Positions 1 to 29,128 of a DNA stretch of 29,128 bases are shown here, piece after piece. The notes under the pieces are model-generated. The model was not told the origin of the DNA. It made no database searches and worked only from the letters and a program-made list of their open reading frames with translations. Source of the stretch: a virus. Within the stretch, counting starts at the first letter, position 1; each line of letters starts with the position of its first letter. The DNA is taken from the IMG/VR virus record IMGVR_UViG_3300043427_000500, positions 1 through 29,128 of that record; one strand, 5' to 3'. Position numbers and translations under genes: made by a program.

Positions 1-32
1 CGCTGAAACCTAACGTATCTTGGGTGGTCTAA
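1..32 (+). CDS. C-terminal end of an upstream gene (possibly terminase large subunit)
   Basis: In the frame that starts at base 3, nine codons (LKPNVSWVV) run into a TAA at 30-32, directly before the portal start codon. This looks like the last codons of a gene that begins outside the window. In podovirus-type genomes the large terminase often precedes the portal, so that identity is plausible, but it rests on position only and not on any motif. The open frame could also be chance. Confidence 0.3.
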   Translation, partial: LKPNVSWVV

Positions 33-2003
33 ATGGATGACGGACGATTAAAGGCGATTCTCCAAGGTGAGATTGATAACGCGATAGGTTTCTTGGAGAC
101 CGAGACGGTCGAGCAACGTAAGAACGCGCTCACGGCCTACATGCGAGATCCTTATGGGAACGAGGTCGAGGGTCGCAGCCAGATCGTAACCGGAGAGGTT
201 GCAGAAGCTATCGACGGGATGCTTCCGCCTCTCATGCGTTTGTTTACGTCTGCTGACCAGATCGGTGTATTCGAGCCTGTAGGCCCAGGCGATGAGCCTA
301 TGGCAATGCAAGCTACCGAGTATTGCAACTGGGTGCTGATGAAGCAGAACCCTGGCATCTCGATCATGCACGACTGGTTTAAGGACGCGATCCTTCAGAA
401 GGTCGGCGTTATCAAAGCCTACTGGGACGACTCGATTTCAGTCACTAAGGAACAGTACGCGAACCTGACGGACGATGAGTTAGCTATGGTCATGTCCGAC
501 GGGACGATGGAGATCGCTGCGCAAGAGACGATTGAGCAGGACATGGACGGTCAAGTCATGCGTGTTCATAACGTCGCGCTCATGAAGAAAACCAAGGCCG
601 GAAAGATCAAGGTCGAGAACGTGCCTCCAGAGGAGTTCCTGGTCTCCAAGGCGGGAAAGACCGTAAGGGATACGCCCTTTGTTGCACACAGGAAACTCAT
701 CACAAGGTCTGATCTTGTTGCAATGGGGTTTGATCCTGAAATCGTGATGAACCTTCCGGTTTACAACGACTTGGAGTTTTCCGCTGAGTACATTGCAAGA
801 TACAACCGAGACGAACAGCCTTACATGGAGCCAAGTCTCGATAAGTCCATGCAGACGGTTGAGGTTTTCGAGTGCTACCTAAAGACTGACTATGACGGAG
901 ACGGTATTGCAGAACTTAGACGGGTGCATTTTTCTGGGAATGAAATCCTAAGCAACGAGGAAACCGACTATGTTCCGTTTTACTCCATCTGTCCTATTCC
1001 GATTCCTCACAGGTTCTTTGGGGATTGCCCTGCTGATCGTACAGTTGATCTCCAGCTTATCAAGACTACTGTAACGAGGCAGATGCTTGATAATCTGTAC
1101 CTTCAGAACAATACCCGCATGGGTGCTGTTGAAGGTCAGGTCAACCTCGATGACCTCTTAAGCGTTACACCTGGAGGTGTGGTGAGGATGAAGAACCCTG
1201 CTGCACTGGTTCCGATCACGACACCTCCTGTCGGTCAGCAAGCCTTCCCTCTTTTAGAGTACCTCGATCAGGTTCAGGCTAAACGCACAGGCGTTACAGA
1301 AGCCTCTCAAGGTCTTGACCCTAACATCCTACAGAACGTGACTGCTGCGGCCATAGCGGCCCTTACGCAAGCCTCACAAGGCAAGATCGAACTCATCGCT
1401 AGGATCTTTGCAGAAACAGGCGTAAAAGACTTATTCAAAGGACTCTTACACCTCTTATGCAAGTACCAGGACAAAGCAGTTTTGATTCGGATGCGTGGGC
1501 AGTACATTCAGTACGACCCGAGAGAGTGGTCGAACCAGTACGATGTGTCAGTGAATGTCGGACTTGGCACTGGGAGCATGGAGCAAAAGATGGCAATGCT
1601 CTCAATGGTTCTGTCCAAGCAAGAGCAGATCATTCAAGCGTACGGCCCGAACAATCCTTTAGTGAGTGTCTCGCAGTACAGATCAGTCTTAGGGAAACTT
1701 ATTGAGGCAGCAGGGTTCCCAGATTCAGCAGAGTTCTTTAAGCCTGTAGGCCCAGAAGTTGATGCTGCACTTGCACAACCTCAACAACAACAAGGCCCAG
1801 ACCCTGCTATTCAAATGATGATGGCGCAGGCTCAGGCAGATATTGAAATCAAGCGTCAAAAGGCAATGGCCGATATTCAGCTTGCAAGAGAGAAGGCTTT
1901 AGCCGAGCTAGAACTCAAGCGTATGGAGTTCGAGGCAGAAGCGCAGATGAAAGCGATGAAGGTCGGGGCGGGTATAACTGGCAACGTCGAGATACCAGGG
2001 TAA
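33..2003 (+). CDS. Portal protein (podovirus type)
   Basis: Forms the dodecameric ring at the unique capsid vertex through which DNA is packaged and ejected. The 656-aa length fits the large portals of P22/SU10-like short-tailed phages. The stretch at about residues 286-335 (DYDGDGIAELRR, then NEETDYVPF, PIPIPHRFFGDCPADR) is typical of this portal family. It is followed by the helical region with LIKTTVTRQMLDNLYLQNN. The last ~65 residues are a highly charged helix rich in Lys, Glu, Ala and Met, which fits a coiled or barrel-like tail. The gene is first in the visible late operon and starts right after an upstream stop, so translation is probably coupled; no strong Shine-Dalgarno is visible. 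Identity is secure at family level. Confidence 0.92.
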   Translation: MDDGRLKAILQGEIDNAIGFLETETVEQRKNALTAYMRDPYGNEVEGRSQIVTGEVAEAIDGMLPPLMRLFTSADQIGVFEPVGPGDEPMAMQATEYCNWVLMKQNPGISIMHDWFKDAILQKVGVIKAYWDDSISVTKEQYANLTDDELAMVMSDGTMEIAAQETIEQDMDGQVMRVHNVALMKKTKAGKIKVENVPPEEFLVSKAGKTVRDTPFVAHRKLITRSDLVAMGFDPEIVMNLPVYNDLEFSAEYIARYNRDEQPYMEPSLDKSMQTVEVFECYLKTDYDGDGIAELRRVHFSGNEILSNEETDYVPFYSICPIPIPHRFFGDCPADRTVDLQLIKTTVTRQMLDNLYLQNNTRMGAVEGQVNLDDLLSVTPGGVVRMKNPAALVPITTPPVGQQAFPLLEYLDQVQAKRTGVTEASQGLDPNILQNVTAAAIAALTQASQGKIELIARIFAETGVKDLFKGLLHLLCKYQDKAVLIRMRGQYIQYDPREWSNQYDVSVNVGLGTGSMEQKMAMLSMVLSKQEQIIQAYGPNNPLVSVSQYRSVLGKLIEAAGFPDSAEFFKPVGPEVDAALAQPQQQQGPDPAIQMMMAQAQADIEIKRQKAMADIQLAREKALAELELKRMEFEAEAQMKAMKVGAGITGNVEIPG

Positions 2004-2006
2004 ATC

Positions 2007-3644
2007 ATGGCTACATACAACGGATATACAACCGATCAGCTTAGGGCGTTTGTCGATCAGTACTTCTCAAACCCTAACAGCGCAGACGTTCAGTACCTTC
2101 TCAATCAAGGTCTAATCTCCAACACAAACCCCGACACCCTTTTGTACTTTGGCCTAACAAACATGTTAGGTTTTAGTCCTGATGTGGCTAGGTCTGCCGT
2201 GTCGGATGTTTTTGCTCCAGCACCGCAAGAAGAACCACCACCGTCTTACGAACCACCACCGTCTTACGAGCCTCCGTACGAGCCACCACCTGTTTATCAA
2301 CCTCCTCCAGTTTATACGGCAACAGATGGCACTACGTTCAGCAGTGAAGCAGAAAAGAACAACTATCAATCAGCAATAAACGCACAGCAGAAGCTACGCA
2401 CAGACGCGCAAGCCATTGGGGTTAATTTGCCTTCTTCGTGGTTTGTGATGACACCTCAGCAACAGTTTGATTGGTACGTTTCGAACAAGTTTGGAAGCGA
2501 CAAGCTCAAGGCTTTGGGTGTAACCGACGCTAATCTGCTGAAGGCTGTTGATGACGCAATCAAGCCGGTTACCATAACGGATGTCGTTAATACGATTTCA
2601 CAGCCAGTCAATCAGACAACAAATAATCAGACGGTAGATCAGACAGTAAACCAACAAGTCAACCAGGGAACTACAACCGTGACTGCTCCAACTCTACAGT
2701 CCTGGCAGAAGTTAGATGCCTCTGGGAACATCGTAAACAAAACGATGGGTGATTACACGTTTACAGAGATGGTTCCGTTTGCTCAGAACCTGATCTCGCA
2801 GCAGCAAGCGGCTGGTAAGTATTTAACGCCAGATGAGTTCAGAGTGTTTGCAGGACAACAAGGCGTACCTGATAGCCAAATGGCTGCATTGGTTGCAAGC
2901 CTTAACTTTCCAAAGGCTCCGGTTGTACAACAACCCGTAGTCAATCAGCCTGTAAACAATACAAAGCCTTTATCTGCGTACACAAGCGCAGAAATGATTC
3001 CGTACATACAAAATCTATTTAAGGACAATCCAAACGTATCGGCGCAGATGATTAGGCAGTACGCAATGTCGCAGAATGTGCCTGCTAGCGTGATTGATAC
3101 TGCTTTAAGTGGCGTTCAGATACCTACTGCTAACTTTGTGCCGTTTACTGTTGGCGGCGGTAATACATCCTTAAAGACACCAACCAATGACTTCTTCTAC
3201 GGTGCTGGCCCAACACAGCAAGCCCCGTTTATGTTTAAGTCAGGGGCAGCGGGATATACACGTTTGCTCCCTCAGTCCTTAGAGTTTGGCGTTCCTGCTG
3301 TCACCGGAACTAAGCCATTATTCCAGCCTGGGATCTTTGATAAGACTGCGCTGCAACAAACCTATGAAACGCAGACTAAAGAAACGTATGGTGGCGAACC
3401 AGTTCAAGAAACGGGTGCGTGGAATGGCGGCAAGATTACCAAGGACAATATCGCTTACGAGAAAGGCGGGAAAGTTAAGGGTTTACTTGGGCCAAATCCA
3501 AGCAATCCTGACGACGGATACGGAAGCCTGCAAGTAGGTGAGTACGTTATCCGTAAGAAGGCTGTCAATAAGTACGGCGAGGATTTCTTAGAGGCTCTCA
3601 ACGAGTCACGAATCCCTAAAAAGAAGGCCAAAGGACTTTTATGA
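2007..3644 (+). CDS. Pro/Asn/Gln-rich virion-associated protein with C-terminal GEYVI-type motif
   Basis: 545 aa with an unusual composition. A Pro/Tyr block (repeated PPPSYEPPPVY-like units, about residues 76-104) and an Asn/Gln/Val/Thr block (about 197-225) separate small helical units. Two of these look like an internal repeat: EMVPFAQNLI...FRVFAGQQGVPDSQ near 254 and EMIPYIQNLF...RQYAMSQNVPAS near 329. The C-terminus (about 485-530: EKGGKVKGLLGP, GYGSLQVGEYVIRKKAV, FLEALN) matches a module seen at the ends of many phage virion proteins (GG-V-GPG...L-GEYVI...). It sits between portal and scaffold, three bases after the portal stop, and overlaps the next gene by ATGA. A virion or assembly role is inferred; the exact function is unknown. 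Confidence 0.75.
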   Translation: MATYNGYTTDQLRAFVDQYFSNPNSADVQYLLNQGLISNTNPDTLLYFGLTNMLGFSPDVARSAVSDVFAPAPQEEPPPSYEPPPSYEPPYEPPPVYQPPPVYTATDGTTFSSEAEKNNYQSAINAQQKLRTDAQAIGVNLPSSWFVMTPQQQFDWYVSNKFGSDKLKALGVTDANLLKAVDDAIKPVTITDVVNTISQPVNQTTNNQTVDQTVNQQVNQGTTTVTAPTLQSWQKLDASGNIVNKTMGDYTFTEMVPFAQNLISQQQAAGKYLTPDEFRVFAGQQGVPDSQMAALVASLNFPKAPVVQQPVVNQPVNNTKPLSAYTSAEMIPYIQNLFKDNPNVSAQMIRQYAMSQNVPASVIDTALSGVQIPTANFVPFTVGGGNTSLKTPTNDFFYGAGPTQQAPFMFKSGAAGYTRLLPQSLEFGVPAVTGTKPLFQPGIFDKTALQQTYETQTKETYGGEPVQETGAWNGGKITKDNIAYEKGGKVKGLLGPNPSNPDDGYGSLQVGEYVIRKKAVNKYGEDFLEALNESRIPKKKAKGLL

Positions 3645-3877
3645 CCCAACGATGGGAACGAGCAAAGGCTTTACTTGGCGATGAGTTTCTGAACGAAATC
3701 TTCGCTGAGTTGGAAAAAGACAACATCGAGCGTATTATCAATAGTCATCAGGACGACATTGAGCTTCGCGAGGACTGTTACCTCATGATTAGCGCAGTGC
3801 GTCAGGTGAAAGCGCGTCTTGAGTCCGTTGCCGCCGAAGGCGAGATGAACAAGAGACGATTCAAACTTTTTAAGTAG
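3641..3877 (+). CDS. Small helical phage protein, unknown function
   Basis: 78 aa with no recognisable catalytic motif. It is predicted to be almost all helix, with alternating acidic and basic residues (FAELEKDNIERIINS, REDCYLMISAVRQVKARLE) and a basic C-terminus (NKRRFKLFK). The start codon overlaps the preceding stop as ATGA, so translation is coupled. Small helical genes of this kind often lie between portal and scaffold in podovirus genomes; I cannot say whether it is a packaging or a structural helper. Confidence 0.7.
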   Translation: MTQRWERAKALLGDEFLNEIFAELEKDNIERIINSHQDDIELREDCYLMISAVRQVKARLESVAAEGEMNKRRFKLFK

Positions 3878-3887
3878 AGGTTAGTTT

Positions 3888-4823
3888 ATGGAAAGCAGCA
3901 ACCCGCAAGGGACTAGCTTGACAGTGGGACAGGCGGCAAATGCGTTTCTTGGGATGATGGATGGTGGTGGGACTCCAGCGGAGCAACCAGAACCCCAGTC
4001 AGAAGAACAGGAAATTGCTGTCAGTGAATCTGAGTCCGAGGAAGCAGTAGAGGATGCTCAAGAGGAGGAACAGCGTTTTGTGGTGAAAGCCGCAGGTGAA
4101 GAACGCGAGGTGACCCTCCAAGAGTTGATCGAAGGCTACCAAAAGGGTACGGATTACCATAAGAAAACTAACGCGCTTGCAGAACAGCGTAAAGCAGTCG
4201 AGGCAGAGAAAGCCGCTGTCGAGCAAGCAAAGCAGGCACGAGATGCCTACGCCGAGCGGCTGAAGGTGATGGATCAGTTCCTAAGCCAGCAGATGCAAGG
4301 TGAGGATATTGAGAGTTTGAAAGAGACCGATCCGATAGCTTATGCGGTGAAGGTCGCGGAAATGACTCGCCAAGAAAAGCAACTCCAGCAGTTGAGAGCC
4401 GAGCAGCAACGCATTGCCAGAGAGCAACAAGCCGAGCAAGAGGTTCATATGGAGAGGCGGATTGCGGAAGAGGCGCAGAAGGTTGCAAGTGCAATCCCAG
4501 ACTACGCCGATCCGAAGAAGGGTGAGAAAGTCCGTAGTGATTTAAGGGCGTTTGCAAAGAGCATTGGTTACTCTGATGCAGAACTTGCAAGTGCGACTGA
4601 CTCTCGTGCCGTGGTGACGTTATGGATGGCCGCGCAGTATCAGAAGTTGCAACAAAGTAAGCCTGGGGTAACCAAAAAGGTTACGGAGGCTCCGAAGTTG
4701 CTAAAGCCTGGGACTGCCACAGGTAAGACCATTCAGTCAGAAGCAGCAAAACAGGACTTTGCGCGTCTCAAAAAGACAGGTAGTCGACAGGACGCTGCAA
4801 GGGTTTTTGAAAGATTCTTGTAA
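3888..4823 (+). CDS. Capsid scaffold protein
   Basis: 311 aa. A disordered acidic N-terminus (about residues 20-65, runs of Glu/Ser/Gln) is followed by FVVKAAGEEREVTLQELIEGYQKGTDY, a hallmark of podovirus scaffolds and related head proteins. Next comes a long Lys/Glu/Gln/Ala coiled coil (about 88-210). The C-terminus is basic and ends RQDAARVFERFL, resembling the coat-binding helix-turn-helix of other scaffolds. The gene lies directly upstream of the major capsid gene, the canonical scaffold position, and has its own Shine-Dalgarno (GAGGTTAG before the ATG). Scaffold is inferred from composition, motif and position; all three agree. Confidence 0.85.
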   Translation: MESSNPQGTSLTVGQAANAFLGMMDGGGTPAEQPEPQSEEQEIAVSESESEEAVEDAQEEEQRFVVKAAGEEREVTLQELIEGYQKGTDYHKKTNALAEQRKAVEAEKAAVEQAKQARDAYAERLKVMDQFLSQQMQGEDIESLKETDPIAYAVKVAEMTRQEKQLQQLRAEQQRIAREQQAEQEVHMERRIAEEAQKVASAIPDYADPKKGEKVRSDLRAFAKSIGYSDAELASATDSRAVVTLWMAAQYQKLQQSKPGVTKKVTEAPKLLKPGTATGKTIQSEAAKQDFARLKKTGSRQDAARVFERFL

Positions 4824-4836
4824 TTAGGAGTTAAAA

Positions 4837-5793
4837 ATGACTGTTCCTTCAGGTACATTCCAGACCTTTACCGCTATCGGTCAGCGTGAAGATCTAACCG
4901 ATGTTATCTACAACATCAGCCCGACCGAGACCCCTATCCTTTCGTCGCTTGCTCGCACGAAAGCTACCGCTGTCTACCACGAGTGGCAGACGGATACCCT
5001 GGCGGCAGCAACCACCAACAACGCACAGGTTGAAGGTGACGACGCTACAGCGGCAACCATCAGCCCAACGACCCGTCTCGGTAACTACACTCAGATTGTT
5101 TCCAAGACGATCCAGGTGTCAGGAACGATGATGGCCGTTGATCTTGCAGGCCGTCGCGCTGAGAAGGCTTATCAGCTTTCCAAGGCTTCGCAAGAACTCA
5201 AGCGTGACCAAGAGACGATCATTTCTGCTAACCAAGGACGTAGCGCAGGTAACTCGTCCACGGCTCGCAAGATGGGTTCGCTTTTGTCTTGGCTTAAGAC
5301 CAACTCGAACTACAACACCAGTGACGGTGCTAACCCCACCACCATCGGTGTTTCGACTCGCTCGGATGGCACGACTCGCACCTTCACCGAGGCAATCCTC
5401 AAGGATGGCGTGCAGCAGGTTTACACCTCTGGCGGCAGCCCCAAGATCCTCGTGGTCGGCCCTGCACTCAAGCAGACCGTTTCGGCCTTTGCTGGTATCG
5501 CAGCACAACGCTACATGGCTCCTTCTGACGCACCGACGACCATCATCGGCGCAGCAGATGTGTACCTGAGCGACTTCGGTTCGATCTCTGTAGTTCCAGA
5601 TCGTTTCGTTCGCAGCCGTGATGCGTTCATCCTTGATCCTGAGTATGCAGCGATTGGTTATCTGCGTCCCTTCCAGACCAACGAGCTCGCCAAAACTGGT
5701 GACTCGGAGAAAACTCAGATCCTTGCTGAGTTCACGATGGAGATGCGTAACGAGGCTGCCCACGGTATCTTGGCTGACCTCAAGACAGCGTAA
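4837..5793 (+). CDS. Major capsid protein (SU10-like, DUF5309 type)
   Basis: 318 aa and the main shell subunit, presumably HK97-fold. Family signatures by eye are QREDLTDVIYNISPTETPIL at residues 14-33, the YHEWQTDTLAAA stretch near 50, VEGDDATAATISPTTRLGNY at about 66-85, the VSGTMMAVDLAGRRAEKAYQ region near 98-117, and a C-terminal EFTMEMRNEAAHG. These match the SU10 major capsid (DUF5309) family, and the length is usual for it. A good Shine-Dalgarno (TTAGGAG) precedes the ATG. The gene is followed at once by a Rho-independent terminator, which fits a very highly expressed structural gene. Confidence 0.93.
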   Translation: MTVPSGTFQTFTAIGQREDLTDVIYNISPTETPILSSLARTKATAVYHEWQTDTLAAATTNNAQVEGDDATAATISPTTRLGNYTQIVSKTIQVSGTMMAVDLAGRRAEKAYQLSKASQELKRDQETIISANQGRSAGNSSTARKMGSLLSWLKTNSNYNTSDGANPTTIGVSTRSDGTTRTFTEAILKDGVQQVYTSGGSPKILVVGPALKQTVSAFAGIAAQRYMAPSDAPTTIIGAADVYLSDFGSISVVPDRFVRSRDAFILDPEYAAIGYLRPFQTNELAKTGDSEKTQILAEFTMEMRNEAAHGILADLKTA

Positions 5794-5808
5794 CAAAAAC
5801 TGTGGTAA

Positions 5809-5841
5809 AAAAGAGGGAGGCGTAACAACCTCCCTTTTTTT
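5809..5841 (+). terminator. Rho-independent terminator after the major capsid gene
   Basis: A GGGAGG/CCTCCC stem (5815-5820 with 5829-5834) encloses an 8-base loop and is followed by seven T residues (5835-5841). A-rich bases upstream of the stem can pair with the T tract and extend it. It begins about 20 bases after the capsid stop codon. Because the late genes downstream run in the same direction, it probably attenuates rather than ends transcription, favouring capsid mRNA. Confidence 0.85.
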
Positions 5842-6126
5842 ATGCTCAAAACTAAATTTCACGTTGCAGACGATCAGTATGTCTTTGAGCGAACTCAAGA
5901 CATCACGGATATTGTCGAGCAGAACAAAGCACTCTATAACGCGACAGACGAGCGTGAGCGATGGGGTGAGTGGACACGTTACGCGCAACTACCTTTCGCG
6001 GTGGTTGACGACTTAAACAAACAAGGGATCATGCGAGGCTTTGCTATCGCAGACGAGAAGAAATTCAGGGCGTGGATGAACGACCCAGAGAACAGACACT
6101 TTAGAACTAGACCAGGGAAAGTATGA
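5842..6126 (+). CDS. Small conserved head-region protein, unknown function
   Basis: 94 aa with no known domain. The C-terminus (RAWMNDPENRHFRTRPGKV) looks like a conserved phage motif, and the body is mixed charged helix (ERTQDITDIVEQNKALYNA, DERERWGEW). The start codon directly abuts the T tract of the capsid terminator, so there is no room for a normal Shine-Dalgarno; the nearest one, GGGAGG, is inside the hairpin. The next methionine is only at about residue 64, so no better start exists. It overlaps the following gene by ATGA. It may be a minor head protein, but that is only a guess from position. Confidence 0.7.
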   Translation: MLKTKFHVADDQYVFERTQDITDIVEQNKALYNATDERERWGEWTRYAQLPFAVVDDLNKQGIMRGFAIADEKKFRAWMNDPENRHFRTRPGKV

Positions 6127-6788
6127 AGATAGCCTTTTGTGTCCCATGTCGGGACACGATGATGACGGGGACTGCCTTCGACATGGCTCGACTGGCAGCA
6201 TATGACGGGGCCAATAGATGCGCGTTAACGGGAGGTTCGTTCCTCTTGTATACCGCACCAGGCACTCTCATATTCAGTCAGAGAGAGTCATTAGCCAAGG
6301 AAGCGTTAGCCGATGGTGCTGAGTACATCCTTTGGGTGGACTCGGACATGAGATTCCCCAAGAACACGTTAGAGAGACTGCTAGCCCACGGCGAAAAGAT
6401 TGTCGGGGTCAATGCTGTCACAAGACGAAAGCCCGTTCTACCAACAGCGATTAACTTTCACCAAGATAAAGAGATCTTTGAGAAGATCGAGAGTCGAGGC
6501 AAGAAGGGCATCGAAGAGGTGACTGCTGTAGGCTTTGGGGTTGTCTTGACCCACAAGTCTGTGTTTGAGGCTATGCCGCAACCGTGGTTTGATGTAGTAT
6601 GGGGGGCGGGTGGTCTAATTGGCGAAGATGTGCATTTTTGCGTGAAAGCCTTAGATCATGGGATAAAGACTTTCGTGGATCACGAATTGAGCCTCGAGAT
6701 AGGACACATCGGGACGCACGAATACCGGTGGAGCGATGTCGAATATGGCCCTAAGCACCTACAGCGAACTACAGACGACCATAGCTAA
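6123..6788 (+). CDS. Glycosyltransferase-like protein (GT-A fold, family 2-like)
   Basis: 221 aa. The N-terminus (KIAFCVPCRDTMMTGTAFDM) resembles the first strand and nucleotide-binding loop of GT-A enzymes. A DSD motif in WVDSDMRFP (about residues 73-75) fits the metal/nucleotide-sugar DxD site, and GEDVHFCVKALDHG near 167 fits the later acidic motif. It lies between head and neck genes and overlaps the adaptor gene by 53 bases. Enzymes of this type in phage structural blocks may glycosylate virion proteins or modify a host or phage polymer; the acceptor cannot be told from sequence. Fold assignment is fairly good, activity is inferred. Confidence 0.75.
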   Translation: MKIAFCVPCRDTMMTGTAFDMARLAAYDGANRCALTGGSFLLYTAPGTLIFSQRESLAKEALADGAEYILWVDSDMRFPKNTLERLLAHGEKIVGVNAVTRRKPVLPTAINFHQDKEIFEKIESRGKKGIEEVTAVGFGVVLTHKSVFEAMPQPWFDVVWGAGGLIGEDVHFCVKALDHGIKTFVDHELSLEIGHIGTHEYRWSDVEYGPKHLQRTTDDHS

Positions 6789-7365
6789 TTATCTCTCACG
6801 AGATGATCTTACTTCCGCGATCCCTGACTTCATCCAACTCGCAGAGATTCGACTCCGTAGAGATCTACGCCTGCGCGAAATGCTTACGCAAGCATCGATC
6901 ACGGCGACAGGTGGAGTCTCGACAATTAGCCTCCCTAGCGACTTCCTGCAAGCAAGGGATGTGTACGTTGACTCTGACCCCGATTTCCCAGTTACGTTCG
7001 CAACGCCGAGCATCTTTATTCGGAACGGTCGGACGAACCAAAGTGGTGTACCAGCTTTCTACACGATCATCGGGTCATCGATTCAGTTTGCCCCAATTCC
7101 TGACAGCAATTACGACATCAAGATTCTCTACTACGCAGCCCCTGCGTTTTTATCTACGGCAGCCCCGACAAATCTCTGGATTACGACCTGTCCGGATGCA
7201 CTCCTCTACGGGTCATTGGGCGAGGCTGAACCTTATCTCATGAACGATCCCAGGCTACAGACCTGGGGTGCGCTTTATGATCGTGCGATTGCTGCATTAA
7301 CCCGATCCGACGAAGAGAGTCAGTATTCGGGTGTGCCTCTAGCCATGACACTTGCCAAGCGATGA
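6736..7365 (+). CDS. Head-tail adaptor protein
   Basis: 209 aa. The N-terminus (TYSELQTTIANYLSRDDL, PDFIQLAEIRLRRDLRLREM) is the typical start of podovirus adaptor proteins that bind under the portal ring. It is followed by a beta-rich core (TISLPSDFLQARDVYVD, YTIIGSSIQFAPIPDSNYDI, KILYYAAPAFL) and a C-terminal helix. Two starts are possible, ATG 6736 or ATG 6745; the second has a GGAG about 11 bases upstream. The gene begins inside the glycosyltransferase gene. Its position between capsid and nozzle-like genes supports the call. Confidence 0.82.
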   Translation: MSNMALSTYSELQTTIANYLSRDDLTSAIPDFIQLAEIRLRRDLRLREMLTQASITATGGVSTISLPSDFLQARDVYVDSDPDFPVTFATPSIFIRNGRTNQSGVPAFYTIIGSSIQFAPIPDSNYDIKILYYAAPAFLSTAAPTNLWITTCPDALLYGSLGEAEPYLMNDPRLQTWGALYDRAIAALTRSDEESQYSGVPLAMTLAKR

Positions 7366-8813
7366 GAATTAACTTTGGTGAGTGGTTGCCGGATCAACCA
7401 GGGGTAGCAGGAGCCCTTGTTGATGCCAAGAACGTCATACCCCAACAGGTAGGTTATGGCCCTCTATCTTCGCCTAGTGAGTGGAGCAATGCGGCTTCAG
7501 AAACGCTTAATTCGGTTGCTGCTGCGGCTGCTCCGGACGAGGCGGTAACGGTCTTTGCTGGCGGTGATACAAAACTCTTTAAGCTAGGCACGAACCTAAA
7601 CCTTACTGATGTCTCGCAGTCTGGAGGGTATACAACGCCTTCGGATCAGAAGTGGCGTTTTACTCAGTTTGGTAATCGAGTGATTGCGGCTAATGGAGGT
7701 AATCGACTCCAGGGTTATCTCATGGGTTCGTCTACCCTATTTGCAGACCTTGGTGCTGCTGCGCCTAAGTCTAGGTATGTCACAACGGTCAGGGACTTTG
7801 TAGTTGCTGGCTTTAACAACGGTTCAACGGTCTACCCTAATCGCGTGGAATGGTGCGCGTTAGGAGACGAGACAAGTTGGACTCCTGCCGCGACAACACA
7901 AGCGGACTATCAGGACATACCTGATGGTGGACACGTCAAGGGTCTAACGGGCGGTGAGTACGGCATTGTGTTCATGGATCGCGCGGTTGTCCGTATGTCC
8001 TATGTTGGAAGCCCGCTTGTATTCCAATTCGACACTATTTCGAGGGGTTTGGGCTGCATGGAGCCCAACTCAATCATTCAGTACGCAGGTTCGAGCTTCT
8101 TTTTGTCTGACGACGGGTTTTATGTCACGAACGGGCAGGAAGTTAAGTCTATTTCGGTTGAAAAGGTAGATAGGTGGTTCTTTAATAACGTGGACATATC
8201 TCAGTTATCCACGATGTCTGCCGCTGTAGACCCGCTTAAGAACCTTGTCATATGGTGTTTCAAGACCGTAGACCAAACGACTGCGCTCTTGATCTACAAC
8301 TTCAACCTCTCTAAGTGGTCGTACGCTGAGATCAACGCAGATACCATTGCTTCGTCGACAGCAATCACGACGACCTCATCTTCAGGGTTAACCTTAGAGC
8401 AGCTAGACTCTTTTGGTGGTCTTGATTCTCTACCAGCAAGCCTTGATTCCTTTGGTTATACGGTGACTTCGACCTTGCTAACAGGGACATTAGGCACAAA
8501 GATCATTGCGTTTTCTGGCTCTAACCTAACCGCGAATATCGTTACGCCTGATTTATCTCTGAACGACATGCCTTCAGTGATGACATTGATTCGACCTGTC
8601 ATTGACGGCGGTACTTGTTCTGTACAGGTCAACTCAAGACGTAGGCTAAACCAACAGACAGACTTTACGGGTTCTACTTACACGAGCAACGACGATAACC
8701 GCATCGGATTACGTTCAGCGGGAACTTATCATCGGATTAAAGCAATACCTTCTGGCGTTTGGTCGTCTGCGGTTGGTTTAGATGTAACTATCGTTCCGCA
8801 GGGTATGCGATGA
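7362..8813 (+). CDS. Tail nozzle-like / beta-propeller virion protein
   Basis: 483 aa, beta-rich with repeated blade-like units: TVFAGGDTKLFKL, RFTQFGNRVIAANGGNRLQ, YVTTVRDFVVAGFNNGSTVY, FFLSDDGFYVTNGQEVKSI and VIWCFKTVDQTTALLIYNF. This is the pattern of podovirus neck/nozzle proteins, which attach below the adaptor and close the DNA channel. The second half (about 335-483) is more divergent and may be an appended domain. The start overlaps the adaptor stop as ATGA. The structural class is well supported; the exact name is inferred from order. Confidence 0.72.
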   Translation: MRINFGEWLPDQPGVAGALVDAKNVIPQQVGYGPLSSPSEWSNAASETLNSVAAAAAPDEAVTVFAGGDTKLFKLGTNLNLTDVSQSGGYTTPSDQKWRFTQFGNRVIAANGGNRLQGYLMGSSTLFADLGAAAPKSRYVTTVRDFVVAGFNNGSTVYPNRVEWCALGDETSWTPAATTQADYQDIPDGGHVKGLTGGEYGIVFMDRAVVRMSYVGSPLVFQFDTISRGLGCMEPNSIIQYAGSSFFLSDDGFYVTNGQEVKSISVEKVDRWFFNNVDISQLSTMSAAVDPLKNLVIWCFKTVDQTTALLIYNFNLSKWSYAEINADTIASSTAITTTSSSGLTLEQLDSFGGLDSLPASLDSFGYTVTSTLLTGTLGTKIIAFSGSNLTANIVTPDLSLNDMPSVMTLIRPVIDGGTCSVQVNSRRRLNQQTDFTGSTYTSNDDNRIGLRSAGTYHRIKAIPSGVWSSAVGLDVTIVPQGMR

Positions 8814-9586
8814 TCTTCAGGACGCTGCCTCCGTTTGGTGGCGATCAGAGAGCCGTTGCTGAGATTGTCCGTGGCATCATGGACGGCAAGACAAATAACA
8901 CCGGAACGGTAACGCTCAATACAGGAAATGCCACTACAACCACGATTACAGACGCGAGAATAGGGGTAGAGAGCAAGATTATTCTTATCCCTTACTCTGC
9001 TGCTGCCTATGTGAGTGGACTGCCCTACGGCTCTTTTTTCGACGTTAACGACCAAACGGCTGCAAGCACGACAGCATCCTATGCAGTCACGTTTTCCAAT
9101 ACGGATTTGAGCAACAACGTCTACTTATCAAACTCAAGTCGGATTAACGTCAGGGCAGCGGGGAAGTACAACCTTCAGTTTTCTGTGCAGTTTGCAAACG
9201 CTGACACGCAGATCCAGGACGCTGACTTGTGGTTGAGAAAAAACGGCACTGACCTTACTAACTCCAATTCTCAGTTCTCGATTCCTAATTCTCACGGCGG
9301 AACAGACGGGCACTTGATTGCTGCGCTTAACCTTTTTGTTGATCTCGTGGCCAATGACTATGTTGAACTTGTTTGGGCCGCAACAAGCACACAAGTAAGG
9401 CTAGAGTACATAGGGACACAGTCAAGCCCGACAAGACCGGCAACACCGTCGGTTATTCTGACGATGCAACACATCTCTGATGGGCCATTGGTTTACGTTT
9501 CAAGCGTAACGAACGGTTCTGCGACTGTTACGCACTATCCTAATTCAACGTCTGATATGACATACGGATATGTGGTGGTCGGATGA
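8810..9586 (+). CDS. Probable tail appendage / needle-region protein
   Basis: 258 aa when started at the ATGA overlap with the nozzle gene; a longer frame upstream is unlikely because it would overlap the nozzle gene by more. The N-terminal ~45 residues (MIFRTLPPFGGDQRAVAEIV, VRGIMDGKTNNTGTVTL) look like an attachment segment. They are followed by ITDARIGVESKIILIPYSAAA and a C-terminal jelly-roll-like stretch (YNLQFSVQFANADTQIQDADL, DLVANDYVELVWAATSTQV) resembling C1q/TNF-like trimeric heads of phage tips. A tail-tip or short fibre role is inferred from fold pattern and position; no receptor can be named. Confidence 0.65.
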   Translation: MIFRTLPPFGGDQRAVAEIVRGIMDGKTNNTGTVTLNTGNATTTTITDARIGVESKIILIPYSAAAYVSGLPYGSFFDVNDQTAASTTASYAVTFSNTDLSNNVYLSNSSRINVRAAGKYNLQFSVQFANADTQIQDADLWLRKNGTDLTNSNSQFSIPNSHGGTDGHLIAALNLFVDLVANDYVELVWAATSTQVRLEYIGTQSSPTRPATPSVILTMQHISDGPLVYVSSVTNGSATVTHYPNSTSDMTYGYVVVG

Positions 9587-9969
9587 ATGTGCAATACATC
9601 AAACAAGACGAGCTTAGGGGTGTCTGGCAGTACATCAAGCCAGGATTGGAAGTCATCCTTAAGAAAAGCCCAGAATCGTGGATACCTGAGGACATTTACT
9701 CGGACTGCTTTACGGGAAGATCACTTCTTTGGGTGTTTGTTGAGGATAACTCTGTTGTGGGCTTTGTTGTTTTGCAGCCTATCGGCGATAATTTGCATAT
9801 TTGGTGCGCTTATGGCAAGGGAGATAGTCGTGCAGGCTTGGATCATGTTCTCGGCATTGCGAGAAGTGGCGGCGCGAAAACTATCAGCTTTGATTCGTGG
9901 CGTAAAGGCTGGGATCGCAAGGCTAAGGCGTTAGGTTTTAGACCCCGTAAGTGGGTGAGAGAGGTTTAA
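9583..9969 (+). CDS. Small GNAT-like acetyltransferase-fold protein
   Basis: 128 aa with a reduced GNAT-like pattern: SLLWVFVEDNSVVGFVVLQP (paired strands), then LHIWCAYGKGDSRAGLDHVLG, where a short glycine-containing turn precedes a helix as in acetyl-CoA binding. The C-terminal WRKGWDRKAKALGFRPRKWV is also usual in this family. Similar small proteins are seen within phage structural operons. It overlaps the preceding gene by ATGA and ends one base before the next start. The canonical Q/R-x-x-G-x-G/A loop is only partly present, so activity is doubtful and a non-enzymatic role is possible. Confidence 0.6.
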   Translation: MNVQYIKQDELRGVWQYIKPGLEVILKKSPESWIPEDIYSDCFTGRSLLWVFVEDNSVVGFVVLQPIGDNLHIWCAYGKGDSRAGLDHVLGIARSGGAKTISFDSWRKGWDRKAKALGFRPRKWVREV

Positions 9970-9970
9970 C

Positions 9971-10864
9971 ATGGCTGGTGGCTCTACAAACACGGTAACG
10001 AGAACCGAACTTGACCCGACAATGCGTCCGTATGTCCAGTATGGACTACAGGAAGCACAAAGGCTCTATCAACAAGGTGCGCCTGAGTTTTACACAGGCC
10101 AGACCTATGTAGGCCCGTCTCAGCAGACGCAATCTGCGCTCTCTGCGATGCAAACAAGGGCTATGCAAGGCAACCCACTTGTGCCTTTAGCGCAACAGCA
10201 GTTAGCAACGACGCTCGGTGGTTCTCGTGCTGAGACATTAGCAGGGGCAACCAGTCCTGTCTTGGCTAATACGGTTGCAGGTGGTTATCTCGGACAGAAC
10301 CCGTACTACACATCTGCTTTACAGCCTGGGTTCCAAGCAGCAACAACTCAGTACCAAGACGCAATCAACCAGATGCGGTCTCGCGCTTCTCAGGCAGGAC
10401 GTTACGGGACTAACGAAGCATTAATGAGTCAAGAGCAACGCGCACAAGGCGCACTTGCTAACGCGCTTGCAGGGCAGGCTGCACAGTTGGGTTATTCCGG
10501 TTACGAAGCAGAGAGGGCTAGACAGCAACAAGCACTCGGTATGGGGCTTGACCTTTACGAAGCAGAAAGAGGTAGGCAACAGGCGGCAATCGGTGCTGCT
10601 CCAGGTTTGGCTGCACAGGACTACACGGACATTGCACAACTTGCTCAGGCGGGTCAGACAGCAGAGAGTTATCAACAAGCAGCCCTACAAGACGCTATTC
10701 AGAGATTCAACTACCAACAGCAAGCACCTTATGCAGCCTTACAGTCATTCCTCTCATCTTCCTTTGGTGCACCACAGGGGATGCAGACGGTTTCGCCTAG
10801 TTACTCTAACCCGCTTGCAGGCGTACTTGGTGCAGCACTAGCAGGAAAGGCTTTGTTGTCGTGA
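9971..10864 (+). CDS. Ala/Gln-rich internal virion protein (candidate ejection protein)
   Basis: 297 aa. The N-terminus (TRTELDPTMRPYVQYGLQEA, QRLYQQGAPEFYTGQTYVGP) is a recurrent start for a family of podovirus internal proteins. The rest is long amphipathic helix, rich in Gln, Ala and Tyr (AQLGYSGYEAERARQQQALG repeats the YEAER motif near 190 and 207), and the C-terminus is a glycine/alanine hydrophobic segment (NPLAGVLGAALAGKALL). Such proteins are injected with the DNA and help it across the host envelope. The class is inferred from composition, position and the membrane-like end. Confidence 0.65.
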   Translation: MAGGSTNTVTRTELDPTMRPYVQYGLQEAQRLYQQGAPEFYTGQTYVGPSQQTQSALSAMQTRAMQGNPLVPLAQQQLATTLGGSRAETLAGATSPVLANTVAGGYLGQNPYYTSALQPGFQAATTQYQDAINQMRSRASQAGRYGTNEALMSQEQRAQGALANALAGQAAQLGYSGYEAERARQQQALGMGLDLYEAERGRQQAAIGAAPGLAAQDYTDIAQLAQAGQTAESYQQAALQDAIQRFNYQQQAPYAALQSFLSSSFGAPQGMQTVSPSYSNPLAGVLGAALAGKALLS

Positions 10865-11376
10865 GCGGCGTAGAACCTCTTATTGCAGCCGAGGTTATCG
10901 GTTCTACTGCTGCTGCTGGTGCAGCCGAAACCGCTGCTGCTGCCGCTGCTGCTGAGATGGCTACTGCTGCCGCTGCTTCTCAGGCTGCCGCTTCTGCTGG
11001 TACTGCTGCCGCTGCCGCTGGCACTGCTAACCCATTCTTAGCGACTGCCTACGGTTCTTTGCCTGGTATGACAATGGGGTCACAGCAGGCGGCAATGCTT
11101 GCAGCGCAGACAGGTGAGTTTGGTTTACCTGGACTTATGTCTACAGGTGGTTCTGCGACTTATGCTGGTGCTGGTGGCCCGTTAGCTAAAATGGCTTTTT
11201 CCTCTGGATCGCCTACGGCTATGCGTATGGGTATGCAAGGCATGAATATGATGCAGCAGTCAGCCCCGCAAGCACCACCTCCTCCAGGCATCAAGCGCGG
11301 ACAAGTCCCGCAGGGTGTAGATTTCAACTCGTTGCTCGCTCAACCAGTGCAACGCAAGCGCATCTCTCTGTTGTGA
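10861..11376 (+). CDS. Ala-rich small internal virion protein
   Basis: 171 aa, started at GTG in a GTGA overlap with the upstream gene. Residues ~10-55 are almost entirely Ala with a few Glu, Thr and Gly, giving a long hydrophobic helix. The middle is Gly/Met-rich (MTMGSQQAAMLAAQTGEFGL, MRMGMQGMNMMQQSAPQAP), and the end is basic (KRGQVPQGVD, VQRKRISLL). There is no known domain. Its place between two candidate ejection proteins suggests a small partner in the same internal complex, perhaps membrane-active. The nucleotide sequence of the Ala tract is a run of GCT/GCC triplets. Confidence 0.6.
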   Translation: MSGVEPLIAAEVIGSTAAAGAAETAAAAAAAEMATAAAASQAAASAGTAAAAAGTANPFLATAYGSLPGMTMGSQQAAMLAAQTGEFGLPGLMSTGGSATYAGAGGPLAKMAFSSGSPTAMRMGMQGMNMMQQSAPQAPPPPGIKRGQVPQGVDFNSLLAQPVQRKRISLL

Positions 11377-11383
11377 GGGCAAG

Positions 11384-13084
11384 ATGGACGAATACTTAGC
11401 TCGATTGTTTGGAAGTCAACCGTCTTACATGGGGCAACTCATGGGGGCAGACGACGCAGAAAGGCTTCGCCAAGAAGCGCAGCGTCAAGGTCTATTAGGG
11501 ACGGGCATTGGTTTACTTATGGCTTCTGGGCCTTCTGCACAACGCCAGAATATCGGGCAGATTGTTGGTCAGGGGTTGATGGCTGGGCAGCAAGCCTACC
11601 GTGGTGCAATGCAGCAAGCGGTGCAGGATAGGATGACTGGATTGCAACTTGCTGAGATGACTCGCAAACAACAAGCAATGGAAACTGCTAGAAAAGAGTT
11701 GCCTAAGCTTGTGCAAACCACCGAGGCTCCTGGAGCGCAAATTCCTCTTCCGGCTCCAATGGATGAAGAAGGTAATGTCATGCCAGAGGCGCGTATGCCT
11801 GGGCAGATTACGCGAGCAATTAACCCGCAATCTGCTGCCGCGCTTCGTCAGGTGTTAGATCCTAAGCAATACGCAGACCTAATAAAGGCCGCAGAAACAG
11901 AGATTGGCATTAACGCGCCACAGTACAAGATAATTGGCAATCAGGTCGTTGCTATTGCGCCAAATCAAGAGCCGAGAGTAGTATTTAGCGGCGAAAGAAA
12001 TCTTACATTCCAATCAGTAGATGGAAAGGTTATTGGTTTAGACCCAGCCACAGGCCAAAAGGTTGTTGAGCATAAGGTAGGCGGCAAAACAGGATTAAAC
12101 GAGATTGGTAGAGTTTACGCAGCCGTTAGATTTCCTGGCGTAGAAGAGGCAAATCTTAGCGGAGAGCAATTAGCCGAGGCTTTCAATTACTCGCAAATGC
12201 CAAATGCTATTGATGCAGCAAACGCCGGTCAAAACAACTTACGATTGCAGGCAGAAACAGGCTTAACAGGGCCAGTACCTCAAGCTAGACCGGCTCTTGT
12301 GGCTCCGGCTAGGCAAACGACTCAACCACCAGCAGTTAGGCCGACACTTCAGCCAACCGCACAACCTGTTGCGCAGCAGGTTCAACCAACGCCACAAGCC
12401 GCTCAGCAACCATCTCAAGCCGCTCCACAGCAAGCATTGCCAGCACCATTGCCAAACGAGCCTGCTTATACACAATCAACGGTAGATAACCCGACTGTTG
12501 TAAATGCGGCGATACCTGCAAAAATGCGTAATGAGTTTAAGTCTAAGCAACCGCAAGCAATGAACGCAACGGTATCAATGCTCAGGACTTACCGCGATAC
12601 GCAAAACGACATTAGAAATTTGATTAATAATGATGCTGGATTGAGAGCGGCTTCTGGCTTTGGAGGCGAGTTGATTTCTGCTGTTCCTGGAACTGAGGCT
12701 GCCAATGCAAAAGCAATCCTTGATAAGTTAAAGAATCGCAGTTTTGTAGCCAACATCAACGAAATGAGGGCTGCATCTCCAACGGGTGCGGCTGTTGGTG
12801 CGGTTACAGAACGAGAAGGCGCGAGGTTTGAAAACCTTATTGCTAGCCTATCTCAAGCGCAAACATACGATCAGCTTAAAAGGCAGTTGGTTGAGCTTGA
12901 CAATTTCTTGTTGGAAACGTCTGGTGCTACCAAAAACGCTTACGAACAAGATTTTGGGCGAAACCAAACAATTAACAGCGTTTTCTCGCAAATGCCAAAG
13001 GCTTTGACGCAGCAACAAGTTACCCCTGGTGATCTTGGTAGTGCCGCTAGGCAAGAGCTTGAGAGAAGAAAGCAAAGGAAATAG
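11384..13084 (+). CDS. Large Gln/Ala-rich internal virion protein (candidate ejection protein)
   Basis: 566 aa with a GAGGGCAAG Shine-Dalgarno-like element. It opens with a helical domain (DAERLRQEAQRQGLLGTGIG, hydrophobic LLGTGIGLLMASG, then a coiled region to about 110). A middle beta-like part (QYKIIGNQVVAIAPNQEPRV, VDGKVIGLDPATGQKVVEHK, ~190-230) follows, then a Pro/Gln/Ala linker (about 300-365). The C-terminal domain is helical (FKSKQPQAMNATVSMLRTYR..., GAAVGAVTEREGARFENLIA at about 470-490). The motif GA.TEREGARFENLIA resembles one found in other podovirus internal proteins. It sits among the putative ejection genes. Function is inferred. Confidence 0.65.
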   Translation: MDEYLARLFGSQPSYMGQLMGADDAERLRQEAQRQGLLGTGIGLLMASGPSAQRQNIGQIVGQGLMAGQQAYRGAMQQAVQDRMTGLQLAEMTRKQQAMETARKELPKLVQTTEAPGAQIPLPAPMDEEGNVMPEARMPGQITRAINPQSAAALRQVLDPKQYADLIKAAETEIGINAPQYKIIGNQVVAIAPNQEPRVVFSGERNLTFQSVDGKVIGLDPATGQKVVEHKVGGKTGLNEIGRVYAAVRFPGVEEANLSGEQLAEAFNYSQMPNAIDAANAGQNNLRLQAETGLTGPVPQARPALVAPARQTTQPPAVRPTLQPTAQPVAQQVQPTPQAAQQPSQAAPQQALPAPLPNEPAYTQSTVDNPTVVNAAIPAKMRNEFKSKQPQAMNATVSMLRTYRDTQNDIRNLINNDAGLRAASGFGGELISAVPGTEAANAKAILDKLKNRSFVANINEMRAASPTGAAVGAVTEREGARFENLIASLSQAQTYDQLKRQLVELDNFLLETSGATKNAYEQDFGRNQTINSVFSQMPKALTQQQVTPGDLGSAARQELERRKQRK

Positions 13085-13086
13085 TG

Positions 13087-14622
13087 ATGGCTATTGATCT
13101 AAGCAAGCTATCAGATGCAGACCTTGAGGCGTTAGCCAATAACGACTTATCTAAGGTTTCTGATGCTGGTCTTAAGTACATTGCTAGACGACAACCAGTA
13201 GATAGGCCTATAGAAGAGCGTGTCTCTCGTATCCCTGGGCTTGTGGCTAGAGGTATGGCCCCTTCAATGATGGGTGCTGCTCTTGGTGCTCCTCTTGGCC
13301 CTGTAGGTATGCTTGCTGGATCTTTGGCCGTTCCTGCTGCTGAGTTAACTTCACAGGCTTACAACGCGATAGCCCCAGAGGATTACCAGTTAAAAGTAAC
13401 ACCTTCTCAAGCTATTTCTAACCTGCTTACGCAGATTGGTTTACCGCAACCGGAAACAACGCCAGAACGCATGATTACGCAAGGATCTAGCGCATTAGGC
13501 GGTACGGCTGCGTCAATACCTGGTTTTATGCGTTTAGGTCAGGTTGCGGCAACTCCAACGGGTAGAGCGGTTTCTACGCAAATGGCTGCTGCCCCAGGTT
13601 CTCAAATGGTTGCCGCTCCTGTAGGTGCTGCGACAGGCGAAGCTGTAGAGAGCGCAACAGACTCACCGCTTGCTGGCATGTTTGCCAACATTGTTGCGGG
13701 TGGTGTTGCTGGTGCTAGGCGTGGTGAGAAGCCTCAAGTTCCAACAAAAGAGTCGGTTAAAGACGCTGCTAGGGCAGCTTACGAGGTTGCCACTTCTGCC
13801 GGCGTTATCGTGCAGCCTAATAGCTTTCAAAAGCGTTTAACAGACATTGAAACTACCGTTAAGTCTGCTGGTTTTGATGCAGACCTGCATCCTAAAGTAG
13901 CGGCTGTCCTTAGACGCTTTCAGACTGAAGGGCAAACACCTAAGACATTAGACGAGTTAGAGATTCTGAGGCGCGTTGCAAGCAGTGCTGCCGGATCGTT
14001 AGAAAAAGACGAGCGCAGGCTCGGCCGCATGATTATTTCCAAGCTGGATGATTACGTTGAGAATCTTGGTCAGGCTGACTTGATTGGTGGTAATGCGGCT
14101 GCTGGGTCTACCGCACTTAAAACAGCCAGGAACTTATGGTCGAGAAGCGTTAAGACAGAGACGCTAGACGACATCATAGAAAAGGCAACGACTTCAGCTT
14201 CTCAGTATTCGCAGTCCGGCATGGAGAACGCGCTTAGGACGCAGTTTAGGCAGTTAGCAAACAACAAAAACAGGCTAAGTCAGTTTAATAGCGAAGAGCA
14301 GGCGGCTATCAAGTATGTTGCTCGTGGTGGCGATATACAAAACGTCCTTAGATACCTTGGCAAGCTAGCTCCAACAGGCGTTGTATCTGGTGGTTTATCT
14401 ACTGGAGCGGGTTATTTGTTTGGCGGGCCTCTTGGCGCAGCCGTTCTTCCTACGGTTGGGGCTGCATCTAGGTTTGGCGCGGAGCGAATGATGCAGCAAA
14501 ACGTAGAGAATCTACGCAATCAGGTGCTTATGGGTAGGCAAATAGGCCGAGGAACGCCTACAATCTACAGTACGCCAGCAGCAATGCGCGGCTTGCTGTA
14601 TTCGAATCAAGAGGCTGAGTAA
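13087..14622 (+). CDS. Internal virion / DNA-transfer protein with hydrophobic segments
   Basis: About 511 aa, started at the ATG (13087) that has AAAGGAAA at good distance; a GTG one codon earlier is the alternative. The N-terminus MAIDLSKLSDADLEALANND, with the near-repeat LSKVSDAGLKYIARR, is a typical start of P22-like and related podovirus internal proteins. Two Gly/Ala hydrophobic stretches follow (MMGAALGAPLGPVGMLAGSL ~60-80 and a glycine-rich segment near 440-470, GVVSGGLSTGAGYLFGGPLG). The middle is long helix. Such features fit a protein ejected ahead of the genome that forms part of the trans-envelope conduit. Confidence 0.68.
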   Translation: MAIDLSKLSDADLEALANNDLSKVSDAGLKYIARRQPVDRPIEERVSRIPGLVARGMAPSMMGAALGAPLGPVGMLAGSLAVPAAELTSQAYNAIAPEDYQLKVTPSQAISNLLTQIGLPQPETTPERMITQGSSALGGTAASIPGFMRLGQVAATPTGRAVSTQMAAAPGSQMVAAPVGAATGEAVESATDSPLAGMFANIVAGGVAGARRGEKPQVPTKESVKDAARAAYEVATSAGVIVQPNSFQKRLTDIETTVKSAGFDADLHPKVAAVLRRFQTEGQTPKTLDELEILRRVASSAAGSLEKDERRLGRMIISKLDDYVENLGQADLIGGNAAAGSTALKTARNLWSRSVKTETLDDIIEKATTSASQYSQSGMENALRTQFRQLANNKNRLSQFNSEEQAAIKYVARGGDIQNVLRYLGKLAPTGVVSGGLSTGAGYLFGGPLGAAVLPTVGAASRFGAERMMQQNVENLRNQVLMGRQIGRGTPTIYSTPAAMRGLLYSNQEAE

Positions 14623-17123
14623 TGGCTAAGACGAAAATAAGTGAGTTTTCCTCAACTCCAGGCAATAACACCGACATAGACGGTATCGACATTGCCGAGG
14701 GTTGTGCGCCTAGTAACATCAACAACGCTATTCGGGAGCTGATGAGCCAGCTTAAGAACCAACAAGCTGGACTTGATGGCGACACCTTTACAACGAACGA
14801 TGTCCTTACGGTCTCAGGTGTTACGGCTAACGCAGGCCGAGTAAGACTTGGTGAGGATGCAGACAACGGTTCTAACTACACGGAACTAAGGTCTGCTGCG
14901 TCGCTTGCGTCCAATCTCACGTTTGTGCTTCCCTCTGCCGATGGATCTGCGAACACGGTTTTAGCGACAGATGGTTCAGGTAACTTATCGTTTTCTGCAA
15001 TCACTGGGACGGGCAATGTAGTACGAGCGACTTCTCCAGCTTTAACAACGCCAGACCTTGGCACACCTTCAGCGGCAACCCTTACAAATGCTACTGGCCT
15101 TCCTATCGTTGCAGGTACTACAGGAACTTTGTCTGTAGCGCGAGGCGGTACGGGGGCAGCCACGGCAGCAGACGCAAGGACTAACTTAGGGGTTACTGAG
15201 ACAGGCCAGGATACAACCTACGCCTTTAGGTCTAACAACCTCTCTGATCTTTCTTCTGCCTCGTCTGCTCGCACAAACCTCGGTCTAGGAACGATTGCAA
15301 CGCAAGCAGCATCAAGCGTTTCTATTACAGGTGGGTCGATTACAGGAATTACCGATCTAGCGGTTGCTGACGGTGGCACAGGCGCATCTTCTGCTGCCGA
15401 CGCTAGGACGAACTTAGGTGTTACAGCGACAGGTCAAGACACGACGTACGCTTATCGGTCGAACAACCTATCTGACTTAGCCTCTGCTTCTACAGCGAGA
15501 ACGAATCTCGGTCTCGGAGACATGGCTACGCAAACCTCTAGCTCGGTCTCCATCTCTGGAGGCTCAATAACGGGCATTACAGACCTTGCTGTGGCTGATG
15601 GCGGTACAGGTGCATCTTCTGCGGCAGATGCCCGTACGAACCTCGGTGTGCCTTCATTGACGGGTTCTGGTGCTAGTGGAACCTGGGGGATTGATATTAC
15701 GGGTGCTGCTGCAAGCGCGACATCCGCGACAAGCGCAACCACGGCGACTAATCTTGCGGGTGGTGCTGCTAACCGAATAGCCGTACAAACTGGGTCTGGG
15801 TCGACTGATTTTGTTACCGCTCCGACAAGTTCAGGTACTTACTTAAGTTGGAACGGCACTGCGCTTACCTGGGCGTCTCCCGCTGGAACGGGTGACGTTG
15901 TAGGCCCATCTTCCGCGACAGCTAATCAAATCGTATTGTTTGACGGTACTACAGGGAAGTTAGTAAAGGCGGCGTCTACAACGGGCGTATTGAAGGCTGT
16001 AAGCGGTGTTATTTACGCAGCCACATCAGGTACGGACTACGCTCCCGCAACATCAGGGACAGGGATTCTTAAGGGTGACGGTGCTGGAGCCTTTTCGACT
16101 GCTTCTTCTGGCATTGACTACGCACCTGCGACAACCGGAACAGCGATCTTAAAGGGTAACAATGCTGGTGGGTTTGCTAATGCTGCTGCTGGTACTGATT
16201 ATGTTGCACCAGGGGGAGCGTTAGGGACACCTTCTTCCGGTACGCTAACCAATGCAACGGGATTACCTTTATCGACAGGCGTAACTGGAACCCTTCCGGT
16301 CGCTAATGGTGGGACGGGTCAGTCATCGTATACAGATGGTCAGTTGCTGATTGGTAATACATCGACAGGCTTGCTAAGTAAATCAACTCTGACTGCTGGT
16401 TCTAACATCACTATTACGAACGGCAATGGAAGCATTACGATTGCTTCTACTGCTTCTGGTTCTGGTGATGTTGTAGGCCCATCTTCATCGACTGATAGCC
16501 AGATCGCGCTTTTTGATAGCACCACAGGAAAGCTAATAAAGGCTGCAACAACCACGGGCCTGCTAAAAGCCTCATCAGGCGTTATAGCTGCGGCAGTATC
16601 AAGCACTGACTACGCTCCTGCAACAAGCGGAACATCTTCTCAGTTATTGGGGAGCAATGGAACTGGTGGATTTAGCAATGTCACAGTAGGTTCCGGCCTT
16701 ACTTACTCTGCTGGAACCTTGTCGGCATCAGGTGGTACTGGCGATGTTGTTGGCCCTGCTTCTGCGGTTGATAACGCTTTTGCAAGGTTTGACGGAACAA
16801 CTGGAAAGCTAATTCAAGGCAATACATACGCAAGCCTTTCTGATGCTGGTGCGGCAATCTTTGGCGATTCTGTTTCTATTCAACAGGGAACAGGAAACGA
16901 TCCGTATCTTGAGCTTTACTCTGCCAACGTATCCGGCATCAAGATTCTAAGATTGAAGGCTAACTCCTCTCAGTCAACTTCAACAAACACCTACACATTC
17001 CCTACAGGCTACGGATCAAACGGGCAGGTTTTAACCAGTAACGGGTCTGGTGGTTTGTCTTGGTCTACCGCATCCGGTGGTAGTGGCTTTAGTCCTGTGA
17101 CAGCAGCAATGATTTTCGGATAG
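14622..17123 (+). CDS. Tail fibre protein built of repeats
   Basis: 833 aa. The N-terminal ~45 residues (KTKISEFSSTPGNNTDIDGI, CAPSNINNAIRELMSQLKN) are the classic attachment head of many podovirus/siphovirus side fibres. The shaft carries LNNLSDLAS-type repeats (SNNLSDLxSASxARTNLGLG) alternating with GGTGASSAADARTNLGV units, the well-known phage fibre repeat. These are followed by three GDVVGP...ALFDGTTGKLIKA repeats. The C-terminus (EIYSANVSGIKIL-like, TYTFPTGYGSNGQVLTSNGS, GGLSWSTASGGSG) is a typical fibre tip. Low-complexity Gly/Thr/Ser composition suits a triple beta-helix. It overlaps the upstream stop as TAATG. The host receptor is unknown. Confidence 0.88.
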   Translation: MAKTKISEFSSTPGNNTDIDGIDIAEGCAPSNINNAIRELMSQLKNQQAGLDGDTFTTNDVLTVSGVTANAGRVRLGEDADNGSNYTELRSAASLASNLTFVLPSADGSANTVLATDGSGNLSFSAITGTGNVVRATSPALTTPDLGTPSAATLTNATGLPIVAGTTGTLSVARGGTGAATAADARTNLGVTETGQDTTYAFRSNNLSDLSSASSARTNLGLGTIATQAASSVSITGGSITGITDLAVADGGTGASSAADARTNLGVTATGQDTTYAYRSNNLSDLASASTARTNLGLGDMATQTSSSVSISGGSITGITDLAVADGGTGASSAADARTNLGVPSLTGSGASGTWGIDITGAAASATSATSATTATNLAGGAANRIAVQTGSGSTDFVTAPTSSGTYLSWNGTALTWASPAGTGDVVGPSSATANQIVLFDGTTGKLVKAASTTGVLKAVSGVIYAATSGTDYAPATSGTGILKGDGAGAFSTASSGIDYAPATTGTAILKGNNAGGFANAAAGTDYVAPGGALGTPSSGTLTNATGLPLSTGVTGTLPVANGGTGQSSYTDGQLLIGNTSTGLLSKSTLTAGSNITITNGNGSITIASTASGSGDVVGPSSSTDSQIALFDSTTGKLIKAATTTGLLKASSGVIAAAVSSTDYAPATSGTSSQLLGSNGTGGFSNVTVGSGLTYSAGTLSASGGTGDVVGPASAVDNAFARFDGTTGKLIQGNTYASLSDAGAAIFGDSVSIQQGTGNDPYLELYSANVSGIKILRLKANSSQSTSTNTYTFPTGYGSNGQVLTSNGSGGLSWSTASGGSGFSPVTAAMIFG
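15144..15650 (+). repeat. 228-bp in-frame tandem repeat of the fibre shaft
   Basis: GGTGA.(S/T)AADARTNLGV begins at 15144, 15372 and 15600, an exact spacing of 228 bases (76 codons). The third copy is cut short after LGV at 15650. Each full unit also contains SNNLSDL.SAS.ARTNLGLG and SSVSI.GGSITGITDLAVADG. Protein copies are close, while the DNA differs at many third positions. Confidence 0.85.
15891..16830 (+). repeat. Second fibre repeat family (GDVVGP...FDGTTGKL)
   Basis: GDVVGP units begin near 15891, 16464 and 16740. Each is followed after about 12 residues by a (A/I)(L/R)FD.TTGKL motif. The first two copies also share STDYAPATSGT-type segments. Spacing is unequal (573 and 276 bases), so this is a dispersed rather than strict tandem repeat, and it probably represents successive shaft domains of the trimer. 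Confidence 0.75.
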
Positions 17124-17131
17124 GAACAAAC

Positions 17132-17506
17132 ATGGCAGCTCCAAACCTACTCTCACCGACAACCATAAACGGCAAAACCGTTACGGTTGACTTATCTTCC
17201 ACCTCTGCGACTTCGATCCTTAGTAACGCTGCAAGTTCCGGCAAGGTCTTGAAGATCAACTCGCTGTATGTCTCTAACGTAGACGGAACTAGCAACGCAG
17301 AGATCACGATCAATTACTACTCTGCTGCTGCGCTAGGTGGTACGGCCACACAGATAGCGTCTACGGTTGTAGTTCCTGCTGACTCTACTTTGGTAGTGAT
17401 TGATAAAGACGCTTACATCTACCTAGAGGAAGATCGCTCATTAGGTGCTACGGCTGGAACGTCTAGCGACTTGAAGGTTGTTTGCTCTTACGAAGATATT
17501 AGCTAG
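17132..17506 (+). CDS. Small beta-rich tail-region protein
   Basis: 124 aa with a clear Shine-Dalgarno (AGGAACAAAC before ATG). It is predicted to be all beta: VTVDLSSTSATSILSNAASS, VLKINSLYVSNVDGTSNAEI, TINYYSAA, STVVVPADSTLVVIDKDAYI, YLEEDRSLGATAGTSSDLKV. This pattern (short, virion-like, 'conserved strand plus DKD.YIYLEE') recurs among phage tail-region proteins. It lies between the fibre and the glycine-rich adhesin, so it may be a fibre-associated cap or a linker. No function is established. Confidence 0.7.
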   Translation: MAAPNLLSPTTINGKTVTVDLSSTSATSILSNAASSGKVLKINSLYVSNVDGTSNAEITINYYSAAALGGTATQIASTVVVPADSTLVVIDKDAYIYLEEDRSLGATAGTSSDLKVVCSYEDIS

Positions 17507-17514
17507 GAGTCGCC

Positions 17515-18459
17515 ATGCCTAGAGGTAACGGCGGGATAATCGGCCCCGCAAACATCCCAAGTTTAAGTTCAGCCAAGGGTGTCTGGTCACTGACAGAGGC
17601 GCAGTTAGCACGTAGCCAAAATATTTGGCCTTTGTATACCACGACTATCGCTGTTGAGTACCTTGTTGTTGCTGGTGGAGGTGGTGGTGGGTATGGAACA
17701 GGTTCCGGAGCAGGCGGTGGAGGTGCTGGTGGTTATAGAACAGGAACTGATCCTGCCGTTTCGATTGCAACAAATGTAACTCTTACTGTTGGTGGTGGTG
17801 GTGCTGGGGCAACAAGTTCTGGCGGTATGGCGAACGGTAGTAATTCTGTATTTAACACTATTACGTCTGCTGGTGGTGGGTACGGCGCAACACGAAGTGG
17901 ATCAAGCCCAGGCGCAAATTCAGGTGGTTCTGGCGGTGGTGGGCATTATGTTGTAAACGCAGGTGCGGCAGGGAATACGCCAAGTACAACTCCTTCACAA
18001 GGTAGTAATGGCGGGAATGGGGGTGATTCCGGCGGCGGTGGGGGTGGAGCAAGCGCAGTGGGTGGCAATGGGCCATCATCGAACGGCGGCGCAGGAGGCG
18101 CAGGATCAGCAAATTCAATCAGTGGTTCTAGTGTTACATATGCTGGCGGTGGTGGCGGTGGTTCATACAATGGAACCGGCGGTGCAGGCGGTGCAGGCGG
18201 TGGAGGTGCTGGTGGTAATGGTTCTCCAGCAACAGCAGCAACAGCAGGAACTGCAAACACTGGCGGTGGTGGAGGCGGTGCGAATTCTGGAAATTCAAAT
18301 GGTGCAGCAGGAGGCTCTGGCATTGTCATCCTGAAATACTCAGACGCTTACTCTATTTCCAATCCTGGCGGTGGTCTTACTTACAGTACAAGCACATCAG
18401 GTGGATATAAGATCACATCGTTTACGGCTGGAACCGGCAATATACAGTTTGCATTATGA
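17515..18459 (+). CDS. Glycine-rich tail adhesin / fibre tip protein
   Basis: 314 aa. The N-terminal ~45 residues (AKGVWSLTEAQLARSQNIWP) are an attachment-like segment followed by EYLVVAGGGGGG. The core (about 55-270) consists of dense glycine-rich segments (GAGGGGAGGYRTG, TVGGGGAGA, GGNGGDSGGGGGGAS), the layered polyglycine architecture known from T-even-type gp38 adhesins and related metagenomic phage tip proteins. The C-terminus (GGSGIVILKYSDAY, GGYKITSFTAGTGNIQF) is the usual closing beta sandwich. A strong TAGGAG site precedes the ATG. Receptor binding is inferred from family; glycine-rich loops are expected to vary among relatives. Confidence 0.82.
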   Translation: MPRGNGGIIGPANIPSLSSAKGVWSLTEAQLARSQNIWPLYTTTIAVEYLVVAGGGGGGYGTGSGAGGGGAGGYRTGTDPAVSIATNVTLTVGGGGAGATSSGGMANGSNSVFNTITSAGGGYGATRSGSSPGANSGGSGGGGHYVVNAGAAGNTPSTTPSQGSNGGNGGDSGGGGGGASAVGGNGPSSNGGAGGAGSANSISGSSVTYAGGGGGGSYNGTGGAGGAGGGGAGGNGSPATAATAGTANTGGGGGGANSGNSNGAAGGSGIVILKYSDAYSISNPGGGLTYSTSTSGGYKITSFTAGTGNIQFAL

Positions 18460-19058
18460 ACATGCACCATTTATTTCCTACGCCTGTAGGATTCTTTGAG
18501 TTAGGAAGGGAACTTACTGACGAGGAACTTTTCTTCGTTCGTGAACTACCTACCCGTCCTAACATGGGTAATACAACCTCAACCAATAACTTTGTACTGC
18601 GCGATCCGGTTATGACGGGGTTACGTTCATGGATTGAGGACTGTATATCTGAATACTTCAAAGCCACTGCTAACCCAAAGCACGATGTTAGCCTGAGAGT
18701 CACGCAAAGCTGGTGCAACTACTCGGAACATGGGCAATACCATCACAAACACGCACATCCTAATAGCTACATCTCAGGCGTGTTTTATGTGCAGACTAAT
18801 GCTGATGACAGGATTTATTTTTACCGTGATGGCTGGCAGCAAATTAAGTTCCCGCCTGAGTCATGGAATTCGTACAACTCAGAGTCTTGGTGGTTTGAAG
18901 CAACTGTCGGCAAGCTGATTCTGTTTCCATCGTCACTGACGCATATGGTTCCTGAAGTCAAAGGCGATGACACTCGGATTAGCTTATCGTTTAACACCTT
19001 CCCTGTCGGTGTAGTCGGGGAAGAAATGGACTTAACTGGACTTAGGCTGGAGGCATAG
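18456..19058 (+). CDS. 2OG-Fe(II) oxygenase-like protein
   Basis: 200 aa. It matches a phage/bacterial 2-oxoglutarate and Fe(II)-dependent oxygenase family (TIGR02466-like): an N-terminal FPTPVGFF start, the metal-site region HHKHAHPNSYISGVFYV (His at about 99 and 101), and a distal LILFPSSLTHMVPEVKGDD with His 163 and Arg 174 (TRISLSFN), which would bind 2-oxoglutarate. It overlaps the adhesin stop as ATGA. Its place next to tail fibres suggests that it may modify a virion or host-surface component, or a host metabolite; the substrate is unknown. Family assignment is solid, role is open. Confidence 0.8.
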   Translation: MNMHHLFPTPVGFFELGRELTDEELFFVRELPTRPNMGNTTSTNNFVLRDPVMTGLRSWIEDCISEYFKATANPKHDVSLRVTQSWCNYSEHGQYHHKHAHPNSYISGVFYVQTNADDRIYFYRDGWQQIKFPPESWNSYNSESWWFEATVGKLILFPSSLTHMVPEVKGDDTRISLSFNTFPVGVVGEEMDLTGLRLEA

Positions 19059-19424
19059 ATGGGCCATTACGCCTTTTTAGATACAAACAACATCGTTACT
19101 GAAGTCATCGTTGGCAAAGACGAAGGCGAGGAAGGTATTGATTGGGAAGTACGCTACGCTGAGATAAGAGGACAACCTTGCAAGCGTACAAGCTACAACA
19201 CCCAAGGCGGTCAGCATCCTAACGGGACACCGTTTAGGAAGAATTACGCAGGCATTGGTTACACCTACGATCCAGTGCGGGACGCTTTTATACCGCCTCA
19301 ACCCTTTGCTAGTTGGTTATTGAACGCTGGCTCATGTCTCTGGGAAGCTCCCGTTTCTATGCCAACGGACGGTAAAATGTATCAATGGGACGAACCAAGT
19401 GTTAATTGGATTGAGATGACATGA
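19059..19424 (+). CDS. Conserved phage protein of the tail-lysis boundary, unknown function
   Basis: 121 aa beginning MGHYAFLDTNNIVTEVIVG and containing QTSYNTQGGQHPNGTPFRKN-like, FRKNYAGIGYTYDPVRDAFI and PPQPFASWLLNAGSCLWEAP blocks. This block order is widely shared among tailed phages, including marine and freshwater ones, next to tail fibre genes. The start codon directly follows the upstream stop. It could be a virion or fibre-associated protein, as many relatives sit in structural clusters, but no activity is known. Confidence 0.75.
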   Translation: MGHYAFLDTNNIVTEVIVGKDEGEEGIDWEVRYAEIRGQPCKRTSYNTQGGQHPNGTPFRKNYAGIGYTYDPVRDAFIPPQPFASWLLNAGSCLWEAPVSMPTDGKMYQWDEPSVNWIEMT

Positions 19425-19639
19425 CACCTGAGCAGAAGTCAGACGTACTCGTAGAAGCTGCTAAAGCTGCTCCTCCTGTAGTGATTACAACGGCTGTGAC
19501 CGTTGGCGGTCTGACTCTGAACGAATGGGTCGCTATTGCTACCCTGCTCTACATTGTGTTACAGTCCGGCTGGCTTGTCTGGAAATGGTTCCATGCCATA
19601 AAAGATAAGAAGAATGAAGCACAATCTTCCAATAGTTAA
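19421..19639 (+). CDS. Candidate holin, two-segment small membrane protein
   Basis: 72 aa. It has an acidic N-terminus (MTPEQKSDVLVEAAKAAPP), a short hydrophobic segment (VVITTAVTVGGLTL), a turn (NEW), a strong membrane helix (VAIATLLYIVLQSGWLVWKW) and a basic/hydrophilic tail (KDKKNEAQSSNS). This is the shape of a two-helix class II holin (T7-type). It starts at an ATGA overlap. Holins make the inner-membrane hole that lets endolysin reach the wall. Two more candidate lysis membrane proteins lie nearby, so which one is the main holin is uncertain. Confidence 0.65.
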   Translation: MTPEQKSDVLVEAAKAAPPVVITTAVTVGGLTLNEWVAIATLLYIVLQSGWLVWKWFHAIKDKKNEAQSSNS

Positions 19640-19910
19640 AGTAGTTTGGGAAGATGCCTGCCATGACACTCTGGGTTGGGGTGATAGCCCAGAGAAAGCC
19701 AAAGAGTTTCAGGTTCCGCTTGTTGTCTCAGTAGGGTTTTTATTAGCAGAGACCGAGCAGGGCGTGAAAATTTGTCAGTCATTGACTGACGATGCAATTG
19801 CTCAATCTTTGGTCATTCCTCGAAAGATGATCCAGAGCATCGAGCGAGGGGCTTGCCGGTGCGTAAGAAATCCGAAGATGAAGAGTTCATCAAAGTCTGG
19901 AAAGAGTTAG
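19614..19910 (+). CDS. Small conserved phage protein in the lysis region, unknown function
   Basis: 98 aa. The front half (VKVVWEDACHDTLGWGD, VPLVVSVGFLLAETEQGVKI, VIPRKMIQSIERGA) is a compact alpha/beta block recurring in phage genomes. The C-terminus (RCVRNPKMKSSSKSGKS) is basic and low complexity and overlaps the beginning of the following gene in another frame. It overlaps the candidate holin by 26 bases. No catalytic motif is visible. Confidence 0.6.
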   Translation: MKHNLPIVKVVWEDACHDTLGWGDSPEKAKEFQVPLVVSVGFLLAETEQGVKICQSLTDDAIAQSLVIPRKMIQSIERGACRCVRNPKMKSSSKSGKS

Positions 19911-20791
19911 GCAGTCCATCACGCATTGCCGAGCGTCTGGGTATTGCGGTTCGCAACGTCTACGAAAGACGGCGGACAATCGAGAAAATCCACAATATCC
20001 TACTGCCAACCAAAGACGGTCGTTTCACCATACCTGAGAATCGCAGGCGAGCAACCCTAGAAATTGAAGGCTATGTGCTTGTCTTTAGCGACGCTCACTT
20101 CATGCCTGGAGAACCATCTGTAGGCTTCCAAGCCCTCCTGAAACTCATCAAGACATTAAAGCCTAAAGCGGTCATTGCAAACGGCGACATCCTTGATGGC
20201 GGGACTATCTCCAAGTACGGCGCGATGGACTGGGAACCCGTTACAAACCTTCGTGACGAACTTGAGGCAGTCCAGTGGCATATGGATCAGATCGTAAAGG
20301 CGTGTAAGGGTCTAGGAACCTTCCTGCATCGCACGACGGGTAACCATGACATTCGGTTTGACAAGCGACTGGCGGGCGCGGTTCCTGAGTACAAAGGGAT
20401 TGCTGGAACATGTCTTAAAGATCATATTCCTGAGTGGTCTGTAAGTTGGTCGGTGATGGTAAATAACCTTTGTATGATTAAACACAGGCTCCAACACGGC
20501 GGTATCCACTCAGGATATAACAACACGTTGAAAGCGGGGATCTCTACGGTCTCAGGGCATACTCACCTCTTGGAGGTTAAGGGATGGGGCGACTACCGCG
20601 GGAGAAGGTACGGGGTCTCCACGGGAATGCTTGCTGATCCTGACGGAAACCAGTTTGCTTACATCGAGGATAATCCGGTTCCCTGGTGTTCAGGGTTTGC
20701 TGTCCTGTGTTTCAGGGATGGTTTACTCTTGCCTCCTGAACTCGTCGAGGTTATCGAGGGCACTGCTTACTTTCGAGGTCAAGCATGTTAA
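19859..20791 (+). CDS. Metallophosphoesterase with N-terminal helix-turn-helix
   Basis: About 310 aa, started at GTG 19859, which has GAGGGG at good spacing; a TTG six bases upstream is possible. Residues ~17-40 (GSPSRIAERLGIAVRNVYER) look like a helix-turn-helix. The rest is a calcineurin-like phosphoesterase with all five metal motifs: SDAH (D78, H80), GDILD (D110, D113), GNHD (N162, H163), a lone His in the HRLQHGG/HSG region (~204-213) and GHTH (H234, H236). Such enzymes hydrolyse phosphomonoesters, phosphodiesters or nucleic-acid ends. It begins inside the 98-aa gene and lies in the lysis block. The DNA-binding front suggests nucleic acid as partner or substrate, an inference. Confidence 0.83.
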   Translation: MRKKSEDEEFIKVWKELGSPSRIAERLGIAVRNVYERRRTIEKIHNILLPTKDGRFTIPENRRRATLEIEGYVLVFSDAHFMPGEPSVGFQALLKLIKTLKPKAVIANGDILDGGTISKYGAMDWEPVTNLRDELEAVQWHMDQIVKACKGLGTFLHRTTGNHDIRFDKRLAGAVPEYKGIAGTCLKDHIPEWSVSWSVMVNNLCMIKHRLQHGGIHSGYNNTLKAGISTVSGHTHLLEVKGWGDYRGRRYGVSTGMLADPDGNQFAYIEDNPVPWCSGFAVLCFRDGLLLPPELVEVIEGTAYFRGQAC

Positions 20792-20798
20792 GTTTGCA

Positions 20799-20951
20799 AT
20801 GGATGCCATAGAAATCATTGCAAGAATCTGGCCTATTTTGGTCGGTTTTGTAATGCTCGTGGTTGTTTTGGCTAAAGCTGACAACAGAATTGCTGTGCTT
20901 GAAGAAAAAGTCAAAACCTTGTTTGATTTGATAAATCGTAAAAATGGCTAG
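20799..20951 (+). CDS. Small single-helix membrane protein (50 aa), lysis accessory candidate
   Basis: 50 aa, ATG at 20799. The segment IWPILVGFVMLVVVLA is a strong membrane helix, followed by a short heptad-like coil (NRIAVLEEKVKTLFDLI) and basic RKNG. No Shine-Dalgarno is obvious; it starts seven bases after the phosphoesterase stop and ends overlapping the endolysin start (20944) by 8 bases, so translation is probably coupled. The one-helix-plus-coil shape and the place just ahead of endolysin fit a holin, antiholin or a lysis regulator, but it could be another small membrane protein. Confidence 0.55.
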   Translation: MDAIEIIARIWPILVGFVMLVVVLAKADNRIAVLEEKVKTLFDLINRKNG

Positions 20952-21444
20952 CTTTGAATCTGCTTTCGACAAGATGATGGAGGACGAGGGGGGTTACGTT
21001 CTCCATGAGGTTAAAGGAGACCGAGGCGGTCAGACCTACGCGGGTATTGCTCGCAAGATGCACCCCAAATGGGAGGGCTGGCAGCATATTGACTACCAGG
21101 AAACACCTCCCACACAGTTAGTCCGAGACTTTTACAAAGAAAACTTTTGGGACAAGATCAAGGGCGACGATTTAACGCATGACGTTATAGCCTCGTCCAT
21201 CTTTAACTTTGCTGTTAACGCTGGCGTTCCCGTGTCCATCAAACTTGCCCAGATATGCGTCAAAACGGCCCCAGATGGCGTTATTGGCCCTAAGACCATA
21301 TCAGCACTCAACCAAGCTAATCCTGAGCTCTTCGTGGCTTATTTCGCGCTAGCAAAACTCGCTCGTTATCGTGACATTGTGACGCGAGATAGAAGTCAGA
21401 TGAAGTTCCTCCTTGGTTGGATCAACAGGACGCTCAAGTTATGA
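20944..21444 (+). CDS. Endolysin, GH108-type N-acetylmuramidase with C-terminal PG-binding part
   Basis: 166 aa. EDEGGYVLHEVKGDRGGQTY (about 13-32) is the signature of glycoside hydrolase family 108: the catalytic Glu is E15 in the EGGY motif, and D26 with the GGQTYAGI loop follows. FWDKIKGDDL and IFNFAVNAGVPVSIKLAQ are the family helices, and PDGVIGPKTISALNQANPEL (about 116-135) is a peptidoglycan-binding-like end. The length is usual for this family. There is no signal peptide, so it needs a holin. It overlaps the small membrane protein upstream and the 3-TM holin downstream (ATGA). Confidence 0.9.
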   Translation: MASFESAFDKMMEDEGGYVLHEVKGDRGGQTYAGIARKMHPKWEGWQHIDYQETPPTQLVRDFYKENFWDKIKGDDLTHDVIASSIFNFAVNAGVPVSIKLAQICVKTAPDGVIGPKTISALNQANPELFVAYFALAKLARYRDIVTRDRSQMKFLLGWINRTLKL

Positions 21445-21854
21445 ACCTGCTAGGAATCTCCTCCATTGTTGATTCGGTTGGTAAGGTCATCGGAGACTTG
21501 CATACGTCCGACAAGGAACGCATGGAGCTCGAGCTCGAGGCCAAACGTATCGACCAAGCAATAGACCTCGGTCAAATGGAAGTCAACAAGGTCGAGGCTG
21601 CTAACCAGAATATGTTCGTTGCTGGCTGGAGGCCTGCTATCGGTTGGGTTGGTGCTGGCGCAATGTTCTACCAGTTTCTTCTCTACCCTCTTTTGGTCTG
21701 GGCATGGACTTGGATGCAAGCAGAACAGATCGTTCCGCAAGAGGTAAAGCCTCCTCCGATGCTGGATACCGACGCTCTATGGGTTATTTTGAGCGGGATG
21801 CTTGGGATTGCTGGCATGAGGAGTTTTGAGAAGAGTCGCGGTGTTGCGCGGTAA
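21441..21854 (+). CDS. Holin, 3-TM-type (GTA/HP1-like family)
   Basis: 137 aa, started at ATG 21441, which overlaps the endolysin stop as ATGA. The N-terminal ~58 residues are amphipathic and charged (SDKERMELELEAKRIDQAI). They are followed by WRPAIGWVGAGAMFYQFLLY (the motif WRP..GW typical of this holin superfamily), a second membrane segment and a third segment near LWVILSGMLGIAGMRSFEK. The architecture is long soluble N-terminus, a membrane hairpin and a final helix. The conserved GWRPAIGW and the EKSRGV end support the family. The last 71 bases are antisense to the end of the convergent minus-strand gene. Confidence 0.8.
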   Translation: MNLLGISSIVDSVGKVIGDLHTSDKERMELELEAKRIDQAIDLGQMEVNKVEAANQNMFVAGWRPAIGWVGAGAMFYQFLLYPLLVWAWTWMQAEQIVPQEVKPPPMLDTDALWVILSGMLGIAGMRSFEKSRGVAR

Positions 21855-22056
21855 CTTCGTCTCTCACCATCTGGCCTATCTTGTCCCCATGTATCTTGTC
21901 GATCTTCTCAATGATTGGTAATCGTTTGTTCTTAGGTAGCTTTAAGATCATCTTTGCCCAATCCTGAACGACAAACGGCAGCGCTTTTTCGTACGCTGCC
22001 GCTATCTCCTCTACGTCTGACGACTTAACTTGTTTGATAAGGTTGATCCACGACAT
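21784..22056 (-). CDS. Last gene of the recombination operon, unknown function
   Basis: 90 aa when started at ATG 22056 (MSWINLIKQVKSSDVEEIAA). An AAGGAG lies 13 bases upstream, longer spacing than usual. The core (YEKALPFVVQDWAKMILKLP, KNKRLPIIEKIDKIHGDKIG) is helical; the C-terminus is Ser/Gln-rich and basic (SSQNSSCQQSQASRSK) and is encoded opposite the holin gene end. No known domain is recognised. It overlaps the preceding gene by 32 bases. The frame is real-looking and charged, but function is unknown. Confidence 0.55.
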   Translation of the reverse strand: MSWINLIKQVKSSDVEEIAAAYEKALPFVVQDWAKMILKLPKNKRLPIIEKIDKIHGDKIGQMVRDEVTAQHRDSSQNSSCQQSQASRSK

Positions 22057-22210
22057 TCCTGATCGACCACTCCTTAAACGCTCTGTGCTTTGCCATTGTG
22101 TCTGGACACTCGGTTGACGGAGGTATCCAGCCGTGTTCTCTCCAGATCTCCTCGACAAGCCTGAAGCGTTCTTTCCTCGTCTGAGTCTTGATTAATTCTT
22201 GCCAACTCAT
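22025..22210 (-). CDS. Small protein of the recombination operon, unknown function
   Basis: 61 aa (MSWQELIKTQTRKERFRLVE, EIWREHGWIPPSTECPDTMA, KHRAFKEWSIRNVVDQPYQ). It is basic, helical and Trp-rich with a Cys. The ATG overlaps the upstream stop (TATGA), and the gene fits the chained overlap style of this operon. No motif is recognised. The first residues MSW resemble the start of the next gene, which may reflect a common origin or coincidence. Confidence 0.55.
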   Translation of the reverse strand: MSWQELIKTQTRKERFRLVEEIWREHGWIPPSTECPDTMAKHRAFKEWSIRNVVDQPYQTS

Positions 22211-22437
22211 AATAAGCCTTTCGGGAACGGATAGACTGCATCAGCGTGAGGAGTCCCAGGCCGCGGTGCATTGAAAAACCTCCTTTTGTCTAACTCTGTA
22301 GGCTTCCAGAATGCTTCCGGAGCCTCAGACTTGATGATGTGAATGATCCTCTCTAAGACCGGAGAGTCATCGGAAATGTTTGCAGGACGCTTTGCAAACG
22401 CTTTTTTCAGCATGGTTTGGTGGTGTACGCTTAACAT
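22207..22437 (-). CDS. Small protein of the recombination operon, unknown function
   Basis: 76 aa when started at ATG 22437, one base after the SSB-like gene's stop; a start at 22464 would overlap that gene by 26 bases. Neither start has a strong Shine-Dalgarno. The sequence (VHHQTMLKKAFAKRPANISD, VLERIIHIIKSEAPEAFWKP, LDKRRFFNAPRPGTPHADAV) is helical at first, then Pro-rich. It has no known domain. Confidence 0.5.
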   Translation of the reverse strand: MLSVHHQTMLKKAFAKRPANISDDSPVLERIIHIIKSEAPEAFWKPTELDKRRFFNAPRPGTPHADAVYPFPKGLL

Positions 22438-22438
22438 A

Positions 22439-22660
22439 TCAAAATGGCACTGAATCGTCGTCATCGACTTTGGTTGATCTTACTTCCCCGTCTTTCTGCT
22501 GGAACTTTAGCCCCAGATACTTTCCGTCGGAACCCTCGTTAACCCATCCTGAGATCCAGTATTCAACCCCGTTAATCATTGCTGAACCTCGGTAGTCTGG
22601 GTGTACGTCTTTCTCTTTCTTCTTGTTCTTGCTGATTGATCCTGTTAGTTCTTTTGGCAT
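22439..22660 (-). CDS. Small SSB-like protein with acidic C-terminal tip
   Basis: 73 aa. The body (TGSISKNKKKEKDVHPDYRG, SAMINGVEYWISGWVNEGSD, GKYLGLKFQQKD) is a compact beta pattern like that of small OB-fold or DUF736-type proteins, with a basic loop (KNKKKEK) that could bind DNA. The C-terminus reads VDDDDSVPF, very like the acidic, Pro-Phe-ended tip that bacterial and phage SSBs use to recruit partners. It sits between the exonuclease and small genes of a recombination operon and has a good GGAAG site, overlapping the exonuclease by 16 bases. An SSB role is a reasoned inference, not proven. Confidence 0.6.
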   Translation of the reverse strand: MPKELTGSISKNKKKEKDVHPDYRGSAMINGVEYWISGWVNEGSDGKYLGLKFQQKDGEVRSTKVDDDDSVPF

Positions 22661-23241
22661 AGCTTTTCTTCCATTTGAGTAACTTCGTTGAGAAAGGCAA
22701 CCAGATCAGCCTCGATCTTGGTTAGCTCTTCCGGTTTAGGCTCGTAACGTACGATGAATAACTGTAGATGTTCAGGAAGTCTTGGGTCAAACGAAACAAA
22801 GTCGCACCAAGTACGTCCAGTGACGAGCATTTGAGTAAGCATTTGTGGCTTGTATTTAGTGGGAACCTCCTTAGAAAGTAAGTAATCAACATGAGTGTTT
22901 GAGTTGGGACACTTGATCTCGATCAACCCTGAGCCTGCAAACCCATCAGGAGACGCTCCAAGCCACTTTATCGACTTGTGGGTATGAAACCCTGTCTGCT
23001 CGACGAAATGCCCTGTGTGAACCTCGTAGGCTGCTCTGGCGACAGGTTCTTGTTCCGTACCCCATTGCATAGCTGCGTTCGTGAAGGAATCGCTTTGCAG
23101 GCCCGTTAAACGCTCTGTAACGAGTTGAATCTGGTAGTTCCTGCGCGTAGCCGTTCCTGCCTTTGCAAGCGCGTCTGAGGCCCGTGAAGCGGTTAGATGT
23201 CCTAACCTTGCCTTGTACCAATCGTCAGATCTTTGTTCCAT
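22645..23241 (-). CDS. YqaJ/lambda-Exo-type recombination exonuclease
   Basis: 198 aa. It matches the viral recombinase exonuclease family of PD-(D/E)XK enzymes. QRSDDWYKARLG..TAS (residues 3-19) is the usual start, GTEQEPVARAAYE carries E65, GASPDG carries D99, and IEIKCP carries the E108-x-K110 pair. KPQMLTQMLVTGR with Q133 is the expected last motif. Such enzymes chew 5' strands to expose single-stranded DNA for annealing. It works naturally with the Erf-type protein of the same operon. It overlaps its neighbours by 16-17 bases; the start has an AGGTG site. Confidence 0.88.
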   Translation of the reverse strand: MEQRSDDWYKARLGHLTASRASDALAKAGTATRRNYQIQLVTERLTGLQSDSFTNAAMQWGTEQEPVARAAYEVHTGHFVEQTGFHTHKSIKWLGASPDGFAGSGLIEIKCPNSNTHVDYLLSKEVPTKYKPQMLTQMLVTGRTWCDFVSFDPRLPEHLQLFIVRYEPKPEELTKIEADLVAFLNEVTQMEEKLCQKN

Positions 23242-23518
23242 TTTGCACCTTTAACCATCCTCGTTCGATCATTGTTTGCATCGTGTTTATGTACGCTTGG
23301 TTCCAGAAGTCTCGACGTTCTTCACGAGACATGTCTTTCCCCTGATCCAAGTATGAGTGACACTTGAAACACAGTGATGCTACTAAAGCATCAGAGACTT
23401 TGATTCCCATGCCTTTGCCTTGGTTTCGATGAGCAGCGACCACAGTCCCATCCTCTGCAAAGCATGACCCGCAGGGGATGTATCTACAGGCTTCAAGCAA
23501 TTTTTTGTTTGTGTACAT
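23225..23518 (-). CDS. YbcO/DUF1364-like putative nuclease
   Basis: 97 aa. It has CRYIPCGSC (two close Cys pairs), AHRNQGKGMGIKVSD (the His-Arg-Asn and glycine-rich part of the family) and LCFKCHSYLDQGK (CxxCH plus D). This is the layout of the DUF1364/YbcO group, related to HNH-type nucleases with a zinc site from four Cys residues. YbcO-like proteins are thought to cut DNA. It has a good Shine-Dalgarno (AAGGAAG) and overlaps the NinB-like gene by 26 bases. Its role here, perhaps junction or end processing, is inferred from context. Confidence 0.75.
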   Translation of the reverse strand: MYTNKKLLEACRYIPCGSCFAEDGTVVAAHRNQGKGMGIKVSDALVASLCFKCHSYLDQGKDMSREERRDFWNQAYINTMQTMIERGWLKVQNGTKI

Positions 23519-23912
23519 TTATCTTCCTTAGATCAAGTTCAGCGTCTTTCATCTCATCAGTCCAGATCAAGCCCTTCTCTAATGCGTACTGTAAAAGTTG
23601 CTCCACCATGTCCGAGAACTCAGATACCGTAAGCGAAGCAGTGGAAGGCTCGATCTCTTTTACCTGACCGCCAGGGAGTTCAACGACCCTTGATGGCAGA
23701 AACCTCGTCTTAGCCCACTCGTGCCAGATGTCCTGGGTGTACTGCTGGCCCATTAACTGTTCCGCGCAAGCTGTCAGGATCGACCAATAAAACCGATTCT
23801 GAGCAGCTGTGCGAGGGGGTTTGGAGATAGTTACCATGTAGCCTAGTTCAGTGGCTTCTATGGCCTCTATGACCTTCCTGCGGTCATTCTCAGTTGTTAG
23901 GATTGATCTCAT
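23493..23912 (-). CDS. NinB-like recombination protein
   Basis: 139 aa. Landmarks are SKPPRTAAQNRFYWSILTAC (residues ~30-50), DIWHEWAKTRFLPS (~62-76) and IEPSTASLTVSEFSDMVEQL (~87-106). These match the NinB family, the same family as lambda Orf, which helps load recombinase on single-stranded DNA in RecFOR-independent recombination. It is flanked by an Erf-type gene and the YbcO-like and exonuclease genes, consistent with one pathway. Confidence 0.85.
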   Translation of the reverse strand: MRSILTTENDRRKVIEAIEATELGYMVTISKPPRTAAQNRFYWSILTACAEQLMGQQYTQDIWHEWAKTRFLPSRVVELPGGQVKEIEPSTASLTVSEFSDMVEQLLQYALEKGLIWTDEMKDAELDLRKINVHKQKIA

Positions 23913-24243
23913 TTCTCAGATACCAGTTGTAGTTAGCTCGGAAGGCTCGTCTCTCAAAGTCAGTGAACTTGTCGTGACGATCGGAGAACATAGCCTCGAC
24001 CATGCGCCTCTTGAATTGTTTGCCGTCAACGTCAAGCCACATCAGATAATTGTCGAGCCCTGACTCGTAAAGGTCTCCGAATAGAAACCGCATGGCCGTA
24101 ATCGTGTCATCCGTCGGTCTAGTTTTGTAGGGTGCTTTGCAAGCATCATCGACTGCTAGTTGAATCACAGACCAAAGCAGTTTCTTGCAACGCTCTGTCT
24201 GGATCGAGTCCAGCAGTCCTTCTTCAAATGTGTGTAGGTTCAT
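23890..24243 (-). CDS. Conserved phage protein, unknown function
   Basis: 117 aa, started at ATG 24243, where it overlaps the upstream stop as ATGA (a start further upstream would overlap the winged-helix gene much more). The sequence is helical and acidic/aromatic: EEGLLDSIQTERCKKLLWSV, RPTDDTITAMRFLFGDLYES, GLDNYLMWLDVDGKQFKRRM and FRANYNWYLRNEINPNN. No catalytic motif is clear. The conserved-looking DYLMWL...DGKQFKRRM block suggests a DNA-associated accessory factor, but this is a guess. Confidence 0.6.
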   Translation of the reverse strand: MNLHTFEEGLLDSIQTERCKKLLWSVIQLAVDDACKAPYKTRPTDDTITAMRFLFGDLYESGLDNYLMWLDVDGKQFKRRMVEAMFSDRHDKFTDFERRAFRANYNWYLRNEINPNN

Positions 24244-24542
24244 TTTCGTTTGTAGTAGTAAGCCCAGGCTTGCCTGTAGAGTTTTTCTTTCGTAACCAAC
24301 TTGCGAGCCTCGAGTGCGCGAATCATCTTCAAGGCATTTTGTGGTGTGCAACCAAACTTGTTTGCAAGATCGTTGAGTGACATCCAGTCATCGAGCGCGG
24401 TTAGATAAGCCTTTTGTGTCGGTGTCAGCGGTTTAGACTTGTTAAGCATCATCCGGCCAAACTTCTCCACCGACTTCAGGAACTCATCTTGGTGTGAGAT
24501 GAGAACCCCTGATTGCTTGGCAATAGAGAGAATCTGACTCAT
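24240..24542 (-). CDS. Winged-helix DNA-binding protein
   Basis: 100 aa. The C-terminal part is a winged helix: LTPTQKAYLTALDDWMSLND, LANKFGCTPQNALKMIRALE (HTH), then wing RKLVTKEKLYRQAWAYYYKR with strong basic/aromatic character. The N-terminal helices are coiled (EFLKSVEKFGRMML). It is likely a regulator of the operon or a replication/recombination accessory protein, acting by binding DNA. It overlaps the Erf-type gene by ATGA and has GGAG upstream. Confidence 0.7.
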   Translation of the reverse strand: MSQILSIAKQSGVLISHQDEFLKSVEKFGRMMLNKSKPLTPTQKAYLTALDDWMSLNDLANKFGCTPQNALKMIRALEARKLVTKEKLYRQAWAYYYKRK

Positions 24543-25153
24543 TTAATCTCCGTGAGTTCTTTCTTGCGCTGTTCCTTAGCTGCGTCGATTTGTTTAATAG
24601 CCTCAGGATCGTTCTTAAACACCTTGTACGCGCCTGTGAATACTGCCTTCAAGTCATCAACTGTTTTGGCCTCTGAGAGCGTTTTTATGTGGTCGTCTAT
24701 AGATGGTTTCTTTTCCGAATTTGCTTTTACCTCATGAGTCGTTGCGTCAGCATCGTTATCTCCTTCAGTTGGTATGCAAAAGGCTTGAAAGGCCGCATAC
24801 TTGTAAGCCGCTGACATAGCTTTGTTAGTCGCTTTATCGCCAGAATCCATTGCTTCGCCAAATGTCTTAACTGTGTGTTTAGTTCCGTCATGCGATGAAA
24901 CGAAATCAAACTCAGCCTCAACCACGACATAAAAAAGTGACGATCCGCTTTTGCCCATGCGCTCAGACACTTCTCGGCGCATAACCCGAGGCAGGATAAC
25001 CAGACCGTGTTTAGAAATGATCGGAGCTAACGCGTTGTAAACGTCATCAATCCCGCGGAAGTTGTAGGATTGCTGAGCATTCTTGCGGTCTTTAGAGATT
25101 CCATGCTGGCAAAGGTCAGCCGATACTTTTGCGATTAAGTTGTAGACGTTCAT
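24539..25153 (-). CDS. erf: Erf-family single-strand annealing protein
   Basis: 204 aa, started at ATG 25153, which has a GGAG site seven bases upstream; a longer frame from 25219 exists but has no such site. The N-terminal domain matches the Erf (essential recombination function) family of P22: YNFRGIDDVYNALAPIISKH (residues ~30-50), VEAEFDFVSSHDGTKHTVKT and the characteristic GEAMDSGDKATNKAMSAAYK (~97-116). The C-terminal ~60 residues are a charged linker and a helix (KNDPEAIKQIDAAKEQRKK). It anneals complementary single strands in recombination-based replication or repair, paired with the exonuclease in the same operon. Confidence 0.88.
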   Translation of the reverse strand: MNVYNLIAKVSADLCQHGISKDRKNAQQSYNFRGIDDVYNALAPIISKHGLVILPRVMRREVSERMGKSGSSLFYVVVEAEFDFVSSHDGTKHTVKTFGEAMDSGDKATNKAMSAAYKYAAFQAFCIPTEGDNDADATTHEVKANSEKKPSIDDHIKTLSEAKTVDDLKAVFTGAYKVFKNDPEAIKQIDAAKEQRKKELTEIK

Positions 25154-25164
25154 GTTTGGCTCCG

Positions 25165-25263
25165 TTACTTTATGAACAGGAAGAGCAGTGTTCCGTAGCA
25201 AATCCCCAATAGCGCGCATAGTGCCCAGTCACTCCTCGTTATCTTGTACTTGGTCAAGTTCAT
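25165..25263 (-). CDS. 32-aa single-helix membrane microprotein
   Basis: 32 aa, too short for usual ORF calling. It starts with a basic stretch (MNLTKYKITRSDW) followed by a strong membrane helix (ALCALLGICYGTLLFLFIK), the classic positive-inside shape. AGGAG lies one base before ATG 25263, too close, but is spaced seven bases from an in-frame TTG at 25257, which would give 30 aa (MTKYKITRSDW...). It overlaps the end of the 44-aa gene by 35 bases and ends 11 bases before the Erf-type start. Coding status is inferred from composition and the site; the function is unknown. Confidence 0.55.
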   Translation of the reverse strand: MNLTKYKITRSDWALCALLGICYGTLLFLFIK

Positions 25264-25363
25264 ACTCCTGTTGTTCCAACTGTTGTTGTAGCTCATAGTC
25301 TCTTTCCCTTTCTCTGTCATATTCGTAAAGTTGTCTGTCTAACCACCAGTCGTAGTCAGTCAT
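25229..25363 (-). CDS. 44-aa acidic coiled-coil microprotein
   Basis: 44 aa (MTDYDWWLDRQLYEYDRERE, then RDYELQQQLEQQEYELDQVQ and DNEE). It is extremely charged, rich in Tyr, Gln and Glu, and looks like one helix or coil. A GAGG site lies six bases upstream of the ATG. Its start overlaps the stop of the 62-aa gene by 8 bases, in the style of this operon. Small acidic proteins with an M-T-D-Y-x-W-W start are common in phages. Function is unknown; such an acidic helix could act as an inhibitor or a DNA mimic, which is only a speculation. Confidence 0.65.
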   Translation of the reverse strand: MTDYDWWLDRQLYEYDRERERDYELQQQLEQQEYELDQVQDNEE

Positions 25364-25544
25364 TTGTTACCTCGACTTCTAAATTAAGGTTTTCAATACC
25401 GTGCTTGAGTGGAACCATCGCAAGAAACGCTTCGCCTTGCAACGTGCCAACAAACACTGGATCAGAGAACTGCGAGAAACTTGTTTTCTCAATCCTGCTT
25501 AAAACTTCTATTGCTTTGACTATCTGGCTAACCGTGATTGACAT
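25356..25544 (-). CDS. First gene of the leftward operon, small protein of unknown function
   Basis: 62 aa, started at ATG 25544, which has an excellent AAGGAG at seven bases; an upstream start would run into the divergent region. Sequence: MSITVSQIVKAIEVLSRIEK, then SFSQFSDPVFVGTLQGEAFLAMV, then a short acidic tail. It is alpha/beta with no motif. Being first in the operon it is likely to be expressed early. No function can be assigned. Confidence 0.65.
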   Translation of the reverse strand: MSITVSQIVKAIEVLSRIEKTSFSQFSDPVFVGTLQGEAFLAMVPLKHGIENLNLEVEVTND

Positions 25545-25604
25545 TCTTGGCTCCTTGTTTCGATGGAGTAATCTTAGGCTCATCAACCACTAAAGACTGT
25601 CATC
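25545..25604. promoter_or_regulatory. Divergent intergenic region, likely two promoters
   Basis: Sixty bases separate the leftward recombination operon from the rightward early gene, and both must start near here. The leftward ribosome site (AAGGAG) lies at about 25552-25557. The only -10-like element seen on the minus strand is TAAGAT near 25571-25576; a matching -35 at normal distance is poor. An imperfect inverted repeat (6 of 8 bases per arm, 25598-25613, arms TGTC and GACA at its ends) overlaps the rightward GTG start and might be an operator. Promoters are inferred, not proven. Confidence 0.4.
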
Positions 25605-25958
25605 GTGACGACAATCTCTGCCGCTGATACCAAAAAGAAACGCCGTTCGTCGGTAAGTCCTACTCAGCGATCCTTAGCAGCACTGCGCGAGCGCGGTTAT
25701 CTCTGCCAGATCGTCGAGCACTGGAACCCGTGGGCTCGCATACGTCAGGACTTGTTTGGCATAGGCGACATCCTTTGTCTCAAGGACGAAGAGACACTTT
25801 TAGTTCAGACGACCTCAAGAGGTAATGTTTCGGCTAGAGTGAAGAAGATTGCAGAGAGTGAGCATCTTCCGGCTATCTTGCGAGCAGGATGGAAGATAGA
25901 GGTTCACGGATGGGGCAAGTTAAAAGAAGGTTGGACTTGCAAGGTTGTGGAGATCTGA
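25605..25958 (+). CDS. PD-(D/E)XK-like putative nuclease with an altered active site
   Basis: 117 aa from a GTG start; no ATG exists in frame. Pattern: SVSPTQRSLAALRERGYLCQ, then WARIRQDLFGIGDILCLKDE, then ETLLVQTTSRGNVSARVKKI. The order helix, D49/D55 in the DLFGIGD strand, and a strand ending LLVQTTS is that of Holliday-junction-resolvase/VRR-type folds. Where these enzymes have E-x-K, this protein has Q68-T-T, so the catalytic lysine is missing. The GTG has no clear Shine-Dalgarno. It may have lost cutting and act as a DNA-binding factor, or use a different lysine (the NVSARVKKI helix). Confidence 0.6.
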   Translation: MTTISAADTKKKRRSSVSPTQRSLAALRERGYLCQIVEHWNPWARIRQDLFGIGDILCLKDEETLLVQTTSRGNVSARVKKIAESEHLPAILRAGWKIEVHGWGKLKEGWTCKVVEI

Positions 25959-25990
25959 TAAGATTAGTTTGTCTGTGTGGAAGCAGATGT

Positions 25991-26073
25991 AAGCCGTTAG
26001 GAATGTGCCCTGCCCCTTGTTCTCCAGAAGGGGGCTTCCACCAGGGTACATCCTTAACGGCTTTTTCTTTTTC
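25991..26073 (+). terminator. Long imperfect hairpin ending in a T tract
   Basis: AAGCCGTTA (25991-25999) pairs with TAACGGCTT (26055-26063). GG and ATGT (26000-26006) pair with ACAT and CC (26048-26053) around a bulged base. GCCCTG (26007-26012) pairs with CAGGGT (26042-26047), and CCCCTT (26013-26018) pairs with AAGGGG (26028-26033) around a nine-base loop. TTTTTCTTTTT follows. It starts 33 bases after the preceding stop codon, so it would terminate the early transcript there. The length and several internal bulges are more elaborate than a standard terminator. Confidence 0.65.
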
Positions 26074-26415
26074 TACCAGACCGTACTCCGAGCGTTATTA
26101 AGAACCTGCATGGGTTGCGCGGAAGTAAACACCGGCTGGCGAAACACCCCGTTTCATGCCGATCCAGACTGTCAGTGAGGTACTGGACAAAGCCTCTTGT
26201 ACATGGGTGGGACAAGCAAGAGGTGGAGAGAATCGCTGGCTTAGGCTGTACTAGGCAGGGAACATCCAGAAGCGACCCCTGCTGGGTAAGGTGAGTGCTA
26301 CCACCCTTGGGGAAGTTATGTCTAAAGAGAAAAGAAGTAGAAGATTGTCAACAGAACGACAGTCAACAACAAAAATAAGGTTTACATTGAGATTTCCTAA
26401 CAACAGGAGAAAACA
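26074..26415 (+). other. Non-coding, hairpin-rich interval upstream of the replication-like gene
   Basis: No convincing gene is seen on either strand in these 342 bases. The region contains GAAAC/GTTTC (26141-26155) and a hairpin CCTCTTG (26193-26199) with CAAGAGG (26217-26223). GCAGGG (26255-26260) pairs with CCCTGC (26277-26282), followed one base later by GGGTaaGGT (26284-26292) with ACC plus ACCC (26300-26306). The three hairpins between 26193 and 26306 could stack. The last ~80 bases are A-rich and contain the AGGAG site of the next gene. It may hold a promoter, a regulatory leader or a small RNA; no class is recognised. Confidence 0.45.
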
Positions 26416-26778
26416 ATGTTCGAGGAGTTTTGGAGCAAATACCCAAGAAAGGTCGCTAAACGTGCTGCACAAAAAGCATGGGCCAAACTATCACCGCAAG
26501 AGCAAAAGTCTGCTGTAGAGGCTCTGGTGACGCACAATAAGTATTACCAAGTGAAGGGTACGGGGCAGGAGTTCATTCCGCATCCTGCGACCTGGTTGAA
26601 TCAAGGAAGATGGGAAGATGAACTAGAGATTGCACCTGCACAAGAGAAGGTTGTTGTGTGGTGGGCGACAGAAAAAGGTACTGCTGAGATGGCAGAGAAA
26701 GTAAATTGTCCTGCTAGGCCAGGAGAGGACTGGAACTCTTGGAAGGCAAGGATCTCTGAAAAGTTGAGGGCGGCATGA
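26416..26778 (+). CDS. Replication-protein-like gene (DnaC/O-type C-terminal domain)
   Basis: 120 aa with a strong AGGAG site. FEEFWSKYPRKVAKRAAQKA (about 2-21), WAKLSPQEQKSAVEALVTHN and GQEFIPHPATWLNQGRWEDE (about 49-68) are hallmarks of the conserved C-terminal domain of phage replication initiators and helicase loaders. Here this domain starts at the N-terminus, so the protein is much shorter than full-length replication proteins. The C-terminus is charged and helical (WNSWKARISEKLRAA). It probably recruits replication factors or is a stand-alone domain. It overlaps the next gene by ATGA. Confidence 0.72.
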   Translation: MFEEFWSKYPRKVAKRAAQKAWAKLSPQEQKSAVEALVTHNKYYQVKGTGQEFIPHPATWLNQGRWEDELEIAPAQEKVVVWWATEKGTAEMAEKVNCPARPGEDWNSWKARISEKLRAA

Positions 26779-26990
26779 ACAGAGAAGGCATCATCCGAAT
26801 GGCGCGGGAGGCTGGGTTTGCTGATTCCAACGGGGTTGTTCATGCCTTTTATCAGCTTGAACGCTTCGCCGCCCTTGTTGCTGCTGCCGAGCGTGAGGCG
26901 TGTGCGAAGGTTGTCGAAGATTACTGCGGCGCATGGGATGACAAAGGCTATACGCTTGCCGCAGCCATACGAGCAAGGGGGCAGGTATGA
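26775..26990 (+). CDS. Small conserved phage protein, unknown function
   Basis: 71 aa. The middle (FYQLERFAALVAAAEREACA) is a repeatedly seen phage motif, with upstream EGIIRMAREAGFADSNGVV and C-terminal WDDKGYTLAAAIRARG. It is entirely helical and acidic/Ala-rich. It starts with ATGA and is linked to the next gene the same way. The LERFA.LVAAAEREAC motif is common in early cassettes of many tailed phages, but function is unknown. Confidence 0.7.
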   Translation: MNREGIIRMAREAGFADSNGVVHAFYQLERFAALVAAAEREACAKVVEDYCGAWDDKGYTLAAAIRARGQV

Positions 26991-27172
26991 CAGACAAAGA
27001 AAAAGCCTACGCACTACTAAGAAAGCTAGCAGACGAAACAACGTATGTGATGGTTCATCCTAACGAGCTAAGGATTCTTCTAGACGATCTTGACTATATG
27101 AGGCTTAGGGTAAGGATTGCTAGAGAAGAACTTAGCGATGCTTGGCAGCTTTATAGAGGGGATATGGCATGA
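26987..27172 (+). CDS. Small helical protein, unknown function
   Basis: 61 aa, ATGA-coupled to both neighbours. DKEKAYALLRKLADETTYVM and VHPNELRILLDDLDYMRLRV are amphipathic helices; REELSDAWQLYRGDMA ends the protein. No motif is recognised. It could be a short regulatory or anti-host protein, as is common in such early cassettes, but nothing shows this directly. Confidence 0.6.
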   Translation: MTDKEKAYALLRKLADETTYVMVHPNELRILLDDLDYMRLRVRIAREELSDAWQLYRGDMA

Positions 27173-27561
27173 GCAGAGAAGCTATGCAGATGGCGCTAGA
27201 GGCGTTGGAGGATTCAAACGATGTAGCTCGCATGGAATTTAGTGATGAAGATTACTACTCGGAAGCGATTAACGCCCTGCGCCAAGCACTGGAGGCAGAG
27301 CAAGAGCCTGTAGCGTGGGCAAGTAGCCTAGATTTTGATGATGATGACCAAGAGGTCATTCCGGCTAAAGACAAAGGCAAATTAGGTACTAGCAATTGCG
27401 ACATACCGCTTTACGCCACGCCAAAGCAATGGGTTGGGCTGACGGATGATGTTGTGTTTGAGCTAGCAGACACAAACCTTTATGAAGGTGGCAAGAATTT
27501 TGGTGTGCTGGCGTTTGCTAAAGCGATTGAGCAAGCCCTAAAGGAGAAGAATCATGGATAA
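27169..27561 (+). CDS. Early cassette protein, paralogue A (WVGLT motif)
   Basis: 130 aa. It starts REAMQMALEALEDSNDV and continues AINALRQALEAEQEPVAWAS, a common phage early pattern (ALEAL, then ALRQALE plus EPVAW). A linker follows, then PLYATPKQWVGLTDDVVFEL and a final AFAKAIEQALKEKNHG. The same order and even nearly the same DNA around PKQWVGLTD appear in the protein at 27993. The 3' end CTAAAGGAGAAGAA codes LKEKN and doubles as the ribosome site of the next gene. Function is unknown. Confidence 0.7.
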   Translation: MSREAMQMALEALEDSNDVARMEFSDEDYYSEAINALRQALEAEQEPVAWASSLDFDDDDQEVIPAKDKGKLGTSNCDIPLYATPKQWVGLTDDVVFELADTNLYEGGKNFGVLAFAKAIEQALKEKNHG

Positions 27562-27751
27562 ACAAGAGCCAGTATTTGTGGACCAAGAATATCTTGAGCG
27601 TCGTTGGGGTGTGAGCGGGGCAACACTGGAGCGTGATCGTTCACTTAAACAAGGTTGTAAATATTTCAAGATTGGTGGAGCAATTAGGTATCGGTTGTCT
27701 GATATTGAAGCTTATGAAAACAAGTGCCTTGTGGAGACGAAAGCAAAATGA
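27554..27751 (+). CDS. AlpA/excisionase-like helix-turn-helix protein
   Basis: 65 aa. VDQEYLERRWGVSGATLERD is the MerR-type helix-turn-helix start, and KQGCKYFKIGGAIRYRLSDI (wing, R-Y-R-L-S-D) matches the HTH_17/AlpA-type fold of small DNA-binding proteins. EAYENKCLVETKAK is the C-terminal helix. Although such folds occur in excisionases, no integrase is visible, so a transcriptional regulator is equally likely. It starts inside paralogue A (AAGGAG site) and ends at ATGA with the next gene. Confidence 0.75.
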   Translation: MDKQEPVFVDQEYLERRWGVSGATLERDRSLKQGCKYFKIGGAIRYRLSDIEAYENKCLVETKAK

Positions 27752-27996
27752 ACGAGAAACTAAATATAGCTATGCGCGACAAGTACTGGGACGAAAGAAA
27801 CGTAGATGAAAAAATAGATGCGCTTCATCAGGAGCTTGTGCAAACACGGTATCAACTAACAACAGCACTTTCATTGTTAGAAAAATTGTTAAACCACTCT
27901 CACGCAGATGGTTGTGTTGTCGTCCCTATCGATAGGAAAACTGAGCGCGAATATTACCTTCCCGTTTCTTTGCGGCATAACAAGGAGCCAAGATGA
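27748..27996 (+). CDS. Small coiled-coil protein, unknown function
   Basis: 82 aa, started at the ATGA overlap (27748). MRDKYWDERNVDEKIDALHQ, ELVQTRYQLTTALSLLEKLL is a helical heptad-rich region, followed by HSHADGCVVVPIDRKTEREY and a basic end. A coil plus short beta end suggests a dimer. No known family is recognised. Confidence 0.6.
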   Translation: MNEKLNIAMRDKYWDERNVDEKIDALHQELVQTRYQLTTALSLLEKLLNHSHADGCVVVPIDRKTEREYYLPVSLRHNKEPR

Positions 27997-28424
27997 ACGA
28001 CCTACGAAAAGCAGCGGGAGAAGCGCTGGAAGCGCTGGAAGCGTTAGAGGATGTGCCGTACATGTCAAACAAGGATGACTACGAGCGGCTAGAAAGGGTT
28101 AAAACGGCCCTGCGCCAAGTACTTGTCGATGCCGACGACACATCGGAAAATCATGTCGATGAAACGGTGAAAAGCGAACATGAGCCGGTGGCAGAGATTC
28201 AAGCCGAAGATATGGGGAAACCATTTAACGCAATACGGGTGACGGTTCATTTCTACGCAGAAGTGCCTGCTGTGGGTACGAAACTCTACACCGCACCACC
28301 AAAGCAATGGGTCGGGCTGACGGATGAGGAGTGTCGAGAAATTTTTGACGCTTGCGAAACAACCGACCGTGGCTATGTGCTTGCAATGGTAGAGGCCAAG
28401 CTAAAGGAGAAGAACAAGTGGTAA
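27993..28424 (+). CDS. Early cassette protein, paralogue B (WVGLT motif)
   Basis: 143 aa with the same layout as the protein at 27169: a Leu/Glu-rich start (AAGEALEALEALEDVPYMSN), ERVKTALRQVLVDADDTSEN, EHEPVAEIQAEDMG, then PPKQWVGLTDEECREIFDAC and VEAKLKEKNKW. The DNA has a triple GCGCTGGAA-type triplet run at 28023-28049 and 28 of 29 bases identical to paralogue A over 28299-28327. It is a duplicate with a diverged middle. The function is unknown. Confidence 0.7.
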   Translation: MNDLRKAAGEALEALEALEDVPYMSNKDDYERLERVKTALRQVLVDADDTSENHVDETVKSEHEPVAEIQAEDMGKPFNAIRVTVHFYAEVPAVGTKLYTAPPKQWVGLTDEECREIFDACETTDRGYVLAMVEAKLKEKNKW

Positions 28425-28474
28425 ATATCGTAATCGGGCTACGACTGAAAGAACCAAGCTAAAGGAGAAGAACA
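28396..28474 (+). repeat. 21-bp direct repeat carrying a ribosome-binding site
   Basis: The same 21 bases, ending CTAAAGGAGAAGAACA, occur at 28396-28416 (inside the end of paralogue B) and 28454-28474 (before the next gene), 58 bases apart start to start. A shorter version (CTAAAGGAGAAGAA) ends paralogue A at about 27540. The second copy supplies AAGGAG at 8 bases from the TTG start at 28476. Confidence 0.85.
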
Positions 28475-28475
28475 G

Positions 28476-28673
28476 TTGAAAACCTATCTTGCAGGCGAGG
28501 CTGTGTGGAGACGGCCAGCCGATCAATCGCCACCACGAGGTGTCAAGATGCTTCTTTTGAACCCTGGAGGTGTGTGCGTAATCGGTGCTTGGGCTGATTG
28601 GGCTCTGGCTTGGGCTCCGCTGCCTAAAGTTCAGGGCGAAATCAAGGAACTACTTATAAAGGGAATGGCATGA
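28476..28673 (+). CDS. Small conserved phage protein, DUF551-like C-terminus, unknown function
   Basis: 65 aa from a TTG start chosen for its AAGGAG site at eight bases. PADQSPPRGVKMLLLNPGGV, CVIGAWADWALAWAPLPKVQ is the pattern of a common small phage family (PP.G.KLL.L..GGV..IG.W...W.PLPK) resembling DUF551 ends. The unusual start and the repeated site upstream suggest that this gene was placed by recombination. It overlaps the next gene by ATGA. Confidence 0.65.
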   Translation: MKTYLAGEAVWRRPADQSPPRGVKMLLLNPGGVCVIGAWADWALAWAPLPKVQGEIKELLIKGMA

Positions 28674-28948
28674 GTGGCGATCACAATATGAAGGATTCTT
28701 TTGAGTGCCCAAGGTGTGGGCATTGCTGTGCGGTTGATGAATGGGAAGGTCAAGATAACGTGAACCATCCTAAGCACTACACGTCTCATCCGTCTGGCGT
28801 AGAGTGCATCGAGATCACGGAGCATATGAACTTCAACCTTGGTAATGCTACGAAATACGTTTGGAGATCGAGCTTAAAGGGTAAAAATGTTGAAGATCTC
28901 AAGAAGGCTATTTGGTACTTGGAAAGAGAGATAGCGAGGATAGGATGA
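28670..28948 (+). CDS. DUF3310 protein with N-terminal zinc ribbon
   Basis: 92 aa. CPRCGHCC (about residues 13-20) is an added Cys cluster, probably a zinc knuckle. VNHPKHYTSHPSGVECIEIT (about 31-50) and the block MNFNLGNATKYVWRSSLKG...EDLKKAIWYLEREI is the DUF3310 core seen in very many phages. Some annotations call this family a nucleotide kinase, but no nucleotide-binding loop is visible here, so I leave function open. It is ATGA-coupled to both neighbours. Confidence 0.82.
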   Translation: MSGDHNMKDSFECPRCGHCCAVDEWEGQDNVNHPKHYTSHPSGVECIEITEHMNFNLGNATKYVWRSSLKGKNVEDLKKAIWYLEREIARIG

Positions 28949-29128
28949 CTGACGAGCAAAAGAAGATTCTTACTTACCTGAGAAAACGTAAGACACCAGC
29001 AGACTTAAAGTCAGTGAGGCTACAAACAAAGATCGACAAGCAAACGGCGGTCAACTGCCTAAATTCTCTTTTAAGAAAAGGATGTATCAAGACGTGTGTA
29101 CAAATCAATGTGTATGCAAAGGAGCGTG
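28945..29128 (+). CDS. Winged-helix DNA-binding protein, truncated by the window end
   Basis: At least 61 codons from the ATGA overlap at 28945, with no stop before the window end. TDEQKKILTYLRKRKTPADL, KSVRLQTKIDKQTAVNCLNS and LLRKGCIKTC form a winged helix: three helices with a recognition helix (DKQTAVNCLNSLLRKG), then a wing. It is probably a small regulator. Further length and family cannot be seen. Confidence 0.65.
   Translation, partial: MTDEQKKILTYLRKRKTPADLKSVRLQTKIDKQTAVNCLNSLLRKGCIKTCVQINVYAKER

Follow-up and report, generated by a model that had tools for sequence, protein, structure and literature searches.

Two small overlapping genes, encoding an acidic protein of 44 residues and a hydrophobic protein with a single membrane helix, lie next to the single-strand annealing gene of a phage recombination operon and are, as judged from the divergence of related sequences, real protein genes under purifying selection. 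Together they are best explained as a small accessory cassette of that operon; this reading, taken with the roles suggested for the two proteins below, is the one we favor, with slightly less than even confidence. Retention of the pair with two different annealing cores opens to experiment the question of whether microproteins of this sort target the annealing protein or factors shared in the host. The pair also shows that genes of 25–44 aa, which fall under the usual annotation cut-offs, may form the least variable element of a phage recombination operon.

RESULTS

Organization of the operon

The window, by which we mean the whole stretch of DNA analyzed, comprises the entire virus record of 29,128 bases. 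Judged by the portal protein, its closest named relative is Methylophilales phage Venkman (54%). Open reading frames together with Pfam and PHROGs profile searches delineated a minus-strand operon of recombination genes from about 25,544 to 22,645, with the order P0004 (62 aa), the acidic 44-aa gene, the membrane frame and ERF (PF04404), followed by genes for a winged-helix-like protein, an unassigned protein, NinB, a YbcO/HNH nuclease and a YqaJ exonuclease. An earlier note, made from the DNA letters alone, had placed the pair at the head of this operon, which was nearly right, the acidic and membrane genes being its second and third genes. A search for a sigma-70 promoter near the start of the operon found none. 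The stop codon of P0004 is at 25356–25358, the TAA stop of the membrane frame at 25165–25167 is followed after 11 nt by the ERF start, and 75 nt separate the acidic stop from the ERF start; this chain of four genes, from P0004 to the annealing protein, is best explained as being translated as an overlapping or abutting series. Profile searches gave no family match for P0004. That gene was present in just five other contigs, all of them also among the loci of the window's annealing-gene family, and its position is occupied in most relatives, including close ones, by a different small gene of the MKIVLTQEQ... type.

Table 1. Features of the small-gene region and its surroundings in the window
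Feature	Position	Strand	Basis or remark
P0004, 62 aa, at the head of the window's operon	25356..25544	-	8-nt overlap with the acidic gene
Shine-Dalgarno site of the acidic gene, GAGG	25370..25373	-	6 nt ahead of the ATG; duplex -7.5 kcal/mol
Acidic helix microprotein, 44 aa	25229..25363 (stop codon counted)	-	Sequence; frame-specific selection
Weak Shine-Dalgarno sequence for the 43-aa start, GGGAAAGAG	25300..25308	-	Inside the acidic gene; duplex -5.5 kcal/mol (window)
Membrane microprotein, 43 aa, MSYNNSWNNRSMNLTKYKITRSDWALCALLGICYGTLLFLFIK	25165..25296 (stop codon counted)	-	Start kept in 67/67 relatives; selection
Dual-frame overlap of acidic and membrane genes, 68 nt	25229..25296	-	Both frames constrained
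Shine-Dalgarno site of ERF, GGAG	25160..25163	-	Within the 11-nt gap after the membrane-gene stop; duplex -5.8 kcal/mol
ERF single-strand annealing protein, 204 aa	24539..25153	-	PF04404, E 4.8e-23; phrog_155

The acidic frame was found as the earlier note had described it, with its GAGG site and its 8-base overlap, the partner in that overlap being P0004 (Table 1). Its product contains 16 D/E and 4 K/R residues, giving a net charge of -12 and a calculated pI of 4.05, and was modeled by AlphaFold2 without an alignment as a single helix spanning residues 3–42 (pLDDT 92). The membrane protein has a polar and basic N-terminus followed by one membrane helix with an invariant GxxxG, which AlphaFold2 modeled as a disordered N-terminus and a helix at residues 21–42 (pLDDT about 86–91). 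With a hydropathy of 2.2–2.4 across 17 residues, basic residues ahead of the helix and K or R as the last residue, it agrees with the description of a single-span protein, having one hydrophobic helix of about 19–22 residues and a basic flank.

Frame-specific selection in both genes

Relatives were gathered from IMG/VR using annealing-protein, acidic and membrane queries. Parsimony was then used to assign substitutions to a tree, and the outcome was set against a null in which the same base changes were placed at random. The main run used 66 distinct related sequences, a single gapped sequence that shortened the overlap part being left out. Where only the acidic gene is encoded, synonymous events in its frame numbered 83 against 41.6 expected (P<0.001), and in the 61 nt encoding only the membrane protein the corresponding numbers in the membrane frame were 79 against 45.4 (P<0.001), the other frames showing nothing in either part. 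Within the overlap both frames were constrained, with 38 synonymous events versus 26.0 expected in the acidic frame (P<0.001) and 40 versus 30.9 in the membrane frame (P=0.014), while stop-creating changes were depleted in each (0 versus 7.7 expected for the acidic frame and 1 versus 6.8 for the membrane frame). The third frame of the overlap was free, having 11 synonymous events against 23 expected and 14 stop-creating changes. A prior run with 47 sequences agreed with these results save for the membrane frame in the overlap, which was not significant (P=0.22).

The placement of events on a tree presumes that recombination is rare, an assumption that the present loci do not strictly satisfy. 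Since the null is built from those same events, the event counts should be mainly affected and the frame preference less so. In both genes the pattern of substitutions is specific to the reading frame and exceeds chance, and the frame-specific substitutions strongly support the claim of the earlier note that these are two real and commonly overlooked small genes; conservation of both frames in relatives, which it had named as a way of checking that claim, was analyzed here and found. Little may depend on the first 22 residues of the membrane protein, since they are only weakly constrained (P=0.014) and are missing from one lineage of relatives (lineage B, below). On account of the amino-acid-level constraint we also rejected a regulatory short-peptide reading, in which the product would have no function.

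We also considered a start of ERF at an in-frame ATG located 66 nt upstream, reading through the membrane gene. It was rejected as a conserved extension; although no stop codon interrupts the frame and a Shine-Dalgarno-like site is present, synonymous events numbered 32 versus 29.5 expected (P=0.33), showing no constraint on the amino acids. In the window (25154–25219) and in related loci, the annealing start always follows the membrane stop in the same phase, with gaps of 2, 5, 8 or 11 nt, and the resulting in-phase open extension of about 20–22 codons, with its Shine-Dalgarno-like site and without amino-acid constraint, may be due to chance.

The start of the membrane gene

The start codon of the 43-aa (41-aa) form, at window position 25294–25296, was found in all 67 distinct relatives, as ATG in 59 and GTG in 8, and the residues that the acidic frame encodes over this codon vary among them. 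A start at TTG 25255–25257, giving a 30-aa product, was found in 65 of the 67, whereas the start of a 32-aa form (ATG 25261–25263) was found in only 18 (ATG in 3, TTG in 15). Mean anti-Shine-Dalgarno pairing among the relatives was -7.6 kcal/mol for the 43-aa start, -6.1 for the 30-aa start and -4.0 for the 32-aa start. In the window alone, however, the TTG pairs better than the 43-aa start (-6.9 versus -5.5 kcal/mol), and a shorter, minor product may therefore be made as well. On balance a length of 43 residues is preferred over one of 32 for the membrane protein, and the overlap between the two genes is consequently 68 nt. The hydrophobic frame overlapping the acidic one had thus been correctly noticed before, while its proposed 32-aa or TTG start is not favored.

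The pair moves as a unit while the annealing core is exchanged

Comparison of related loci showed that the acidic and membrane genes, together about 210 nt, behave as a mobile cassette that moves as a unit. When the window was aligned with one relative, L114, the 150 nt that immediately precede the annealing gene were identical and the two were 83–93% alike up to the acidic start, whereas similarity was about 30–43% just outside the pair on both sides and returned to 89–91% on the far side of P0004 as well as over the annealing-gene tail. The annealing protein of L114 is SSAP_Sak (PF06378) and not ERF, and SSAP_Sak is also what most relatives carry beside the pair. Despite the common tail, the ERF and SSAP_Sak cores belong to different Pfam families. 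With the pair and the tail constant and the cores different, the annealing core has therefore been swapped between them, within the gene. The tail comprises the 58 C-terminal residues of ERF (147–204; window 24539–24715) and is 95% identical to that of the L114 SSAP_Sak. The gene upstream of the pair has also been exchanged while the pair stayed intact, and the membrane frame was found at the same spacing in 75 of 76 Sak loci, the lone exception having just 68 nt of upstream sequence.

In lineage B (L004–L016 and others), a 25-aa membrane form with the consensus MRKIEWxAxxALGMFYGxLxFLFVR precedes ERF in the absence of an acidic gene, and the tail of the annealing protein differs from that of the window. 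Pairwise DNA identity between lineage B contigs is 0.57 up to the ATG of the membrane gene and 0.96 from there on, and the variable columns within that gene fall at nine third, four first and one second codon positions. Between the membrane proteins of lineages A and B, W, LG, YG, L and LF are invariant, whereby GxxxG is kept. Intermediates carrying both small genes exist, before ERF in L109 and before Sak in L110. A hairpin, GGGGCTTCGGCCCC, recurs between small genes that lie upstream of the module, directly ahead of the membrane gene in L004, L006 and L016 and at about 1049–1063 in L110, and is possibly a recombination point or a terminator.

Searches for homologs

Neither protein gave a credible family or sequence match in Pfam, PHROGs, NCBIfam, PADLOC or the PDB, and in these same collections the membrane protein had no family match to known membrane toxins or holins. 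Cultured phages searched with tblastn gave no match for either small protein, and none of 84,980 bacterial and archaeal genomes contained the membrane-protein pattern. The acidic query matched troponin T, as low-complexity acidic helices match many things. The pair is, in our verdict, real and widespread in environmental phages.

DISCUSSION

Possible roles of the two proteins

Because the same pair serves two annealing cores, ERF and Sak, its targets are probably not the core itself. More likely targets would be shared ones, for instance the exonuclease or SSB-like partners, a factor of the host, or the C-terminal tail that is conserved between the cores. By analogy, the acidic helix is perhaps an Arf/gp5.9-like DNA mimic, helical and strongly negative, that would block or retune a host end-processing nuclease of the RecBCD/AddAB type, if the host carries one, or that would aid the loading of the annealing protein; we consider this an appealing possibility that falls short of being probable, and the suggested nuclease inhibition is a hypothesis drawn from composition, position and the predicted helix. 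For the membrane protein, which would be made together with the recombinase, we propose more tentatively that it is inserted with its N-terminus inside, self-associates through GxxxG and serves host takeover or counter-defense by acting on an inner-membrane protein of the host. According to the positive-inside rule, basic residues flanking a helix face the cytoplasm, and the basic residues preceding the helix here thus suggest a cytoplasmic N-terminus. The earlier note took both proteins for likely early effectors; the position in the recombination operon would fit early expression of the pair, and since it adjoins a single-strand annealing protein, a recombination-linked role is suggested rather than generic toxicity.

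The two proteins could also be parts of one counter-defense system, in which the acidic helix would disable RecBCD/AddAB and the membrane helix would neutralize an abortive-infection membrane effector triggered thereby. A precedent is retron Ec48, which responds to gp5.9 or Gam, and such a system, if it exists, would explain why both genes travel with any annealing protein, but we regard it as a long shot.

Alternative explanations

It is conceivable, if on the whole unlikely, that both proteins are instead partners of the recombination machinery, with the membrane helix anchoring annealing or replication complexes and the acidic helix binding the tail of the annealing protein or an SSB-like partner. 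This would agree with a pair and a tail that stay constant around an exchangeable core, the ERF and Sak tails being nearly identical, and with the unrelated membrane microproteins that adjoin ERF elsewhere (L022/L027/L028, L034, Pan3 L176 and L279), but these recurrences are few in number and partly based on hydropathy. Lineage B, moreover, has the membrane gene together with another tail and no acidic gene, so that the three elements are not always linked, and we know of no annealing protein that is membrane-anchored. A quite improbable alternative, suggested by the size and hydrophobicity of the membrane protein, is a membrane-active toxin-like peptide (Hok/TisB-like) for host shutdown, or a holin-like accessory protein. 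The membrane gene is, however, closely linked to annealing genes and not to lysis genes, the candidate lysis region of the window being located elsewhere (a glycosidase-like 166-aa frame at 20944–21444 with adjoining hydrophobic frames), and an Rfam search of the region gave no match, including no antisense RNA.

That the frames would serve mainly for translation, as a short overlapping chain feeding ribosomes to the annealing gene with peptides that matter little, is very doubtful: the overlaps of 8 and 68 nt, the gap of 2–11 nt and the Shine-Dalgarno sites inside preceding genes would all be expected from it, whereas coupling needs none of the amino-acid constraint in both frames, the positions invariant between lineages A and B or the conserved hydrophobic helix. 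The idea that the acidic frame is the sole gene and the membrane frame an accident of the overlap could draw on the modest P=0.014 of the membrane frame in the overlap alone. It should be regarded as already refuted, unless the alignments are wrong, and we give it hardly any credence, as the 61-nt membrane-only part is strongly constrained in the membrane frame alone (79 versus 45.4, P<0.001), the membrane start is present in every relative and lineage B carries this gene without the acidic one. We thus retain the accessory cassette as the preferred reading, in which an independent, selected acidic microprotein is found beside annealing proteins and kept with two different annealing cores, next to a membrane partner that is described in no library searched here.

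Comparison with known systems

Small acidic and membrane proteins beside ERF are also seen elsewhere. Acidic microproteins preceded ERF in 16 of 80 ERF lineages versus 15 of 449 control genes, and single-helix membrane microproteins in 5 of 80 versus 7 of 446 (10 of 449 before three ERF genes were dropped from these controls), all being rough counts, as they depend on hydropathy-based calls and on a simple start finder and as the lineages are related. A second acidic family, from Enterobacterales phages and prophages (alignment A6; L174, L175, L177, L262, L270, L273, L274, L277, L281 and L287), has about 52–57 aa, overlaps the ERF start and carries a motif near A-x-A-D-x-x-T-x-x-Q; the one member scanned had no PHROGs match. 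This family has no profile similarity to the acidic protein studied here and is not tied to a membrane gene. The membrane microproteins adjoining ERF elsewhere are similar in having 25–30 aa and one helix and in ending at or overlapping the ERF start. They include a 27–28-aa protein in L022, L027 and L028 (MNKxKDxTLAVFIGISLAWVLVYGWAL type) and an unannotated 26-aa membrane-helix frame, MIAFTTILFAAALIAVGWSADREVGQ, in Pseudanabaena phage Pan3 (ON968454; L176:1415-1492), both having an ATGA overlap with ERF, but their sequences differ from that of the membrane protein here and no acidic partner was seen.

T7 gp5.9 has been shown to block RecBCD as an acidic coiled coil that mimics DNA (PMC9836394), and the acidic protein here is similarly small, very acidic and modeled as one long helix. 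With the profile of the gp5.9 family (PHROG 9014), 1 of 10 members matched, at a chance-level E of 0.16. Arf of phage P22, likewise discussed as a small acidic possible DNA mimic, had a mode of action that was described as unclear in a 2022 study (PMC9836394), and at the arf position phage HK620 has an orphan gene unrelated to Arf (PMC5928155). The acidic protein gave no BLASTP alignment with Arf, an hhalign probability of 0.3% and no match to phrog_2445, which Arf itself as a control matched at 5e-32, and the homology to the conserved LAAERxN...WxEFxG of the Arf family (PHROG 2445) was not found in it. With no profile match to either, the pair is kept out of the Arf and gp5.9 families, and the comparison with both covers position and character only.

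In P22, c3, kil and arf are mutually overlapping upstream of erf, and the acidic 47-aa product of arf bears the annotation of Erf cofactor. Whereas arf overlaps erf itself, is preceded by kil and c3 and has no membrane gene at its position, the acidic gene here does not overlap ERF and the membrane gene intervenes. The two systems nevertheless share a chain of short overlapping genes before the annealing gene, and the acidic proteins are closely alike in character, Arf having 47 aa, a net charge of -11 and a pI of 4.05 compared with 44 aa, -12 and 4.05 here. P22 arf is the nearest analog of the acidic gene.
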